Part shown: positions 1 to 64,000 of the stretch, piece by piece
How positions within the stretch are numbered: position 1 is the first letter of the stretch
Layout: the number at the start of each line of letters is the position of its first letter
DNA from: Microtetraspora fusca
GTDB taxonomy: Bacteria; Actinomycetota; Actinomycetes; Streptosporangiales; Streptosporangiaceae
Length of the DNA: 64,000 nt
Assembly: GCF_001570365.1 (NCBI RefSeq)
Contig: NZ_BBYK01000041.1
Coordinates: forward strand, 247,970-311,969
Reading direction: 5' to 3'
Made by a program: the position numbers and the translations under genes
Notes under the pieces: generated by a model
Told to the model about the DNA's origin: nothing
The model's input: the letters and a program-made list of their open reading frames with translations, nothing else
Database searches by the model: none

Positions 1-290
1 TGTCCACGAACTGGGTGACGGAGAACACCGACGTCAAGCAGATCGCTCTGGCGGGTGACCGGATCGGCGTTCTGAAGTCGGACGGGACCGCTCTGGTGAA
101 GGAGGGCGGGCTGTCGGCCACGTGGGTGACGGAGAACACCGGCGTCATCCAGATCGCTCTCGCCGGTAACCGGATCGGCGTCCTCCTGGGAGGCGGCGCC
201 GCCCTGGTGAAGGAGGGCGGCCTGTCCGCCACCTGGGTGACGGAGAACACCGACACCACCCAGCTCGCCCTCGCCGGCGGCCAGGACTGA
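1..290 (+). CDS. C-terminal fragment of a 37-residue tandem-repeat protein (5' end outside window)
   Basis: The reading frame is open from the left edge to the TGA at 288-290, so this is only the end of a gene. The visible ~96 residues are two full copies and one partial copy of a 37-residue unit. The unit begins WVTENT, continues QIALAG.RIGVL and ends ALVKEGGLSAT. Copies start at nucleotides 12, 123 and 234, exactly 111 bp apart. There are no cysteines or charged catalytic motifs. The short strand-turn-strand pattern (IALAG.RIGVL...G.ALVKE) is what a beta-propeller or lectin-like repeat would look like, but I cannot name a family. Function unknown. Confidence 0.75.
   Translation, partial: STNWVTENTDVKQIALAGDRIGVLKSDGTALVKEGGLSATWVTENTGVIQIALAGNRIGVLLGGGAALVKEGGLSATWVTENTDTTQLALAGGQD
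12..278 (+). repeat. 111-bp in-frame tandem repeat
   Basis: The unit starting gtgacggagaacacc recurs at 15, 126 and 237, an exact period of 111 bp (37 codons). Similarity is high at both DNA and protein level, which suggests recent duplication or homogenisation. More copies probably lie to the left of the window. Confidence 0.85.
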
Positions 291-292
291 CC

Positions 293-340
293 GGAGCCCC
301 GGCCGGCTCTCGGACGCCCGGGAGCCCGACCGGGGCCTCC
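293..340 (+). terminator. Hairpin after the repeat protein
   Basis: Just after the TGA, GAGCCCCGG can pair with CCGGGGCCTC across a ~27-nt loop, with one bulge. There is no U-tract, which is common for terminators in GC-rich actinomycetes. Confidence 0.4.
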
Positions 341-464
341 TCTCGAACCGGCCCCGCTTTCCGGTGCCCGGCTACGCTCGGCCCGCGGGGGAGGGGGCCG
401 GCCGCTCGGAGGCCCGGTCCGTCCCGGTAATCGCGCGAGGGCTGCCCGGCCGAGCGGAACGAGC

Positions 465-656
465 CTAGGACGTGGGGAAGTCGACGACCTCGACCAGCGT
501 GGCGAGGTCGACGTGACCGCGGACCTCCGCGACCGACCCGCAGTACGCCACCAGGAAGCGGCCGCCGCTGACCGTCCGGGAGACGCGGAGCACCGGACGA
601 CGGTCGAGCAGGATGTGCTCCACCTCGTAGCCGTCCGTCCCCACCCATCTGGCCAT
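465..656 (-). CDS. Small hypothetical protein, 63 aa
   Basis: This encodes a 63-residue protein beginning MARWVGTDGYEVEHILLDRRPVLRVSR. It is predicted mostly beta with no signal peptide, membrane segment or cysteine pair. The residue pattern (hydrophobic strand, RRPVLRVSRTVSGGRFLVAYC) looks like a genuine small actinobacterial protein. The ATG at 656 is chosen because the codon bias is right and no better start lies upstream. Its only neighbours are the repeat protein behind and a divergent lipoprotein gene ahead. Function not recognised. Confidence 0.6.
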   Translation of the reverse strand: MARWVGTDGYEVEHILLDRRPVLRVSRTVSGGRFLVAYCGSVAEVRGHVDLATLVEVVDFPTS

Positions 657-849
657 GCGGGCAGGATAGGAAGCCGCAGGTCAAGAAGGCAAAAGCGCTC
701 CTTCAAGCCCATCGGTCGCGAGCCGGCGGGCGAGCCGTATGCGCACGATGCCCGGTAGCGGATGGACACTCCCCGAACCGGAGTTGACCGTCGGATGGGG
801 AACGCGTCCCTAGCCTGGCCGACATGGCGCAGCGACTCCACAGGCCGCT

Positions 850-2136
850 ATGACGGCGGCCGGCCCCTTGTGGCGAGCAGGCGAGCGGACCGGGCCCGAC
901 ACCCTCCCAGGTCCCCGCCGGGCCCGAACGGCCCGCACGATCCGTACGGTCGCCCTGGTTCTGACCGGAGCGACCCTGACCGGCAGCGCCCTGAGCGGGT
1001 GCGGCACGGCCACCACGGATGTCACGACCAGCCCGGCAGCGGGACGCGGCACAGTGTCGGCGTCGCCCAGGCACCCGTCCCCGTCCGGTTCGGCGACCGA
1101 CTCCGCCGCCGGGCCGGGGGACTCCAAGCGGGCCGCCTCCGAGCGCGACATCTACGCGGCCGACCGGCCGGGGATGCTCAGCCCCGCCGTGGCGAAGTTC
1201 CCGTCCCGGGTGTACGTGCCCAACAGCGAGAGCAGCAGCGTCGACGTCATCGATCCCAAGACGTACAAGGTCATCGATCACTTCCGGACCGACCGGCTGC
1301 CGCAGCACGTCGTGCCGTCGTGGGACATGAAGCGGCTGTGGGTCAACAACAACCAGGGGAACACGCTCACCCCGATCGACCCGAAAACCGGCAAGCCCGG
1401 CCGTCCGGTACCGGTCGAGGACCCGTACAACCTGTACTTCTCCCCGGACGGCCGGGAGGCGCTGGTGATGGCCGAACGGAACAACGAGCTCGACTTCCGC
1501 GATCCGCGTTCGATGCGGCTCCTGCACTCGATGCCGGTGCCCTGCCGGGGGATCAACCACGCCGACTTCACCGCCGACGGGTCGATCTTCCTCGCGAGCT
1601 GCGAGTTCTCCGGCGACCTGGTGGTCATCGACTGGCGGCGGCGCAAGGTGACCAAGACCATCGCCCTCGGCGGGATGAGCATGCCGCAGGACGTCAAGCT
1701 CTCCCCGGACGGCACGACCTTCTACGTCGCCGACATGGCGAGGGGCGGCGTCTGGCTGGTCGACGCGGCCACCTTCAAGGTCATCAGGTTCATGCCGACC
1801 GGCGCCGGGGCGCACGGCCTGTACGTCAGCCGGGACTCGCGCGTCCTCTACGTGTCCAACAGGGGCGCCGGGTCGGTGTCGGTCGTGTCCTTCAAGGAGC
1901 AGAAGCCGATCGCCACCTGGACCATTCCGGGAGGCGGTTCACCCGACATGGGCGGGCTGAGCGCCGACGGCCGCGAGCTGTGGCTGTCCGGCCGCTACCA
2001 CGGCGTCGTCTACGTCTTCGACACGGTGGCCGGGAAGCTCACGCACACGATCAGGGTGGGCGCGGGGCCGCACGGGCTGTGCGTGTACCCCCAGCCGGGC
2101 CGCTACTCGCTCGGCCACACCGGGATCTTCCGATGA
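850..2136 (+). CDS. YVTN-type beta-propeller lipoprotein
   Basis: A 428-residue protein. An arginine-containing N-region is followed by a hydrophobic stretch ending in the lipobox ALSGC (Cys51), so it should be a diacylglyceryl lipoprotein outside the membrane. From about residue 115 it consists of repeated blades of the YVTN/YncE type: VYVPNSESSSVDVIDPKT, YNLYFSPDGREALV, LYVSNRGAGSVSVVS, GPHGLCVYP. Such propellers usually bind partners or ligands and are not enzymes. The ATG at 850 is the only ATG/GTG start ahead of the signal sequence. The stop overlaps the start of the next gene (ATGA), so the two are co-translated. Its partner is the polysaccharide deacetylase-like lipoprotein, which suggests a joint cell-wall role (inference). 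Confidence 0.82.
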   Translation: MTAAGPLWRAGERTGPDTLPGPRRARTARTIRTVALVLTGATLTGSALSGCGTATTDVTTSPAAGRGTVSASPRHPSPSGSATDSAAGPGDSKRAASERDIYAADRPGMLSPAVAKFPSRVYVPNSESSSVDVIDPKTYKVIDHFRTDRLPQHVVPSWDMKRLWVNNNQGNTLTPIDPKTGKPGRPVPVEDPYNLYFSPDGREALVMAERNNELDFRDPRSMRLLHSMPVPCRGINHADFTADGSIFLASCEFSGDLVVIDWRRRKVTKTIALGGMSMPQDVKLSPDGTTFYVADMARGGVWLVDAATFKVIRFMPTGAGAHGLYVSRDSRVLYVSNRGAGSVSVVSFKEQKPIATWTIPGGGSPDMGGLSADGRELWLSGRYHGVVYVFDTVAGKLTHTIRVGAGPHGLCVYPQPGRYSLGHTGIFR

Positions 2137-2996
2137 CGTCCGGCGAGCCGGGAGCGTCCGGCGGGAGCCCGCCTTCCGGTCTCGGGCGGCCGGATCGCCG
2201 GCTGCTCCTCCTGGCCGCGACGATGGCCCTCGCTTCCGCCTGCTCCCGCGACGGCGACGGCGGGAGCGGGGACGGGGACGGAAACGCCGCGGCACCCGCG
2301 GCCGGTTCCCCGGCGGCCAGGACGCGCACGAGGCCGCCCGTGGTGAAGAGCCCCGCGTCGCCCAGCCCGTCGGCGGCGCACGCCCTGCCCCGGCTGCCCG
2401 CCGAGGTGGCGCACGGTCCGCGCGAGCGCATGATGGTCGCGCTGACCTTCCACGGCTCCGGTTCGCCCGAGCTGGCCGAGGCGGCGCTCCGGGCGATCGA
2501 GAAGGCGGGAGGACACGCCACCGTGCTCGCCGTCGGCACCTGGCTCGACCAGTACCCGGCGATGGCCAGGCGGGTGCTCGCCGGCGGCCACGACCTCGGC
2601 AACCACACCCAGCACCACCTCGACATCTCGTCGCTCGACGAGGCGTCCGCGCGCCGGGAGATCGAGGAGTGCGCGGCCCGCCTGCGCGCCCTGACCGGCT
2701 CGATCGGTTCCTGGTTCCGGCCCTCCGCGGCTCGCACCGCCACGCCGCTGGTGCGCCGGCTCAGCGCTCGCGCGGGCTATCCCACCTGCCTGTCCTACGA
2801 CGTCGACTCGCTCGACCACACCGATCCGGGCCCGGGCGCCGTCGTGGACAACGTGCTGCGCGCCGTACGGCCCGGATCGGTGGTGAGCATGCACCTCGGG
2901 CACCAGGGGACGGTCACGGCGCTGCCCCGCGTCCTGGACGGGTTGCGGGCCCGGGGCCTGCGGGCGGTCACCACGACCGAGCTGCTCCGCGCCTGA
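2133..2996 (+). CDS. Divergent polysaccharide deacetylase-like lipoprotein
   Basis: A 287-residue protein starting at the ATG that overlaps the propeller gene's TGA. The signal sequence ends in lipobox ASAC (Cys37), followed by a Ser/Pro/Ala-rich linker and a NodB-type domain from about residue 95. The fold signature is clear: the HDLGNHTQHH metal-histidine motif, WFRPSAARTATP, YDVDSLDH and the C-terminal SMHLGH. The first family motif, normally TFDDG with catalytic base and metal Asp, reads TFHGSG here, so both aspartates are missing. It may be a divergent metal hydrolase or a non-catalytic glycan binder. Operon with the beta-propeller lipoprotein. Confidence 0.82.
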   Translation: MTSGEPGASGGSPPSGLGRPDRRLLLLAATMALASACSRDGDGGSGDGDGNAAAPAAGSPAARTRTRPPVVKSPASPSPSAAHALPRLPAEVAHGPRERMMVALTFHGSGSPELAEAALRAIEKAGGHATVLAVGTWLDQYPAMARRVLAGGHDLGNHTQHHLDISSLDEASARREIEECAARLRALTGSIGSWFRPSAARTATPLVRRLSARAGYPTCLSYDVDSLDHTDPGPGAVVDNVLRAVRPGSVVSMHLGHQGTVTALPRVLDGLRARGLRAVTTTELLRA

Positions 2997-3017
2997 ACCC
3001 GAGGAGGTCGGTGGGGG

Positions 3018-4043
3018 TCAGCCGCGGGCGGCGTCCAGCGCGGCCAGGGCGGCGCCCCGGGCGCCCGCCATGTCGAGGTCGTCCACCAGCGATACGGCGG
3101 CCACCCGCAGCTGCTCCTCGCGCAGCAGGGTGTTCTCGCGCACCTTCTCCAGGAACCACTCCCGGAAGTGCGGCGCCGCCTCCACGACCCCGCCGCCCAG
3201 GAAGTACGCGCTGGGGTCGGTGAAGTTGGCGGCGATCGTGAAGAGCCGGCCGATCGCCTTCGCCTGCTGCTCGAAGACGTTCAGCGCCAGCGGGTCGCCG
3301 TTCTCGCCGTAGCCGCGCAGCAGCTTGGCGGCCTTCCCGAGCGGCTCGACGGAGGCCAGCTCGTGGTCGGGGAACCGGGTCAGCCAGAAGGGCAGCAGGT
3401 TCTTCTCGATGCCGGTCAGGGACGCCACGCTCTCCGCGTCGCCGGTGAAGCCGCAGTTGCATTCCGGGAGCGGCTGACCGTCCTCCAGGACGCCGTGCAG
3501 CGGGATGTGGACGTGCCCCAGCTCGCCCGCCATCCCGGCGGCTCCCTTGACCACGCGGCCGTTCTCGACGATGCCGCCGCCGAGGCCGGTGCCGACGATC
3601 GCCGAGATCGACGAGTGCTCGTGCGCCGCGGCCCCGAAGCGCACGTGATGCGCGTACAGGGCGGCGGCGTTCCCGTCGTTGTTGTAGACGACCGGGAGCG
3701 CCAGCCGCGCCTCCAGCGCTCCCCGGAAGTCGAAGCCGTGCCAAGGGGGCTCGGAGAAGTTCGTCGCCCCCTTGGACGAGATGACGCCGTCCGCGCTGGC
3801 CGGGCCCGGGGTGTCCAGCCCGACGGCGCGGACGCGGGAGCGGGCGACCCCGGCCAGGCGGAGCACGTTCTCCAGCGCGTCGGCGAGGCGCTCCACCGCC
3901 ACTTCGGGCCCCTCGCGCACCATGCTCGGCGTCTCCACCAGCCGGTCCACCAGGAAACGGCCCGACGCGTCGAGCACGGTCGCGTTGTTGCTGGTGCCGC
4001 CGTTGTCGAGGCCGACGACGACGAACGACTCTGCATCTGCCAT
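3018..4043 (-). CDS. ROK family sugar kinase
   Basis: 341 residues with the actin/hexokinase-type ATPase fold of the ROK family. It has an N-terminal phosphate-binding motif VVVGLDNGGTSNNATVLD, GLDTPGPA, a catalytic-region YNNDGNAAAL (Asp), and the glycine-rich VGTGLGGGIVENGRVVKGAAGMAGELGH. The zinc-site region reads CNCGFTGDAES, so only two of the usual cysteines of CxCGxxGCxE are kept. The frame is open further upstream, but the ATG at 4043 follows AAAGGAATC and starts directly at the fold. With no helix-turn-helix it is a kinase, not a repressor. It is followed on the same strand, upstream, by a beta-phosphoglucomutase-like gene, so a sugar-phosphate role is likely. Substrate unknown. Confidence 0.82.
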   Translation of the reverse strand: MADAESFVVVGLDNGGTSNNATVLDASGRFLVDRLVETPSMVREGPEVAVERLADALENVLRLAGVARSRVRAVGLDTPGPASADGVISSKGATNFSEPPWHGFDFRGALEARLALPVVYNNDGNAAALYAHHVRFGAAAHEHSSISAIVGTGLGGGIVENGRVVKGAAGMAGELGHVHIPLHGVLEDGQPLPECNCGFTGDAESVASLTGIEKNLLPFWLTRFPDHELASVEPLGKAAKLLRGYGENGDPLALNVFEQQAKAIGRLFTIAANFTDPSAYFLGGGVVEAAPHFREWFLEKVRENTLLREEQLRVAAVSLVDDLDMAGARGAALAALDAARG

Positions 4044-4231
4044 GCGGGAGATTCCTTTGCCCTCGCTTGTCAGTGCGAAGACTATTGCGACGACGACGGT
4101 CGCGAGAATCCCCCGCCGGGAACCGGGCGTCCGGCGGACCGGACCGGCGGGCACGACGTCCAGTGAGATCAAAGGGCCAGGAGATGTTCCATCAGCGATC
4201 ACCCGGCCACCGGTGAGGGCACTCTGACCTC

Positions 4232-4333
4232 AGGACTGACGATCGATCCAGTGGGCGGAGGTGCTCACTCACCAGCGACACCAGGAGCCGGGTCCGCCTG
4301 ATCGGCCGACCCGGTGGATCCCGTCAGCGGGCG
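4232..4333. repeat. Tandem-hairpin intergenic element, copy 1
   Basis: Two consecutive stem-loops. The first pairs AGTGGGC with GCTCACT. The second pairs CCGGGTC.GCC with GGC.GACCCGG around TGAT, ending in GGTGGATCCCGTCAGCGG. The stop codon of the minus-strand HAD gene (TCA at 4324) lies at the end of the element. A closely similar arrangement occurs at 16391-16483 against the stop of tex. It probably acts as a terminator and belongs to a repeated family (inference). Confidence 0.6.
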
Positions 4334-5064
4334 GTCACGGGGACCCGGCCGGTCACCGACAGCTCGTCGAGGCCGGAGACGACGATGTCCGCCGAGGGGC
4401 CTGCAGGGAGGTCCGCCCGCCTCTCGTCCCGGTCCACGTCGATCACCAGGCCGAAACCGCCCCGCCGGGCCGCCTCCAGGCCGGGCAGCGTGCTCTCCAG
4501 CACGGCGGTCCGCTCCGGAGGTACGCCGAGGCGGCGGGCGGCCTCGAGGAACAGCGTCGGGTCGGGGCGTCCGGGAAGGCCGAGCCGCGCGGCGTCCTCG
4601 CCGTCCACCACCTCGTCGAACAGGTGACGGACCGCGGCGGCGGTGAGGACGCCGCGGCAGTGCCGGCTCGCGGAGACGGCGGCGATGCGCGCGCCGCGCC
4701 GCCGCAGCTCGCGCAGCAGCGCCACGCCGCCCGGATAGGCCGCCACCCCGTGCCGCCTCAGATGTGCGAGGAACAGGTCGTCCTTCTCGGCGGCGAGGGA
4801 GCGGACGCTCGGCATGCCGGGCGGGCCCTCCTCGGGCAGGCTCAAACCGCGGGAGGCCAGGAACGTGCGGATGCCGTCGAGCCGGGGTCGCCCGTCCACA
4901 TGGCGGAAGTAGTCGTCACGGATGTCGAACGGCTCGGAACGGCCGTGCAGGAACCTGTCGAACACGTGCTTCCAGGCCGCCGCGTGCGCGCGGGCGGTGT
5001 CGGTGACGACGCCGTCCGTGTCGAAGATGGCCGCGTTGATGGAGGTCAGGTCGATGGCCGCCAT
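4324..5064 (-). CDS. HAD-superfamily beta-phosphoglucomutase-like phosphatase/mutase
   Basis: 246 residues. Motif I is AAIFDTDGVVTDTA, with nucleophile Asp and acid/base Asp spaced DxD. The helical cap contains HAAAWKHVFDRFL and GRPRLDGIRTFLASRG, typical of beta-phosphoglucomutase or trehalose-operon mutases. Motif II is AVSASRHC, the motif III lysine region is GRPDPTLFLEAARRLGV, and motif IV reads AVLESTLPGLEAARRGG. There the usual ED pair is E-S, so one metal ligand is replaced. The ATG at 5064 has GGAAGGGG at the right distance, and the longer upstream frame lacks family sequence. Near a ROK kinase on the same strand, it may handle glucose 1-phosphate-type substrates (inference). Confidence 0.82.
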   Translation of the reverse strand: MAAIDLTSINAAIFDTDGVVTDTARAHAAAWKHVFDRFLHGRSEPFDIRDDYFRHVDGRPRLDGIRTFLASRGLSLPEEGPPGMPSVRSLAAEKDDLFLAHLRRHGVAAYPGGVALLRELRRRGARIAAVSASRHCRGVLTAAAVRHLFDEVVDGEDAARLGLPGRPDPTLFLEAARRLGVPPERTAVLESTLPGLEAARRGGFGLVIDVDRDERRADLPAGPSADIVVSGLDELSVTGRVPVTAR

Positions 5065-5231
5065 GGCGTCGCCCCTTCCGTGCTGGATCGTGGAGTGAAC
5101 ACGGACCTCTCCAATCCGGATCGGATGGGCACCCACCGGACCGTTCCATCATGGGGGACGGCTCCATGGCGGCCACGACCACCCCACCATCTCCAGACCA
5201 CGCCCGGAAAGGCCGAAGGTCCGTGATCGCC

Positions 5232-5245
5232 GGGCCGAATGTCCC
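5232..5245. promoter_or_regulatory. Candidate palindromic operator upstream of the metal ATPase
   Basis: GGGCC GAAT GTCCC is an imperfect inverted repeat in the 272-bp divergent region before the P-type ATPase. On the other strand it reads GGGACATTCGGCCC, loosely similar to the DosR-type hypoxia box core (GGGAC-N4-GTCCC). The match is partial and no DosR gene is in the window. Confidence 0.25.
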
Positions 5246-5336
5246 CCCGTTCATGGGCCGGGTCGCCGTGTTCCGTCCGATGACAAAGGGCCAGAGTGGG
5301 AGGAAAAGGGGCGTCCCGTGGGGGAAGGGGACGGAC

Positions 5337-7622
5337 GTGAGACGGTACGGGCTCATCGCACTGCTCGTTGTCACGATCGGCGCGCTGCTCGGAGGCGGTG
5401 CCCTGTACCTGCTCGGCGCCGTCGCCGCGGCGGACGTCGCGTGGACGGTCGGTACGCTCGCCGCGCTGCTCCCCGCCGTCTGGTGGCTGGTCTCGGCGCT
5501 GTGGCGCCGCAGGCTGGGCGTCGACGCCATCGCCGTGCTCGCCCTGGCCGGGTCGCTCGCCGTAGGGCAGTACCTGGCCGGCGCGCTGATCGGCGTGATG
5601 CTCTCGACCGGCCAGATCCTGGACGACTACGCGCTGCGCCGGGCCCGCCGGGACCTGACGGCCCTGTACGAGCGCGCGCCGCGCACCGCCCGCCGCTACG
5701 AGGACGGCACACCGCACGTCGTCCCCGTGGACGAGGTGCGGCTCGGCGACCTGCTGCTCGTCCCGACCGGCGAGACGGTCCCGGTGGACGGCGTCGTGCG
5801 CCGCGGGGTGGCGCTGCTCGACGAGTCGGCGCTGACGGGCGAGTCCCTGCCGGTGGAGCACGCCGAGGGCGAGAGCGTGCCCAGCGGCGTGGTCAACGCG
5901 GGCGGGGCGTTCGACATGTGCGCGACCGTGACCGCGGCCGAGAGCACGTACACCGGCGTCGTCCGGCTGGCCCGCGAGACCGAGGCGGGCAGCGCTCCGA
6001 TCGTGCGCCTCGCCGACCGCTTCGCGGCCTGGTTCGTGCCCGCCACCCTCCTGGTCGCCGGGCTGGCCTGGCTGGTCTCCCGCGACCCGGTCCGCGCGGT
6101 CGCGGTGCTCGTGGTCGCCACCCCCTGCCCGCTGCTGCTCGCCGCGCCCGCCGCCATCGCGTCCGGTCTGTCCCGTACGGCACGACACGGCGTGGTGGTG
6201 AAGGGCGGCGGGGCGCTGGAGACCCTCGGGAGGGCCCGGACGCTGGTGCTGGACAAGACCGGGACGCTCACCGTGGGCCACCCTCAGGTGGTGGACGTCG
6301 TGCCCGCGCCCGGCCGGACCCGCGACGAGGTCCTGCGGCTGGCGGCGGCGGTGGACCAGATGTCGTCGCACGTGCTGGCCTCGGCGATCGTCCGTACGGC
6401 CCGTGAGCGAGGGCTGGAACTCCCCATGCCCGGCGACGTGCGGGAGGAGCCGGGCAGCGGGACCAGCGCGCTGGTCGAGGGCGCCAAGGTCCGGGTCGGC
6501 AAGGCCCGTACGGCGTCGCGGTCGGAGTGGGAGGAGGCGCAGCGGGCCAGGGCGGCGCTCGACGGCGCGATGACGGTGTGGGTGACCGTGGACGACGCGG
6601 TCGCCGGTGTGATCCTGCTGCGGGACGAGGTGCGCGGGGACGCCGGCCGCACGTTGCGGCGGCTGCGCTCGGCCGGGATCGACCGGGTGGTGATGCTCAC
6701 CGGCGACCGGGCCGAGGTCGCGGAGAGCGTCGCGACCGTGCTCGGCATCGACCAGGTGTTCGCCGAGCGCTCCCCGGCGGACAAGGTGGCGGGGGTCCGG
6801 GAGGAGGTGCGGCGGGCCACGACCGCGATGGTCGGCGACGGAGTCAACGACGCGCCGGCGCTCGCCGCCGCCGACGTGGGCGTGGCGATGGGCGCCCGAG
6901 GCTCCGGCGCCTCGGCCCAGGCCGCCGACGTGGTGCTCACCACCGACCGGATCGACCGGCTGGCCGACGCGATGGAGGTGGCCCGGCGCTCGCGGCGGAT
7001 CGCCATGCAGAGCGCGGGCGTGGGCATCGGGCTCTCGCTGGCGGCCATGATCGTGGCGGCGTTCGGCTTCCTGCCGCCGGCGGGCGGCGCCCTGCTGCAG
7101 GAGGGCATCGACGTCGCGGTCATCCTGAACGCGCTGCGGGCGCTCGCGCCCGGCCTGGGAGCACGGCGGCGGGTGGACGTCCGGACGGACGCCCTGTTGC
7201 GGCGGTTCGAGAGCGAGCACGCCGAGCTGCGCCCGCCGTTGGAGACCATCAGGGACGTCGCCGACGCGCTCACCTCGCCGCCCGCTCCGGGCACCCTCGC
7301 CGCGCTCCGCAGGGTCCACGCCTTCCTCACCGAAGACCTGCTTCCGCACGAGCACGACGAGGAGGAGCGGCTCTACCCGGCGATGGGCGAGCTGCTCGGC
7401 GACCCGGAGGCGACGGTGACGATGAGCAGGGCGCACGCCGAGATCGACCGGCTGGTCACGCGGCTCGGCCGGCACATCGAGCTCGCCGAGCCGGACGGCC
7501 CGTACCCGGAGCAGCTCGACGACCTGCGGGCCTGCCTGTACGGGCTGTACGCCGTGGTGACCCTGCACTTCGCGCAGGAGGAGGAGGCGTACTTCTCCCT
7601 CGCGACGAGTGGCCACGACTGA
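5337..7622 (+). CDS. P1B-type metal-transporting ATPase with C-terminal hemerythrin domain
   Basis: 761 residues from the GTG at 5337, preceded by GGGGAAGGGGACGGAC. Longer upstream starts add a low-complexity tail before the first membrane helix. There is no N-terminal heavy-metal-associated domain. It carries actuator motif LTGESLPVEH, membrane ion motif TPC (residues 262-264), phosphorylation motif DKTGTLT (Asp306) and hinge GDGVNDAPALA (500 onward). The usual HP dipeptide of metal ATPases reads HV (345-346). After the last helices, residues ~620-761 form a hemerythrin-like domain with FESEH, LLPHEHDEEERLYP, H.EIDRL and HFAQEEE ligands. TPC plus hemerythrin is the architecture of the P1B-5 group (Sinorhizobium Nia, Acidothermus), linked to Ni/Fe export, so a Fe or Ni exporter sensing O2 or iron is likely. 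Confidence 0.88.
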   Translation: MRRYGLIALLVVTIGALLGGGALYLLGAVAAADVAWTVGTLAALLPAVWWLVSALWRRRLGVDAIAVLALAGSLAVGQYLAGALIGVMLSTGQILDDYALRRARRDLTALYERAPRTARRYEDGTPHVVPVDEVRLGDLLLVPTGETVPVDGVVRRGVALLDESALTGESLPVEHAEGESVPSGVVNAGGAFDMCATVTAAESTYTGVVRLARETEAGSAPIVRLADRFAAWFVPATLLVAGLAWLVSRDPVRAVAVLVVATPCPLLLAAPAAIASGLSRTARHGVVVKGGGALETLGRARTLVLDKTGTLTVGHPQVVDVVPAPGRTRDEVLRLAAAVDQMSSHVLASAIVRTARERGLELPMPGDVREEPGSGTSALVEGAKVRVGKARTASRSEWEEAQRARAALDGAMTVWVTVDDAVAGVILLRDEVRGDAGRTLRRLRSAGIDRVVMLTGDRAEVAESVATVLGIDQVFAERSPADKVAGVREEVRRATTAMVGDGVNDAPALAAADVGVAMGARGSGASAQAADVVLTTDRIDRLADAMEVARRSRRIAMQSAGVGIGLSLAAMIVAAFGFLPPAGGALLQEGIDVAVILNALRALAPGLGARRRVDVRTDALLRRFESEHAELRPPLETIRDVADALTSPPAPGTLAALRRVHAFLTEDLLPHEHDEEERLYPAMGELLGDPEATVTMSRAHAEIDRLVTRLGRHIELAEPDGPYPEQLDDLRACLYGLYAVVTLHFAQEEEAYFSLATSGHD

Positions 7623-7733
7623 CGGTTCGACGCCCTCGACGCGCCTCGACGGCCTCGCTTGGGGCTTCCCGCGCGCCGTCGTCCCCGAGCGATCTCGTGA
7701 GCGCTACGCGCGATCACGCGGCGCGCGGCCCGG

Positions 7734-8099
7734 TCATCCCCTGATGGACGGGCGGGTGTGCAGGGTCACCAGCGTCTGGTTCCCCTCCCCGTCCTCGATG
7801 TCCAGCGCCCACGGCGTCCCCGGGATCGACGAGGTCGTCTGGATCCGCTGCGGGTGGTTGATCGCGTGCCGCAACACCACCGGGTACCTGCTGTCACGCC
7901 CGCCGAGCCCGACGGAGAAGGCGTCGTCCTTCTCGTCGTACTCCAGGTAGGCGAGCGGGAGTTTCGCCGCCTCCGTCTGGTCGCCGAAGGTGCGGTTCAG
8001 CACCTCGACGGTGACCGCGGCGCCCTCGTAGTCCTTGGTCAGCATCTCGAAGAAGTTGTGCCACTCCGCGCGGGGGAGTTCGGCCTGCTGCTGGGTCAT
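7734..8099 (-). CDS. DUF5335 family protein
   Basis: 121 residues starting MTQQQAELPRAEWHNFFEMLTKDYEG and continuing with a beta-rich region (VTVEVLNRTFGDQTEAAKLPLAYLEYDEKDDAFSV split by turns). This is the layout of the DUF5335 family common in actinobacteria and some cyanobacteria. It has no signal or membrane segment. The ATG at 8099 is preceded on its strand by AAGGAGCCAGGAC. It converges on the metal ATPase, with about 110 bp between their stops. The family has no established function; WHNFFEMLT followed by an immunoglobulin-like strand set suggests a small regulatory or stress protein (inference). Confidence 0.75.
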   Translation of the reverse strand: MTQQQAELPRAEWHNFFEMLTKDYEGAAVTVEVLNRTFGDQTEAAKLPLAYLEYDEKDDAFSVGLGGRDSRYPVVLRHAINHPQRIQTTSSIPGTPWALDIEDGEGNQTLVTLHTRPSIRG

Positions 8100-8307
8100 G
8101 TCCTGGCTCCTTCGGCTCGCCTCACTTCATGCTGATCACCGCCCGGGGGCCGTCACATCACCCGATCGAGTAGGACTCGGTCAGAAACGGCCGACGCTCA
8201 TCACCGCCGGGGTTCCGCGCTGCGTCGAGGGAGGGCGAGGGTGCAGGCGCCCCTCAGTGTGCGGCCAACGGTGTCGTGGGGGATCGTGGGCAACATGCGC
8301 TCCCGGC

Positions 8308-8625
8308 TCAGACCGAGGTCAGGCGGAGCAGGACCGCGCCGCCGATGATGGAGGCGAAGCAGATCAGCCGCGCAGCGGTGATCCGTTCCTTGAAGAGGAT
8401 CGCGCCCAGCACGACCGTTCCGGCGCCGCCGATGCCGGTCCAGATGGTGTAGCCGACGCTGACGTCCAGTCGGCGAAGGGCGAGCGAGAGGGTGTAGATG
8501 CCGCCCGCCGCGGCGATCAGCGTGAGGACGGAAGGCACCAGGCGGGTGAAGCCCTTGGTGGCGTTGGTGCCGAGGGCGAAGGCGATTTCGAAGAGGATGG
8601 CGACGCCGAGGTAGACCCAGGTCAT
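8308..8625 (-). CDS. SMR family multidrug efflux subunit (second of pair)
   Basis: 105 residues, four transmembrane helices. It carries the EmrE-type catalytic glutamate in helix 1 (GVAILFEIAFAL, Glu14), a helix 3 GG-rich motif GYTIWTGIGGAGTVVLG and a C-terminal helix IIGGAVLLRL. The length equals that of the family (about 105-110). It lies 49 bp downstream of a second SMR gene on the same strand. Adjacent non-identical SMR genes commonly form antiparallel heterodimers (EbrAB, YkkCD). A divergent MarR gene lies just beyond the pair and is the likely regulator. It exchanges protons for cationic compounds or guanidinium-type substrates at the cytoplasmic membrane. Confidence 0.9.
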   Translation of the reverse strand: MTWVYLGVAILFEIAFALGTNATKGFTRLVPSVLTLIAAAGGIYTLSLALRRLDVSVGYTIWTGIGGAGTVVLGAILFKERITAARLICFASIIGGAVLLRLTSV

Positions 8626-8674
8626 GACGGTGATCTTTCTGTGCGAGGTGGCTGAGCCGAGGCGGGTGGGAAGG

Positions 8675-9079
8675 TCAGACGACCGCGGCCTTCTTGGCCG
8701 CGACGTTGTCGGAGATTCGGAGGCCGAGGGCGCCGCCGATGATGAGGATGAAGGCGACGACCTTCCAGACGGTCATGGGCTCGTCGTAGATGATCGTGCC
8801 GAAGACGACCGTTCCGACGCCGCCGATGCCGGACCAGACGGTGTAACCGACGCCCACGTCAATCGTCTTGAGGGCCTGGGACAGGGTGAAGATGCCGCAG
8901 GAGGCCGCGGCGGCGGTCAGCAGGGACGGCCACAGCTGGGTGAATCCGTCGGTGGCATTGGTGCTGAGCGCGAACGTGATCTCGAACAGCGACGAGAAGA
9001 GCAGCCAGGCCCAGCCTTTGGAGCTGGAGTTGGACGTCGAGTCGGACGTGGAGCCGGCAGACGTCGGGTCGGCGGACAT
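8675..9079 (-). CDS. SMR family multidrug efflux subunit (first of pair)
   Basis: 134 residues. A ~25-residue Ser/Thr-rich N-terminal extension (MSADPTSAGSTSDSTSNSSS) precedes a full four-helix SMR domain with Glu in LLFSSLFEITFAL, GYTVWSGIGGVGTVVFG and a final ILIIGGALGLRI. The ATG at 9079 has GGAGGCCTTTC in front; the frame upstream of it lies in the regulatory region. The extension makes it longer than its partner at 8308, which fits asymmetric SMR pairs. Transcribed first from the divergent region shared with the MarR gene. Confidence 0.88.
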   Translation of the reverse strand: MSADPTSAGSTSDSTSNSSSKGWAWLLFSSLFEITFALSTNATDGFTQLWPSLLTAAAASCGIFTLSQALKTIDVGVGYTVWSGIGGVGTVVFGTIIYDEPMTVWKVVAFILIIGGALGLRISDNVAAKKAAVV

Positions 9080-9100
9080 GAAAGGCCTCCAAGATATTGC

Positions 9101-9182
9101 TTGTACATGCATATAGGCGGTGGATGCGCCCCGCTTCGAGACGAGGAGGGGCGGTGAGCAAGAGCTTGCATGTACATGTATC
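9101..9182. promoter_or_regulatory. Paired palindromic operators between SMR and MarR genes
   Basis: Two related sites lie in the divergent intergenic region: TTGTACATGCATAT at 9101-9114 and TTGCATGTACATGTATC at 9166-9182. Both contain TGTACATGCA or its complement and both are inverted-repeat-like. This matches the usual arrangement of a MarR repressor controlling itself and a divergent efflux operon. The AT-rich sites stand out from the GC-rich surroundings. Confidence 0.6.
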
Positions 9183-9222
9183 TTGCTGTCAAGTGCGACG
9201 ATACGGGAGGAGCGCTCGAACC

Positions 9223-9678
9223 ATGGCGCAGACAAACACGAGTGCTGACGCCCCGCCCGCCTCCTCTGACCAGGCCGTCTGGAGCAAGGTTCTGGCCCTG
9301 CACACACGCGTGGAGCGCAAGCTGGCCCAGAGCCTCCAGCGCGCGCACGGCATCGGACTCTCCGAATACCGCGCACTGGCGGACCTCGCCCAGGCCGACG
9401 ACGGTGAACTGCGCATGCAAGAACTGGCCGACCGAATCGGGCTCAACCAGAGCTCGGTGACGCGCCTGGTCGGTCGGCTCGACGCGGTCGGCTTCGCGTA
9501 CCGGGACGTCTGCCTCGACGACGGGAGAGGTGTCTACGCAGTCATCACCGACGAGGGGCGCGAGCGCTACAAGGCGGCACGCGGCACCTACGCCGAGGCG
9601 CTCGCCTCCGAGCTCGACACCGCGAGCGCCGACCCCCAACTCGCCGACGTCGTCCAGGCGTTGCGCAACGCACTGTGA
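9223..9678 (+). CDS. MarR family transcriptional regulator of the SMR pumps
   Basis: 151 residues from the ATG at 9223, preceded by GGGAGGAGCGCTCGAACC. It has the winged-helix MarR layout: helix 1 VWSKVLALHTRVERKLAQSLQRAHG, then LSEYRALADLAQ, recognition region LADRIGLNQSSVTRLVGRLDAVGF and wing R DVCLDDGRGVYAVITDEGR. The C-terminal dimer helix ends in VVQALRNAL. It is divergent from the two SMR pump genes with two palindromes between them, so it is probably a ligand-responsive repressor of the pumps and of itself. Confidence 0.9.
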   Translation: MAQTNTSADAPPASSDQAVWSKVLALHTRVERKLAQSLQRAHGIGLSEYRALADLAQADDGELRMQELADRIGLNQSSVTRLVGRLDAVGFAYRDVCLDDGRGVYAVITDEGRERYKAARGTYAEALASELDTASADPQLADVVQALRNAL

Positions 9679-9850
9679 CGTCGGCGCCGTCGTCCTTCGG
9701 TGGCCGGGGGAGAAGGCGCCCGTGTGCCTCCCCCCCGCGAGGCCAAGGTACGGCGGCGCCCTTCGTGCGGGTCGTCCACGGGCGGAACGGCTTGGCTAGT
9801 CTGATCAAGGGGCCGGGCGGTCCCGGCGCAGGGCGACGGGAGGGGCGTAG

Positions 9851-10960
9851 ATGGCGGGCAACCGGGCGTTGCGTATGGGAACGATCCTGGCCGGGGCGGC
9901 GGCCGTCGCCGCGGCCGGATGGGCGCTGAGAGAGGTCCCGGCGGCGCTCGGCGGCAGACCCTCGGGCCGGCGGGCCGAGCGGATGCGCCGCTCGCCGCAC
10001 TTCACGGGCACCGCCTTCGCCAACTCCTCGCCCGTCGCGGTCGCCACGCCGGGGCAGGGCGGCCGGCTGCTGCGCGACATGATGGCGAGCGGGCCGCGGC
10101 GCAAACCGGCCGGACCGGTGCCGGTGCTCGTCCCGTCCGCCGCCGCCGAGTCCGATCTGGACATCGTCTGGTACGGCCACGCGACGACCCTCGTCGAGAT
10201 CGAGGGGCGTCGCGTGCTGTTCGATCCCGTGTGGAGCGACCGGTGCTCCCCGACGCCCCTGGTCGGCCCGAAGCGGTTGCACCCGCTGCCCGTGCCGGCC
10301 GAGGAGCTCCCGCCGCTGGACGCCGTCGTGATCTCGCATGACCACTACGACCACCTGGACATGGCGACGGTCCGTACGCTGACCAGGACCCAGGTGGCGC
10401 CCTTCCTCGTGCCGCTCGGGGTGGGCGCGCACCTCGACAGGTGGGGAGTGCCCGCGAACCGGATCATCGAGCTGGACTGGGACGAGACCTGCACGATCGC
10501 CGGGCTGCGCGTCATCCTCACTGAGGCCCGCCACTTCTCCGGCCGCGCCTTCTCCCGCAACCCGACCCTCTGGGGCTCGTGGGTGCTGGCCGGGGAGCGC
10601 CGCAAGGTCTTCTACACCGGGGACAGCGGCTACTTCGACGGCTACGGCCGGCTCGGCGCGCAGTACGGGCCGTTCGACGTGACGCTCATGCAGATCGGCG
10701 CGTACAGCCCGAGCTGGCCCGACATCCACATGACGCCGGAGGAGGCGGTCGAGGCCCACCTCGCCCTCGGGGGGGACCTGCTCATGCCGGTCCACTGGGC
10801 CACCTTCGTCCTCGCCTTCCACGGCTGGGCGGAGCCGGTCGACCGGCTGTGGCGCGAGGCGAAGGCCCGCGGCCTGCGGCTCGCCGTCCCCCGGCCGGGG
10901 GAGCGGATCAGCGTGGACCGGCCGCCCGCCGTCGACGCCTGGTGGCAGGCGCTCGCCTGA
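9851..10960 (+). CDS. MBL-fold hydrolase (NAPE-PLD / UlaG-like)
   Basis: 369 residues. The N-terminal segment MAGNRALRMGTILAGAAAVAAAGWAL is an uncleaved anchor or signal. The metallo-beta-lactamase fold follows: DIVWYGHATTLVEIEGRRVLFDPVWSDRCSP, then metal motif VVISHDHYDHLD (HxHxDH variant starting around residue 160). Further ligands are in TEARHFSGRAF, YTGDSGYFDGY and PVHWATF. The WYGHAT...LFDP pattern and HF.GR are typical of the N-acylphosphatidylethanolamine phospholipase D branch, so a membrane-lipid phosphodiesterase is possible, although the true substrate is unknown. GGGAGGGGCGTAG precedes the ATG. It is transcribed alone. Confidence 0.82.
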   Translation: MAGNRALRMGTILAGAAAVAAAGWALREVPAALGGRPSGRRAERMRRSPHFTGTAFANSSPVAVATPGQGGRLLRDMMASGPRRKPAGPVPVLVPSAAAESDLDIVWYGHATTLVEIEGRRVLFDPVWSDRCSPTPLVGPKRLHPLPVPAEELPPLDAVVISHDHYDHLDMATVRTLTRTQVAPFLVPLGVGAHLDRWGVPANRIIELDWDETCTIAGLRVILTEARHFSGRAFSRNPTLWGSWVLAGERRKVFYTGDSGYFDGYGRLGAQYGPFDVTLMQIGAYSPSWPDIHMTPEEAVEAHLALGGDLLMPVHWATFVLAFHGWAEPVDRLWREAKARGLRLAVPRPGERISVDRPPAVDAWWQALA

Positions 10961-11076
10961 CCGGTCCGTACGCGCCTGGCGGGCCGGCGGCGGCCGTCAC
11001 GCCAGGGTGAGCACCCTGGGGGACGCGGCCGTCAGCTCTCCCTCGGTCTTGAGCTCGACCACGCTCCCGGTTAGCC

Positions 11077-11100
11077 AATAACAATACCGGTATTATTATC
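11077..11100. promoter_or_regulatory. AT-rich palindrome upstream of XRE regulator
   Basis: AATAACAATACCGGTATTATTAT is an inverted repeat centred on ACC|GGT with 10 of 11 half-site positions paired (11078-11099). It ends 21 bp before the XRE gene and contrasts sharply with the GC-rich surroundings. It is likely the self-operator and/or promoter of that gene. Confidence 0.6.
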
Positions 11101-11120
11101 ACGCTTGCTAGGATCTGCGC

Positions 11121-11375
11121 ATGGTGCGACCGCCGCTGACCGAACTTGATCACGAACGAGGCCACCGCCTGGGCGTCCTGCTGCGGCAGGCGCGGGGCGA
11201 GCGCAGCATGGTGGAGGTGGCCGCCGCCGCCGGCCTGTCCCCGGAGACACTGCGCAAGATCGAGACCGGCCGGGTGCCGACGCCGGCCTTCTTCACCATC
11301 GCGGCGCTCGCCGCCGCCCTGAACGTCTCCCTGGACGTGCTCGCCGAGGTCTGCGCCCAGGACCGCGCCGCCTGA
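11121..11375 (+). CDS. XRE family helix-turn-helix regulator, 84 aa
   Basis: An 84-residue, single-domain Cro/C1-type HTH: RLGVLLRQARGERSMVEVAAAAGLSPETLRKIETGRVPTPAFFTIAALAAALN, ending at VLAEVCAQDRAA. There is no effector domain, so DNA binding would depend on dimerisation alone or on a partner protein. A strong AT-rich palindrome overlaps the expected promoter and points to autoregulation. No obvious target gene is co-directional; the thiolase gene downstream runs towards it. Confidence 0.88.
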   Translation: MVRPPLTELDHERGHRLGVLLRQARGERSMVEVAAAAGLSPETLRKIETGRVPTPAFFTIAALAAALNVSLDVLAEVCAQDRAA

Positions 11376-11443
11376 GCCGGTAACGGGCGTCGCTCTGCGG
11401 CGTGGAGGCGGCCGAACAGCGCGCGTGTGGTCACCGGGCTCGC

Positions 11444-11469
11444 CTCCGGCCGTGCGTGGACGGCCGGAG
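11444..11469. terminator. Bidirectional hairpin between XRE and thiolase genes
   Basis: CTCCGGCCGT pairs perfectly with ACGGCCGGAG around a 6-nt loop, between two convergent genes. It likely terminates both; no U-tract is present. Confidence 0.5.
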
Positions 11470-11491
11470 CCGGGGCGGAGGTGCGCCGGTT

Positions 11492-12664
11492 TTACCGACA
11501 GCTCTCCAGGATGGTGGCGTTGGCGAGGCCGCCCGCTTCGCACATCGTCTGCAGGGCGTACCGCGCGCCGCGCTGCCGCATCGCGTTGACGAGCGTGGTC
11601 ATGATGCGGGCGCCGCTGGCGCCGAGCGGGTGCCCCAGGGCGAGAGCGCCGCCGTTGACGTTGACCTTGGCCGGGTCGGCGCCGGTGTCGCGCAGCCAGG
11701 CGAGGACGACGGACGCGAAGGCCTCGTTGACCTCGAACAGGTCGATGTCGTCGAGCCGCAGGCCGGCCCGGCGCAGCACCTTCTCGGTGGCGGGGATGAT
11801 CCCGGTCAGCATCAGCAGCGGGTCGGAGCCGGTGACCGCGAAGCTGTGCAGCCGGGCCAGCGGGCGCAGGCCGAGCGCGGCCGCGGTGTCGGCCCCGGCG
11901 ATCAGCACGGCCGCCGCTCCGTCGTTGGTGGGGCTGCTGTTGCCGGCCGTCACCGACCAGGAGATCTGCGGGAAGCGCTCGGCGTACCCGGGATCGGCGA
12001 ACGCGGGCCGGAGCCCGGCGAGGATCTCCTCGGTGGTGCCGGGCCGTACGGACTCGTCCCGGTCGTGGCCGTCGAACGGGACGATCTCGTCGGCGAACAG
12101 CCCGTCTCGATGGGCGGCGGCGGCCTTCCGGTGGGAGGAGGCGGCGAAGGCGTCCATCTCCTCGCGGCTGATCGACCACTTGGCGGCGATCAGCTCCGCG
12201 CTGATCCCCTGCGGCACGAGGCCCTCGGGGAAGCGGGCCGCGAGCGCGGGGCCGAAGGGGTCGGCTCCGGGCGGCACGTTCGACCACATCGGCACCCGGC
12301 TCATCGACTCCACGCCGCAGGCGACGACCAGGTCGTACGCGCCGGACATGACGCCCTGGGCGGCGAAGTGCACCGCCTGCTGGGAGGAGCCGCACTGCCG
12401 GTCGACGGTGACGGCGGGGACCGAGTCGGGGAAGCCCGCGGCGAGCCAGGCGTAGCGGGTGGTGTTCATGGCCTGCTCGCCGACCTGGTCGACGCAGCCG
12501 CCGATCACGTCGTCCACGGCGGCGGGATCCACTCCGGCGCGCTCGACGAGGGCGCGCAGCGTGTGGGCGAGCAGATCGACCGGGTGGACCCCCGACAGGG
12601 CGCCTCCCGGCTTGCCCTTGCCGATCGGGGTGCGCACGGCTTCCACGATGACGGCGTCGCGCAT
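11492..12664 (-). CDS. Acetyl-CoA C-acyltransferase (FadA5-like thiolase)
   Basis: 390 residues. It has thiolase N-terminal motif AVIVEAVRTPIGKGKPGGALSG, catalytic cysteine region TVDRQCGSSQQAVH, VVACGVESMSRVPM, then ALGHPLGASGARIM and C-terminal MCEAGGLANATILE. The GGCVDQVGEQ...TRYAWLAAGFP pattern resembles the actinobacterial FadA5 (steroid side-chain) thiolases more than the PcaF-type thiolase elsewhere in this window. It cleaves 3-ketoacyl-CoA to acetyl-CoA and a shortened acyl-CoA. The ATG at 12664 has TAGGAGGTCCGCG directly before it. It is divergent from an HxlR regulator with a shared operator region, so probably induced by a substrate. Real substrate uncertain. Confidence 0.88.
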   Translation of the reverse strand: MRDAVIVEAVRTPIGKGKPGGALSGVHPVDLLAHTLRALVERAGVDPAAVDDVIGGCVDQVGEQAMNTTRYAWLAAGFPDSVPAVTVDRQCGSSQQAVHFAAQGVMSGAYDLVVACGVESMSRVPMWSNVPPGADPFGPALAARFPEGLVPQGISAELIAAKWSISREEMDAFAASSHRKAAAAHRDGLFADEIVPFDGHDRDESVRPGTTEEILAGLRPAFADPGYAERFPQISWSVTAGNSSPTNDGAAAVLIAGADTAAALGLRPLARLHSFAVTGSDPLLMLTGIIPATEKVLRRAGLRLDDIDLFEVNEAFASVVLAWLRDTGADPAKVNVNGGALALGHPLGASGARIMTTLVNAMRQRGARYALQTMCEAGGLANATILESCR

Positions 12665-12680
12665 CGCGGACCTCCTATCA

Positions 12681-12737
12681 GTTGGAAAACTGGATGTACT
12701 CAAACGCACTGTAACCCGGTAAGTTGGAAAATCCAAC
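12681..12737. promoter_or_regulatory. HxlR-type operator region (repeated GTTGGAAAA)
   Basis: GTTGGAAAATCCAAC (12723-12737) is a perfect 6-bp inverted repeat with a 3-nt spacer. GTTGGAAAACTGGA (12681-12694) repeats its left half. Both lie between the divergent thiolase and HxlR genes, so both promoters could be controlled by the HxlR protein. Confidence 0.55.
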
Positions 12738-12791
12738 GGGCCCCGTGCGGTGGCGGCGGCACACGTCGGATCGCGGAAAGGACGGGCGGAG

Positions 12792-13244
12792 ATGACGGGA
12801 GCACGCCCCTGCTCGGTGGCCGACGCGCTGAGCGTGATCGGTGAGAAGTACTCGCTGCTGGTGCTGCGCGAGGTCTTCTTCGGCGTCCGGCGCTTCGACG
12901 CCATGGCGCGGAACATCGGCGCCCCGCGCGACATCCTCGCCGCGCGCCTGCGCCGTCTCGTCGAGGCCGGCGTCCTGGAGAAGGTGCCCTACAGTGAGCG
13001 GCCCCGCCGGTTCGAGTACCGTCCGACCGAGGCGGGCCAGGAGCTGCGACCGGTGCTCCTCATGCTGAAGCGCTGGGGCGACCGGCACCTCGTCGAGGTC
13101 CCACCCGTGATCCTCGACCACTCATGCGGCGCCGAACTCGACCCCGTGGTGGTCTGCGGGTCCTGCCGCGAGCCGGTCGTGAAGGAGTCGCTGACCGCGC
13201 GGTTCCAGATCCCCGGCTGGACGGCGGCCGGCGCCGTCGACTGA
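12792..13244 (+). CDS. HxlR family transcriptional regulator
   Basis: 150 residues from the ATG at 12792. Winged-helix HxlR core: CSVADALSVIGEKYSLLVLREVFFGVRRFDAMARNIG, then ILAARLRRLVEAGVLEKVPY and the wing RPRRFEYRPTEAGQELRPVLLMLKRWGDRHL. An N-terminal cysteine (MTGARPC) is in the position that is redox-sensing in many relatives. A C-terminal extension holds a CGxEL...VCGSCREPV cysteine set that could bind zinc. It is divergent from a thiolase gene; likely represses or activates it through the GTTGGAAAA sites. Confidence 0.88.
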   Translation: MTGARPCSVADALSVIGEKYSLLVLREVFFGVRRFDAMARNIGAPRDILAARLRRLVEAGVLEKVPYSERPRRFEYRPTEAGQELRPVLLMLKRWGDRHLVEVPPVILDHSCGAELDPVVVCGSCREPVVKESLTARFQIPGWTAAGAVD

Positions 13245-13398
13245 GCCCGGAGGGGTGGGCCGCCCGCCACGGGGGCGAGTGGGAGCGGTACGGAGCGGCC
13301 GTGGATCGCCCGGCCGCCTGATCCGGACGCATCCGCCTGGATGAGAGGTGGGATGGCCGGACTGTGCCCTCCGTGGCGTCAACGCATGCGGCGGCAGG

Positions 13399-13866
13399 TC
13401 ATGCCGAGTGGACGCCGCCTTGCAATTGCTGGACGGCCTGGACCAGGGGCGCGAGCACGGGCTCGGCGGCTGCCTGGTCGAGGGCCTCGCGCAGGGCGGT
13501 GTTGTGGGTGGGGCGTGCCTCCTCCAGCAGGCGCCGGCCGTCCTCGGTGACGTCGGTGTAGATCCCGCGGCGGTCGGTGGGGCACAGATAGCGCGAGAGC
13601 AATCCGCGGTCCTCCAGTCGGGTCACCAGCCGCGTGGTGGCGCTCTGGCTGAGGACGACGGAGTCGGCGACTTGCCGCATCTGCAGGTGTCCGCCCTCGC
13701 CGTCGTGCTGGCGGCTCAGCACGTCCAGGAGCGAGTACTCGCGCGCGCTCAACTGGTGTCTGGTCTGCAGCGCACGTTCGACTCTGTTCTCGATGCGTCC
13801 GTGCAGCAGCGAGAGCGCCGACCAACTGTGCGCCAGTGCGGTCATCGCCGGGTCGGTGGCGGTCAT
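13399..13866 (-). CDS. MarR family regulator of the MFS/AKR operon
   Basis: 155 residues starting MTATDPAMTALAHSWSALSLLHGRIENRVERAL, with GAGGGAGCTGCTC before the ATG at 13866. The MarR winged helix is clear: LSAREYSLLDVLSRQ, MRQVADSVVLSQSATTRLVTRLEDRGLLSR, wing CPTDRRGIYTDVTEDGRRLL. Its C-terminal dimer helices end in VQAVQQLQGGVHSA. It is divergent from an MFS efflux gene followed by an aldo/keto reductase, so it probably represses that operon. Confidence 0.88.
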   Translation of the reverse strand: MTATDPAMTALAHSWSALSLLHGRIENRVERALQTRHQLSAREYSLLDVLSRQHDGEGGHLQMRQVADSVVLSQSATTRLVTRLEDRGLLSRYLCPTDRRGIYTDVTEDGRRLLEEARPTHNTALREALDQAAAEPVLAPLVQAVQQLQGGVHSA

Positions 13867-13966
13867 GAGCAGCTCCCTCAGGCGGGTCGTGCGAGTGGAG
13901 GCCGCAGGCAGGAGACCTGCCGCCGTATCACGCACTTCACTATACCCGCGTTTGCCATTAGCCCGC

Positions 13967-13985
13967 GTGTGCAATTATTGTGTGC
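13967..13985. promoter_or_regulatory. Candidate MarR operator
   Basis: GTGTGCAATTATTGTGTGC contains the inverted repeat CAAT-T-ATTG with flanking GTG/GTGTG. It lies in the AT-enriched divergent region between the MarR gene and the MFS gene, 52 bp before the MFS start. It probably overlaps the pump promoter. Confidence 0.5.
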
Positions 13986-14036
13986 GCTCGTAAGGCGCTC
14001 GCGCAACTTAGCCCTGCATGTCAAAGGACCCTCGTC

Positions 14037-15278
14037 ATGCCGCTCGCACTGCTGGCCCTGGCCATAGGCGCCTTCGGAATCGGCACCACGGAATTCGTGA
14101 TCATGGGGCTGCTGCCCCAGGTCGGCGCGGACCTCGGCGTGTCCGTGCCGACGGCCGGCTTCCTGGTCACCGGCTACGCCCTCGGCGTCATGATCGGCGC
14201 ACCGATCATGACCGTCGTCAGCACAAGGATCTCCCGCAAGAACATGCTCATGGTGCTCATGGGCCTGTTCATCCTCGGCAACTTCATCTCCGCCGTCGCC
14301 CCGGTCTTCGCCGTCATGTTGATCGGCCGAGTGGTGGCCTCACTGGCCCACGGCGCCTTCTTCGGCATCGGCTCCGTCGTCGCCGCCGAACTGGTGGCGC
14401 CGGAGAAGAAGGCCGGCGCCATCTCCATGATGTTCACCGGCCTGACCGTGGCCAACGTCGTCGGCGTTCCCCTGGGCACGTTCGTGGGCCAGAGCGCCGG
14501 CTGGCGCGTGACCTTCCTGATCGTCGCCGCCCTCGGCGTAGTCGGCCTGGCCGGCGTCGCCAAGCTCGTACCCGACGTACCCAGGCCGGAGGGAGTACAG
14601 CTGCGGCACGAGGTCGCCGCCTTCAAGAACGTCCAGGTCGTTCTGGCCATGGCCATGACGGTCCTCGGCTTCGGAGGCGTGTTCGCCGCGATCACCTACA
14701 TCGCGCCGATGATGACCGAGGTCAGTGGCTTCGCGGAATCCTCCGTCACCTGGCTGATGGTGGTTTTCGGGCTGGGCATGGTGGCCGGCAACCTCATCGG
14801 CGGCCGTTTCGCGGACCGCAAGCTCATGCCCCTGCTCTACACCGCCCTGGGCGGCCTGGCGCTGGTCCTGCTGCTGTTCACCTTCCTGGCCTCCGGCAAG
14901 GCCGCGTCCGTCGTGGCCATCTTCCTCATCGGCGCTCTCGGCTTCGCCACCGTCCCGCCGCTGCAGAAGCGCGTCCTGGACCACGCCCACGGCGCGCCGA
15001 CGCTGGCCTCGGCGGCCAACATCGGCGCCTTCAACCTGGGCAACGCCCTGTCCGCCTGGCTCGGCGGCCTGGTGATCTCCGCGGGCCTCGGCTACGCCGC
15101 GCCCAACGCCGTCGGGGCTGCCCTGGCCGCCGCCGCTCTGGTGCTGGCCGTCATCTCACACCGGCTCGAACTGCGGCCCACCCGCGCCACTGCGGCTTCC
15201 GCCCCGGCGAACCTCGACCCCGCCGCGGCCTCCGGCCAGAGCGCCGCTCCCGCCGCGGCGGCGGCCATCCGCTCCTGA
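14037..15278 (+). CDS. MFS transporter, DHA1 (AraJ/Cmx-like) efflux pump
   Basis: 413 residues and 12 predicted helices, starting MPLALLALAIGAFGIGTTEFVIMGLLPQ, the signature opening of the AraJ/chloramphenicol-exporter branch. Further marks are GYALGVMIGAPIMTVVSTRISRKN (motif A region), VASLAHGAFFGIGSVVAAELV (motif C side) and GGRFADRKLMPLLYTALG. The Ala/Pro-rich C-terminal tail is cytoplasmic. The ATG at 14037 has AAAGGACCCTCGTC. It forms a probable operon with the aldo/keto reductase 124 bp downstream, under the divergent MarR regulator. Substrate unknown (drug or sugar). Confidence 0.87.
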   Translation: MPLALLALAIGAFGIGTTEFVIMGLLPQVGADLGVSVPTAGFLVTGYALGVMIGAPIMTVVSTRISRKNMLMVLMGLFILGNFISAVAPVFAVMLIGRVVASLAHGAFFGIGSVVAAELVAPEKKAGAISMMFTGLTVANVVGVPLGTFVGQSAGWRVTFLIVAALGVVGLAGVAKLVPDVPRPEGVQLRHEVAAFKNVQVVLAMAMTVLGFGGVFAAITYIAPMMTEVSGFAESSVTWLMVVFGLGMVAGNLIGGRFADRKLMPLLYTALGGLALVLLLFTFLASGKAASVVAIFLIGALGFATVPPLQKRVLDHAHGAPTLASAANIGAFNLGNALSAWLGGLVISAGLGYAAPNAVGAALAAAALVLAVISHRLELRPTRATAASAPANLDPAAASGQSAAPAAAAAIRS

Positions 15279-15331
15279 TCCGCTTCGTCCAGACCGCAGG
15301 CTCTCCGACCAACCTCGTCCGCGGACCGGCG

Positions 15332-15353
15332 GTGGCCGGCACCAGCCGGCCAC
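15332..15353 (+). other. Intra-operon hairpin
   Basis: GTGGCCGGC ACCA GCCGGCCAC: a perfect 9-bp stem with a 4-nt loop, between the MFS gene and the aldo/keto reductase. It could be a partial terminator or an mRNA-stability element setting the ratio of the two products. Confidence 0.45.
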
Positions 15354-15402
15354 TCCCTGCTCCGCTCTTCCTGTCAAGGCAGTACCAAAGAAGGGACCCC
15401 TG

Positions 15403-16227
15403 ATGACTTCCGTGCCGAACGTGACGCTCAACAACGGAGTGACCATGCCGCAGTTGGGCTTCGGCGTCTTCCAGGTCCCCGACGAGGAGACCACAGCCGC
15501 GGTCACCAGCGCCTTGGAGGCCGGCTACCGCAGCATCGACACCGCCGCGATCTACGGCAACGAGCGCGGTGTCGGCAAGGCCATCGCTGCCTCCGGCCTC
15601 CCCCGCGAGGAACTGTTCGTCACGACCAAGCTGTGGAACCAGGATCAGGGCCACGACCGGACCCTGGCCGCGTTCGACGCCTCCCTGGACAGGCTCGGCC
15701 TCGACCACGTCGACCTCTACCTCGTCCACTGGCCCACCCCGGCCCGCGACCTGTACGTGGAGACCTACCAGGCTCTGGAGAAGATCCTCGCCGACGGGCG
15801 TGCCCGCGCCATCGGCGTCTCGAACTTCCAGATCCCCCACCTGCAGCGGCTCCTGGAGCACACCGGCATCATGCCGGCGGTCAACCAGGTGGAGCTGCAC
15901 CCCGGCCTCCAGCAGACCGAGCTGCGCGCCTTCCACGCCGAGCACGGTATCGCCACCGAGGCCTGGAGCCCCCTGGCCCAGGGCGCGGTCCTCGGGGACG
16001 AGGCGATCGTGGGAGTCGCCGAGGCGTATGGCGTGACCCCGGCGCAGGTCGTGCTGCGCTGGCACCTGCAGACCGGCACCATCGTGATCCCCAAGTCCGT
16101 CACGCCCGAGCGCATCCGGCAGAACCTCGATGTCTTCGGCTTCGAGCTCACCGACGCCGACATGGCCGCCCTCGCGGGCCTCGACCGGGGTCTGCGCACC
16201 GGCCCGGACCCCGACACCTTCAACTGA
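15403..16227 (+). CDS. Aldo/keto reductase (AKR5 / 2,5-diketo-D-gluconate reductase type)
   Basis: 274 residues, full-length TIM barrel. It has the AKR signature GYRSIDTAAIYGNERGVGKAI (Asp and Tyr of the tetrad), FVTTKLWNQDQGHD (Lys) and VDLYLVHWPTP (His). NADPH-binding IPKSVTPERIRQNLDVFGFEL is near the C-terminus. It reduces aldehydes or ketones with NADPH in the cytoplasm. AAGAAGGGACCCCTG precedes the ATG. Its pairing with an efflux pump and MarR regulator suggests a detoxification operon for reactive carbonyls or related compounds (inference). Confidence 0.9.
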   Translation: MTSVPNVTLNNGVTMPQLGFGVFQVPDEETTAAVTSALEAGYRSIDTAAIYGNERGVGKAIAASGLPREELFVTTKLWNQDQGHDRTLAAFDASLDRLGLDHVDLYLVHWPTPARDLYVETYQALEKILADGRARAIGVSNFQIPHLQRLLEHTGIMPAVNQVELHPGLQQTELRAFHAEHGIATEAWSPLAQGAVLGDEAIVGVAEAYGVTPAQVVLRWHLQTGTIVIPKSVTPERIRQNLDVFGFELTDADMAALAGLDRGLRTGPDPDTFN

Positions 16228-16390
16228 CGGCGGCCGAGTGGCTCACCGCCAAGTGCGACGTGCCGCACCATGGCATCCACGTCCGTGAGCCGCGTCGTCC
16301 AGGCCGCCCCCCGAGGAGGTCTGGGCCTGATCGGCGGCTTCCGCTCCCTGCCCGACCGGCGCCCTACCAGAGCGCCTTCAGGAGGCGAGA

Positions 16391-16483
16391 ACGGTCCAGT
16401 GGGCGGAAGGGCCCACTGGACCGGTGGCTATCGGCACCGGGTCGGCCTGATCAGCCGACCCGGTGGGTCTCGTCAGCGGTCGG
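16391..16483. repeat. Tandem-hairpin intergenic element, copy 2
   Basis: Two strong stem-loops: GGTCCAGTGGG/CCCACTGGACC (11 bp, 16393-16422), then CACCGGGTCGGC/GCCGACCCGGTG (12 bp, 16435-16465) around CTGATCA. The element ends GGTGGGTCTCGTCAGCGG and includes the tex stop codon (TCA, 16473). It is the second copy of the element at 4232-4333. Confidence 0.7.
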
Positions 16484-18821
16484 TGAGACCGGCGCGGCGC
16501 AGCGCCTCGGCCATCGCGCCGCCGGGAGCGGCGGAGCCCCGGCCGCCGGAACCGCCCGACGAGCCGCGGTCCGACCGGCCGCGGTCCTGGCGGGACCGGC
16601 CGCCCTGGTCCCGGTGGCCGCCGTCCCGCCGGCCACCGCGGTCGCCCTGGCGCTGGTCGCCGCGCGCCGGGGTCTCGTCGTCGAGCCGGAGGGTGAGGCC
16701 GATGCGCTTGCGCGGGATGTCGACGTCGAGCACCTTCACCCGGACGATGTCGCCGGGCTTCACCACGTCGCGCGGGTCCTTCACGAAGTTGTTGGACATG
16801 GCCGAGACATGCACCAGGCCGTCCTGGTGGACGCCGACGTCGACGAACGCGCCGAAGGCCGCGACGTTGGTGACCACGCCCTCCAGCACCATGCCCGGCT
16901 TGAGGTCGGAGATCTTCTCGACGCCCTCCTTGAAGGAGGCCGTCTTGAAGGCCGGACGCGGGTCGCGGCCCGGCTTCTCCAGCTCCTTGAGGATGTCGGT
17001 CACGGTCGGCAGGCCGAAGGTGTCGTCCACGAACCGGGCCGCATCGATGGTCCGCAGCGCCGCGGTGTTGCCGATCAGACTCCGAATGTCGCTTCCGGTG
17101 GAGTCGAGGATGCGCCGGACGACCGGGTAGGCCTCCGGGTGCACGCTCGACGCGTCGAGCGGGTCGTCCCCGTCGGGGATGCGCAGGAAGCCCGCGCACT
17201 GCTCGAACGCCTTCGGACCGAGTCGCGGCACCTCCTTCAGTGCCTTGCGGGAGCGGAACGGGCCGTTGGCGTCGCGGTGGGCCACGATGTTCTCGGCCAG
17301 CCCGGAGCCGATGCCGGAGACGCGGGTCAGCAGCGGGGCCGAGGCGGTGTTGACGTCGACGCCGACCCCGTTGACGCAGTCTTCGACCACCGCGTCGAGC
17401 GAGCGCGACAGCTTCACCTCGGACAGGTCGTGCTGGTACTGCCCGACGCCGATCGACTTCGGATCGATCTTGACCAGCTCGGCCAGCGGGTCCTGCAGGC
17501 GGCGGGCGATCGAGACCGCGCCGCGCAGCGACACGTCGAGGCCGGGCAGCTCCTGCGAGGCGTAGGCGGAGGCGGAGTAGACCGACGCCCCGGCCTCGGA
17601 CACCACGATCTTGGTCAGCCCCGGCATCAGCTTGACCAGCTCGCCGGCGAGCTTGTCGGTCTCCCGCGAGGCGGTGCCGTTCCCGATGGCGATCAGCTCG
17701 ACGCCGTGCTGCTGGACGAGCCGCCCGAGGACGGCGAGCGACTGGTCCCACTGCCGCTTCGGCTCGTGCGGATAGATCGTCTCGGTGGCGACCACCTTGC
17801 CGGTCGCGTCGACCACCGCCACCTTCACGCCGGTGCGCAGGCCGGGGTCGAGGCCCATGGTCGTCCGGGTGCCGGCCGGCGCCGCGAGCAGCAGGTCGCG
17901 CAGGTTGGCCGCGAACACGCGGACCGCCTCCTCCTCGGCCGCCTGCCACAGGCGCGTGCGCAGGTCGATGCCGAGGTGGACGAGGACGCGGGTGCGCCAC
18001 GCCCAGCGGACGGTGTCGGACAGCCAGCGGTCGGCCGGCCGCCCCTGGTCGCGGATGCCGAAACGCTGGGCGATGCGCAGCTCGTACCCGTTGGGCTCCT
18101 CCGCCTCGGGGTCAAGCGTGAGACTCAGGACCTCCTCCTTCTCGCCGCGGAACATGGCGAGGATGCGGTGGGAGGGGAGCTTGGTGAACGGCTCGGAGAA
18201 GTCGAAGTAGTCGGCGAACTTGGCGCCGGCCTCCTCCTTGCCCTCGCGGACGGCGGCGGCCACCCGGCCCCGCGACCACATGCGCTCGCGCAGCTCGCCG
18301 ATGAGGTCGGCGTCCTCGGCGAACCGCTCCACCAGGATCGCCCTGGCGCCTTCGAGCGCCGCCGCCGCGTCGGCGACGGACTCGCCGACGAAGGCCTCGG
18401 CGGTCGCGTGCGGGTCGAGCGTCGGCTCGGCCAGCAGCTTGTCGGCCAGCGGCTCCAGCCCCGCCTCACGGGCGATCTGCGCCTTGGTGCGCCGCTTCGG
18501 CTTGTAGGGGAGGTAGATGTCCTCGAGCCGCGACTTGGAGTCGGCGGCCATGATCTGCGCCTCGAGGGCCTCGTCGAGCTTGCCCTGGGAGCGGATCGAC
18601 TCCAGGATCGCCGCCCGGCGCTCCTCCATCTCGCGCAGGTAGCGCAACCGCTCCTCGAGGGTGCGCAGCTGCGCGTCGTCGAGCATGCCGGTCGCTTCCT
18701 TGCGGTAGCGGGCGATGAACGGCACCGTCGCGCCGCCGTCGAGCAGATCGACGGCCGCGGTCACCTGGGCCTCGCGCACGCCGAGCTCGTCGGCGATCCG
18801 CTGCTGAATAGAGGTCGTCAC
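16473..18821 (-). CDS. tex: Tex family transcription accessory / RNA-binding protein
   Basis: 782 residues covering the standard Tex layout. It opens with N-terminal helical [45 protein letters not shown] YqgF/RNase H-like domain follows ([19 protein letters not shown]), then helix-hairpin-helix segments ([26 protein letters not shown]). The C-terminal S1 RNA-binding domain is [32 protein letters not shown]. The tail after ~730 is an Arg/Gly/Asp-rich RGG-like extension, typical of actinobacteria. The start is GTG at 18821; CAGAAT lies 12-17 nt upstream and no ribosome site is obvious, so the mRNA may be leaderless. It modulates transcription and translation and is not part of a neighbouring pathway. 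Confidence 0.95.
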
Positions 18822-18851
18822 GGTCGCCTATTCTGCCCGACGCCTCCGACA

Positions 18852-18891
18852 GTCCGCGTCGTACGGCCAGGCAGGGCCGTACGACGCGGAC
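18852..18891 (-). terminator. Strong hairpin terminator downstream of chitinase
   Basis: GTCCGCGTCGTACGGC and its exact complement GCCGTACGACGCGGAC form a perfect 16-bp stem with an 8-nt loop. It lies 55 bp beyond the chitinase stop and ahead of the tex start, so it should end chitinase transcription and insulate tex. No U-tract. Confidence 0.7.
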
Positions 18892-18946
18892 CGGGGGAGG
18901 GCACCGGGGGCGCGGGGTCAGGCGGGCCGCGCCCCCGGCGCCCGGC

Positions 18947-21217
<2,271 letters not shown>

Positions 21218-21550
21218 TCGTGCTCCACGTCCGGTGGGCTGATGGGGGTGGGGGTGTGATGGACGCGCGGCGAGGTGGGTCGCCCTCGCCGATGGGTGGG
21301 TGGGTACGGATCGGCGTCAACAGGTGGTGATCGCGGCACGGACACGCTCCCGCCTGCGAGTCTTCCTCTTACTATTAGGAAGCTTTCTTTTTAATTTCTC
21401 GTGAACCTACCCTCGGCGCGATCGCGCGTCAATATCCCGGGGCGAACCCTGAGGTCAGGGGGGCGTGGGGCCGTCCTTCGGCCGCCGGCCTCGGTGCCGG
21501 CGGCGTCATTGCGGAGAGACACTGGAGACATGAGGGGGAAGGGCAACCCT
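21218..21550. promoter_or_regulatory. Divergent intergenic region with AT-rich operator-like site
   Basis: This ~330-bp gap separates the chitinase (minus) from the DsbA-like gene (plus). The only clear structure is TTACTATTAGGAAGCTTTCTTTTTAATTTC near 21370-21398. It contains the imperfect palindrome AGGAAGCTTTCT (21378-21389) in an unusually A/T-rich stretch, about 160 bp upstream of the chitinase start. It is a plausible promoter/operator for the chitinase. I see no DasR-type ACTGGTCTAGACCAGT site. The rest of the gap shows no gene. Confidence 0.4.
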
Positions 21551-22135
21551 GTGGCCGACGTGACCTTCCACTTCGACCCGATCTGCCCGTGGAGCTGGCG
21601 CGCGTCGCGCTGGCTCGCGAAGGTCGCCGAGGCGCGCGGGCTGGACGTCGAATGGCGGTCGTTCAGCCTCGCCGTCCTGAACGAGGGCAAGGAGATCCCG
21701 GAGGCGTACCGGGCGCCGATGGCCGCCTCCAGACGTGCGCTGCGGCTGGTCGAGGCGTTGCACACGGGCGGCCGGGGCGAGGAGGCCGCCGCCTTCTACG
21801 CCGAGCTCGGCGCACGGGTGCACGAGGCCGGAGCCCCGCTGACCGACGAGGTCGTGGCCGAGGCTGCCGAGGCGGCGGGGGTGGGGGAGGCGGCGTCCGC
21901 GCTGGACGACGCGTCGTGGGACGCGGCGGTCCGTGCCGCCCATGATCGCGCGTTCTCCTCGGCCGGGCCGGACATCGGCTCGCCCGTGATCATTCTGGAG
22001 GGAGCGGAGCGTGGCCTGCACGGGCCGATCCTGTCCGCGATCCCTGGCGAGAAGGACGGCGCGGCCCTGTGGGACGCGGTCGAGTCGCTGCTGCGCAGCC
22101 CGATCTTCTTCGAGGTCAAGCGCGGACGCCGGTGA
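21551..22135 (+). CDS. DsbA-fold protein, Rv2466c-like mycothiol-dependent nitroreductase family
   Basis: 194 residues from the GTG at 21551 (ATG at 21530 is a possible earlier start, giving 201). Thioredoxin/DsbA fold with inserted helical domain: VTFHFDPICPWSWRASRWLAKVAEARGLDVEWRSFSLAVLNEG, then a helical insert, then the cis-Pro region GPDIGSPVIILEG. Actinobacterial relatives such as Rv2466c carry CPWC; here the motif is CPWS, so only a single active cysteine remains. It probably still uses mycothiol/mycoredoxin chemistry by a monothiol mechanism (inference). GGGGGAAGGGCAACCCT precedes the GTG. Standalone gene, divergent from the chitinase. Confidence 0.8.
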   Translation: MADVTFHFDPICPWSWRASRWLAKVAEARGLDVEWRSFSLAVLNEGKEIPEAYRAPMAASRRALRLVEALHTGGRGEEAAAFYAELGARVHEAGAPLTDEVVAEAAEAAGVGEAASALDDASWDAAVRAAHDRAFSSAGPDIGSPVIILEGAERGLHGPILSAIPGEKDGAALWDAVESLLRSPIFFEVKRGRR

Positions 22136-22145
22136 CGCGCTCCGC

Positions 22146-22670
22146 TCAGTGGACGCGCACCTTGCGGTAGAACTCCAGGGTCATGAAGATCAGGAGCGAG
22201 ATCGCCAGCAGGGTGCCGAGCATGTAGGCGGGCCGGTGCCGCGCCCACGCCGCCCGCCGGAGCCCGCCTCCGGCATGTCCCGCCTGCTCGGCGGGGACCG
22301 GCGTCCGGGTCCGCGCGGCACGGAGAAGCCGTTCGCCGCGTACGGCGGGCCGCGTGGTCCGCCCCTCCCGCTCCGGCCTGCGCGGGGTCACCGGCACGGC
22401 CGGCACCCCGGAGGCGGCGGCGATCTCGGCGTGGTGCGCCAGATAGCCGGCGGGGAAGGTGGTGACGCTGCCGCACCCGCAGTTGGGGCAGATCGCCCCG
22501 GCCCACGGCGACTGGACGGGGAGGCCGCCGCGCAGCCAGACGACGACGTCGTTGCCGTGCCCGTCGGAGAGGCGCCGGGCGACGTACTCCTCCTCCCAGA
22601 CGAGCCAGCAGCGCAGGCACTCGAACGGCCATTTCTCGTTCGCACTGAATCCCTCGTGCACCAGGACCAC
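22146..22670 (-). CDS. Zinc-ribbon protein with C-terminal membrane anchor
   Basis: 174 residues. An N-terminal FECLRCWLVWEEEY and later AICPNCGCGS provide two CxxC pairs that should bind one zinc. A conserved-looking VVVWLRGGLPVQSPW lies between them. An Arg/Pro-rich linker (~95-145) leads to a single C-terminal helix AYMLGTLLAISLLIFMTLEFY, so the protein is tail-anchored with the ribbon in the cytoplasm. It converges on the DsbA-like gene, with only ~10 bp between the stops. I do not recognise a named family. Confidence 0.65.
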   Translation of the reverse strand: MVLVHEGFSANEKWPFECLRCWLVWEEEYVARRLSDGHGNDVVVWLRGGLPVQSPWAGAICPNCGCGSVTTFPAGYLAHHAEIAAASGVPAVPVTPRRPEREGRTTRPAVRGERLLRAARTRTPVPAEQAGHAGGGLRRAAWARHRPAYMLGTLLAISLLIFMTLEFYRKVRVH

Positions 22671-22767
22671 CCCCGGAGGCGCACCGTTTTGCCGTGGTGA
22701 TCCCAGTGTCCGTACCCCCGCCCGGTGTCAACAAGGCGACGAATCACTACAAGGAGTATCGATTCGA

Positions 22768-23259
22768 TTACCTGACGTCAGGATGGGCGGGATCGCGCCG
22801 ATCGCCGGCGCTCGGGAAGGTCCGGGTCAGCAGGGGCATGAGCAGGTTGTCCACCATGTCGGTGAGGAAGTCGTGGTCGAGTGGCCGGCCGAGGATCATC
22901 CGGCGAATGACCTGCCCCTCGGACACCTGGTGCGCTCGCGCGGCCGAGGCGTCCCTGGGCGCCTCGCCCCGGGCCACGGCCCGCTCCACGATCGTCCGGA
23001 ACGGTCCAAGGTCCTCGTCCGCCACGTGTGACCGCAGCGCGGCGGCCAGGTCGGCGTCCACCCGCATGGCGTGGATGAGCCCGGTCATCATGGTGACGTA
23101 GCGTTCGTCGACCTGCGTGCACAGCATGCTCAGCGCGGCCAGCAGGTCGCCGCGCAGGGTTCCGGTGTCCGGGATGGCGGCGACGGAGACGGCGTCGCGC
23201 GCGTCCAGCGCGGCCTTGACCAGTTCGGGTTTACCCCGCCAGCGGCGATAGCACGGCAT
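22768..23259 (-). pseudogene. TetR family regulator, N-terminally truncated
   Basis: The readable part starts in the middle of the TetR DNA-binding domain, YRRWRGKPELVKAALDARD. The ligand-binding domain follows intact (LRGDLLAALSMLCTQVDERYVTMMTGLIHAMRVDADL...), to a TAA at 22768. The first ~40 residues, including helix-turn-helix recognition helix KATLYRR..., are missing. Upstream of YRRW the frame reads unrelated sequence (SGQDHMPC). The start codon available at 23259 would give a protein without a DNA-binding domain. The breakpoint is about 23247-23250, where a fragment of another gene runs in the opposite direction. Most likely a deletion/fusion scar. Confidence 0.7.
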
Positions 23260-23361
23260 GTGATCCTGCCCGGACTGGACCTCAACGCGCCCGACCTCAA
23301 CGCCCCGGACGTGGTCGCTGAGCAGATCCGGACCTTCAGCCAGGCACAGCTGAACGGGTGA
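23249..23361 (+). pseudogene. C-terminal fragment of an unidentified gene
   Basis: Reading rightwards from the TetR breakpoint, the frame HVILPGLDLNAPDLNAPDVVAEQIRTF ends at a TGA (23359-23361) and has normal codon usage. It has no start of its own, because the upstream part is antisense TetR sequence. The phrase LNAPD is duplicated. It looks like the tail of a gene whose body was lost with the 5' end of the TetR gene. Family not identified. Confidence 0.35.
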
Positions 23362-23399
23362 CAACGGTGGTGAGGGCCCGGACGCCGGCCGGCTCGCCG

Positions 23400-25037
23400 T
23401 CACGGAAGGCGGAGCCGCCTGCCCCGGGTCACCGCGCGTAGATCCGCCTCGATCCGGGAGGCCGTCTCGGTGAGCGGCGGCAGCAGCGCCGCGAGCGTCT
23501 CCTCGACGGGGCCCCGCGCCGCGTGGGTCGCGACGTTGAGCGCCGCCACCACCTGGCCGGCGCCGTCCCTGACCGGGACGGCCAGCGAGCGGAGCCCTTC
23601 CTCCAGCTCCTCGTCCACGAAGGCGTGCCCCCGCTCGGCCGCCCCCTCGACGATTTTCGCCAGCTCCGCCGGGTCGGTCACGGTCCGCCCGGTGATGGCG
23701 CGCGGGTCCGCGCCCGCCAGCCGCGCGGCCAGTTCCGCGTGCGGGAGGCTGGCCAGCAGCACCCGCCCCATCGACGTCGCGTACGCGGGGAGCCGGGTGC
23801 CGACCGTGATGTCGACACTCATGATCTTGTAGGCCGGCACCCGGGCGACGTAGCGGATCTCGTCGCCGTCGAGCACCGCCATGGACGCCGACTCGTGCGT
23901 GCGCCGGACCAGGTCGGCCATGTGCGGCTGCACGATCTCGGCGAAGCCGAGCGACGACAGGTGCGCGTATCCGAGTTCGAGCACACGGGGCAGCGGCCGG
24001 AAGCCGCGTCCGACGTGTTCGACGTAGCCGAGGTGCTCCAGGGTGAGAAGCGCGCGCCGCGCGGTCGCCCGGGCCAGGCCGGTGCTCTCGGCGACCTCCG
24101 ACAGCGAGCGCGTGCCGTCGAGGGCGCAGAGCACCGTGAGCCCCCTGGCCAGGGACTGCAGGAACTCGGGCCCCAGCTCGCGCTTGGCCGTCCGCGCCGG
24201 ATCCGCCCCGACCGCGGTCGCGGCCGCCGCGCCCGGCCCGCCGGAGGTGTGCTCCGCCAGGACGCGCGCGAGTGCCGCCTCCATGGCGCCGGTCTCCTCG
24301 CGCAGCCGGGGCAGCGTCGCCTCGGCGAGCGAGGCGACCGTGTGCCTGCTGGTGTGGCTCACCACGCTCACCGCGCAGGCCGTACGCCCGGACGGGTCGC
24401 GCACGGGCACGGCCACCGCGATCAGGCCGGGCTCGATGAGCTGGTCGTCGGCGGACCAGCCCTCGGCGACGGCGCGGGCGACGCGGCGGTCGAACTCCTC
24501 CGCCTCGACGGGCGGGCGCGCGGGCACGGCGGGGAAGTGCTCGGGGAGGCGCTCCGGTGACGCGCGCCGGGCGAGCCAGGCCGCCCGGGCATCCTCGTCC
24601 CACTCGGCGGCGAAGAGCGGGCCGGGGGCGCACCGCTCTGCGGGCAGCAGGTCGCCGATGCGGAAGGCCAGCGACATGGTGCGCCGGCGGGTGATCTGGG
24701 TGACGAACCTGACGCCGTCGCCGTCGGGCACCGCGACGGAGACGGACTCGTCGAACTCGTCGGCCAGCCGCTCGGCCACCGGTCCGAGCGCGGCCGGGAC
24801 GCCGCAGCCGGCCAGGTAGGCGTTGCCCGGCTCCATCAGCGGCGGGGCCAGCTCGACCTCGCGGTCGATCTCGCGCAGGTGGCCGAGGTGGACGAGGGTG
24901 GCGACCACGCGGTCCACGGTCGAGCGGGCGAGCCCGGTGGCCCGGGCGAGGTCGCTCAGGCGCATCCGGTGTCCACCGGGCGCCGACATGACGCGCAGCA
25001 CGGCCAGCCCTCTTTCGAGCGGCCCGACGACATCCAT
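23400..25037 (-). CDS. Tandem-IclR fusion regulator of the pca/pob operon
   Basis: 545 residues, about twice the usual IclR length. Module 1: HTH LSDLARATGLARSTVDRVVATLVHLGHL (~28-55) plus effector domain with TMSLAFRIGDLLPAERCAPG. Module 2: HTH LSEVAESTGLARATARRALLTLEHLGYV (~305-335) plus the effector domain MSVDITVGTRLPAYATSMGRVLLA. The second effector domain keeps the PcaR/PcaU-like signature (YATSMGRVLLA, ITGRTVTD, FVDEELEEGLRSLAVPV); the first is more divergent. It is divergent from pcaI with 83 bp between starts. IclR proteins of this type respond to beta-ketoadipate or protocatechuate, so it is the likely controller of the operon. One chain could bind two half-sites. Confidence 0.88.
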   Translation of the reverse strand: MDVVGPLERGLAVLRVMSAPGGHRMRLSDLARATGLARSTVDRVVATLVHLGHLREIDREVELAPPLMEPGNAYLAGCGVPAALGPVAERLADEFDESVSVAVPDGDGVRFVTQITRRRTMSLAFRIGDLLPAERCAPGPLFAAEWDEDARAAWLARRASPERLPEHFPAVPARPPVEAEEFDRRVARAVAEGWSADDQLIEPGLIAVAVPVRDPSGRTACAVSVVSHTSRHTVASLAEATLPRLREETGAMEAALARVLAEHTSGGPGAAAATAVGADPARTAKRELGPEFLQSLARGLTVLCALDGTRSLSEVAESTGLARATARRALLTLEHLGYVEHVGRGFRPLPRVLELGYAHLSSLGFAEIVQPHMADLVRRTHESASMAVLDGDEIRYVARVPAYKIMSVDITVGTRLPAYATSMGRVLLASLPHAELAARLAGADPRAITGRTVTDPAELAKIVEGAAERGHAFVDEELEEGLRSLAVPVRDGAGQVVAALNVATHAARGPVEETLAALLPPLTETASRIEADLRAVTRGRRLRLP

Positions 25038-25045
25038 TTGACATC

Positions 25046-25110
25046 CGTTCGTAGGCGGGAGGAAACTCCGGGCAAGTCAATTATGAACGAAAGTTCACTG
25101 GGCGAACAAC
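25046..25110. promoter_or_regulatory. Candidate IclR operator between regulator and pcaI
   Basis: TGAAC GAAA GTTCA (25084-25097) is a perfect 5-bp inverted repeat. It is flanked by further GTTCG (25048-25052) and CGAAC (25103-25107) half-sites. Repeated GTTCG/CGAAC elements suit a regulator with two DNA-binding domains. The region must contain both divergent promoters. Confidence 0.55.
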
Positions 25111-25120
25111 CTGAGGAGCG

Positions 25121-25930
25121 ATGGCAGAGATCCGGAGCCTCCGTGACGCCGTGGCCGGCCTCATCCATGACGGCGACACCGTCGCCATGGAGGGCTTCAC
25201 CCATCTGATCCCGTTCGCGGCCGCGCACGAGATCATCCGCCAGGGCATCACCGACCTGACCCTCGTCCGCATGACCCCCGACGTGATCTACGACCAGCTC
25301 ATCGGCATGGGGGCCGCGCGCCGGCTGGTCTTCTCCTGGGGCGGCAACCCCGGAGTGGGCTCGCTGCACCGGTTCCGCGACGCGGTCGAGAACGGCTGGC
25401 CGCGCCCGCTGGAGCTCGACGAGCACAGCCACGCGGGCATGGCCAACCGCTATGTCGCGGGCGCGTCCCGGCTGCCGTTCGCGGTGCTGCGCGGCTACCG
25501 GGGCAGCGACCTGCCGAAGCGCTCCTCGACCATCTCCACCGTCACCTGCCCGTTCACCGGCGAGGAGCTGGCCGCCGTCGCCGCGGTGAACCCCGACGTC
25601 ACGGTCATCCACGCGCAGCGCGCCGACCGTGCGGGCAACGTCCAGCTCTGGGGGCTCGTCGGCGTGCAGAAGGAGGCCGCGCTCGCCGCCGACCGGGTCC
25701 TGGTCACCGTGGAGGAGATCGTCGACGAGCTGGAGCCGATGCCGGACGCCGTGGTCCTGCCGAGCTGGACGGTGAGCGCCGTGGCCCACGTGCCGAACGG
25801 CGCCCACCCGTCGTACGCGGCGGGCTACACGGTCCGCGACAACGAGTTCTACCAGGCGTGGGACCCCATCTCCCGGGACCGCGAGACGTTCCTGGCCTGG
25901 ATGCGCGAGCACGTGCTGGAGGCATCGTGA
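25121..25930 (+). CDS. pcaI: 3-oxoadipate CoA-transferase subunit A
   Basis: 269 residues. Class I CoA-transferase alpha subunit: RSLRDAVAGLIHDGDTVAMEGFTHLIPFAAAHEIIRQG, GAARRLVFSWGGNPGVGSLHRF, HAQRADRAGNVQLWGLVGVQKEAA. With PcaJ it transfers CoA from succinyl-CoA to beta-ketoadipate. GAGGAGCG directly precedes the ATG. First gene of the operon; its TGA overlaps the GTG of pcaJ, which gives translational coupling and equal subunit supply. Confidence 0.93.
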   Translation: MAEIRSLRDAVAGLIHDGDTVAMEGFTHLIPFAAAHEIIRQGITDLTLVRMTPDVIYDQLIGMGAARRLVFSWGGNPGVGSLHRFRDAVENGWPRPLELDEHSHAGMANRYVAGASRLPFAVLRGYRGSDLPKRSSTISTVTCPFTGEELAAVAAVNPDVTVIHAQRADRAGNVQLWGLVGVQKEAALAADRVLVTVEEIVDELEPMPDAVVLPSWTVSAVAHVPNGAHPSYAAGYTVRDNEFYQAWDPISRDRETFLAWMREHVLEAS

Positions 25931-26739
25931 GCGACACGACGAACGCCACCCCGGCCGCGGCCCCGGACGGCGCCGCGCGGGACTGGACGCCCGACGAGCT
26001 GATGACCGTCAACGCGGCGCGCGCGCTCCACGGCTCGCGCACCTGCTTCGTCGGCATCGGCCTCCCCAGCGCCGCGGCCAACCTGGCCCGCCGCACCTCC
26101 CAGCCGGACCTCGTGCTCATCTACGAGTCCGGCACGCTCGGGTCCAAGCCGACCCGGCTGCCGCTGTCGATCGGGGACGGCGAGCTGGCCGACACCGCCG
26201 ACGCGGTCGTGTCGGTCCCCGAGATCTTCAACTACTGGCTGCAGGCAGGGCGGATCGACGTCGGCTTCCTCGGCGCCGCCCAGGTGGACCGGTACGCGAA
26301 CATCAACACGACCGTGATCGACCGGGGGCCGGACCGGCCCGAGGGACGGCTCCCCGGCGCGGGCGGCGCCCCCGAGATCGCGGCGAGCTGCGGCAAGGTG
26401 CTGATGGTGCTGCGGCATTCGCGGCGCAACTTCGTGGAGCGGCTCGACTTCGTCACCACCGTCGGGCACGGCTCCGGCCCCGGCGACCGGGCCAGGCTCG
26501 GACTGCTGGGCCAGGGCCCCGTGGCGGTCATCACCGACCTCGGCGTGCTCCGTCCCGACCCCGAGACGGCCGAGCTCGTCCTCACCGAGATCCACCCCGG
26601 GGTCACCGTCGAGCAGGTGACCGAGGCGACCGGCTGGAAGCTGCGCGTCGCCGGCTCCGTCGGCGTCACCGAACCCCCCACCCAGGCCGAGCTGGCCGCG
26701 CTCCGCGCGCTCAAATCCGGAGGTGAGCCCCGTGCGTGA
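25927..26739 (+). CDS. pcaJ: 3-oxoadipate CoA-transferase subunit B
   Basis: 270 residues starting at the GTG that overlaps the pcaI stop (GTGA). It begins VSDTTNATPAAAP and then the beta-subunit fold: DWTPDELMTVNAARALHGSRTCFVGIGLPSAAANLARR, the catalytic Glu region LIYESGTLG, and FLGAAQVDRYANINTTVID. It forms the heteromeric transferase with PcaI, catalysing beta-ketoadipate plus succinyl-CoA to beta-ketoadipyl-CoA. A 24-residue upstream extension within pcaI is possible but lacks family sequence. The 3' end overlaps the pcaF start by 8 bp. Confidence 0.93.
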   Translation: MSDTTNATPAAAPDGAARDWTPDELMTVNAARALHGSRTCFVGIGLPSAAANLARRTSQPDLVLIYESGTLGSKPTRLPLSIGDGELADTADAVVSVPEIFNYWLQAGRIDVGFLGAAQVDRYANINTTVIDRGPDRPEGRLPGAGGAPEIAASCGKVLMVLRHSRRNFVERLDFVTTVGHGSGPGDRARLGLLGQGPVAVITDLGVLRPDPETAELVLTEIHPGVTVEQVTEATGWKLRVAGSVGVTEPPTQAELAALRALKSGGEPRA

Positions 26740-27904
26740 CGTCTACATCGTCGACGCCGTCCGCACTCCCGTCGGCAGGTACGGCGGAGCGCTGTCCGGC
26801 GTGCGGCCGGACGACCTGGCCGCCCACGTGCTGCGCGCGCTCGCCGAGCGCAGCCCGGCGCTCGACCTCGCGCGGGTGGACGACGTGGTGTTCGGCAACG
26901 CCAACGGCGCCGGCGAGGAGAACCGCAACGTCGCCCGCATGGCCGCGCTGCTCGCCGGGTTCCCGGTCACCGTCCCGGGCAGCACCGTCAACCGGCTCTG
27001 CGGTTCCGGGATGGAGGCCGTGATCCAGGCGTACCGCGCCATCGCGGTGGGCGACGCCTCCGTCGCGATCGCAGGCGGCGTCGAGTCGATGAGCCGCGCC
27101 CCCTGGGTGGTGCCCAAGCCCGAGCGGGCGTTCCCCGCCGGGCACCAGCAGATGGTGTCCACCACGCTCGGCTGGCGGCTGGTCAACCCGCGGATGCCCG
27201 AGGAGTGGACCATCGCGCTGGGCGAGAGCGCCGAGCTGCTCGCCGACCGGTACGGCGTGACCCGCGAGGCGCAGGACGCCTTCGCGCTGGCCAGTCACGA
27301 GAAGGCGGCCCGCGCCTGGAAGGACGGCGCGTACGCCGCCGAGGTCGTCCCGCTCGACGAGCTCGCCCGCGACGAGGGCATCCGCGAGGACACCTCGCTG
27401 GAGGCGCTGGCCAGGCTGAAGCCCGCGTTCAGGAGGGGCGGCACGGTCACCGCGGGCAACTCCTCCCCGCTGAACGACGGCGCGGCGGCGCTGCTGCTCA
27501 CCGACGAGGCCGGGCTCGCCGCCACCGGGCGTGAGCCGCTCGCCCGCATCCGGGCCGGCGCGGTCACCGCGGTCGAGCCGCAGTACTTCGGCATCGGCCC
27601 GGTCGAGGCGGTCGACCGGGCGCTCCGGCGGGCCTCCCGGACCTTCGCGGACCTGCTGACCGTCGAGCTGAACGAGGCGTTCGCGGCTCAGGCGCTCTCC
27701 TGCCTCGGCCAGTGGCCCGACCTCGACCCCGCCGTCGTCAACCCGCGCGGCGGCGCCATCGCGATCGGCCACCCGCTGGGCGCTTCGGGCGCGCGGATCA
27801 CCGGCGCCGTCGCCCACCAACTCGCGGCGGCCGGCTCCGGCATCGGCGTGGCCGCGCTCTGCATCGGCGTGGGCCAGGGCCTCGCCGTCGTCCTGGAACG
27901 CTGA
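26732..27904 (+). CDS. pcaF: Beta-ketoadipyl-CoA thiolase
   Basis: 390 residues. Typical opening MRDVYIVDAVRTPVGRYGGALSGVRPDDLAAHVL, catalytic Cys in STVNRLCGSGMEAV, His in IAIGHPLGASGARI and the second Cys in ALCIGVGQG. It splits beta-ketoadipyl-CoA to succinyl-CoA and acetyl-CoA, the last step of the pathway. The GTG at 26732 is chosen because GGAGGTGA (26720-26727) sits at the right distance; an in-frame GTG at 26723 is inside that ribosome site. Overlaps pcaJ by 8 bp. Confidence 0.93.
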   Translation: MRDVYIVDAVRTPVGRYGGALSGVRPDDLAAHVLRALAERSPALDLARVDDVVFGNANGAGEENRNVARMAALLAGFPVTVPGSTVNRLCGSGMEAVIQAYRAIAVGDASVAIAGGVESMSRAPWVVPKPERAFPAGHQQMVSTTLGWRLVNPRMPEEWTIALGESAELLADRYGVTREAQDAFALASHEKAARAWKDGAYAAEVVPLDELARDEGIREDTSLEALARLKPAFRRGGTVTAGNSSPLNDGAAALLLTDEAGLAATGREPLARIRAGAVTAVEPQYFGIGPVEAVDRALRRASRTFADLLTVELNEAFAAQALSCLGQWPDLDPAVVNPRGGAIAIGHPLGASGARITGAVAHQLAAAGSGIGVAALCIGVGQGLAVVLER

Positions 27905-27924
27905 CCGGCGAACGAAGGAGCCCC

Positions 27925-27948
27925 ATGACAGCGAGGAGGCAGGCATGA
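27925..27948 (+). CDS. Possible 7-codon ORF coupled to pcaH
   Basis: AAGGAG-CCCC-ATG opens a tiny frame MTARRQA. Its TGA (27946-27948) overlaps the pcaH ATG at 27945. The internal AGG AGG codons are also the ribosome site of pcaH. It could serve as a ribosome-loading leader. Purely sequence-based; may be chance. Confidence 0.3.
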   Translation: MTARRQA

Positions 27949-28724
27949 GCACGAACCCCCCGACGCCCGAACCCCAGGCCGTCATCGACGCCGAGATGGC
28001 GCGGGTCCAGGCGGAGGCCGAGAAGGCCCACGCGGACGGCGCCCCCGAGGAGCTCCAGCCGCGGCGCGACTACCCGCCCTACCGCAGCTCCGTCCTGCGG
28101 CACCCGAAGCGGCCCCTGGTCGCCGCGCCCGAGGCGTTCACCGAGCTGCGCGGGCCGGTGTTCGGGGTCACCGACGTGACCGAGCTGGACAGCGATCTCA
28201 CCCGGCAGCACCACGGCGAGCCGCTCGGCGAGCGGATCGTCGTGACCGGCCGGGTCCTCGACCGGGACGGCCGCCCGGTGCGCGGCCAGCTCGTGGAGAT
28301 CTGGCAGGCGAACGCGTCCGGGCGGTACGCGCACAAGGGCGACCAGCACCCGGCGCCGCTCGACCCCAACTTCACCGGCGCCGGCCGCTGCCTCACCGAC
28401 GACGAGGGTCGCTACACCTTCACCAGCATCAAGCCGGGGGCCTATCCCTGGCGCAACCACCTGAACGCCTGGCGTCCGGCGCACATCCACTTCTCGCTGT
28501 TCGGCACCGCCTTCACCCAGCGGCTCGTCACCCAGATGTACTTCCCGAACGATCCGCTGTTCCCGTACGACCCGATCTTCAACTCGATCACGGACGAGCG
28601 GGCCAGGCAGCGCCTGATCTCCACGTACGACCATGACCTGTCCAGCCCCGAATGGTCGCTCGGCTACCGTTGGGACATCGTCCTCGACGGGCCGTCCGCG
28701 ACCTGGATGGAGGAAGGCCGTTGA
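27945..28724 (+). CDS. pcaH: Protocatechuate 3,4-dioxygenase beta subunit
   Basis: 259 residues. Intradiol dioxygenase core: GERIVVTGRVLDRDGRPVRGQLVEIWQANASGRYAHKGDQH, then iron-site region PGAYPWRNHLNAWRPAHIHFSLFG with the Tyr and His...HxH ligands. The non-heme Fe(III) of this subunit opens protocatechuate between its hydroxyls to 3-carboxy-cis,cis-muconate. An acidic N-terminal extension (~40 residues) precedes the fold. Ribosome site GAGGAGG. It shares a TTGA overlap with pcaG. Confidence 0.94.
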   Translation: MSTNPPTPEPQAVIDAEMARVQAEAEKAHADGAPEELQPRRDYPPYRSSVLRHPKRPLVAAPEAFTELRGPVFGVTDVTELDSDLTRQHHGEPLGERIVVTGRVLDRDGRPVRGQLVEIWQANASGRYAHKGDQHPAPLDPNFTGAGRCLTDDEGRYTFTSIKPGAYPWRNHLNAWRPAHIHFSLFGTAFTQRLVTQMYFPNDPLFPYDPIFNSITDERARQRLISTYDHDLSSPEWSLGYRWDIVLDGPSATWMEEGR

Positions 28725-29287
28725 GACCGCCCACACCGTCCCAGACCGTCGGCCCCTTCTTCGGCTACGCGCTGCCGTTCCCGGGAGGGGGCGACCTCGT
28801 CCCGCCGGGCCACCCGAGGGCGATCACCGTGCACGGCGCGGTCCTCGACGGCGCCGGGCAGCCGATCCCCGACGCGCTGCTGGAGTTCTGGCAGGCCGAC
28901 CCCGCGGGAGGACTGGCGGGCGCGCCCGGCTCGATGCGCCGCGACCCGGTCACCGGCTCCTTCGCCGGCCGTTCCGGCGTCGGTTTCACCGGGTTCGGCC
29001 GGGTGGCGACCGACGCCGACGGCCACTGGACGCTCCGCACGCTCCCTCCGGGGCCGGCCGCTCCCGGGGCGCTGCCGTACATCTCGGTGTGCGTCTTCGC
29101 GCGCGGGCTGCTGCACCACCTGTACACCCGCGTCTACCTGGAGGACGGGGCGGGCGACCCGCTGCTCGACTCCCTCGACCCGGACCGCCGTGCCACGCTG
29201 ATCGCCCGGCCCGAGCAGGACGGGGCCTACCGGTTCGACATCCACCTCCAGGGGAGCGAGGAGACGGTCTTCCTTGACTTCGGCTGA
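28721..29287 (+). CDS. pcaG: Protocatechuate 3,4-dioxygenase alpha subunit
   Basis: 188 residues, starting with a TTG overlapping the pcaH stop (TTGA). The protein begins LRPPTPSQTVGPFFGYALPFPGG, the conserved alpha-subunit opening, and has ITVHGAVLDGAGQPIPDALLEFWQADPAG and ISVCVFARGLLHHLYTRVYLED. It lacks the full set of iron ligands, as expected for the alpha chain, which forms part of the active-site wall. GGAGGAAGGCCG precedes the TTG. No ATG or GTG fits, so the rare start looks real. Confidence 0.92.
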   Translation: MRPPTPSQTVGPFFGYALPFPGGGDLVPPGHPRAITVHGAVLDGAGQPIPDALLEFWQADPAGGLAGAPGSMRRDPVTGSFAGRSGVGFTGFGRVATDADGHWTLRTLPPGPAAPGALPYISVCVFARGLLHHLYTRVYLEDGAGDPLLDSLDPDRRATLIARPEQDGAYRFDIHLQGSEETVFLDFG

Positions 29288-30683
29288 CATCCCGGCCCGG
29301 CGCCCGGACGAGGGGTGGGCGGGCGAGCCGGGCCTGCTCACCCCCGTCTGGACCGGGAGCGCCGTCGAGGAGGCCACCGGCGACGTCGCCGTGCTCCAAG
29401 CGATGCTCGACGCCGAGGCGGCGCTCGCCCGGGCCCAGGCCACGCTCGGCATGGTCCCGGCCTCCGCCGCCGAGGCGATCGGCGCGGCCGCCGACGCCCG
29501 GCTCTACGACGTGCGCGACATCGCCCTGCGCGCCGTACCCGGCGGCAACCCCGCGATCCCGCTGGTCGCCGACCTCACCGCGGCCGTGGCCCGCCGCGCC
29601 CCCGAGGCCGCGCCGTACGTGCACCTGGGGGCGACCAGCCAGGACATCGTGGACACCGCGCTGATGCTGGTGGCCGCCCGGGCGCTGCCGCTGATCGCCG
29701 CCGATCTCGGCCGGGCCGCCGCGGTGCTGGCCCGGCTCGCCGCCGAGCACCGCGACACCGTCCTGCCCGCGCGCACGCTCACCCAGCACGCCGTACCGAC
29801 CACCTTCGGGCTCAAGGCGGCGGGGTGGCGCGCCCTGATCCTGGACGCGACCGACCGGCTCTCCCGCCTCACGCTGCCCGCGCAGCTCGGCGGCGCGGCC
29901 GGGACGCTGGCCGCCTTCCACGAGTACGCGGGGAGCCGCCCCGCGTCCGAGAGCCCGGACGTGGGGGTGGCGCTGCTGCGCACGTTCGCCGCCGAGACCG
30001 GGCTGGCCGAGCCGCCGCTGCCCTGGCACGTGCTGCGCACCCCGGTGGCCGACCTCGGGGCGGCCCTCGCGTTCACCGCCGGCGCGCTCGGCAAGACGGC
30101 CGCCGACGTGCTGGTCCTGACCCGCACCGAGATCGGCGAGCTCTCCGAGGGCGCGGGCGGCGGCTCGTCCGCCATGCCGCACAAGAGCAACCCGGTCCGT
30201 GCCACGCTCATGGCGGCGGCCGCGCGGCAGGCGCCCGCGCTCGCCGCCGTGCTCCTGGGGTCCCTCGCCGCGGAGGACGAGCGCCCGGCGGGCGCGTGGC
30301 ACGCCGAGTGGCCCGCGCTGCGGGAGCTGCTGCGCCTCGCGGGCGGAGCAGCGGCGAACGCCGCCGAGCTGGCGCAGGGGCTGCGCGTCCACCCCGGCCG
30401 GATGCGCGCCGACCTCGACCGCACCGGCGGCCTCCTCCTCGCGGAACGGCTCGCGGCGGCGCTCACCCCGACGCTGGGCCGCGCCGCTGCCAGGGCCGCG
30501 GTGGAACGCGCCTCGCGCCGGGCCGCAGCCGACGGTGTCGGCCTGGACGAGGCGCTCCGCGACGAACGACTCCCCATCGTGGAGGACGAGCTGCGCCGTC
30601 TGCTCGACCCCGCCACTTACGTGGGTTCCGCCCCGGCGTTGACCGAGCGGGCCCTTCGCCGCCAGCCGCAGGTCAAGGAGTGA
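29274..30683 (+). CDS. pcaB: 3-carboxy-cis,cis-muconate cycloisomerase
   Basis: 469 residues of the fumarase/aspartase superfamily: LLTPVWTGSAVEEATGDVAVLQAMLDAEAALARAQ, YVHLGATSQDIVDTALML, the signature loop GGGSSAMPHKSNPVRA and a C-terminal LDPATYVGSAPALTERAL. It converts 3-carboxymuconate to gamma-carboxymuconolactone. The start is a TTG at 29274, inside the end of pcaG (14-bp overlap), with GAGGAG about 10 nt before. There is no later ATG/GTG before conserved sequence. Coupled to pcaG. Confidence 0.92.
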   Translation: MTSADIPARRPDEGWAGEPGLLTPVWTGSAVEEATGDVAVLQAMLDAEAALARAQATLGMVPASAAEAIGAAADARLYDVRDIALRAVPGGNPAIPLVADLTAAVARRAPEAAPYVHLGATSQDIVDTALMLVAARALPLIAADLGRAAAVLARLAAEHRDTVLPARTLTQHAVPTTFGLKAAGWRALILDATDRLSRLTLPAQLGGAAGTLAAFHEYAGSRPASESPDVGVALLRTFAAETGLAEPPLPWHVLRTPVADLGAALAFTAGALGKTAADVLVLTRTEIGELSEGAGGGSSAMPHKSNPVRATLMAAAARQAPALAAVLLGSLAAEDERPAGAWHAEWPALRELLRLAGGAAANAAELAQGLRVHPGRMRADLDRTGGLLLAERLAAALTPTLGRAAARAAVERASRRAAADGVGLDEALRDERLPIVEDELRRLLDPATYVGSAPALTERALRRQPQVKE

Positions 30684-30685
30684 CG

Positions 30686-31933
30686 ATGAAGCCTGCCCAC
30701 GCTCCCGGCAGCCCCGGAGCCGACGAGACCGGCCACCGGACGACGGCCGGGACCGGAGCGGCGCCGACGGCCCCGTCCGGGACGCCGCGCCTGCACCACC
30801 GCACCGACGGCCGCCCGGACGCTCCCGCGCTCCTGCTCGGTCCCTCGCTCGGTACCTCCCTCGCCGTGTGGGACCCGCAGGTGCCCGCGCTCGCCCGCGA
30901 CCATCGCGTCGTGCGGTGGGACCTTCCCGGCCACGGCGGCTCGCCGTCCGCGCTCGGCGAGGGGGCCACGGTCGCCGACCTCGCCGGGCTCGTCCTCGAC
31001 CTCGCCGACGCCCTCGGCGTGGACCGGTTCCACTACGCCGGGATCTCCCTCGGCGGCGGGGTCGGCGCGTGGCTGGCGCTCCACCACCCCGACCGGGTCG
31101 CCTCGCTCACCATGGTGTGCTCGTCGGCCCGGTTCGGCACCGAGGAGACGTGGCGTGAGCGGGCCGCGCTCGTCCGGGCCAACGGCACCGGCATCGTGGT
31201 CGACTCCGCGGCCCAGCGCTGGTTCACCCCCGCCTTCACCGGGGCGGCCCCCTTCCTCGACGAGCTGCGCGAGGTCCGCGCCGACGGGTACGCCGCCTGC
31301 TGCGACGCGCTCGCGGTGTACGACATCCGCGCCGAGCTGGGCCGGATCACCCCGCCGACCCTGGTGATCGGCGGGCGGGACGACATCGCCACGCCGCCCG
31401 CGCACGCGCGGGAGCTGGCCGACGGCATCCCCGGTGCGACGCTCGTGGAGATCCCCGGAACGGCCCACCTGGCCGGAGTGGAACGGCCCGAGCCCGTGCT
31501 GACCGCCCTGCTCGCCCACCTCGAAGACGGCGGTCCGGCCCGCGCGGACGGCTCCCGCCGGTACGCCGCCGGGATGGGCGTGCGCCGCGCCGTGCTCGGC
31601 GACGCGCACGTGGACCGCGCCACCGCGAACGCCGACTCCTTCACCGCCGACTTCCAGGACTTCATCACCCGCTACGCCTGGGGCGAGATCTGGACCAGGC
31701 CCGGCCTCGACCGCCGTACGCGCAGTTGCGTCACGCTGACCGCGCTCGTCGCGGGCGGCCACCTGGAGGAGCTGGCGATGCACGTCAGAGCCGCGCTGCG
31801 CAACGGCCTCACCCCGGACGAGATCAAGGAAGTCCTGCTGCAGGCGGCCGTCTACTGCGGCGTCCCGGCCGCCAACGCCGCGTTCGCCGTGGCCCAGCGC
31901 ACCCTGAACGAGCTCCAGGAGAGGAACCCATGA
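30686..31933 (+). CDS. pcaL: Fused 3-oxoadipate enol-lactonase / 4-carboxymuconolactone decarboxylase
   Basis: 415 residues with two enzymes in one chain. After a ~35-residue low-complexity leader comes an alpha/beta-hydrolase (PcaD) with nucleophile elbow YAGISLGGG (Ser ~121), acid GGRDDIATP and His in GTAHLAG. From ~290 the PcaC domain follows: RRAVLGDAHVDRATANADSFTADFQDFITRYAWGEIWTRPGL and HVRAALRNGLTPDEIKEVLLQAAVYCGVPAANAAF. The fused form (PcaL) is known in Rhodococcus and Streptomyces. It performs decarboxylation and then lactone hydrolysis, giving beta-ketoadipate. AAGGAG precedes the ATG; the stop overlaps pobA (ATGA). Confidence 0.95.
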   Translation: MKPAHAPGSPGADETGHRTTAGTGAAPTAPSGTPRLHHRTDGRPDAPALLLGPSLGTSLAVWDPQVPALARDHRVVRWDLPGHGGSPSALGEGATVADLAGLVLDLADALGVDRFHYAGISLGGGVGAWLALHHPDRVASLTMVCSSARFGTEETWRERAALVRANGTGIVVDSAAQRWFTPAFTGAAPFLDELREVRADGYAACCDALAVYDIRAELGRITPPTLVIGGRDDIATPPAHARELADGIPGATLVEIPGTAHLAGVERPEPVLTALLAHLEDGGPARADGSRRYAAGMGVRRAVLGDAHVDRATANADSFTADFQDFITRYAWGEIWTRPGLDRRTRSCVTLTALVAGGHLEELAMHVRAALRNGLTPDEIKEVLLQAAVYCGVPAANAAFAVAQRTLNELQERNP

Positions 31934-33117
31934 GCGTCCCCGCCCGCACCACTGTCGCGATCATCGGGGCCGGCCCCGCCGGGCTGCTCCTGGCCCGGCT
32001 GCTCCAGCGCTCCGGCATCGACTCCGTCGTGCTGGAGCACCGCGACCGCGCGTACGTCGAGCAGCGCCAGCGCGCCGGCATCCTTGAGCAGGGCACGATC
32101 GACGTCCTGCGCGCGTGCGGCGCCGGCGAGCGGATGGACCGCGAGGGCCTCCCGCACAACGGCGTCGAGCTGCGTTTCGACCGCCGGGGCCACCGGATCG
32201 ACTTCCCGTCGCTCACCGGCGGCCGCGCCGTCATGGTCTACGCCCAGACCGAGATGGTGAAGGACCTGGTGGCGCTCCAGCTCGCCGAGGGCGGCCCGCT
32301 GCTGTTCGAGGCGCGCGCCGTCGCCGTCGAGGGGCTGGAGGCCGGGCAGCCGTCGGTCCGCTACGTCCACGAGGGCCGCGAGCACACCCTGGCCTGCGAC
32401 TTCGTGGTGGGCTGCGACGGCTTCCACGGCATCGCCCGCGCCGCCGTCCCGTCCGGCGTGCTGCGCACCTTCGACCGGGAGTACCCCTTCTCCTGGCTCG
32501 GCATCCTGGCCGACGTCCCGCCCTCGTCCGACGAGCTGATCTACGCGCACTCCGAGCGCGGCTTCGCCCTGCTCAGCATGCGCACGCCCACGGTCAGCCG
32601 GCTGTACCTCCAGGTGCCGAACGGCACCGACCCCAGCGACTGGCCGGACGAGCGCATCTGGGACGAGCTGGACCTCCGGTTCGCCGTGGACGGCGACTGG
32701 AAGCTGGAGCGCGGCCCCATCACGTCGAAGTCGGTCACCCCGATGCGGAGCTTCGTCACCGAGCCCATGCGGTACGGCCCGCTCTTCCTGGCCGGGGACG
32801 CCGCGCACATCGTGCCGCCGACCGGGGCCAAGGGGCTGAACCTCGCCGTCGCCGACGTGGTCGTCCTGGCCCGGGCGCTCGCCCGGTGGCACGAGACCGG
32901 CGCCGCCGACCTCCTCGACGCGTACTCCGACACCTGCCTGCGCCGGGTCTGGCGGGCCGAGCACTTCTCCTATTTCATGACCACGACCCTGCACCCCGAC
33001 CCCGCGCAGAGCGACTTCGACACCCGGCTGCAGCTCTCGCAGCTGCATCGGATCGCCGACTCGGAGACCGCGGCGGCCGAGCTGGCGCAGAACTACGTCG
33101 GCCTCCCCTTCGAGTGA
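31930..33117 (+). CDS. pobA: 4-hydroxybenzoate 3-monooxygenase
   Basis: 395 residues. FAD-dependent aromatic hydroxylase with dinucleotide motif VAIIGAGPAGLLLARLL, YVEQRQRAGILEQGTIDVLRACG, the family DG motif VVGCDGFHG and the FAD ribityl motif LFLAGDAAHIVPPTGAKGLNLAVADV. The length matches p-hydroxybenzoate hydroxylase (~394). It makes protocatechuate from 4-hydroxybenzoate with NAD(P)H and O2, feeding PcaGH. The ATG overlaps the pcaL TGA, so it is the last gene of the same operon. Confidence 0.95.
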   Translation: MSVPARTTVAIIGAGPAGLLLARLLQRSGIDSVVLEHRDRAYVEQRQRAGILEQGTIDVLRACGAGERMDREGLPHNGVELRFDRRGHRIDFPSLTGGRAVMVYAQTEMVKDLVALQLAEGGPLLFEARAVAVEGLEAGQPSVRYVHEGREHTLACDFVVGCDGFHGIARAAVPSGVLRTFDREYPFSWLGILADVPPSSDELIYAHSERGFALLSMRTPTVSRLYLQVPNGTDPSDWPDERIWDELDLRFAVDGDWKLERGPITSKSVTPMRSFVTEPMRYGPLFLAGDAAHIVPPTGAKGLNLAVADVVVLARALARWHETGAADLLDAYSDTCLRRVWRAEHFSYFMTTTLHPDPAQSDFDTRLQLSQLHRIADSETAAAELAQNYVGLPFE

Positions 33118-33132
33118 CCATCGTCCCCGTCT

Positions 33133-33158
33133 CCCCGCCGTCTCCCCGACGGGCGGGG
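33133..33158 (+). terminator. Terminator hairpin of the pca-pob operon
   Basis: CCCCGCC (33133-33139) pairs with GGCGGGG (33152-33158), and GTC/GAC extends the stem inside with one bulged G. It lies 15 bp after the pobA stop and is followed by GGATCGGG, with no U-run. Confidence 0.55.
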
Positions 33159-33210
33159 GGATCGGGCTGTCTCCCGGCCGTCTGATGCGCGCGGGCCGCG
33201 TCATGACGTA

Positions 33211-33226
33211 TGCCTATTTATAGGCA
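33211..33226. promoter_or_regulatory. Perfect palindrome upstream of the small membrane peptide and MFS gene
   Basis: TGCCTATTTATAGGCA: 7-bp perfect arms with a 2-nt centre. It is followed by another ATAGGC half-site (33229-33234). AT-rich within GC-rich DNA, 69 bp before the small ORF, it is a good candidate operator, possibly for the winged-helix domain of the downstream transporter. Confidence 0.6.
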
Positions 33227-33294
33227 GATAGGCGCGACCCGCCGCGGGAAGGGCGCCCTCAGCCCTTCCGCGGCCGGAACTCGGGGAGGAACAG

Positions 33295-33456
33295 ATGGTT
33301 GAGCTGCTGGGAGCGGTGGTCTCCCTGGCGGCCGTGACGCTGCTCGGTCTGATCGCGTTGCTGCTGATCTCGGTGTGCGTGCTCCTGGGGCTGGCAGGGC
33401 TGGCCGCCTTCACCCGGCGCGAACCCCCGCCGGTCTCCCGGATGCCCGCCGCGTGA
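33295..33456 (+). CDS. Small single-pass membrane protein, 53 aa
   Basis: GGGGAGGAACAG precedes an ATG opening a 53-codon frame. The first ~40 residues are one long hydrophobic helix (VELLGAVVSLAAVTLLGLIA, then LLLISVCVLLGLAGLAAF). They are followed by TRREPPPVSRMPAA, a positively charged cytoplasmic end. The excellent ribosome site, hydrophobic-helix-only composition and position directly ahead of a drug transporter make it a likely real small membrane peptide. No homologue recognised. It may assist or regulate the pump (inference). Confidence 0.6.
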   Translation: MVELLGAVVSLAAVTLLGLIALLLISVCVLLGLAGLAAFTRREPPPVSRMPAA

Positions 33457-33464
33457 TCCAGATC

Positions 33465-33503
33465 CCCGCCGGGTGACCCGGATCACCCGGGTCGCCCGGC
33501 GGG
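33465..33503 (+). terminator. 17-bp hairpin between the small ORF and the MFS gene
   Basis: CCCGCCGGGTGACCCGG and CCGGGTCGCCCGGCGGG form a 17-bp stem (16 Watson-Crick pairs and one G-U) around ATCAC. It starts 8 bp after the small ORF stop and ends 40 bp before the transporter ATG. It could be a terminator, a partial read-through terminator or an attenuator that limits transporter expression. Confidence 0.6.
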
Positions 33504-33543
33504 CGCGTGCATGAGGGCCCGCTCTCGGGGGACAGGGGGACCC

Positions 33544-35568
33544 ATGGAGGAGAGCGGGACGGCCCCGGCACCCGTCCGCGAGCGCGGTGTGTGGCCGGTG
33601 ATCCTCGCGCTGATGCTGGCGATGCTCCTCGCCGCCCTGGACCAGACGATCGTGTCCACCGCACTGCCGACCATCGTCGGCGAGTTCGGCGGGCTCAACC
33701 ACCTGTCGTGGGTCGTGACCGCGTACCTGCTCGCCTCCACGGTGTCCACCCCGCTGTGGGGGAAGCTGGGCGACCAGTACGGCCGCCGGCATCTCTTCCA
33801 GGCCGCCATCGTGATCTTCCTGATCGGGTCTGCGCTGTGCGGGCTGGCCGGGAGCATGATCCAGCTCATCGCGTTCCGGGCGCTGCAGGGTCTCGGCGGC
33901 GGCGGGTTGATGGTGCTCGCCATGGCCATCGTCGCGGATGTGGTCGCCCCCCGCGACCGAGGCCGCTACCAGGGGTTCTTCGGCGGCGTCTTCGCCTTCG
34001 CCAGTGTGGTGGGGCCGCTGCTCGGCGGACTGTTCGTCGACCGCCTCTCCTGGCGCTGGGTCTTCTACATCAACGTGCCGATCGGCGTCGTCGCGCTCTT
34101 CGTCATCGCCGCGACCCTGCGCGGGTGGCGCGACCGCAGGCCGCACACCATCGACTACCGGGGCGCCGTCCTCCTCGGCACCGCGGTCACCTGCGTCGTG
34201 CTCGCCACCTCCTGGGGCGGCAGCCGGTACGCCTGGGGCTCCCCGCCGATCCTCGCCCTGGGCGCCGCGGCCGCCCTCCTGCTCGTGCTGTGGGTGCGGG
34301 TCGAGCGGCGCGCGGCGGAGCCGATCGTGCCGCTCCACCTGTTCCGGGTCGACGTGTTCTCCGTCGCCGCCGCGCTCGGTTTCGTGGTGGGCTTCACCAT
34401 GATGGGCACGCTGGCCTACCTGCCGCTGTTCCTCCAGGTGGCGCACGGCGTCTCGGCGACCGAGTCCGGCCTCTACCTGCTGCCGATGATGGCGGGGATG
34501 CTCGGCACCTCGATCGCGTCCGGGCAGGCGATCAGCCGCACCGGGCACTACCGGCTCTACCCGATCGCCGGTATGACGATCACCACGGGCGCGCTGCTGC
34601 TGCTCCACGGCATGAGCGAGCACAGCTCCACGCTCTCCCTGAGCATCCGGTTCCTGGCCCTCGGCGTCGGGCTCGGCCTGGTCATGCAGGTCCTCGTGAT
34701 CGCCGTGCAGAACGTCGTGGACTACCGCGACCTCGGGGTCGCCACCTCGTCGGTGACGTTCTTCCGCTCCATCGGCGGATCGTTCGGCGTCTCCCTCTTC
34801 GGCACGATCTTCGCCGGGCAGGTCGCCGTACGCGCCGCGGAGGCGCTGCGCGGCGTCGCGCTCCCGCCCGGGTTCCATCCGGCGGCGGTGCAGGGCAGCC
34901 CCGCGCTGCTGTCCCGGCTGGCCCCGGACGTCGCCGCGCGGGTCGTGCACGCCTACGCGGCGTCGGTGACCACGATCTTCCTGTACGCGGCGCCGGTCGC
35001 CTTCGCCGGACTCGTCCTCGCCTGCTTCCTGCGGCAGGTGCCGCTGCGGACGACCGTCGGGACTTCCGCCGCCGACCTCGGCGAGGGCTACGGGGGGCCG
35101 TGCGGCCGTTCCTCGCTGGAGGAGATCGAGCGGGCGCTCACCGTGCTCATGGGGAAGGACCCCGAGGCCGCCCGGCTGTACCGCGAGCTGGCCCGGCGCG
35201 CCGGGTACGACCTGCCGGCCGGGGCCGTGTGGATGCTCGCGCGGGTGGCCAGGAGCGGCCGCGCCGGCCGTACGGCGCTGGCGGCGCGGGCCGGCACCAC
35301 ACCGGAGCGGGGCGCGGGGTGCGCCCGGCCGCTGGTGGAGCGCGGTCTCGTCGAGCGTTCAGGCGACGATTTGGTCATCACCGGCCCCGGCCGGGAGGCC
35401 GTGCGGCGGATGGTCGCGGTCCGCCGGGCCGCGCTCGCCCGCCACCTCGACGGGTGGAACCCGGACAGCAACCCGGAGCTCACCGCGCTGCTGTCCCGGC
35501 TGGCGGCGGAGACCGTCGGTGACGACCGCGACGCCCGGGGCGCGGTCGACGCGCGCAGCCGCGACTGA
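33544..35568 (+). CDS. MFS (DHA2/EmrB) drug transporter fused to a winged-helix-like domain
   Basis: 674 residues. Residues ~15-510 are a 14-helix EmrB/QacA exporter: LDQTIVSTALPTIVGEFGG (motif D1), LWGKLGDQYGRRHLFQ (motif A), GGGGLMVLAMAIVADVVAPRDRGRYQG and VGPLLGGLFVD (motif C). After the last helix, ~160 residues are soluble and read like a MarR-type winged helix. ARLYRELARRAGYDLPAGAVWMLARVA is followed by LAARAGTTPERGAGCARPLVERGLVER, then SGDDLVITGPGREAVRRM. So sensor/regulator and pump share one chain, an architecture seen in some actinobacterial MFS proteins. The ATG at 33544 fits the EmrB N-terminus; GGGGGACCC precedes. Substrate unknown; aromatic acids are possible next to pca genes. 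Confidence 0.88.
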   Translation: MEESGTAPAPVRERGVWPVILALMLAMLLAALDQTIVSTALPTIVGEFGGLNHLSWVVTAYLLASTVSTPLWGKLGDQYGRRHLFQAAIVIFLIGSALCGLAGSMIQLIAFRALQGLGGGGLMVLAMAIVADVVAPRDRGRYQGFFGGVFAFASVVGPLLGGLFVDRLSWRWVFYINVPIGVVALFVIAATLRGWRDRRPHTIDYRGAVLLGTAVTCVVLATSWGGSRYAWGSPPILALGAAAALLLVLWVRVERRAAEPIVPLHLFRVDVFSVAAALGFVVGFTMMGTLAYLPLFLQVAHGVSATESGLYLLPMMAGMLGTSIASGQAISRTGHYRLYPIAGMTITTGALLLLHGMSEHSSTLSLSIRFLALGVGLGLVMQVLVIAVQNVVDYRDLGVATSSVTFFRSIGGSFGVSLFGTIFAGQVAVRAAEALRGVALPPGFHPAAVQGSPALLSRLAPDVAARVVHAYAASVTTIFLYAAPVAFAGLVLACFLRQVPLRTTVGTSAADLGEGYGGPCGRSSLEEIERALTVLMGKDPEAARLYRELARRAGYDLPAGAVWMLARVARSGRAGRTALAARAGTTPERGAGCARPLVERGLVERSGDDLVITGPGREAVRRMVAVRRAALARHLDGWNPDSNPELTALLSRLAAETVGDDRDARGAVDARSRD

Positions 35569-35715
35569 TCAATCGGCCATATCGGCCCCATTGCCTTGGG
35601 CCAGCGCGTCGACGACCTCGGTGAGATGGGCCAGCCGGCTCTCCAGGCCGCGTATCCGCGCCTCAAGTTCGGCCAGCGACGGCTGCTGAAAGGTCTCGCC
35701 GATCTGCCTGGCCAT
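35569..35715 (-). CDS. Small coiled-coil protein, 48 aa
   Basis: GGGAGGATCG directly precedes the ATG at 35715. The protein MARQIGETFQQPSLAELEAR continues as a single amphipathic helix (IRGLESRLAHLTEVVDALAQ) with heptad-spaced Leu/Val. It probably dimerises as a short coiled coil. It ends 1 bp from the stop of the MFS gene (convergent). The same frame extends much further upstream but loses codon bias there. Function unknown. Confidence 0.65.
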   Translation of the reverse strand: MARQIGETFQQPSLAELEARIRGLESRLAHLTEVVDALAQGNGADMAD

Positions 35716-35919
35716 CGATCCTCCCGGGCTGGGGGCCGGACGGAGTGTCCGGCATGTGGGGGCATGCCTCCCGACGCATACGAAACTGCTTTTGCCCAAA
35801 AATCGGGATCTGAACACGTGAGAGCTGTCTTCCATACGGGGTAGGCGCCGGGGGTGAGGCAGTGGCAAAGCGGCCCTGTTCGGGAGGCATACGTACGCGG
35901 GTAGGGGCAGGGGACGCGT

Positions 35920-36396
35920 ATGAGCGAGCACACGAGACCGGAACCCGACCCGCGCTCCCGGGCCGAGGACGAGGGCATCCCCGACCTCGGGGAGGGAACC
36001 CCGGAGTGCCAGTGGGCGAACGACCCGCAGGAGGAGCCGCTCCCCGGGGAGCGGCCGGTCGGCATGGACGAGTACGGCACCACGTCCGAGGAGATGGCGC
36101 AGGGGGAGTCGCTGGACATGCGCCTGCGCCGGGAGGTCCCCGACAAGACGCTGCTCTACGGCTCGCCGGAGGACGCCGAGCCCGACGTCGCCGACGAAAG
36201 GGTCCCGTACGGGCACGAGGAGGAGGTCGGCCGATCGGGGGACGAGGAGGACATCCGCCGCTCGGCGGGCCGCCTCGTGGACCCCGACAGGGGGATCGGC
36301 CCCGACATGGACAAGGAGATGATCGGGGAGGACGTCGGACCGGACACCGGCGGCTACAGCGCCGAGGAGAGCGCGATGCGGATCGAACCCGAATGA
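35920..36396 (+). CDS. DUF5709 domain protein
   Basis: 158 residues, extremely acidic, without cysteines or hydrophobic helices. It has the DUF5709 layout: ...DEYGTTSEEMAQGESLDMRLRREVPD, then DVADERVPYGHEEEVGRSGDEEDIRRSAGRLVDPD and a C-terminal DTGGYSAEESAMRIEP. Such proteins are common in Streptomyces relatives, predicted disordered and often stress-associated, but have no known biochemical role. AGGGGACGCGT precedes the ATG. Confidence 0.8.
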   Translation: MSEHTRPEPDPRSRAEDEGIPDLGEGTPECQWANDPQEEPLPGERPVGMDEYGTTSEEMAQGESLDMRLRREVPDKTLLYGSPEDAEPDVADERVPYGHEEEVGRSGDEEDIRRSAGRLVDPDRGIGPDMDKEMIGEDVGPDTGGYSAEESAMRIEPE

Positions 36397-36488
36397 CTCC
36401 GCGCAGGCGTCCGGTGACCCGCCTCCCGGGTGCCTGCGCGGCACTCCGCGTACGAGCGGCGTGGACGAGACCGGACAGAGACCGGACA

Positions 36489-36557
36489 GAGATCGACGGC
36501 GAGACAGACATCGAGCGGTACCGAGATCGACGGCGAGACTCGCATCGAGAGCGGCAC
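36489..36557. repeat. 34-bp imperfect tandem repeat
   Basis: GAGATCGACGGCGAGAC occurs at 36489-36505 and 36523-36539, followed by related ATCGAGCGG and ATCGAGAGCGG. This gives two ~34-bp units. Just before it, ACCGGACAGAG is duplicated too (36471 and 36481). The 232-bp gap 36397-36628 holds no supported gene. Confidence 0.6.
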
Positions 36558-36628
36558 GGGGATCGGCTGTGAGCGAAGCGGGCCGCCAAGATCGGTGACC
36601 TTGGAGCTGGACGCGTTACGCTGCGACG

Positions 36629-37042
36629 ATGGCGAGTGTTGAGACGCGGCACGAGTGGCGGGTGCCGCGGGGGATCCTCGCGGCCAAGGCGATCGCCGCC
36701 GCCGTCTGCGTCGTCCTGGCCCTGTTGGGCGACGTCTCCCAGGCGTTCCTCGCCTCCGTCGCCGCGGCCGGGTTCGCCGCGCTGGCCCTGCGCGATCTGC
36801 TTGCGCCCGTACGGCTGGCGGTGGACGAGGGCGGCGTCACCGTGCCCGCGGGCTTCGCCCGGAGAGAGCGGTACTCCTGGAACGACGTGGACCGGATCCG
36901 GGTGGACACCCGCCGCCGCTACGGCGTCACGGCGCGGCTGCTGGAGATCGACACGGGGGAGCAGGTCCACCTGTTCAGCCGCTTCGACCTCGGCGCCCCG
37001 GTGGTGGACGTGGCCGAGATCGTGATGCGGCTGCGCCCCTGA
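36629..37042 (+). CDS. Membrane protein with bacterial PH-like domain
   Basis: 137 residues. Two N-terminal helices (GILAAKAIAAAVCVVLALLGD; AFLASVAAAGFAALALRDLL) are followed by a ~75-residue PH-like beta domain: VRLAVDEGGVTVPAGFARRERYSWNDVDRIRVDTRRRYGV...LEIDTGEQVHLFSRFDLG. YSWNDVDRIRVD is the characteristic phrase of actinobacterial PH-domain membrane proteins. The domain is probably cytoplasmic. No strong ribosome site is visible. Role unknown. Confidence 0.78.
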   Translation: MASVETRHEWRVPRGILAAKAIAAAVCVVLALLGDVSQAFLASVAAAGFAALALRDLLAPVRLAVDEGGVTVPAGFARRERYSWNDVDRIRVDTRRRYGVTARLLEIDTGEQVHLFSRFDLGAPVVDVAEIVMRLRP

Positions 37043-37127
37043 CGCGCGGGGCGGTGCCCGGAGGTTCTGGGTCGCCGACAAGTCGGATGCAAGCCGCGAT
37101 CAACCGCATCGCCCTACTTTTCATGCC

Positions 37128-37544
37128 ATGTCGGAAAGTGGCATCGCCGTTCTCGTGCTCGGCCTGCTCGGCGTGACCTTCACGCTGGTGGGCGCCGGCC
37201 TGCTCGCCAACGCCCGCGCGTTCCGCCGGCGCGCCCTTCGGGCGCAGGGACACGTCGTCGGGCTGCGCCGCAGCGATTCCAGCGACGGCGTCGTCTTCTA
37301 CCCGATCGTCAGGTTCGCCACCGCGTACGGCCAACCGGTGGAGGCGGAGAGCCGGTTCGGCAGCAACCCGCCGTCCGCGCGCCCCGGGCAGACCGTCACC
37401 GTCATGTACGACCCGGCCGACCCCCGGCGGATCCGGATCGACAACCTGACCGGCAGCGGCGTGCTCCTCGGCGGCATCTTCCTCGGCGTGGGCCTGGTGC
37501 TCCTGATCGCCGGGATCGGCGTGGGCGCCGCCACGCTCCTCTGA
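37128..37544 (+). CDS. DUF3592 membrane protein
   Basis: 138 residues: helix GIAVLVLGLLGVTFTLVGAGLL, then a beta-rich extracytoplasmic part, then a C-terminal helix VLLGGIFLGVGLVLLIAGIGVG. The middle part has AQGHVVGLRRSDSSDGVVFYPIVRFATAYGQPVEAESRFGSNPP and RPGQTVTVMYDPADPRRIRID. This helix-domain-helix layout with VRFxTxxG and VxYDPxDPxxARI-type motifs is DUF3592. Function unknown. The ATG at 37128 has no convincing ribosome site. Same strand as the PH-like gene 86 bp upstream. Confidence 0.82.
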   Translation: MSESGIAVLVLGLLGVTFTLVGAGLLANARAFRRRALRAQGHVVGLRRSDSSDGVVFYPIVRFATAYGQPVEAESRFGSNPPSARPGQTVTVMYDPADPRRIRIDNLTGSGVLLGGIFLGVGLVLLIAGIGVGAATLL

Positions 37545-37660
37545 AAGCGGCGGACGGGGACGTTGGGGACACCCCGCCGACCCGGGCGCACCGCGCTCGG
37601 TGCACCATCACTGATGGAAGCCGAACCAACGACACCGGACGACGGGGGCAGTGACCAGGT

Positions 37661-39103
37661 ATGGCGCGGCAACTGAGCGCGCTCGACGCGCAGTTCCTCA
37701 ACTTCGAGACGAGCAGCAACCTCGCGCACATCGCGGGGCTCGCCGTCCTCGACCCGTCCACCGCGCCGGGCGGGGAGGTCACCCGCGCGGCGCTGATCGA
37801 ACTGATCAAGGAGCGGGTGCACCTCGCCCCGCCGCTGCGGCGCCGCCTGGTGCAGGTGCCGTTCAAGCTCGACCACCCCTACTGGGTGGAGGAGCGCGAG
37901 ATCGACTTCGACTACCACGTCCGCGAGATCGCCCTGCCGCGCCCCGGCGACGACCACCAGCTCGGCGAGCAGGTCGCCCGCCTCCACGGCCGCCGCCTGG
38001 ACCGGCGCCGTCCACTCTGGGAGCTGTACCTCATCCACGGGCTGTCCGGCGGGCGGATCGCGGTCTACACCAAGGTGCACCACTCGGCCATCGACGGCGT
38101 GACCGGTGCGGAGGTGCTCGCCGCCCTCATGGATCTCGGCCCCGAGCCGCGGCGCGAGACCCCGCCGCAGGAGCCCGAGCCGGACACGGCGCCCGAGACC
38201 GTCGAGATGATCGTCCGAGGGGTCGGTCGCGTCCTGGAGAACCCGGGGGCGGCGGTGCGCTTCCTCGCGGGCGTGATGCCGCGGCTCGACGAGATCCCGG
38301 TCGTCTCGCAGATCCCCGGCGCGGGCCTGGTCTCGCGCGTCGTGCGTGGCATCGGCGCGGAGCCGCTGCCCGGGCTGCCGCGGATGACCGTGCCGCGCAC
38401 GCCCTTCTCCGGGCCGATCTCGCCCCATCGCCGGTTCGCGTTCGGGACGCTGCCGCTCGCCGACGTCAAGCGGATCAAGAACGCCTTCGGCGTGACCGTG
38501 AACGACGTGGTCCTGTCGCTGTGCGCCACCGCGCTGCGGCGCTGGCTGGTCCAGCGGGACGATCTGCCCCGGGAGCCGCTGGTCGCCGGCATCCCGATCT
38601 CCAGCCGGGGCCTGACGGACGGCGGTGACATCCCCGCCAACGAGGTGGTCCTCGCCATGGCGACGCTCCCCACGGACGTCGCCGACCCCGCCGAGCGGCT
38701 GCGCGGCGTGAGCCGTTCCATGAAGACCGTCAAGGACCGGTACGCGGCGGCGCCCGCGACCTGGCTGCTGGAGTTCAGCGAGGCCATGCCCGCCGCGCTG
38801 AGCGGCCTCGCCGACCGCGCCGCCTTCCGGATCGCGTCGCGTACGGCGCCCGCCATGAACCTCATGGTGTCGAACGTCCCCGGACCGCAGTTCCCGCTGT
38901 ACATGTGCGGGGCCCGGCTGCTCGCCCACTATCCGGTCTCGGTGATCACCGACGTCAGCGGCGGGATCAACATCACCGTGTTCTCCTACGACGGGTCGCT
39001 GGACGTCGGCATCGTCGTCGATCGCGACATGGTGCCGGACGTGTGGGACTTCATCGACTATCTGCGCGACGCCCTGGACGAGCTGAGCCGGACGAACCCG
39101 TGA
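37661..39103 (+). CDS. Wax ester synthase / diacylglycerol O-acyltransferase (WS/DGAT)
   Basis: 480 residues, full-length. It starts RQLSALDAQFLNFETSSNLAHIAGLAVLD and has the acyltransferase motif KVHHSAIDG (His140, His141, Asp145, Gly146). Further motifs are FGTLPLADVKRIKNAFGVTVNDVVLSLCATALRRWL and the C-terminal NLMVSNVPGPQFPLYMCGARL. It transfers fatty acyl groups from acyl-CoA to diacylglycerol or alcohols, making storage lipid at the membrane/lipid-body surface. Its 3' end overlaps the convergent kinase gene by 53 bp. Confidence 0.93.
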   Translation: MARQLSALDAQFLNFETSSNLAHIAGLAVLDPSTAPGGEVTRAALIELIKERVHLAPPLRRRLVQVPFKLDHPYWVEEREIDFDYHVREIALPRPGDDHQLGEQVARLHGRRLDRRRPLWELYLIHGLSGGRIAVYTKVHHSAIDGVTGAEVLAALMDLGPEPRRETPPQEPEPDTAPETVEMIVRGVGRVLENPGAAVRFLAGVMPRLDEIPVVSQIPGAGLVSRVVRGIGAEPLPGLPRMTVPRTPFSGPISPHRRFAFGTLPLADVKRIKNAFGVTVNDVVLSLCATALRRWLVQRDDLPREPLVAGIPISSRGLTDGGDIPANEVVLAMATLPTDVADPAERLRGVSRSMKTVKDRYAAAPATWLLEFSEAMPAALSGLADRAAFRIASRTAPAMNLMVSNVPGPQFPLYMCGARLLAHYPVSVITDVSGGINITVFSYDGSLDVGIVVDRDMVPDVWDFIDYLRDALDELSRTNP

Positions 39104-41012
39104 CGGGCGCCGGAGCGGCGGCCGGGGCGGCGGCGGGGCTGCCGGACGGGGTCGGATAGGTGGCGCGGCCGAAGCCGCTGGCCGACCTGTTGGGCCCGTC
39201 CACCCGCCCCAGGCACCGGTAGTCGCGCGCGCCCGCCGCGTACTTGGCGGCGCTTGGGGGTAGCACGGTTATCTCCCACCTGTCCGCCTTGATCGTGGTG
39301 GCGGCGCCGCGGCGTGACTGCAACAGGATGTACTTCGAGCAGACCCGCGTGACGGTGGGGTGCTTCTGCACCGTCGTCTCGTCGCTGGTCACCCCCGGCG
39401 GCAGCGGCGCGATCGCGAACGTCTCCCACACGTGCGGCTTGGCGCAGGGGATGGAGCGCGCGGTCATGTCGCCGGCGATCGAGACCGTGCCGGCCCAGCA
39501 CTCCGGCGTGGAGACGCACGCCGCCCCGGCGGAGGACACCTCGGCGGCGGGGCAGCCGGCCGTGTAGGTCGCCACGTCGAAGCCGCCCTGCCCGCCCGCG
39601 GTGGTACGCCCCGTCGGGCTGTGGGAGGCCGCGGCTCCGGGGCTCGGGCCGGTGCCGCCCTTGTCCGCGCCGCCGGGGTTGAGCAGGACGATCCCGGTGA
39701 CGAGCAGGACGGCGAACACGGCGGCCGTCGCCGCGAAGACGGCCGGACGGCGTACCGCCCGGGGCCGCGTGGTCGGCGCCGCGTCCGCTCTCACCCGCGG
39801 CGGCGCCGTATGCGCATGGGGGCCCACGGCCGGGTTGCCCCGAGGGGCGCCCGGTGACCCGGCCACCGGGACGGCCGGGTTCGGGATCGCGCTCGGCCCG
39901 GTCCGGGCCTGCGCGATCGCGCGCGGGACGGCGGGATCCACGCTCACCTCGGGCGAGGAGGCCTCCGGACGCGCGCTCGCGTACGAGCCGGAGACGTGCG
40001 CCGGGAAGGAGCGATCCAGCGAGGCGTGACCGGGGGGGACCGCCGGACGCGGCCCAGGACTCGGAGCGCCGGACGGGAACGCGTGGCCCGGGGAGGAGCG
40101 ATCCGGGGGCATTGCGGCGTACGGGCCGGGGCTCCCGGCAGGGGACGGGAAGGCGCGACTCGGTGAGGCGTGATCGGCGGCGCCGTCCGGGCCGAGTGCG
40201 GCGAGCGCGTCGCGCAGTTCCGCGGCGCTGGCGATCCGCTGCCGGGGGTCGCTCGCCATGCCGTGGCGCAGCACCTCGACCAGCGCGGACGGCGCTCCGG
40301 GGATGTCGGGGACGGGCAGCCGGTGCAGCGCGAGGATCGCCGCGATGTTCACCACGCCGCCTTCGGGGAACCGGGGCGGCCTGCCGTTCAGCAGCGCGTA
40401 CAGCGTGGCGGCCAGCGCGTAGACGTCCCCGGCGGCGGTCGGTTCGGTGAGCTCGAACGCCTCGGGAGGCGCGTAGGCCGGGGTGAGCGACTCGCGGGTG
40501 ACCGAGGCGTGCTCGCCTCCCGCGCTGCCCGGCCGCGTCGCGAGCCCGAAGTCGGACAGCACGACCAGTCCGTACGCGTTGACCAGGATGTTCGCCGGTT
40601 TGACGTCCCGGTGCAGGACCCCGGCCGCGTGCGCGGCGGCCAGCGCGTCCGCGATCTTGATCCCGATGTCGCGGACCTCGGCCGCGCCGAGCGGCCCGTA
40701 CGCCGCGAGCCGGTCCGACAGCGACCCGCCGGGGCACAGCTCCAGGACCATGTACGGCCGGCCGTCCGGCAGCACGCCCGCGTCGTACACACCGGCCACG
40801 TGGGGGTGGCCGGACAGCGCGCCCGCCGCGGTGACCTCGCGCAGGAACCGGCGGCGGTCGCGGTCGGAGAGCAGGACGCGGTTGTCGAGCTTCAGCGCGA
40901 CCTCGCGGCCCACCGTGAGCTGCCTGGCCCGGTAGACGACGCCGAAGCCGCCCTGCCCGAGGACGCCCAGTACCTCGTAGCCCGGCACCAGTGGCGCGCT
41001 CGTCTCGCCCAC
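39051..41012 (-). CDS. Membrane-anchored Ser/Thr protein kinase (PknB-type)
   Basis: 653 residues. N-terminal kinase domain (~10-265): glycine loop LGQGGFGVVYRA, Lys41 in VALK, catalytic loop HRDVKPAN (Asp136), DFG Asp154, PPEAFE. A long Pro/Ser/Ala-rich linker (~275-420) follows. One transmembrane helix (~424-444) comes next, with an extracellular region of ~200 residues containing six cysteines (YTAGCPAAEV, GAACVSTPECWAG, SIPCAKPHVWETF, VTRVCSKY, YRCLGR). The outside domain resembles septum-site/secreted cysteine-rich domains and is probably the sensor. The GTG at 41012 follows GGAGGTGGCTGGG; an earlier GTG (41021) overlaps that ribosome site. The last 53 bp overlap the WS/DGAT gene. Confidence 0.9.
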   Translation of the reverse strand: MGETSAPLVPGYEVLGVLGQGGFGVVYRARQLTVGREVALKLDNRVLLSDRDRRRFLREVTAAGALSGHPHVAGVYDAGVLPDGRPYMVLELCPGGSLSDRLAAYGPLGAAEVRDIGIKIADALAAAHAAGVLHRDVKPANILVNAYGLVVLSDFGLATRPGSAGGEHASVTRESLTPAYAPPEAFELTEPTAAGDVYALAATLYALLNGRPPRFPEGGVVNIAAILALHRLPVPDIPGAPSALVEVLRHGMASDPRQRIASAAELRDALAALGPDGAADHASPSRAFPSPAGSPGPYAAMPPDRSSPGHAFPSGAPSPGPRPAVPPGHASLDRSFPAHVSGSYASARPEASSPEVSVDPAVPRAIAQARTGPSAIPNPAVPVAGSPGAPRGNPAVGPHAHTAPPRVRADAAPTTRPRAVRRPAVFAATAAVFAVLLVTGIVLLNPGGADKGGTGPSPGAAASHSPTGRTTAGGQGGFDVATYTAGCPAAEVSSAGAACVSTPECWAGTVSIAGDMTARSIPCAKPHVWETFAIAPLPPGVTSDETTVQKHPTVTRVCSKYILLQSRRGAATTIKADRWEITVLPPSAAKYAAGARDYRCLGRVDGPNRSASGFGRATYPTPSGSPAAAPAAAPAPVTGSSGSARPGRRADSR

Positions 41013-41186
41013 CCCAGCCACCTCCAGAGAACCGTCCGGAACATTACCGCAGAGATCACCCAATCGATCGACATAGCGGGATCCCGCGCGGGAGACGGGC
41101 TGCGGGCAGGGATATGCGCTACACGGCTTATGCGCCGTCATTGAGTGATTTGACGGTGATCCCGCGGGGAGGCCCCGGACACGGCG

Positions 41187-41221
41187 ACGCCCGGTGACCT
41201 CGTGGCGGAGGCACCGGGCGT
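41187..41221 (-). terminator. Terminator hairpin after mctP
   Basis: ACGCCCGGTG (41187-41196) pairs perfectly with CACCGGGCGT (41212-41221) 15 bp beyond the mctP stop. Confidence 0.6.
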
Positions 41222-41236
41222 GCGGACCGTACGGGA

Positions 41237-42823
41237 TCAGGAGGAGCCGGCGACCTCCAGGTCGTGGACGCGGGGGTCGTCCCGGTCGGCCACGTAGTCC
41301 TCGGGCCGGGTCGCGTCCGGGCCCTCCGCCATCTTGATCGCCCGCGCCAGCCACGTGCCGAGCACGGCGACGACCAGGTTGACGGCGAGTGCGAGGAACC
41401 CGGCGTAGATGGTCATCTTGGTGTCCAGGCCCAGCTTCTCCAGCGGGAACGCCGAGCCGCCGAAGTGCGCGTGCTTGGTGGCCGGGTTCGCGATGTTGTA
41501 CAGCATCACCAGTCCCGAGCCCATCCCGGCGACCCACCCGGCGATGAGACCGCCCCGGTGGAACCAGCGGCCGAAGAGCCCGAGGGCCACGGACGGCAGG
41601 GTCTGCAAGATGATCACGCCGCCGATGAGCTGCAGGTCGATCGAGAACTGGGGGTCGATCAGCAGGATGCACAGCACCGCGCCGACCTTCACGACCAGCG
41701 AGGCGATCTTGCTGACCGAGGCTTCCTGGGCGTCCGTGGCGTCGGGCCTGATGTACTCGCGGTAGATGTTGCGGGTGAACAGGTTGGCCGCCGCGATCGA
41801 CATGATGGCCGCGGGCACCAGCGCGCCGATGCCGACGGCGGCGAACGCCACGCCGGCGAACCAGTCGGGGAACATGACGTCGAAGAGCTGCGGCACCACG
41901 GTGTTCACGTCGGTGCCGATGGGCTTGATCCCGGCCGCGATCGCCATGTAGCCGAGCAGCGCGATCAGGCCGAGCAGCAGGCTGTACGCGGGCAGCGCCG
42001 ACATGTTGCGCTTGATGACGTCGCGATTCTTCGCCGCCAGCACGCCCGTGACGCTGTGCGGGTAGAGGAACAGCGCCATGGCCGAGCCGAGGGCCAGCGT
42101 GACGTACTGGAGCTGGTTGTTCGAGTTGAGCAGGATGCCGTCGCCCGGCGCCGGCGTGGCGTCGAACTTCGCCTGCGCCGCGTCGAAGATCGCTCCCCAG
42201 CCGCCGAGCTTGGAGGGGATGTAGATCACCGCGACCAGGATCACGAGGTAGATCAGCGAGTCCTTGACGAAGGCGATCAGCGCCGGCGCGCGCAGCCCGG
42301 ACTGGTACGTGTACGCCGCGAGGATCGCGAACGCGATGATCAGCGGCAGGTCGCCCCGCACGCCCATCGTCTTCAGCACCGCCTCGATGCCGACGAGCTG
42401 CAGCGCGATGTACGGCATGGTCGCCACGATGCCGGTGAGGGCCACCAGCAGCGCCAGCGTCGGCGAGCCGAACCTCGCCCGTACGAAGTCGGCCGGGGTG
42501 ACCAGCCCGTGCACGTGCGAGACCGACCACAACCGGATCATCACGAGGAAGACCAGCGGATAGGTCACCACCGTGTACGGCAGGGCGAAGAACCCGGTGG
42601 CCCCCGCGCCGAACAGCAGCGCGGGCACCGCCACGAAGGTGTAGGCCGTGTAGAGGTCCCCGCCGACCAGGAACCAGGTGATCCACGACCCGAAGCTGCG
42701 GCCGCCGAGGCCCCATTCGTGCAGGCTGGCGAGGTCGTCGGCGCGCCGCCACCGGGCCGCCACGAACCCCATGCCGCTCACGACCAGGAAAAGGACCGCG
42801 AAGACGACGATCTCGGTGTTCAC
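41237..42823 (-). CDS. mctP: Monocarboxylate / sodium:solute symporter (MctP family)
   Basis: 528 residues, about 13 helices of the SSS family. N-terminal VFAVLFLVVSGMGFVAARWRRADDLASLHEWGLGGRSFGSWITWFLVGGDLYTAYTF is the MctP signature. GLVTPADFVRARFGSPTLALLVALTGIVATMPYIALQLVGIEAVLK and FAAVGIGALVPAAIMSIAAANLFTRNIYREYI follow. It imports lactate, pyruvate, acetate and similar acids with Na+ or H+. It overlaps by 4 bp (ATGA) with the small DUF3311 gene ahead, a partner regularly found with MctP. Confidence 0.9.
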   Translation of the reverse strand: MNTEIVVFAVLFLVVSGMGFVAARWRRADDLASLHEWGLGGRSFGSWITWFLVGGDLYTAYTFVAVPALLFGAGATGFFALPYTVVTYPLVFLVMIRLWSVSHVHGLVTPADFVRARFGSPTLALLVALTGIVATMPYIALQLVGIEAVLKTMGVRGDLPLIIAFAILAAYTYQSGLRAPALIAFVKDSLIYLVILVAVIYIPSKLGGWGAIFDAAQAKFDATPAPGDGILLNSNNQLQYVTLALGSAMALFLYPHSVTGVLAAKNRDVIKRNMSALPAYSLLLGLIALLGYMAIAAGIKPIGTDVNTVVPQLFDVMFPDWFAGVAFAAVGIGALVPAAIMSIAAANLFTRNIYREYIRPDATDAQEASVSKIASLVVKVGAVLCILLIDPQFSIDLQLIGGVIILQTLPSVALGLFGRWFHRGGLIAGWVAGMGSGLVMLYNIANPATKHAHFGGSAFPLEKLGLDTKMTIYAGFLALAVNLVVAVLGTWLARAIKMAEGPDATRPEDYVADRDDPRVHDLEVAGSS

Positions 42824-43023
42824 CGGCCGCTCCTGGTCATCCGGTAGACCACCGTGGTGGTGGTGACGCCGAGCACGATGAAGGCGAGCTGCAGCCAGTA
42901 GAACATCGGGATGCCGAACAGCCGTGGCTCGTCGGCGTTGTACAGGGCGGGGATGAGGGGGATCGCGATCGGTATCAGAAGGAGCCAGTTCCAGGGACTG
43001 CGGTCACTGCGCGGGGCGGCCAA
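42820..43023 (-). CDS. DUF3311 small membrane protein, MctP partner
   Basis: 67 residues with two helices: WNWLLLIPIAIPLIPALYN and GIPMFYWLQLAFIVLGVTTTTVVYRM. The P...P.LYN....P...GIPFFYW pattern is DUF3311. These small proteins precede sodium:solute symporters and probably help assembly or function, like YhjB/YhdT-type partners. AAGGAGGGCGCGTTG precedes the start. Translationally coupled to mctP. Confidence 0.85.
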   Translation of the reverse strand: MAAPRSDRSPWNWLLLIPIAIPLIPALYNADEPRLFGIPMFYWLQLAFIVLGVTTTTVVYRMTRSGR

Positions 43024-43163
43024 CGCGCCCTCCTTTCTGACTGGGGGTCGCTCCGCAGCGTAAAGTGACCAAGGTCACATCCGGATCGTCGATCGCCGAA
43101 CGGTCGGGTTGGCGCGCCGAGCGTCACGGCCCTCGTCGCACCGGCGGGTACGGCCCCGCGCGG

Positions 43164-44786
43164 TCAGCTCCGGGCGACCCGGGGGAGCAGGACCGCGGAG
43201 GGACGGGCCGGGTCGTGCAGGACCTCGTGGTCGCAGCAGACCATCGCCGACTCCGGCCCGAGCGGGTCGCCGGTGCCGGGGTTGCGGGAGATCCTGGGGT
43301 AGGCCCCGCCCGCCACGTGGACCCTGATCCGGTGGCCGCGCCGGAAACGGTGCGCGATCGGCCACAGGTCCACCCGGATCCGCCGTACGCCGTCCTGGTC
43401 GGGCAGTTCGGCCGGGGTGAGCCGGCGGACGCCCTCGCACACGTTCATCGAGGTCCCGTTCGGATGGACGTCGCAGACGCGGACCACGACGTCGGCGTGC
43501 TCCGTGCTCGTCCGGACATACAGATCGGCGGACACCTCCCCGATCAGGTCCGTGTCCGCCGCCAGCACGGGCGAGCTGTACACCAGCACGTCCCGCCGCG
43601 ACTCCAGCCGCCGGTTGTCCCGCGGCATCGAGTTGCCGATGAGGACCGGGCCGCCGAGTACCGGGGTGGGGTGCCGCGGGTCGTACCGGAACCGGTCCGG
43701 CTCGGACGGGACCGGGTTGTCCGTGGAGAGCGCCCCGCCCGGCTGCAGATGCCAGCGCTCCGCCCGCGTCCCCGGCGCCGGCCAGTCGGGGTAGTCCCGC
43801 CACTCGTCCGCGCCGGTCACGTAGAGCCGCACCGGCGACGCCCGCAGCCCGGACGGGTCGCCGAGCAGGTGGGCGCGGAACCAGGCCAGGGCGTCCACGC
43901 TCGCCACCCGCCCCAGCCGCAGGTCCGCGTGGTACCAGGGCCCGATCGTCAGGTACGGCTGCCGCCCGGCCGCCCGCATCGCCCTGTAGTCCTTGAGCTG
44001 CCACGGCAGGAACACGTCGTACCAGCCGCCGGTCATGGTCACCTCGGCCGTGACCTCGCCGACGGACGCGGAGAAGTCCCGCTTGCGCCAGTACGCCGAC
44101 GCGGGGTCGGCGTGGTGGGCGATCAGGTCGCGGAAGAACGGCAGAGGGCGGCCCGCCGACACGAGATCCAGCTCGGACAGCGGCCGGCCGGACAGCCCGG
44201 ACAGCACGGCGCGGCGGGTACGGCGCGGCGCGAGGAAGGTCGCGGCGGCGCCGCCCAGCCGTCCCTCCATCCCGGCGGTGAGCGTCGTCCAGACGAGCGT
44301 GGACTCCAGGGCGAACGACCCGCCGACGTAGGCCGCGTCCCGGAAGCAGGACGCCGTCACCTGCGTGGCCATCGCCCTGAGGTCGGGCGCCTCCGCCGCG
44401 ATGGCCCACTGGGCGTACCCGAGATAGGAGGGACCGTGCATGGCGAAGCTCCCGCCGTACCAGGACTGGGCCCGCATCCACATGACCGTGGCCAGGCCGT
44501 CCTCGCGCTCGTCCGCGAGCGGGTCGAGCAGCCCGCCCGAGCCGAACCCGCCGCGGCAGCTCTGGATCACGACGTGGAACCCGTGCCGGGCGAACGTCCG
44601 GCCGTACATCCAGCCGACCACCCCGGCCCGGCCGTACGGGGAGCGGATGAGGACGGTCGGCGGGCGGTCGGCGCCGACCGGCACGTACCGGTCCGCGAGC
44701 AGCGTGACGCCGTCCGGCATCGGCACCGGCACATCGCGGTGGACGAGCACCCGGTGAGCGTGGCGCCGGGGCAGCTGGAGTGCCAT
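43164..44786 (-). CDS. CocE/NonD family alpha/beta hydrolase
   Basis: 540 residues. X-Pro dipeptidyl-peptidase S15-like catalytic domain: VPMPDGVTLLADRYVP, TVLIRSPYGR, FHVVIQSCRGGFGSGG, and nucleophile region WYGGSFAMHGPSYLGYAQW (GPSYLG, Ser). The C-terminal jelly-roll domain has LIGEVSADLYVRTSTEHADVVVRVCDVHPNGTSMNVCEG and RIRVHVAGGAYPRISRNPGTG. It hydrolyses esters or peptides; the exact substrate (cocaine esterase-like, glutaryl acylase-like) is unknown. The ATG at 44786 follows GAGGAGGGACGA; upstream in-frame codons lie in the operator region. Confidence 0.88.
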   Translation of the reverse strand: MALQLPRRHAHRVLVHRDVPVPMPDGVTLLADRYVPVGADRPPTVLIRSPYGRAGVVGWMYGRTFARHGFHVVIQSCRGGFGSGGLLDPLADEREDGLATVMWMRAQSWYGGSFAMHGPSYLGYAQWAIAAEAPDLRAMATQVTASCFRDAAYVGGSFALESTLVWTTLTAGMEGRLGGAAATFLAPRRTRRAVLSGLSGRPLSELDLVSAGRPLPFFRDLIAHHADPASAYWRKRDFSASVGEVTAEVTMTGGWYDVFLPWQLKDYRAMRAAGRQPYLTIGPWYHADLRLGRVASVDALAWFRAHLLGDPSGLRASPVRLYVTGADEWRDYPDWPAPGTRAERWHLQPGGALSTDNPVPSEPDRFRYDPRHPTPVLGGPVLIGNSMPRDNRRLESRRDVLVYSSPVLAADTDLIGEVSADLYVRTSTEHADVVVRVCDVHPNGTSMNVCEGVRRLTPAELPDQDGVRRIRVDLWPIAHRFRRGHRIRVHVAGGAYPRISRNPGTGDPLGPESAMVCCDHEVLHDPARPSAVLLPRVARS

Positions 44787-44806
44787 TCGTCCCTCCTCGC
44801 CGTGTT

Positions 44807-44824
44807 TGTTACATACTAGTAACA
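44807..44824. promoter_or_regulatory. TetR/MarR-like palindrome before the CocE gene
   Basis: TGTTAC ATACTA GTAACA: perfect 6-bp arms, 6-nt AT-rich centre, 20 bp upstream of the CocE/NonD start. It probably overlaps the promoter. No regulator gene is adjacent. Confidence 0.5.
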
Positions 44825-44853
44825 TTATTGGCCGGGGCCAGGGAGAATCCTCG

Positions 44854-44883
44854 TTGCATGATCACGCGCGAGGCCACTAACCT
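44854..44883 (+). promoter_or_regulatory. Promoter of the trp leader
   Basis: TTGCAT (44854-44859), 18 nt, TAACCT (44878-44883). The predicted start of transcription is about 44890, at or next to the ATG of the leader peptide, which has no ribosome site. The leader mRNA is thus probably leaderless. Confidence 0.5.
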
Positions 44884-44890
44884 GTACGTC

Positions 44891-44923
44891 ATGCGAACTC
44901 CAAATCAGTGGTGGCGCCGCTAG
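44891..44923 (+). CDS. trpL: trp operon leader peptide MRTPNQWWRR
   Basis: A 10-codon frame with two adjacent Trp codons (TGGTGG, 44909-44914) and a TAG stop, directly upstream of anthranilate synthase. Translating ribosomes would stall at the Trp codons when charged tRNA-Trp is scarce. No Shine-Dalgarno is visible, consistent with a leaderless transcript. Streptomyces trpE genes are known to have comparable leaders. Confidence 0.9.
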   Translation: MRTPNQWWRR

Positions 44924-44988
44924 CAGGCGGCGTGGGTTTCGCATACGCGAGCAGGAGCAAACGGCCGCCCCGAGAGGCGGCCTTCTTC
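44910..44988 (+). promoter_or_regulatory. trp transcription attenuator (alternative stems)
   Basis: Segment 1 (GGCGCCGC, 44913-44920) can pair with segment 2 (GCGGCG, 44927-44932). Segment 2 (GGCGGCGT, 44926-44933) can instead pair with segment 3 (ACGGCCGCC, 44961-44969). Segments 3 and 4 form the terminator GGCCGCC/GGCGGCC (44963-44982) followed by TTCTTCAT. Ribosome stalling at the Trp codons masks segment 1 and favours the 2:3 antiterminator. Confidence 0.85.
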
Positions 44989-45031
44989 ATGTCCGCCCCC
45001 GGGGCATTACGAAAATCAAGGGGCGAGACAG

Positions 45032-47161
45032 GTGGATACCAGCCGATACACCACGGCCGGCGGCGTCGAGGTCGAGCGCTGCGTGCGCGAGGTGCCCGAG
45101 GCCGCGCTCGAAGAGATCGTGACCTCGCTCGGCGAGCATCGCGGCGGGGCGTTCTCCTCCGGCATGGACTACCCCGGCCGGTACAGCCGGTGGGCGTTCG
45201 GCTACGCCGATCCCTGCGTGGAGATCGTCGCCAGGGGACGGCGGATCGCGGCCCGCGCGCTCAACGAGCGCGGCCGCGTCGTCCTGCCCGCGGTCGCCTC
45301 GTGCCTGCTCGCCGTGGGCAAGCCGGTCGCCGCCCCCACCGCCGAGCACGTCGAGGTGGCGATCGACGAGTCGGAGGACATCCTCCCCGAGGAGATGCGC
45401 AGCCGCCGCCCCACCGTCTTCACCGCGATCCGCGAGCTGATGGCGGCCTTCCGCGGCGACGACCCGCACCTCGGCCTGTACGGCGCCTTCGGATACGACC
45501 TGGCCTTCCAGTTCGAGCCGATCCGCTACTCGCTGCCCCGCCCGGCGGACCACCGCGATCTGGTGCTCCACCTGCCGGACCGGCTGGTCGTGATCGACCG
45601 CGTACGCGAGACCAGCATGGAGTACCTGTACGACTTCGTCGTGGACGGCGTCTCCACCCGGGGCCTGGAGCGCACGGGCGAGACGTTCCCGCTGGTCACC
45701 CCCACGGAGATCCCGCCGAACCCGGAGAAGGGGGCATACGCCGAGATCGTCGCCAAGGCGAAGGAGAAGTTCAAGCGCGGCGACCTGTTCGAGGTCGTCC
45801 CCGGCCAGGTCTTCCACTCCTCCTGCACCGATCCCGCCGGCTTCTACCGCTCCCTGCGCACGAGCAACCCCGCGCCGTACGAGTTCCTGCTCAACCTCGG
45901 CGAGGGCGAGCACCTGGTCGGCGCCTCGCCCGAGATGTACGTCCGGGTCACCGGCGACCGCGTGGAGACCTGCCCGATCTCCGGCACGATCGCCCGCGGC
46001 GCCAACCCCGTCGAGGACGCCGAGGCCATCCGCACCCTCCTGTCCAGCGTGAAGGAGGAGTCCGAGCTGACCATGTGCACCGACGTCGACCGCAACGACA
46101 AGTCGCGGATCTGCGTCCCCGGCAGCGTGCGGGTCATCGGCCGCCGCCAGATCGAGATGTACTCGCGGCTGATCCACACCGTGGACCACATCGAGGGGCG
46201 GCTGCGTCCGGAGTTCGACGCCCTCGACGCGTTCCTCACCCACATGTGGGCGGTCACCGTCACCGGGGCGCCCAAGATCTGGGCCATGCAGTTCATCGAG
46301 GACAACGAGGCCACCACCCGGCGCTGGTACGGCGGCGCCGTCGGCTTCATCGGCTTCGACGGCTCGATGAACACCGGGCTCACCCTGCGCACCGCGCAGA
46401 TCCGGGGCGGTGTGGCCACGGTCAGGGCCGGGGCGACGCTGCTGTTCGACTCCGACCCGGAGGCCGAGGAGCGCGAGACCGAGCTGAAGGCGAGCGCCCT
46501 GCTCGCCGCCCTCGCCGTCGTCGGCCGGGAGACGCCCGAGGACGAGGGGCGGCCGGCCGCCGAGCTGCCCGGCGACGGGCACACCGTGCTGCTCGTGGAC
46601 CACGAGGACTCGTTCGTCAACACCCTGGCCGACTACTTCCGCCAGCAGGGCGCGTCGGTCGTGACGCTGCGGCACGGCTTCCCGCTGGAGATGCTCGACG
46701 AGATCGCACCCACGCTCGTGGTGCTCTCGCCCGGCCCCGGCTGGCCGTCCGACTTCGGCTGCTCCGCCCTCGTCGAGGCGCTGTACGCCAGGGAGCTGCC
46801 GGTGTTCGGCGTCTGCCTCGGCATGCAGGCCATGATCGAGCAGGCGGGCGGCGCGCTGGAGCTGCTGCCGTACCCCGAGCACGGCAAGCGCGGCCAGGTG
46901 CGCAGGGAGGGGGAGAGCGCGCTGCTCGACGGCCTGCCCGAGGAGTTCGTGGCCGCCCGCTACCACTCGCTGCACGCGAAGCGGCCGGGCGTGCGCGGCT
47001 TCGCCGTCACCGCCACCACGCCGGACGGCGCGGCGATGGCGATCGAGGACGCCGAGAACCGGCGCTTCGCCGTGCAGTTCCACCCCGAGTCGATCCTGAC
47101 CACCCAGGGCGGCGCGGGAGCGCGGATCATCGCCAACGTCCTGCGCCTCTGCGCGCGCTGA
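45032..47161 (+). CDS. trpE: Anthranilate synthase, fused components I and II
   Basis: 709 residues. Residues ~1-500 are the chorismate-binding TrpE part: FSSGMDYPGRYSRWAFGYADPC, GDLFEVVPGQVFHSSC, ASPEMYVRVTGDRVETCPISGTIARG, TDVDRNDKSRICVPGSV. Residues ~515-705 are the glutamine amidotransferase: LLVDHEDSFVNTLADYF, catalytic GVCLGMQ (Cys595), and HPES (His684, Glu686). It makes anthranilate from chorismate and glutamine, the first step to tryptophan or to anthranilate-derived secondary metabolites. The fused form occurs in Streptomyces and rhizobia and in phenazine clusters; the Trp attenuator here argues for tryptophan synthesis. GTG start after AAGGGGCGAGACAG. Confidence 0.95.
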   Translation: MDTSRYTTAGGVEVERCVREVPEAALEEIVTSLGEHRGGAFSSGMDYPGRYSRWAFGYADPCVEIVARGRRIAARALNERGRVVLPAVASCLLAVGKPVAAPTAEHVEVAIDESEDILPEEMRSRRPTVFTAIRELMAAFRGDDPHLGLYGAFGYDLAFQFEPIRYSLPRPADHRDLVLHLPDRLVVIDRVRETSMEYLYDFVVDGVSTRGLERTGETFPLVTPTEIPPNPEKGAYAEIVAKAKEKFKRGDLFEVVPGQVFHSSCTDPAGFYRSLRTSNPAPYEFLLNLGEGEHLVGASPEMYVRVTGDRVETCPISGTIARGANPVEDAEAIRTLLSSVKEESELTMCTDVDRNDKSRICVPGSVRVIGRRQIEMYSRLIHTVDHIEGRLRPEFDALDAFLTHMWAVTVTGAPKIWAMQFIEDNEATTRRWYGGAVGFIGFDGSMNTGLTLRTAQIRGGVATVRAGATLLFDSDPEAEERETELKASALLAALAVVGRETPEDEGRPAAELPGDGHTVLLVDHEDSFVNTLADYFRQQGASVVTLRHGFPLEMLDEIAPTLVVLSPGPGWPSDFGCSALVEALYARELPVFGVCLGMQAMIEQAGGALELLPYPEHGKRGQVRREGESALLDGLPEEFVAARYHSLHAKRPGVRGFAVTATTPDGAAMAIEDAENRRFAVQFHPESILTTQGGAGARIIANVLRLCAR

Positions 47162-47283
47162 CGACGGCGTCCTCCGGTCTCGCCGCCTGTGCGGCGAGAC
47201 CGGCCGAGGGCCCGCCGGCTGACCGCGTTTCCCGCCTTTACTCGATTTATCCTCACAAGGTAGGAGGAAATTGCAAGGTCTTG

Positions 47284-47298
47284 CCGCGATAATCGCGG
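47284..47298. promoter_or_regulatory. Palindrome with -10-like GATAAT before the ABC exporter
   Basis: CCGCGA TAA TCGCGG: a perfect 6-bp inverted repeat overlapping GATAAT (47288-47293), 8 bp before the ATG at 47302. There is no ribosome site, so transcription probably begins at or next to the start codon and the palindrome would be an operator over the promoter. Confidence 0.45.
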
Positions 47299-47301
47299 GC
47301 G

Positions 47302-48192
47302 ATGACTGCCATCGAGATCCGAAACCTGTCGAAATCCTTCGGCGCGGTCCGCGCGGTCGACGGCGTCTCCTTCACCGTGAAGGCGGGCACCGTCACCGGA
47401 TATCTCGGACCCAACGGCGCCGGTAAGACCACCACACTGCGTTCCCTGCTCGGCCTCGTCACGCCGGACTCCGGCGAGGCGCTGGTCAACGGCAAGCGCT
47501 ACCGCGACATGGCCACGCCGCTCAACGAGGTCGGGGCCGTGCTCGAAGCCACCAACTTCCACCCGGGCCGCACCGCCCACAACCATCTGCGGCTGCTCTG
47601 CGTCGCAGCCGGGCTCCCGGTCGCGCGGGCGGAGGAGGCCCTCGGCCAGGTCGGCCTCGCCGAAGCGGCAGGCAAGCGCGTCGGGGGCTTCTCGCTCGGC
47701 ATGCGCCAGCGGCTCGCCCTCGCCTCCGCCCTGCTCGGCGAGCCCAAGGTATACATCCTGGACGAGCCGGCCAACGGCCTCGACCCGGCCGGCATCCAGT
47801 GGCTGCGCGGCTTCCTGCGGCACCTCGCCCACGACCGCGGCGCCGCCGTCCTGGTGTCCAGTCACGTGCTGTCCGAGGTCGAGCAGACCGTGGACGACAT
47901 CGTGATCATCGCCGCCGGCCGGCTCGTACGGCAGGGCACCCTGGCCGAGCTCACCACCAACGGCGAGAAGACCGTGCGCGTCCGGACGACCGGGGACGGC
48001 GAGCTGGCCCCCGCGCTGGAGAAGGCGGGCGCGACGGTCGAGCGGCTCGACGGCGGCGCGCTGCGCGTGCACGGCCTGGAGCCCGAGGAGATCGGGCGCA
48101 TCGTGCTCGACCAGCGCGTCGTGCTGACCGAGATGATCGCCGAGCGGTCCGACCTGCAGAAGGTCTTCCTGGAACTGACGGAGGAGCGATGA
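47302..48192 (+). CDS. ABC-2 exporter ATP-binding protein
   Basis: 296 residues. Walker A YLGPNGAGKTTTLRSL, Q-loop region, signature FSLGMRQRLALASALLG, Walker B VYILDEPANGLDPAG, H-loop VLVSSHVLSEVEQT. The C-terminal ~80 residues (VRVRTTGDGELAPALEKAGATVERLDGGALRVHGL) are the DUF4162-like tail of drug/lantibiotic-type exporters. It powers the permease encoded next (ATGA overlap). There is no regulator beside it. Substrate unknown. Confidence 0.92.
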   Translation: MTAIEIRNLSKSFGAVRAVDGVSFTVKAGTVTGYLGPNGAGKTTTLRSLLGLVTPDSGEALVNGKRYRDMATPLNEVGAVLEATNFHPGRTAHNHLRLLCVAAGLPVARAEEALGQVGLAEAAGKRVGGFSLGMRQRLALASALLGEPKVYILDEPANGLDPAGIQWLRGFLRHLAHDRGAAVLVSSHVLSEVEQTVDDIVIIAAGRLVRQGTLAELTTNGEKTVRVRTTGDGELAPALEKAGATVERLDGGALRVHGLEPEEIGRIVLDQRVVLTEMIAERSDLQKVFLELTEER

Positions 48193-48959
48193 TCGCCCTG
48201 GTGCGCGCGGAGCTGCTGAAGCTGTCCACCACGCGGCTGTGGTGGGTCATGCTGCTCTCCACGCTCCTGCTGATCGGCGTCAACCTCGCCTTCTTCATCG
48301 GCTTCGCCGGGAACGCCCAGGGCGGGCTGCCCGCGCTGGACACGCCGGAGTGGGCGCAGCTCGCCTGGTCGGCCGGCGCGAGCGGCCGGATCTTCGTCAT
48401 GATCCTCGGCGTCGTGATGATCACGTCCGAGTACCGCTACCAGACGATCACCGGCACCTTCCTGACGACGCCGCGGCGCGGGCGGGTGATCACCGCCAAG
48501 CTGGTCGCCGGGCTGATCGTGGGCCTGCTGTTCGCGCTCGCCGTGCTGCTCTTCACCGCCCTGGTCGTGATCCCCACGGTGCTGTTCGCCGGGGGCGAGG
48601 TGTCGCTGACGGAGGCGCGCGTCCCGGCGATCGCCCTCGGCACCGTGGCCTCGCTCGCCCTGTACACGATCCTTGGCATCGCCGTGGGCGCGCTCGTGCG
48701 CAACCAGATCGCCGGCATCGTCGGAGCCGTCGCCTGGGCGTACGTCATCGAAAGCATCTTCCTGGCCATCCCCGCCCTGCAGGTCGTGGGCAAGTGGTTC
48801 CCCGGCGGCGCGGCCCAGTCGCTGATGAGCATCGACGTGACCCCCGGTGCGCGCAGTGATCTGCTGCCGGCCTGGGGCGGCGCCGCCGTCCTGGTCGGCT
48901 ACGCGGTGGTCTTCGCGATCATCGCCAACGCGACGACCGTACGCCGCGACATCACCTGA
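48189..48959 (+). CDS. ABC-2 exporter permease
   Basis: 256 residues, six helices: LWWVMLLSTLLLIGVNLAFFIGFAG, IFVMILGVVMITSEYRYQTITGTFLTTPRRGRVITAK (the conserved ABC-2 loop), LVAGLIVGLLFALAVLLFTALVVIPTVLF, and the final AAVLVGYAVVFAIIANATTVRRDIT. It forms a two-gene exporter with the upstream ATPase by overlapping translation. Gene starts at ATG 48189 with GAGGAGCG. Confidence 0.9.
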   Translation: MIALVRAELLKLSTTRLWWVMLLSTLLLIGVNLAFFIGFAGNAQGGLPALDTPEWAQLAWSAGASGRIFVMILGVVMITSEYRYQTITGTFLTTPRRGRVITAKLVAGLIVGLLFALAVLLFTALVVIPTVLFAGGEVSLTEARVPAIALGTVASLALYTILGIAVGALVRNQIAGIVGAVAWAYVIESIFLAIPALQVVGKWFPGGAAQSLMSIDVTPGARSDLLPAWGGAAVLVGYAVVFAIIANATTVRRDIT

Positions 48960-49013
48960 GACCGGCGCCGCGCCCCCCGGCCGACCCGCGGCGGCCCCGG
49001 GGCGCGGCGACGG

Positions 49014-49823
49014 TCAGTCCCACCAGAACGACCAGGCGTTCTTGCCCTGGATCTGCTCCGCGTAGTCGGCGAGCGTGCCCGGCCCCTGCAGGATGCTGTC
49101 CGGGCAGAAGGTCCAGTGTTCCGCCGCGACGTGGAGCGCGTGCTCCGGCGTGGCCGGCGGCGCGGCGACGCTGAGGTCGAGCGTGTTGAACCCCATGCCG
49201 ATCACCCGTACGCCGAAGCGCTCCTCCCAGCTCCGCACCACGGCGGCGAGGGGGACGCTCCACTCGTTGTGGTGCACGGCGCCCTGCCAGCCCATCACCG
49301 CCAGGACGTCGGCGCCCCGGTCCACCGCGGCCAGCCCGAGCGGCGTGCGGCGACCCGCCACGATCCGGGCGTACCAGTCGGCCACCACGTCGGGGTCGGC
49401 GACGAGCCCGCCGGGCTCCGCCAGACCGGGACACTCTTCCCCGTAGGGGGCGAGGTCCGCCACGCCTCCGGCCAGCAGGTCCCGCCACACCTCCGTCATG
49501 AAGGCGCTCGCCCGGTAGTTGTCGATCTCCGACGCCGGCTCCGGGGCGATCTGCCCGGCCGACCAGGGCTGTACGGAGTCCTCCAGGAGCACCGGCCAGA
49601 GGCCGGATCGCGGATGCTCGGCCCGCAGCCGGCTCCACAGCGAGGCGGGGACGGGGGAGTCGCTGAGCCAGAACGAGGGGCGGCGGTGGGTCCGGAGCCG
49701 GTCGTACTCGGGATCCGGCCACACCAGGGCCCCCGGAGGGAGGTCGTCCGGGAGCGCGCGCCCGTCCCCGCCGTCCGGGAACAGCAGCCCCAAATGTTCA
49801 CCGTCGTCCGTTCTGATCGCCAC
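49014..49823 (-). CDS. DUF4253 domain protein
   Basis: 269 residues, soluble. The C-terminal half carries the DUF4253 pattern: VVADWYARIVAGRRTPLGLAAVDRGADVLAVMGWQGAVHHNEWSVPLAAVVRSWEERFGVRVIGMGFNTLDLSVA and AAEHWTFCPDSILQ. In actinobacteria these proteins are often of the immunity/suppressor type, but the biochemical role is unknown. It is convergent with the ABC exporter and 51 bp from its end; no toxin partner is visible. Confidence 0.8.
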   Translation of the reverse strand: MAIRTDDGEHLGLLFPDGGDGRALPDDLPPGALVWPDPEYDRLRTHRRPSFWLSDSPVPASLWSRLRAEHPRSGLWPVLLEDSVQPWSAGQIAPEPASEIDNYRASAFMTEVWRDLLAGGVADLAPYGEECPGLAEPGGLVADPDVVADWYARIVAGRRTPLGLAAVDRGADVLAVMGWQGAVHHNEWSVPLAAVVRSWEERFGVRVIGMGFNTLDLSVAAPPATPEHALHVAAEHWTFCPDSILQGPGTLADYAEQIQGKNAWSFWWD

Positions 49824-49902
49824 CCCAACAGGATCTCAGAATCGCTGTCGGAGGCACCCGGGGAGTTCGCCGGAGTTTCCGCGCCGGGCCTCCGGCGCCC
49901 GG

Positions 49903-50874
49903 TCAGGGCAGGTCGAGGCGGCAGAGCCCCTCGGCGAGGGCCTTGGTGGTCAGGCGGGTACGGCTGTCGCACCCGAGCTTGGCGAAGACGTGCTCCAGGT
50001 GGGTGGTGACCGTGCGGACGCTGAGGACGAGGGCGGCCGCGATCTGCGGGTTGGAGTCGCCCCGGGCCACCCGGCTGAGCACCTCGAGCTCGCGCGCCGT
50101 CAGCTCGTACGGCAGGGCGCAGGGGCGCTCGGCGATCACCGCCCCCTGGATGGCGCCGTGGAAGCCGACGCCGGCCCGATGGATGCGCACCTCGCGCCAC
50201 TGGCCGGTGCCGTCCAGCCACAGTCCGCGCCGGGACAGCTCGCGCGAGTCGATGAAGTCGCGGGCGAGCCCGGCCATCGCGGGCTCGGCGCGCAGCGCCT
50301 CCGACGGCGGCCAGCCCGCCACCGTACGGCAGCGCCCGCCGCGCTCGTACGCCATGGCCTGGAAGCCGGACGGCAGCCCGAGCGGGTCGATGACGCAGCG
50401 GGTGAGATCGGTGACGTGGGCCAGCGCGGGGGAGACCGCGGAGATCACCGGCCCCGCCTCCGGCGGGAAGTCGTCCCGCGAGTGGAGGTGCAGCAGCCCG
50501 GTGTAGCGGCCCTCGGACAGGAACAGCGGCGTGGTGATGCCGGCCCGCCAGCCGTACGGCTCCAGATGGCGGCGGAAGTACCGCTCGGTGCCGGGGGAGC
50601 CCATGACCAGCGGCTCCTTCAGCGACATCGCCCGTCGATAGGGGGCGAGGCTGGTGTACTCCTCGGCGGCGTCGGCGTCCACGCGGGCGTATCCGGCGGA
50701 CACCAGCGACCGGTGCCGCCCGGTGGCCGGGTCGAAGGCGACGAACTCGTAGGCCTCCACCGGGATCACCTGGCGCAGCGCCGTCATCGCGCCGTGCGCC
50801 CCGTCCTGGGCCACTCGAAAGCCCAGTTCGGCGATCGCGTGGAGGTGGCGCGCGCTCAGGCTGATCTGATCCAT
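49903..50874 (-). CDS. GAF-LuxR transcriptional regulator, likely controller of the peptide regulon
   Basis: 323 residues. The first ~200 form a GAF-like sensor (LHAIAELGFRVAQDGAHGAMTALRQVIPVEAYEFVAFDPATG, GWRAGITTPLFLSEGRYTGLLHLHS). The C-terminal LuxR HTH (~258-320) is LTARELEVLSRVARGDSNPQIAAALVLSVRTVTTHLEHVFAKLGCDSRTRL. There is no receiver domain, so it is a one-component sensor. The ATG at 50874 follows CTGGAGGACCCC. It is divergent from the peptide ABC genes with a 117-bp gap containing the 21-bp motif also found before the peptidase operon at 59.1 kb. Its ligand is unknown; a peptide or metabolite is likely. Confidence 0.88.
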   Translation of the reverse strand: MDQISLSARHLHAIAELGFRVAQDGAHGAMTALRQVIPVEAYEFVAFDPATGRHRSLVSAGYARVDADAAEEYTSLAPYRRAMSLKEPLVMGSPGTERYFRRHLEPYGWRAGITTPLFLSEGRYTGLLHLHSRDDFPPEAGPVISAVSPALAHVTDLTRCVIDPLGLPSGFQAMAYERGGRCRTVAGWPPSEALRAEPAMAGLARDFIDSRELSRRGLWLDGTGQWREVRIHRAGVGFHGAIQGAVIAERPCALPYELTARELEVLSRVARGDSNPQIAAALVLSVRTVTTHLEHVFAKLGCDSRTRLTTKALAEGLCRLDLP

Positions 50875-50917
50875 GGGGTCCTCCAGGGTAAGCCTGCCCG
50901 AGATCCTTTTGGCAAGG

Positions 50918-50938
50918 AATACGTAAACCATCCGATGT
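50918..50938 (+). promoter_or_regulatory. Shared 21-bp motif, copy 1
   Basis: AATACGTAAACCATCCGATG plus T. An identical 21-bp copy lies at 59130-59150 on the opposite strand, upstream of the peptidase operon. Here it lies 44 bp before the LuxR start and 54 bp before the lipoprotein start. TTGAAC-type sequence follows, so it is at the expected activator position. Probable LuxR operator. Confidence 0.75.
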
Positions 50939-50991
50939 AAGCACTTGAACTGCTCTTTACCCTCACCGCAACAGGAGAGGCGGAGGAACAC

Positions 50992-52602
50992 GTGACGCTC
51001 AGCAGAAGACGAACCGCCGCCCTCGCGGTGGCGGCGGTCATCCTCGGCGGGGTCAGCGGATGCGGCGGCTCAGGCGGAGGGCAGGACAAGCAGGGCGGGG
51101 ACGCGCAGGGACCGAGCGTGTTCTCGGTCGCGCTCACCGAGCCCGACCACCTGACGCCGGGTAACACGTCGAGCAGCTATGCGATTGCGGTGCTCGACTC
51201 CATCTTCGACACCCCGGTATATATCGACGCCGACGGCAAGCCGCAGATGCTGGCCGCCGAGTCGGTGACCAGTGATGACCAGAAGGTCTGGACCATCAAG
51301 GTCAAGCAGGGCCAGAAGTTCAGCAACGGCGAGCCGGTCACCGCCGAGAGCTTCGCGGACGCGTGGAACGCGGTCGCCTACGGCCCGAACGGCTGGACCA
51401 ACAACTACTACTTCGCGAACATCGAGGGCTACGACGCGCTGAACCCGGAGGAGGGCGAGCCCAAGGCGGACAAGATGTCCGGGCTGAAGGTCGTCGACCC
51501 GAACACCCTCGAGGTCACGCTCACCGGCCCGTTCAGCCAGTTCCCGATCACGCTGGCCTACGTCGCGTTCGCGCCGATGCCGAAGGCCGCGTTCAAGGAC
51601 CTCAAGGCGTACGACCAGGCGCCGATCGGCAACGGCCCGTTCATGCTCGACGGGGCCTGGGAGCACAACCAGAAGATCGCGGTCAAGAAGTCGCCCGACT
51701 ACGCGGGTGACCGCAAGGCCCAGTCGGACGGCGTCGAGTTCAAGATCTACGCCAGCCGCGACACCGCGTACACCGACCTGCGGGCCGGCAAGGTGGACCT
51801 GCTGACGACGATCCCCCCGGCCAGCGCGCCGGAGGCGAAGAAGCTGCTCGGCGACCGCTACGTGGCGACGGCCGGCGGCACGATGGACTACCTCGGCTTC
51901 CCGACGTTCGACAAGCGGTTCGCCAACGCCGACCTGCGCAAGGCGATCTCGATGGCCATCGACCGGCAGGCGATCGTCGACGCCGTCTACAACGGCACGT
52001 TCAAGCCGATGGCGTCGCTGGTCGCCCCGCTCGTGCCCGGCTACCGGGAGGACGCCTGCGGCGAGACCTGCACGTACGACCCGGCGAAGGCCAAGCAGCT
52101 CTTCGACCAGGCCGGCGGGTTCAGCGGCACGCTCAACCTGTACTTCTCCAACGCCGACCCCAGCTACGAGCAGTGGATGACCGCGGTCGCCAACCAGCTC
52201 AAGCAGAACCTCGGCATCCAGGACATCAAGTTCCGCAAGATCCCGGCGTCCGACTACCTGACGACCCTGCGGGAGCGCAAGGAAGACGGCCCGTTCCGGC
52301 AGAACTGGGTCATGGACTACCCGAGCCCGCAGAACTACCTCGAGTACATGTGGGGCACCGGCAACCGGATGGGCTGGGAGAGCAAGGAGTTCAACGACCT
52401 CATCAAGCAGGCGAACGAGGCGCCGAGCGTCGAGGCGAGCCTCCCGCTCTACCAGAAGGCCGAGGACGTCGCGCTCGCCGAGATGCCGTTGATCCCGCTG
52501 TGGAACTGGCAGGACCAGTCGGGCTACTCCAGCAGGCTCGGTGACGTCAAGCTCACGCCGTACAGCAACAACCTCCAGACGATCACGGTCAAGAACAAGT
52601 GA
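50992..52602 (+). CDS. Peptide ABC transporter substrate-binding lipoprotein (SBP family 5)
   Basis: 536 residues. N-terminal MTLSRRRTAALAVAAVILGG followed by lipobox VSGC (Cys24) and a Gly-rich linker. The DppA/OppA fold follows: EPDHLTPGNTSSSYAIAVLDSIFDTPVYIDADGKPQMLAAESVTS, WTIKVKQGQKFSNGEPVTAESFADAWNAVAY, RKAISMAIDRQAIVDAVYNG, and QNWVMDYPSPQNYLEYMW near the end. GAGAGGCGGAGGAACAC precedes the GTG. It delivers peptides to the two permeases encoded next (GTGA overlap). Confidence 0.93.
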   Translation: MTLSRRRTAALAVAAVILGGVSGCGGSGGGQDKQGGDAQGPSVFSVALTEPDHLTPGNTSSSYAIAVLDSIFDTPVYIDADGKPQMLAAESVTSDDQKVWTIKVKQGQKFSNGEPVTAESFADAWNAVAYGPNGWTNNYYFANIEGYDALNPEEGEPKADKMSGLKVVDPNTLEVTLTGPFSQFPITLAYVAFAPMPKAAFKDLKAYDQAPIGNGPFMLDGAWEHNQKIAVKKSPDYAGDRKAQSDGVEFKIYASRDTAYTDLRAGKVDLLTTIPPASAPEAKKLLGDRYVATAGGTMDYLGFPTFDKRFANADLRKAISMAIDRQAIVDAVYNGTFKPMASLVAPLVPGYREDACGETCTYDPAKAKQLFDQAGGFSGTLNLYFSNADPSYEQWMTAVANQLKQNLGIQDIKFRKIPASDYLTTLRERKEDGPFRQNWVMDYPSPQNYLEYMWGTGNRMGWESKEFNDLIKQANEAPSVEASLPLYQKAEDVALAEMPLIPLWNWQDQSGYSSRLGDVKLTPYSNNLQTITVKNK

Positions 52603-53522
52603 GATACGCCGTCCAGCGCCTGATCCAGGCCGTCCCGGTCTTCGTGATCACCACCTTCCTCATCTACACGATGGTGTTCGCGCTACCGGGAGACCCGATA
52701 CTCGCGCTGGCCGGCGACAAGCCGGTGCCCGAGCAGGTGCTCAACGTCATGCGCGAGCACTACCACCTGAACGACCCGCTGCTCGTGCAGTACGGCTACT
52801 ACATGCTCGGGGTGTTCCAGGGGAATCTCGGCGAGACCTTCACCGGGCAGTCGGTGAGCGAGCTGCTCGGGGACCGGTGGGCGGTGACCGCGCAGCTCGC
52901 GGTCACCGCCTGGATCTTCGAACTGGTCGTGGGCGTCGGCCTCGGGATCCTCGCGGGCCTGCGCCGCGGCGGCATCGCCGACACGGCCGTCCTCGCCGGA
53001 ACCACGTTCGTCATCGCGGTCCCGGTCTTCGTGGTCGGGTACACCGCGCAGATCCTGTTCGGCCTCAACCTCGGGCTGTTCCCCACGGCGGGCACGGACG
53101 AGGGGTGGCCGGTCAGCTACCTGCTGCCCGGCATGGTCCTCGGCTCGTTCGGGCTCGCCTACGTCGCCCGGCTCACCCGGACCTCGCTCGTGGAGAACCT
53201 GCGCGCCGACTACGTCCGCACGGCCACGGCCAAGGGCATGCGGCGGCGCCGGATCGTCGGGCTGCACGCGTTGCGCAACTCGCTGATCCCGGTGGTCACC
53301 TACCTCGGCATCGACTTCGGCAACCTGATGGCCGGCGCGGTGGTCACCGAGGGCATCTTCAACCTGCCCGGCATCGGCCAGCAGGTGTTCCAGTCCATCC
53401 AGCTCCAGGAGGGACCCGTCGTCGTCGGCGTCGTCACCCTCCTCGTCATGATCTTCATCGTCGCCAACCTGGTCGTGGACCTGCTCTACGGCGTGCTCGA
53501 CCCGAGGATCCGCCGTGCCTGA
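52599..53522 (+). CDS. Peptide ABC transporter permease (DppB-like)
   Basis: 307 residues, six helices. N-terminal RYAVQRLIQAVPVFVITTFLIYTMVFALPGDPI, long periplasmic-type loop PVPEQVLNVMREHYHLNDPLLVQYGYYMLGVFQGNLGETF, and the EAA-type loop RADYVRTATAKGMRRRRIVGLHALRNSLIPVVTYLG. It forms the channel with DppC-like protein downstream. GTG overlaps the preceding TGA; its 3' end overlaps the next gene by 8 bp. Confidence 0.92.
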   Translation: MRYAVQRLIQAVPVFVITTFLIYTMVFALPGDPILALAGDKPVPEQVLNVMREHYHLNDPLLVQYGYYMLGVFQGNLGETFTGQSVSELLGDRWAVTAQLAVTAWIFELVVGVGLGILAGLRRGGIADTAVLAGTTFVIAVPVFVVGYTAQILFGLNLGLFPTAGTDEGWPVSYLLPGMVLGSFGLAYVARLTRTSLVENLRADYVRTATAKGMRRRRIVGLHALRNSLIPVVTYLGIDFGNLMAGAVVTEGIFNLPGIGQQVFQSIQLQEGPVVVGVVTLLVMIFIVANLVVDLLYGVLDPRIRRA

Positions 53523-54489
53523 CCTGCTTCCCGGACAGCCGGGAGACCGTCCGAAGCCCGCCCTCCCGGCGGAGCCGCCAGACACCGGGATCATCTCCGG
53601 CACGGCCGTTCTCGCGGACGCCGTACCCGAGTCCGGTCCTGCCGTGCGGTCGCTGTGGCACGACGCCTGGCTGGAGCTGCGCGGGCGGGTCGTCTTCTGG
53701 ATCTCGGTGGTCGTCCTCGCGCTGGCCGGCGCGATGGCCGCCTTCCCGGACGTGTTCGCCGCGATGGGCCCGAACGAGAACTGCAACCTCCGGATGTCCA
53801 AGAAGGGACCCGGCGGCGGCGCGGTCTTCGGATACGACCTGCAGGGCTGCGACTACTGGTCGCAGATCGTCCACGGAGCGCGGGCGTCCATCGTGATCGG
53901 CGTCGCGGTGACCGCGTTCGCGCTGCTGATCGCGATCATCCTCGGGCTGGTCGGCGGCTACTACGGAGGCGTGCTCGACGCGCTGATCGCCCGGATCACC
54001 GACGTCTTCTTCGGCATCCCGTTCGTCCTCGGCGCGACCGTCGTCCTGGTGGCCTTCCCCGGCCACGGGATGTGGGCCATGACGCTGGTCCTCGTCCTGC
54101 TCGGCTGGACGACGATGACCCGGCTGATGCGCGGCCAGGTGATCGCGGTGAAGGACACGGACTTCGTGGCCGCCGCCCGCATGCTCGGCGCCGGCGACTG
54201 GCGGATCATGTTCCGGCACATCCTTCCGAACTCCATCGCGCCGGTGTTCGTCGTCGCCATGCTGAACGTCGGCAACGTGATCGCCGGTGAGGCGACGCTC
54301 GACTACCTCGGCGTCGGCCTGCAGTACCCCGACGTGTCGTGGGGCCTGCAGCTCAACGTCGCCCAGACGTTCTTCGCCGACCATCCGCACCTGCTGGTCT
54401 TCCCCGCGCTGTTCCTGACCGCCACCGTGCTGAGCTTCCTGATGCTCGGCGACGTCGTACGGGACGCCCTCGACCCCAAACTGCGATAG
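53515..54489 (+). CDS. Peptide ABC transporter permease (DppC-like)
   Basis: 324 residues. A ~45-residue N-terminal extension precedes LWHDAWLELRGRVVFWISVVVLALAGAMAAFPDVFA. The core has HGARASIVIGVAVTAFALLIAIILGLVGGYYGGVLDALIARITDVFFGIPFVLGATVVLVAF, the EAA loop VKDTDFVAAARMLGAGDWRIMFRHILPNSIAP and the terminal LGDVVRDALDPKLR. This is the last gene on the plus strand; the ATPase subunits (DppD/DppF) that normally follow are absent. The next gene is convergent. Confidence 0.92.
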   Translation: MPDLLPGQPGDRPKPALPAEPPDTGIISGTAVLADAVPESGPAVRSLWHDAWLELRGRVVFWISVVVLALAGAMAAFPDVFAAMGPNENCNLRMSKKGPGGGAVFGYDLQGCDYWSQIVHGARASIVIGVAVTAFALLIAIILGLVGGYYGGVLDALIARITDVFFGIPFVLGATVVLVAFPGHGMWAMTLVLVLLGWTTMTRLMRGQVIAVKDTDFVAAARMLGAGDWRIMFRHILPNSIAPVFVVAMLNVGNVIAGEATLDYLGVGLQYPDVSWGLQLNVAQTFFADHPHLLVFPALFLTATVLSFLMLGDVVRDALDPKLR

Positions 54490-54698
54490 CTGATTCTCCC
54501 GCAAGGGAGTGGAGCCACGGGCGTGGGTGCCTCTCTCGGGGGCCGGGCTCTTCTCGGTCATGAGGCGCCCCGGCGTGGTCATGGTGCCCTGCGGGGGCAG
54601 GACGCGAGAGTGGGCATCGAGATGCCACGAAGCTGTTCGAGCGGAGCACGCCACTTCCGCGGAGGAACGCCTCACCTCCGCGGAGCGCTCGTATCCGA

Positions 54699-56003
54699 TC
54701 AGTGCTCGGTCGCCGGGGGCTCCGTCTCCGCGAGCAGCAGCCGGTCAAGGACGCGGACGCCGAACTCCAGCCCCTCCACGGGGACCCGCTCGTCCACGCC
54801 GTGGAACATGCCGAAGTAGTTCAGGTCCGGGGGAAGGAGCAGCGGCGCGAAGCCGTACCCGCGGATCCCGAGCTGGGCGAACGCCTTCGCGTCCGTGCCG
54901 CCGGTCATCACGTATGGCACCGGGTGGCCGGTCGGGTCCTCGGCCAGCAGGGCGCCGCGGAGCTGGTCGAACAGGCCCTCGGCCGGCGCGGAGACCGCCT
55001 CGCCCATGCTGACGAACTCGCGGGTGACCTTCGGGCCGAGCAGCTGGTCGATCGTCTCCAGGAACTCGTCGCGGTACCCCGGGAGGAAGCGCCCGTCCAC
55101 GTGGGCGTGCGCCGTGCCGGGGATGACGTTGACCTTGTACCCCGCGTCGAGCATGGTCGGGTTGGCCGAGTTGCGCAGCACGCCCTTGAACAGCATTGAC
55201 GCCTGTGGCAGCCGCTCGATCTCCTCGTCCAGCCGGTCGAGGTCGATCGTCGTGCCGAGCGCGCGGGAGAGCCCCTCGATGAGCGTCGCCACCGCGGGCG
55301 TGAGCCGTACCGGCCAGCGGTACTCGGCGATCCGCACCAGCGCCCGGGACAGCTCCACGACCGGGTTGTCGGCCGCGGGCTTGGACCCGTGCCCGGCGAC
55401 GCCCTTGGCGGTGAGGCGCATCCAGGCGGTGCCGCGCTCGCCCACCGCCACCGGGTAGATCCGGGTGTCGCCCTCGTGCCAGCTGAAGCCGCCCGACTCG
55501 CTGATCGCCTCCGTGCAGTCGGCGAACCAGTCCCGGTGCTCGTCCACGACGTAGCCCGCGCCGTACTCGCCGGTGGCCTCCTCGTCGGCGACGAACGCGA
55601 GCACGATGTCGCGCCGGGGCCGCACCCCGCGCCGGGCCCACTCGCGCACCGCGGTGAGCGTCATGGACAGGGTGCCCTTCATGTCGACCGCGCCGCGGCC
55701 GTGGACGCATCCGTCCTCCACCTCGCCGGAGAACGGGTGCAGCCGCCACTCCGACGGGTCGGCCGGGACGACGTCGAGATGGCCGTGGATCAGCAGGGCG
55801 TCCGGATCGGTGCCGTCGCCGGGGATGCGGGCCAGCACGTTGGTGCGGTGCGGCGCGGACTCCACCACCGTCGGCTCGATGCCGACCTCGTCCAGCAGGC
55901 CCGCGACGTACTCGGCGGCCTTGCGTTCGCCGGAGCCGGGGTTGGTGGTGTCCATCCTGATCAGGGTGGAGCAGATATCGGCGACCTCGGTCGTCGTGGT
56001 CAT
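54699..56003 (-). CDS. M20 family metallopeptidase
   Basis: 434 residues. M20 di-zinc motifs: ALLIHGHLDVVPAD (His, Asp), HGRGAVDMKGTLSM (bridging Asp), AFVADEEATGEYGAGY (catalytic Glu pair), and TGGTDAKAFAQLGIRGYGF with FHGVDERVPVEGLEFG (last His). The insertion with VAGHGSKPAADNPVVELSRAL is the dimerisation domain. It hydrolyses amide bonds of small peptides or acylated amino acids, in the cytoplasm (no signal). The ATG at 56003 has CAGGAGACTCCGC. Its start overlaps the stop of the S9 gene (ATGA). Third gene of the peptidase operon. Confidence 0.92.
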   Translation of the reverse strand: MTTTTEVADICSTLIRMDTTNPGSGERKAAEYVAGLLDEVGIEPTVVESAPHRTNVLARIPGDGTDPDALLIHGHLDVVPADPSEWRLHPFSGEVEDGCVHGRGAVDMKGTLSMTLTAVREWARRGVRPRRDIVLAFVADEEATGEYGAGYVVDEHRDWFADCTEAISESGGFSWHEGDTRIYPVAVGERGTAWMRLTAKGVAGHGSKPAADNPVVELSRALVRIAEYRWPVRLTPAVATLIEGLSRALGTTIDLDRLDEEIERLPQASMLFKGVLRNSANPTMLDAGYKVNVIPGTAHAHVDGRFLPGYRDEFLETIDQLLGPKVTREFVSMGEAVSAPAEGLFDQLRGALLAEDPTGHPVPYVMTGGTDAKAFAQLGIRGYGFAPLLLPPDLNYFGMFHGVDERVPVEGLEFGVRVLDRLLLAETEPPATEH

Positions 56004-57871
56004 GCGGAGTCTCCTGGAGTGGACGTCACGGACGGGCCCCTCAGCACGAGCGGCGGGACCTCGGGCGTCGGGAAGCCGAAGATCAGGCCGTAGAAGGCGA
56101 GCTCGGCTTCCAGAACCGCGACGATCGTCTCCTCGCGTCGCCATCCGTGTTGTTCCCCGGGGAACGCGAGGTACGCCCAGCTCCCGCCGTGCCGCTCCAG
56201 CTCGGCGGCGAACCGCTCCGCCTGGGACGGATCGACGATCGCGTCCTCCAGACCGTGCATGAGAAGCGCCGGGCCGGACGCCCGCTCGGCGTGCAGCGCC
56301 GGGGAACGGTCGATGTAGCGCTGGCGGGTCTCGGGAAGGGGACCGATCAGACCGTCCAGGTAGCGCGACTCGAAGTCGTGCGTCTCCGCCGCCCAGCTCT
56401 CCGGGTCCGCGATCGCGTAATGGGCGGCCGCCCCGCAGAAGACGTCGCTGTGGACCAGGGCCGCGAGCGAGGTCCAGCCGCCCGCGCTGCCGCCCCTGAT
56501 CGCGACCTTGCTCGCGGTGCCGTCGGCCAGCAGCCGGCGCGCCACGGTCTCGCTGTCCTGGACGTCCACGACGCCCCAGTTGTGCCGCAGCCGCTCGCGG
56601 TAGGCCCGGCCGTACCCGGTGGAGCCGCCGTAGTTGACCTCGGCCACGCCGATGCCCCGGCTGGTGAAGTAGGCCACCTCCAGGTCCAGGATCGGCGCGG
56701 CGGCGCTCGTCGGCCCTCCGTGCACGAACACCACGTACGGCGGCGGCCCCTCCGCCGACGGCGGGCGCAGCGGCGCGTACAGGTGGGCGTGGACGCCGTC
56801 GATCGTAACCGGCTCGGGCGTCGGCAGCAGCTCGGCCGGGGGCAGTCGCTTGGGCGGGGACAGCGTCTCCCGCTTCCCGGTCGCCACCTCGATCCGCACC
56901 ACCTCGTACGGCCGGTACGGCGAGGCGGCGACGCCGACGACGTGGGTGGCGTCGGCGGACAGGGTCGGCGACCAGTAGGTGGCGTCCCCGCCGATCTCCC
57001 GCGGCGGGTCCCCGCTCTCGTCGACCACGCCCAGCCGTCGCAGGTCGGCCGTGCCGTACATCGTGACGATGGAGTCGCCGGAGACCGCGAAGAACGTCTG
57101 GCCGAGCTTCCACACGGCGTCGCCGAACTCCATGGGCAGCGGCGTGAGGTTCCGCGCGATCGCCGGGTCGCCGTCGAGCGGGACGAGGTGGATGTTCCAC
57201 CAGCCGGTCGTGTCGGTGACGGCGTACAGGCTGTGGGCGTCCCGCCACTCGGCCTGGGCGACCGCGCCGCCCGCGACCACCCGGTACGGCTCCGCCCCGT
57301 CGAGCGGGGCGACGCACAGCTCGGTGGCGTCCCACGGCATGTCCGGATGGTTCCACCCGATCCATGCGATGTGCCGGCCGTCCGGGGAGACGCGCGGGTT
57401 CATCACGAAGTGGTGGGCCTCGACGAGGACGCGCAGGGGGCCGCCGTCGAGGGGCACCGCCACGATCGCCCGCTCGCGGCCGATCTCCCGCACGCACAGC
57501 ACCTCGTCGCCGTGGATCACGAGGTCGCCGTACCGCGCCGGACCCTCCGGGGTGAGCGGGACGGGCTCGCCGCCGGGAGCGCAGCGGTAGAGGCGCTGGT
57601 CGGCCCAGTTCGTGAACACCAGCGCCCCCTGGTGGGACCGCCACGACCGCCCGCCGTACTCGATCACGCGGTTGCGGGCGTTCCACCCTTGCGGGAGCAC
57701 GTCCTCCACGCTCCCGTCGGCGCGGCGGCGTACGACGCAGCGGCGCCCGCCCTCATGCGGGCGGGGCTCGTCCCACCAGACCTCGTCGCCGCGGATCTCC
57801 ACCCACAGCGGTCGATCGTCCACCCGCGCCACGTCGACGGCGCTGATGCTCACCGGTTCGGTTCGGCTCAC
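56000..57871 (-). CDS. S9 family prolyl oligopeptidase / acylaminoacyl-peptidase
   Basis: 623 residues. The N-terminal ~370 residues form a seven-blade propeller lid (VWWDEPRPHEGGRRCVVRRRADGSVEDVLPQGWNARNRV, PRVSPDGRHIAWIGWNHPDMPWDATEL). The alpha/beta-hydrolase domain follows: VVFVHGGPTSAAAPILDLEVAYFTSRGIGVAEVNYGGSTGYGRAYRERL. Triad: Ser ~462 in RGGSAGGWTS, Asp in GLEDAIVDPSQ, His in PGEQHGWRRE. It cuts short peptides (often after Pro or acyl-residues) inside the cell. Both ends overlap the neighbouring genes by 4 bp, tight coupling in C39-S9-M20. Confidence 0.93.
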   Translation of the reverse strand: MSRTEPVSISAVDVARVDDRPLWVEIRGDEVWWDEPRPHEGGRRCVVRRRADGSVEDVLPQGWNARNRVIEYGGRSWRSHQGALVFTNWADQRLYRCAPGGEPVPLTPEGPARYGDLVIHGDEVLCVREIGRERAIVAVPLDGGPLRVLVEAHHFVMNPRVSPDGRHIAWIGWNHPDMPWDATELCVAPLDGAEPYRVVAGGAVAQAEWRDAHSLYAVTDTTGWWNIHLVPLDGDPAIARNLTPLPMEFGDAVWKLGQTFFAVSGDSIVTMYGTADLRRLGVVDESGDPPREIGGDATYWSPTLSADATHVVGVAASPYRPYEVVRIEVATGKRETLSPPKRLPPAELLPTPEPVTIDGVHAHLYAPLRPPSAEGPPPYVVFVHGGPTSAAAPILDLEVAYFTSRGIGVAEVNYGGSTGYGRAYRERLRHNWGVVDVQDSETVARRLLADGTASKVAIRGGSAGGWTSLAALVHSDVFCGAAAHYAIADPESWAAETHDFESRYLDGLIGPLPETRQRYIDRSPALHAERASGPALLMHGLEDAIVDPSQAERFAAELERHGGSWAYLAFPGEQHGWRREETIVAVLEAELAFYGLIFGFPTPEVPPLVLRGPSVTSTPGDSA

Positions 57872-59097
57872 CAGTTTCCTTCGGAGAGAGGGAGTGGGAC
57901 GTCCGGCGGGTGGACCACATGCACGATCCCCCCGCTGCTGGAGCCGCGCAGCCAGACGTTCTCGAACGCCTCGCGCGGATAGATCCGGCGTACGGCCTCA
58001 TCCGAGGGCGCGGCCGGATCGTTGGCGATCACGTCGCCCGTCGGCGTGACGCCGACGACGACCATGATGTGGCCGCTGGTCGAGTACCCGGAACCGGGCA
58101 GCTCGTGCTCCTTGAACGACTGCGACGTGATCACGGGGATGCCCGCGCAGACGAACAGCTCCAGCTCTGACACCGAGCGTAGCCGCGTCACGAACCCCTC
58201 GAGACCGTAGCGGCCCGCGTAGGCCACCCCGAAGGGCCAGTTGCCCGTGCCCTGGTAGCTGTGGTCGTACATGTGGCGCGCGGCGTGGTCCACGGACGGG
58301 CACGGATCGTCGGGGGAGACCCAGGCGAGATCCTCGGGCGCGGGCCCACGCTGCCAGTAGCCGAGCACCATGCTGAAGGAGGCTGGGCTGCACCACGACT
58401 CGCCGCCGCCGTCCCACTCCGGGTGATGCCCCGAGTGCAGCATCTGCGAGCGGCACGGCACGTTCAGTTCGACACCCGCCGTCCTCGGCGAGGAGACCGC
58501 GTCCGGGTGCGCCCCGTTGAGGGACGACGGTGCGGCCTGGACGGCCGTGAGGTCGTTCGCCGGCGTCGAAGCCGGGCCGCTGACCGCGCTCGCCGGGCCT
58601 CCGGGCGGCACCGCCGAGGCCATCACGTTGACCGACCGCACCCGGCCGCCCGCGCCGTAGAGCGTGACGCGGACCTGGTACGCGACGACCGGCCGGGTCG
58701 CGACGAACGTGTCCACCGCGACGTCCCCGTCCTGGTCGCCCTGCCCGGGGAGGGAGGTGCGGTGGATGTCGGCGTCACCCTCGGCCCAGCGGCCCATGCA
58801 GTACCACTTGGTGAGGGCGCCGGTCGCGGTGCGCGCCCGTAGCTCCACCTGCAGCCACGAGCCGGGCGGGGTGTTCGCCGTCCAGGACGCCACCAGTTCG
58901 GTCGCCGGGAAGCCGATCTCCCGCTCCTCGGAGGTCCAGCGGACGTACGGCCAGCTCGTGCCGCCGCCGTCGTCGTTCTCGGGGATCCCGGAGGGGCCGA
59001 AGAGATCGAGGTAGGCGGCCACGCCGCTCTCCTGGCCCTCGAAGGACCACCGATGGAGGACGACGCTGCTCACGCGTGCCGGAGACGGGGTGACCAC
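57868..59097 (-). CDS. Peptidase C39-like family protein
   Basis: 409 residues from the GTG at 59097 (start uncertain; the next GTG is 59073). The N-terminal ~190 residues form beta-sandwich-like sequence (RVSSVVLHRWSFEGQESGVAAYLDLFGPSGIPENDDGGGTSWPYVRWT). The C39-like cysteine peptidase part starts near 215: LNVPCRSQMLHSG, catalytic Cys in SWCSPASFSMVLGYWQ, His in STSGHIMVVVGV, Asp in VIANDPAAP. No ABC-transporter or bacteriocin gene adjoins. No signal peptide is visible with this start. First gene of the operon with S9 and M20 peptidases; the shared 21-bp motif lies 33 bp upstream. Confidence 0.82.
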   Translation of the reverse strand: MVTPSPARVSSVVLHRWSFEGQESGVAAYLDLFGPSGIPENDDGGGTSWPYVRWTSEEREIGFPATELVASWTANTPPGSWLQVELRARTATGALTKWYCMGRWAEGDADIHRTSLPGQGDQDGDVAVDTFVATRPVVAYQVRVTLYGAGGRVRSVNVMASAVPPGGPASAVSGPASTPANDLTAVQAAPSSLNGAHPDAVSSPRTAGVELNVPCRSQMLHSGHHPEWDGGGESWCSPASFSMVLGYWQRGPAPEDLAWVSPDDPCPSVDHAARHMYDHSYQGTGNWPFGVAYAGRYGLEGFVTRLRSVSELELFVCAGIPVITSQSFKEHELPGSGYSTSGHIMVVVGVTPTGDVIANDPAAPSDEAVRRIYPREAFENVWLRGSSSGGIVHVVHPPDVPLPLSEGNW

Positions 59098-59117
59098 CTT
59101 GCCGATTGTGGTTTCCG

Positions 59118-59123
59118 ACCCTA
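59118..59123 (-). promoter_or_regulatory. Possible -10 of the peptidase operon
   Basis: Read on the minus strand, TAGGGT (TANNNT) lies 6 bp downstream of the 21-bp motif. This would put the motif over the -35 region and the transcription start about 10-15 bp before the GTG at 59097. This is the geometry of an activator-dependent promoter. Confidence 0.35.
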
Positions 59124-59129
59124 AGCGGC

Positions 59130-59150
59130 ACATCGGATGGTTTACGTATT
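59130..59150 (-). promoter_or_regulatory. Shared 21-bp motif, copy 2
   Basis: The reverse complement reads AATACGTAAACCATCCGATG plus T, identical to 50918-50938. In this copy GTAAACCA is additionally repeated just before it (CGGTAAACCAATACGTAAACCA). It lies directly upstream of the peptidase operon and points into it. Confidence 0.75.
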
Positions 59151-59335
59151 GGTTTACCGGTACGAAACATCGGCTGCACGGTGCGGCGCGACACGGGGCG
59201 GCGAAAACCGGCGAACATCGCAAAAACGGTGCGTAGTATCCTCGTCACTGTACGTCGAGGGCCTTTCGCGGGCGGACGCGTATGGCACCGCTCATGCGGA
59301 CACCTGAGGTGAGGCCGTCAACGGGGGGTGTCTGC

Positions 59336-59674
59336 ATGGAAACGTTGCGACTCGTCCTGGTCTTTCTCCACCTCGCCGGTTTCTCCGCCCTTCTCGGGGG
59401 CTTCCTACGTCAGATGCAGCTCCGGATGATGCTCGTCGGGCGTCCCGTCGTGATCGCCGCGGTCGCCCAGTTCGTCACGGGCGCCCTGCTCATATGGATC
59501 CGTACGTCGATGGACATGTCCGTCTCCGGCCCGAAGATGGCCGTCAAGGCGGGCCTCGACCTGGCCATCGTCCTGGCGGCGGTCGCGGGCGCGCGCTTCA
59601 GGCCGCCATGGGCGTTCTACGGCGTCGGCGCCCTGGCCGCCCTCACCACCGCGGTCGCGGTCTTCTGGACCTGA
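59336..59674 (+). CDS. Small four-helix membrane protein
   Basis: 112 residues from the ATG at 59336 (GGGGGGTGTCTGC in front). Four hydrophobic helices: LRLVLVFLHLAGFSALLGGFL, RPVVIAAVAQFVTGALLIW, MAVKAGLDLAIVLAAVAGA and FYGVGALAALTTAVAVFWT. LHLAGFSALLGGFLRQM resembles actinobacterial 'Fe-S protein'/CopD-like small membrane proteins, but no cofactor ligands are certain. Function unknown. Confidence 0.75.
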   Translation: METLRLVLVFLHLAGFSALLGGFLRQMQLRMMLVGRPVVIAAVAQFVTGALLIWIRTSMDMSVSGPKMAVKAGLDLAIVLAAVAGARFRPPWAFYGVGALAALTTAVAVFWT

Positions 59675-59800
59675 CCCACCCGGTCTCGGGCTTTCGGCCG
59701 CGTCACGGGGTCCGCAGGCCTGAGCCGACGGCCCTGCCCGGGCCCCGGAGCCCGTGCCGCGGGTGGCGGCGGGGACCCGGGGCCTCGGGGATGGTCGCCC

Positions 59801-60976
59801 TCAGAGATACAGGCCGGTCGAGGCGGTCGGCTCGGGCGCGGTGAGCCCGTGCCCCTCGCGCAGCGCGAACAGCTCCGCGAGCGAGGCGCCGTCGGGCCCG
59901 ATGCCCGCAGCCCCGCCGTACGGCGCGGCCGACCCGCCGGAGCGGTCCGCCGACCCGTTGAGCCAGGCCACGGCCTCGTCCTGGGCCAGCCGTCCGATCT
60001 CGATCTGGGCCAGGCAACGGCCGGGCCGCACCACGGCGGGGTGAAGCTGGTTGAAGTCCTCGTTCGTGGTGATCGCGACGAGGACGTCCCGCCCCTGGCC
60101 CAGCAGGCCGTCGGTCAGGTTCAGCAGCCGGGACAGCCCCTGGCCGGTGGACTGCTTCGCCTCCGCGCGGATCAGCTCGTCGCAGTCCTCCAGGACGAGC
60201 ATCCGCCAGCGGTGTTCCTCGTCGTGGTCGGGGCAGTCGCAGCCGACCGCCACGTCCATGAGGTATCCCGGGTTGTTGAACAGCCGCTCCGGGTCGAGGA
60301 CGCAGTCCACCTGGCACCAGCTCGCCCATTCGCGGGCGAGCGTGCGCAGCAGAGTGGTCTTGCCGGTGCCCGGCGGGCCGTGCAGCAGGAGCAGCCGGCC
60401 GTTCACGTCCTGCGGCCGGATCGCCATGAGCCGGTCGAGTCGTTCCCTGGCCGTGCGTGGATAGTTGTGTTTGATCCCGTCCCAGGGGGCGGTGGTGATC
60501 GGCTTGGCGGAACGGCGCCTGCCGTGGTCGGACAGCCACACGAAGCCCATCGCGACCTCGTCCTCGTCCTTGGCGACCACATCCTCGGCGCCCTTGGTCG
60601 CCTCGTCGAGGACCGAGCGGGCCAGCTCCTCGCTCGTGGCGGTCACGGTGAAGGTGGCCGACCTGCTGCTGTAGCGCACCACGCGCAGGGTCCATCCCTC
60701 GCCGGAGATCAGGCGTGACTCGTGACCGTCGCTGTCCTGGGCGACCCGGAGCACCCGTCCGCCCTGAGGGACCGCCGGGGCGTCCAGCCGGACCCGGTCC
60801 ACGGTGGTGCTGCGCGACCACGGCTGCGTTCCCGTGGCGAACGGCGACAGGGCGAGCGCGTCGATCACGTCGGCGGGGCTGTCGCCGTCGTCGAGCCACA
60901 CGTTCATCGGAAGCGGCTCGCTGGGTTCTGGTCTGGAGGGGAAGTCGACCTCCTTCAGGATGGACATGCCTGCCAT
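59801..60976 (-). CDS. DUF5925 / AAA ATPase
   Basis: 391 residues. The N-terminal ~130 residues match the DUF5925 pattern (PMNVWLDDGDSPADVIDALALSPFATGTQPWSRSTTVDRVRLDAP; later VRYSSRSATFTVTATSEELARSVLDEAT). The AAA core has Walker A HGPPGTGKTTLLRTLAREW (~200), a CDCPDHDEEH insertion, Walker B RMLVLEDCDELI (~257), sensor 1 VLVAITTNEDF and arginine-finger-like VVRPGRCLAQIEIG. It resembles an AAA protein of the BCS1/CbbX type acting on an unknown partner. The ATG at 60976 has only a weak ribosome site; ATG at 60967 is possible. Confidence 0.82.
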   Translation of the reverse strand: MAGMSILKEVDFPSRPEPSEPLPMNVWLDDGDSPADVIDALALSPFATGTQPWSRSTTVDRVRLDAPAVPQGGRVLRVAQDSDGHESRLISGEGWTLRVVRYSSRSATFTVTATSEELARSVLDEATKGAEDVVAKDEDEVAMGFVWLSDHGRRRSAKPITTAPWDGIKHNYPRTARERLDRLMAIRPQDVNGRLLLLHGPPGTGKTTLLRTLAREWASWCQVDCVLDPERLFNNPGYLMDVAVGCDCPDHDEEHRWRMLVLEDCDELIRAEAKQSTGQGLSRLLNLTDGLLGQGRDVLVAITTNEDFNQLHPAVVRPGRCLAQIEIGRLAQDEAVAWLNGSADRSGGSAAPYGGAAGIGPDGASLAELFALREGHGLTAPEPTASTGLYL

Positions 60977-61128
60977 GATTCCGGTGCCATGTCGGCGTGT
61001 CGACGGATTTAGCACTGTTGATCGATGAAATGTGCGTTTCCCGTACGGCAGGCCCACGGCTCCGCTCCAATTCGTCGCCGCTCGCGTTCGCAGAGTGAGC
61101 GGGAGGCGGCCGGACGGCCGGTGCCGCG

Positions 61129-61551
61129 TCAGGCGGTCGGGATCCGCTGGAGGAACTCCAGCCGGTTGCCCACGGCGTCGTGGGCGTAGAAGCGCCGGTG
61201 GCCGGGGAAGTCGCCGTCCCAGATCACCTCGACGCCGTGCCGCTCCAGCAGGGCGGCCAGGCCGTCCAGGTCGGCGACGAGGATGCCGGGGTGGGCCTTG
61301 CGGGCCGGGCGGAAGTCCTGCTCGACGCCCAGATGGATCTCCAGGGAGTCGGCCCGCACCCACAGTCCGCCGCGCGCCGCGAGCGCCGGCGGCTTGGGGA
61401 TCTCGATCATGCCGAGGATCCCGACGTAGAAGGCGCGGCAGGCCTCCTCGTCTCCCGGCCCGATCGCGAGCTGGACATGGTGCAGGCCGTAGCCGAGACC
61501 CGACACGTGGTCCGGGCCGTACCCCCGGCTGGAGACCGTCTCTTCGGACAC
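61129..61551 (-). CDS. VOC (glyoxalase/bleomycin resistance) family protein
   Basis: 140 residues, two beta-alpha-beta-beta-beta units: LHHVQLAIGPGDEEACRAFYVGILGMIEIPKPPAL, RADSLEIHLGVEQDFRPARKAHPGILVADLDGLAALLERHGVEVIWDGDFPGHRRFYAHDAVGNRLEFLQ. Metal-type ligands (His in HHVQ, His/Glu in EIHLG, Glu in LEFLQ) are present. The family includes dioxygenases, isomerases and binding proteins; the substrate cannot be inferred. GTG start after GAGGAGAAGGAGAAGCG. Confidence 0.87.
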   Translation of the reverse strand: MSEETVSSRGYGPDHVSGLGYGLHHVQLAIGPGDEEACRAFYVGILGMIEIPKPPALAARGGLWVRADSLEIHLGVEQDFRPARKAHPGILVADLDGLAALLERHGVEVIWDGDFPGHRRFYAHDAVGNRLEFLQRIPTA

Positions 61552-61773
61552 CGCTTCTCCTTCTCCTCGCGCCGCTCAGGGTGCGGGCGTTCGGACAGAG
61601 TGTGACACCGCCGACAAGAGCGCGGTCGCGGCGCTCGCGAGGTTGGTCGCACGGTCGGGGTCGGTGACGCCGGGCACCACTGACGAGGCCCGGGCATTCG
61701 TCGACCTCACATTCCGGGGCGTTGTCTCGTCCTACTGGTGAGAGCAGACGCGACAAGGAAAGTCGGGGACACC

Positions 61774-62717
61774 ATGACCACCCCATCCGAGCCGGGACAC
61801 GGCCGGCTCGATCCGAGCCTGAACGCGATCATGAGCGAGCGGCGTCAGCTGATCAATCTGGCGTACCGGCTCCTCGGCTCCCTGGCCGACGCCGAGGATG
61901 TCGTGCAAGAGACGTACGCCCGCTGGTACGCCCTGTCCCCGCAGCAGCAGGAGGCCATCGAATCCCCGGGCGCCTGGCTGAGGAGGGTGGCCAGTCGCGT
62001 CTGCCTGGACCTGCTCGGCTCGGCACGGGCCCGGCGCGAGAGCTACGTGGGCGAATGGATCCCGGAGCCGCTACCCGATCGTACGGAGTGGATCGGCGGG
62101 CGGTCCGACGGCATCACCGTCGACCCGGCCGACCGGGTCACCCTCGACGAGTCGGTCAACATGGCCTTCCTCGTCGTGCTCGAGTCGATGACCCCGGCCG
62201 AGCGCGTCACGTTCATCCTCCACGACGTCTTCCGCTACCCCTTCGCCGAAGTGGCCGAGATCGTCGGCCGTACCCCGGCGGCATGTCGCCAGCTGGCCTC
62301 CTCCGCCCGCCGTCGCATCGGCGCGTCGCGGGCTCCCGCGACGCCGGCATCCCGGCAGGCCCGGATCGTCAGGGACTTCAAGCAGGCCTGGGGGCGAAGG
62401 ACATCGAGGCCCTCGTCGGCCTCCTCGACCCCGACGCCACCGGAATCGCCGACGGCGGCGGCCTCGTCAGCGCGGTGCTCCGCCCGATCGAAGGCGCCGA
62501 GCAGATCGCCCGCGTGTTGGTGGACATCGCCGACAAGGCACCCGGCATGGGGACCCTGGAGATCCTGGAGCGTACGGTCAACGGTCAGCCCGGCCTGGTG
62601 GCTCGGCAGGACGGCGTCACCGTGGTGGTGATGGCGTTCGACATCGCAGGCGACCGGATCAAGCGCTTCTGGGCGGTACGGAACCCGGAGAAGCTCCGGC
62701 CCTGGACGACGCGGTGA
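61774..62717 (+). pseudogene. sigJ: SigJ-type ECF sigma factor with a one-base frameshift
   Basis: The first frame encodes sigma region 2 (RRQLINLAYRLLGSLADAEDVVQETYARWYALSP, ESPGAWLRRVASRVCLDLL) and region 4 (LESMTPAERVTFILHDVFRYPFAEVAEIVGRTPAACRQLASSARRRI). After IVRDFKQAW it leaves the family and continues out of frame to a stop at 62629-62631. The family's C-terminal SnoaL-like domain (AKDIEALVGLLDPDATGIADGGG...ERTVNGQPGLVARQDGVTVVVMAFDIAGDRIKRFWAVRNPEKL) is present in another frame, ending at 62717. One extra G in the GGGGG run at 62390-62394 would join them. Could be a sequencing error, phase variation or a true lesion. Confidence 0.82.
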
Positions 62718-62828
62718 CGCGCCGCCCACATCCTCGGGGCTCGGCACCTCACGCGGAGCCGAGGGCTGTGCGCGAACCATGACCGGCTTGGACCTGAACG
62801 ATCAAACTCCCTCTAGGAGCGGCGAAGC

Positions 62829-63371
62829 ATGTCAACCGTGACCACGCTCAGCGAGCTGACCGGCGACTACGTCCTCGACACCGCCCGTACGCGGATCGGC
62901 TTCGGCGCCCGGCACACGATGGCCACCAGAGTGCGCGGGCGGTTCGAGGAGTTCGAGGGCGGCGCGCACCTGGACGGCGACGACCCGTCGAAGTCCAGCG
63001 CCCGGCTCACCGTCCAGGCCAAGAGCATCCAGACCGGCAACCGGCGGCGCGACGACCACCTGCGCGGCACGTTCCTGTACGTGGACGACCACCCGGCCCT
63101 CACCTTTATCTCCACCACGGTGCGGTCCGCCGGCCCGGCCGGCTTCACGGTCACCGGTGACCTGACCATCCGTGGCGTGACCAAGCCGGTGACCGTGGAC
63201 TTCGAGCTGACCAGCGCCGAGGACGATCCGCGGGGCGGCTTCCGGGTCCGCTTCACGGGCAGGACCACCATCGACCGCAACGACTGGAACGTGAACTGGA
63301 ACGCCGCAACAAGGATCATGGTCGGCCCGAAGGTGACGCTGGAGTTGGACGTCACCGCGATCCGCCGGTAG
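62829..63371 (+). CDS. YceI family protein
   Basis: 180 residues, eight-stranded lipocalin-like barrel: GDYVLDTARTRIGFGARHTMATRVRGRFEEFEG, SARLTVQAKSIQTGNRRRDDHLRGTFLYVDDHPALTFISTTV, LTIRGVTKPVTVDFEL, GRTTIDRNDWNVNWN. It binds isoprenoid or amphiphilic lipids. TAGGAGCGGCGAAGC precedes the ATG. It lies 111 bp after the sigJ-type gene on the same strand, a pairing seen in other actinobacteria, so it may be a target of that sigma factor. Confidence 0.92.
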   Translation: MSTVTTLSELTGDYVLDTARTRIGFGARHTMATRVRGRFEEFEGGAHLDGDDPSKSSARLTVQAKSIQTGNRRRDDHLRGTFLYVDDHPALTFISTTVRSAGPAGFTVTGDLTIRGVTKPVTVDFELTSAEDDPRGGFRVRFTGRTTIDRNDWNVNWNAATRIMVGPKVTLELDVTAIRR

Positions 63372-63390
63372 GCGGCCGACGGCGGTGTGC

Positions 63391-63424
63391 GCGGTCTCCG
63401 GTTCGGCCGTGAGCCGGAGACCGC
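63391..63424. terminator. Bidirectional terminator hairpin
   Basis: GCGGTCTCCGG pairs perfectly with CCGGAGACCGC (11 bp) around a 12-nt loop, between the convergent YceI and edge genes. Confidence 0.65.
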
Positions 63425-63453
63425 CCTCGACGTCGACGGTCGGGAGAGTCTCG

Positions 63454-64000
63454 TCAGGCGACGATCGCGACGACCGCGGAGGCGTAGCCGACGGCCTCGA
63501 GCGCCGACTTCACCGTGCCGTCGAGGTTGAGCTTGACGCTGTTCTTGCAGCTCACCTGGTAGCTCGAGGACGCGCGCCAGGCCGTGGGGAGGGAGGAGAC
63601 GGTGCCCGACTTGCTCCAGTTGTGGTCACGGGAGCCGGAGTCGAACGTTCCGTGGAGTCGTCCGAAGGTCTCGAACACGAAGGCGGAGCCCGACGACATG
63701 CGGACGACGCAGACACCGGTGTAGTTGTAGCTGGTGGCGCCCGAGTCGTGCATGTGCCCGGACCACTGGTACGTCCCGTTGTCGTACAGGGTCAGCGACG
63801 TCCACCCGCCGACCGGGACCCCTCCGCTGAAGGTGACCTTGCGGTTGACGACGATCGGCGAGGCCGGCTTGGACGACGAGGCGAGGCGGCCGGCCGCGGC
63901 GGCGTTGTCGGCCTGCGCCTGGCTGCGTACGGCGGGGGTGACGCAGACGTCGTCGCCGGAGAACGCCTCGCGCCAGACGTAGCCGGTCACGCAGGTGTGC
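63454..64000 (-). CDS. C-terminal part of a secreted-type protein (5' end outside window)
   Basis: The frame is open to the right edge, so the start is missing. The visible end has HTCVTGYVWREAFSGDDVCVTPAVRSQAQADNAAAAGR. This Cys-containing C..GxVWREA..GDxVCVTP..R.QA..DNA motif is found as a short module in actinobacterial extracellular proteins. It is followed by a beta-rich domain (RKVTFSGGVPVGGWTSLTLYDNGTYQWSGHMHDSGATSYNYTGVCVVRMSSGSAFVFETFGRLHGTF). Two Cys pairs suggest an oxidised, extracellular location. Function unknown. Confidence 0.7.
   Translation of the reverse strand, partial: HTCVTGYVWREAFSGDDVCVTPAVRSQAQADNAAAAGRLASSSKPASPIVVNRKVTFSGGVPVGGWTSLTLYDNGTYQWSGHMHDSGATSYNYTGVCVVRMSSGSAFVFETFGRLHGTFDSGSRDHNWSKSGTVSSLPTAWRASSSYQVSCKNSVKLNLDGTVKSALEAVGYASAVVAIVA

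Follow-up and report, generated by a model that had tools for sequence, protein, structure and literature searches.

The window, a stretch of 64,000 nucleotides of Microtetraspora fusca, carries a gene in which an efflux pump is fused to a MarR-like domain. On the forward strand, a pobA-like gene (31930-33117), whose name is inferred from its match to FAD_binding_3, is followed by a small open reading frame (ORF) at 33295..33456, and the palindrome TGCCTATTTATAGGCA (33211..33226, without a strand) lies between the two. The small ORF has a GGAGG ribosome site and encodes a 53-residue membrane peptide with a single helix. On the same strand, it is followed by a 17-bp G+C-rich hairpin (~33465..33503), which by folding is terminator-like and has no T run, and then by the gene for an EmrB/DHA2 MFS efflux pump of 674 residues (33544..35568) with its fused C-terminal MarR-like domain. 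The initial annotation had read these four elements, namely the palindrome, the small ORF with its ribosome site, the hairpin and the pump-MarR fusion, as one functional unit, and all of them are present close to where it had placed them. ATG 33544 is preferred as the start of the pump; a start at 33511 is unlikely, as the stretch 33511-33544 has a one-base gap in the relative L083. The protein, also on the forward strand, consists of an MFS part (residues 1-501, 33544..35046), a linker containing DLGEGYGGPCGRS (residues 502-523, 35047..35112), and a MarR-like winged-helix domain (residues 524-674, 35113..35565), in this order. The genes 5′ of the pump resemble a protocatechuate/4-hydroxybenzoate cluster. 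Elsewhere in the window, a 545-residue frame on the reverse strand (23403-25037), divergent from the catabolic genes, contains two IclR units (twice IclR HTH plus IclR_C). A gene for a 48-residue coiled-coil-like peptide (35569-35715, reverse strand), with a GGAGG site, is convergent with the pump gene. Relatives of this peptide in the 25 loci searched (some genomes occurring twice) mostly lie immediately 3′ of the small membrane ORF in the absence of the pump, and in L081 and L082, which are closely related to the window, the peptide was not found 3′ of the pump.

The MFS part has the properties of the EmrB-type pump proposed in the initial annotation. It reaches 250.6 bits with TIGR00711 (efflux_EmrB), for which the curated cut-off is 230.2, its MFS_1 score is also above the cut-off, and the AlphaFold model contains 14 helices of at least 15 residues before residue 500. 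In these scores and helices, and in the motif A found after helix 2, the protein is like the EmrB/QacA-type DHA2 pumps, to which it adds a C-terminal MarR-like domain of ~150 residues. Motif A after helix 2 implies, by the usual topology, that both ends of the pump are cytoplasmic. Drug/proton antiport is the putative function, as judged from membership of the EmrB/DHA2 family. OtrB and Tcr3 are the top-scoring named NCBIfam models, both under their own cut-offs and covering the MFS part only. The genome of the window has 69 matches to the pump and one match to its C-terminal domain. Distant fused pumps of a similar kind occur in an actinobacterial family, f4 (L185 and L186). The mycobacterial MFS pump Rv1877, which we take to be 687 residues long, is a lead only, since its length would fit a fused pump and the likeness is one of length alone. 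A term search of the Rv1877 paper (PMC10956863) found neither a winged helix nor a C-terminal domain mentioned, and MarR only in the reference list.

Profile comparison and structure modelling together confirm that the C-terminal ~150 residues are a MarR-type winged helix. A profile built from 59 relatives has Rv1404 as its best match in the PDB (E 1.9e-8), and the top rows, among the 60 best of 103 sequences at E ≤ 1, are mostly MarR proteins. As the initial annotation had anticipated, structure prediction of the domain gives a winged helix: in the AlphaFold model of the domain piece, pLDDT is 85-98 over residues ~41-130 (77.5 on average over the piece, pTM 0.72), and the elements follow the MarR order a1-a2-b1-a3-a4-b2-b3-a5-a6, with helix 1 at low confidence (pLDDT ~52-56). 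VIA-align superposes 122 residues of the model on ST1710 at 5.0 Å with a Z of 10.6, a value near 10 being by itself not decisive for mostly helical models. The fold and the order of elements are thereby alike in the pump's domain and in the MarR regulators Rv1404, YusO, ST1710 and SCO5413 (Z up to 10.6). Foldseek gives nothing at E ≤ 0.001 (best 4.4e-3), and its 50 top rows are nearly all MarR proteins. With the window protein alone, Pfam and NCBIfam give nothing but sub-threshold matches over the C-terminal domain; at E 0.01, Pfam recognizes HVO_A0261_N in 17, MarR_2 in 10 and MarR in 4 of the 59 relatives, and nothing in the window's domain alone.

Fusions of this kind occur widely among actinobacteria, also in Streptomyces. 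In the window's family, 119 of 200 genomes match the domain, the strong matches being nearly all in long frames and the weak ones often in stand-alone genes. In the class, 138 of 296 genomes match it at E ≤ 1e-8, both in fused frames of several families and in stand-alone genes, and the named carriers include Microtetraspora, Acrocarpospora, Actinomadura, Streptosporangium, Nonomuraea, Kitasatospora, Embleya and many Streptomyces. Pump and domain share one frame in 59 of 60 loci. Since these loci were selected manually among the stronger matches in long frames, the figure counts intact frames and is not a frequency; L106, in which no start codon was found, was dropped from the pump loci, and L109, with a frame of 826 residues, was excluded from alignments A1 and A2. 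The domain also sits in a long frame in 80 of 80 named loci, those that rank highest by match among 592 confirmed relatives, and since two of the six search peptides lie in the domain, this uniformity is likewise a matter of selection. The fused domains compared below number 162 (59, the window's own, and sets of 16, 6 and 80, with some genomes in two sets), comprise 154 distinct sequences and form 60 clusters at 70% identity; all 162 long frames also prove to include the MFS part, at an identity of 46% or more over 347 residues or more. The 14 stand-alone relatives used for comparison are a small sample, picked by similarity from the matches in the family and the class, and form nine clusters at 70% identity.

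No description of a fused MFS-MarR pump was found in the open-access literature, as judged from titles and the openings of abstracts, and the architecture may well be annotated already in protein databases. It joins a known pump family to a known fold, and the changes in this fold suggest a different function. What is new here, at the level of aligned sequences, is that a clipped wing is common to the fused domains and that W563 is near-invariant only when the domain is fused.

The small peptide and the palindrome belong to a neighbourhood element separate from the pump, and the peptide family is linked with ppx. The peptide represents a conserved family in which a very hydrophobic helix is followed by a variable tail. 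Over the 44 shared codons, dN is below dS in nine of ten pairs and slightly above it in one (0.107 vs 0.102), and differences at codon positions 1, 2 and 3 number 65, 22 and 47 in the window's group and 64, 72 and 84 in the genus g65; coding pressure on the small ORF would be indicated mainly by the kept frame and the hydrophobic pattern. A Ppx/GppA gene (Pfam PF02541, E 1.3e-71) precedes the ORF in 21 of 30 loci, these being the best 30 of the search; the other nine are five of the window's group, L059, L066, L068 and L062, the last of which is probably a false match. A close ppx is lacking from the genome of the window, which has just a 32% paralogue at another place. The small peptide may be a membrane partner of Ppx/GppA. 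A block of Ppx/GppA phosphatase, membrane peptide and coiled-coil peptide recurs in the window's family (L072:2408-4713 and similar loci), and in several loci the Ppx-peptide block is followed by a calcineurin-like phosphoesterase.

It is very improbable that the pump has the 53-residue peptide as its subunit or modulator and the palindrome as its operator. This proposal starts from adjacency: in 8 of the 59 relatives' pump loci, the peptide begins no more than ~450 bp ahead of the pump, and in an Acrocarpospora-like genus the two genes are adjacent in five genomes, directly preceded by ppx in four and separated by only 3 to 21 bp in the three genomes measured. However, the peptide was not found in the other 51 pump loci (~1.5 kb on each side, E ≤ 0.01), its usual place is beside Ppx/GppA, and it lies on the same contig as the pump at a distance of ~10.5 kb in G051 and ~8.5 kb in G130. 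Moreover, a genome of the same genus as the window, G096, keeps the pobA-like gene, the palindrome and the small ORF, and it lacks both a pump at this place and, genome-wide, any match to the tail domain. In a simple history, ppx, peptide and pump would have been old neighbours, and one or other of them would later have been lost or moved. The single functional unit of the initial annotation does not hold for these reasons, nor for the hairpin, which is found in two of the four genomes compared (the window and L081) and is absent from L082 and L083, so that it was rejected as a conserved regulatory element. Of the conservation that had been foreseen upstream of orthologous fusions, the ORF family proves real and the palindrome is kept in five of five genomes of the window's group, being identical in four and having the central base changed in one, but the ORF adjoins only a minority of the pumps and the palindrome also occurs where the pump is absent.

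To judge from where the site is kept, the palindrome is probably a single-site operator or promoter element that belongs to the small ORF and is not specific to the pump. By chance, 0.01 matches would be expected in the window at up to three mismatches. At up to one mismatch it is the only such site in its own genome and occurs in one place in each of the five genomes, and a role as one site of a regulon was rejected on this count; a backwards-read control pattern gives none in the window's genome and one match in each of three of four other genomes. Because it is kept in all five genomes of the group, it more likely serves the promoter of the peptide. The idea that it might precede ppx in other genera was also rejected, as no A+T-rich inverted repeat with arms of at least 6 bases was found in 180 bases at each of 14 loci.

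MarR proteins grip DNA with an extended wing and a D-x-R/K motif, and it is here that the fused domains depart from their stand-alone relatives. Wing length was counted from where the recognition helix ends up to the T of helix 5, with all sequences aligned to one profile. The wing has 13-18 residues in all 162 fused domains (exactly 13 in 135), against 20 in all 14 stand-alone relatives, and per cluster it has 13-16 residues in 60 of 60 fused and 20 in nine of nine stand-alone clusters. The combination of an extended wing with D-x-R/K is thus lacking from the fused domains. In the window protein, the clipped wing (residues 601-613, GLVERSGDDLVIT; 35344..35382, forward strand) is without seven residues, including the D-x-R, of the stand-alone MarR relatives, whose wing carries a D-P-x-D-x-R-like insert. 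A D-x-R/K string is found in all 14 stand-alone relatives and in 11 of the 162 fused domains (6 of 60 clusters), where the insert is absent and the string is, for example, DGR in the short turn. The mean charge of the recognition helix is -0.63 in fused and +0.71 in stand-alone domains, and that of recognition helix plus wing is -0.82 and +1.21, respectively. Among the fused domains, the recognition helix (1.90 bits) and the wing (1.88 bits) are by a small margin the least conserved structured elements, the others being at 1.64-1.83 bits.

These features bear on the idea that the protein is a membrane-tethered transcription factor, whose winged helix would bind an operator and couple occupancy of the pump to expression of its own gene. 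Although the MarR fold includes a recognition helix that in the window protein has a net charge of +1 (its wing, -2), and although the conserved palindrome, confined to one genomic place, ends 318 bp before the pump start, this idea is improbable: the wing is clipped and has no D-x-R insert throughout the fused domains, their recognition helix is acidic on average, the elements that would contact DNA are the most variable ones, if by a small margin, and the palindrome persists in G096 without the pump. A stand-alone MarR gene lies within 300 bp of the pump in one of 139 loci, and no separate MarR regulator is evident, which would favor self-regulation; with regard to TetR neighbors, a two-seed TetR profile matched only its own seeds. 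Upstream of the pumps of 24 relatives, including 10 Streptomyces, no shared palindrome stood out by eye in the portion of the alignment that was inspected. The direct reading of an operator by the winged helix, as put forward in the initial annotation, is not borne out by these comparisons. A short wing alone is nevertheless compatible with DNA binding, because MntR and iron-dependent regulators, which bind DNA, align in the PDB profile table with 0 to +1 residues.

Other residues are conserved only in the fused form. W563 (codon 35230..35232, forward strand) is present in 160 of 162 fused domains and 0 of 14 stand-alone relatives, Y546 in 154 of 162 and 0 of 13, and R567 in 146 of 162 and 1 of 14. 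The pump's domain thereby differs from MarR regulators in being covalently part of a transporter, in a wing ~7 residues shorter than that of the 14 stand-alone relatives, in the missing D-x-R insert, and in these fused-specific residues. The linker, at 1.65 bits, is about as conserved as the helices despite its low model confidence and is recognizable among relatives, with the consensus DLGEGxGxAPxxRSS in the window's family and DVTETLASNPVERSS in the Streptomyces-type set. Taken from the alignments, the fused domain looks like a MarR domain freed from DNA binding and kept by another function. This function might be no more than dimerization or stability, in that the domain would only pair pumps or protect the C-terminus without any sensing. 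The outer helices, which form the dimer interface in MarR proteins, are present in the model with conserved leucines, and a structural or stabilizing role could leave identical traces. However, the near-invariant fused-specific W563, Y546 and R567, together with the conserved linker, point beyond packing, and we regard a purely structural domain as rather unlikely, if less so than a DNA-binding one.

A precedent for a MarR domain at work outside transcription is AbHpaC, the reductase of p-hydroxyphenylacetate 3-hydroxylase (PDB 5zc2), whose C-terminal MarR domain binds 4-HPA and thereby relieves self-inhibition, according to a review (PMC10816480). Both proteins have a MarR-like domain at the C-terminus of a non-regulator, and the wing insert is absent in both, in AbHpaC from aligned spans only (86 vs 86, and 77 vs 77 with a second profile); MarR regulators whose match spans the wing have +5 to +14 residues among the 60 best of 103 rows. 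AbHpaC, the sole MarR-domain enzyme among the PDB matches listed, thus seems from these spans to share the clipped wing. Its host, in contrast, is a soluble flavin reductase with a known ligand, and the likeness is one of architecture.

The reading that we prefer, with a probability of roughly 0.52, is that a cytoplasmic ligand-sensing domain derived from MarR gates the pump allosterically and is not a membrane-tethered repressor. The 14-helix DHA2 drug/proton antiporter would bear this domain on a flexible, conserved linker, and the domain would retain the MarR fold and the outer pairing helices, having given up the extended wing and the D-x-R that are used for DNA; retention of these helices is less certain than that of the core because helix 1 of the model is of low confidence. 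A small molecule, either a substrate of the pump or an aromatic metabolite, would bind the MarR-type pocket and, through the linker and the pairing of domains, would relieve or impose inhibition of the transporter, resulting in allosteric gating of efflux. We infer these last steps by likening them to AbHpaC, whose MarR domain gates flavin reduction; for the pump, the ligand-relieved autoinhibition reported in that review serves as an analogy only. An aromatic ligand is only a guess, because the gene neighbors of the fused pumps differ between clades. Allosteric gating of this kind is close to the earlier idea that the winged helix senses drug at the membrane.

Proteins of the MarR family typically detect small molecules and regulate genes, frequently those that encode pumps. 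It is a tentative proposition, for which we would give somewhat less than even odds, that actinobacterial genomes have retained over a long time a ligand-gated MFS drug pump, whose activity is switched directly by a captured MarR sensor that gave up DNA binding. If this is true, a sensor of the type that regulates pump genes in other systems acts here on the pump protein itself. A sensor carried on the pump without the DNA wing, family-wide, would make it possible to regulate efflux through the protein, with no new transcription, and as the fusion is found in Streptomyces and other antibiotic producers, this would bear on self-resistance and multidrug efflux.
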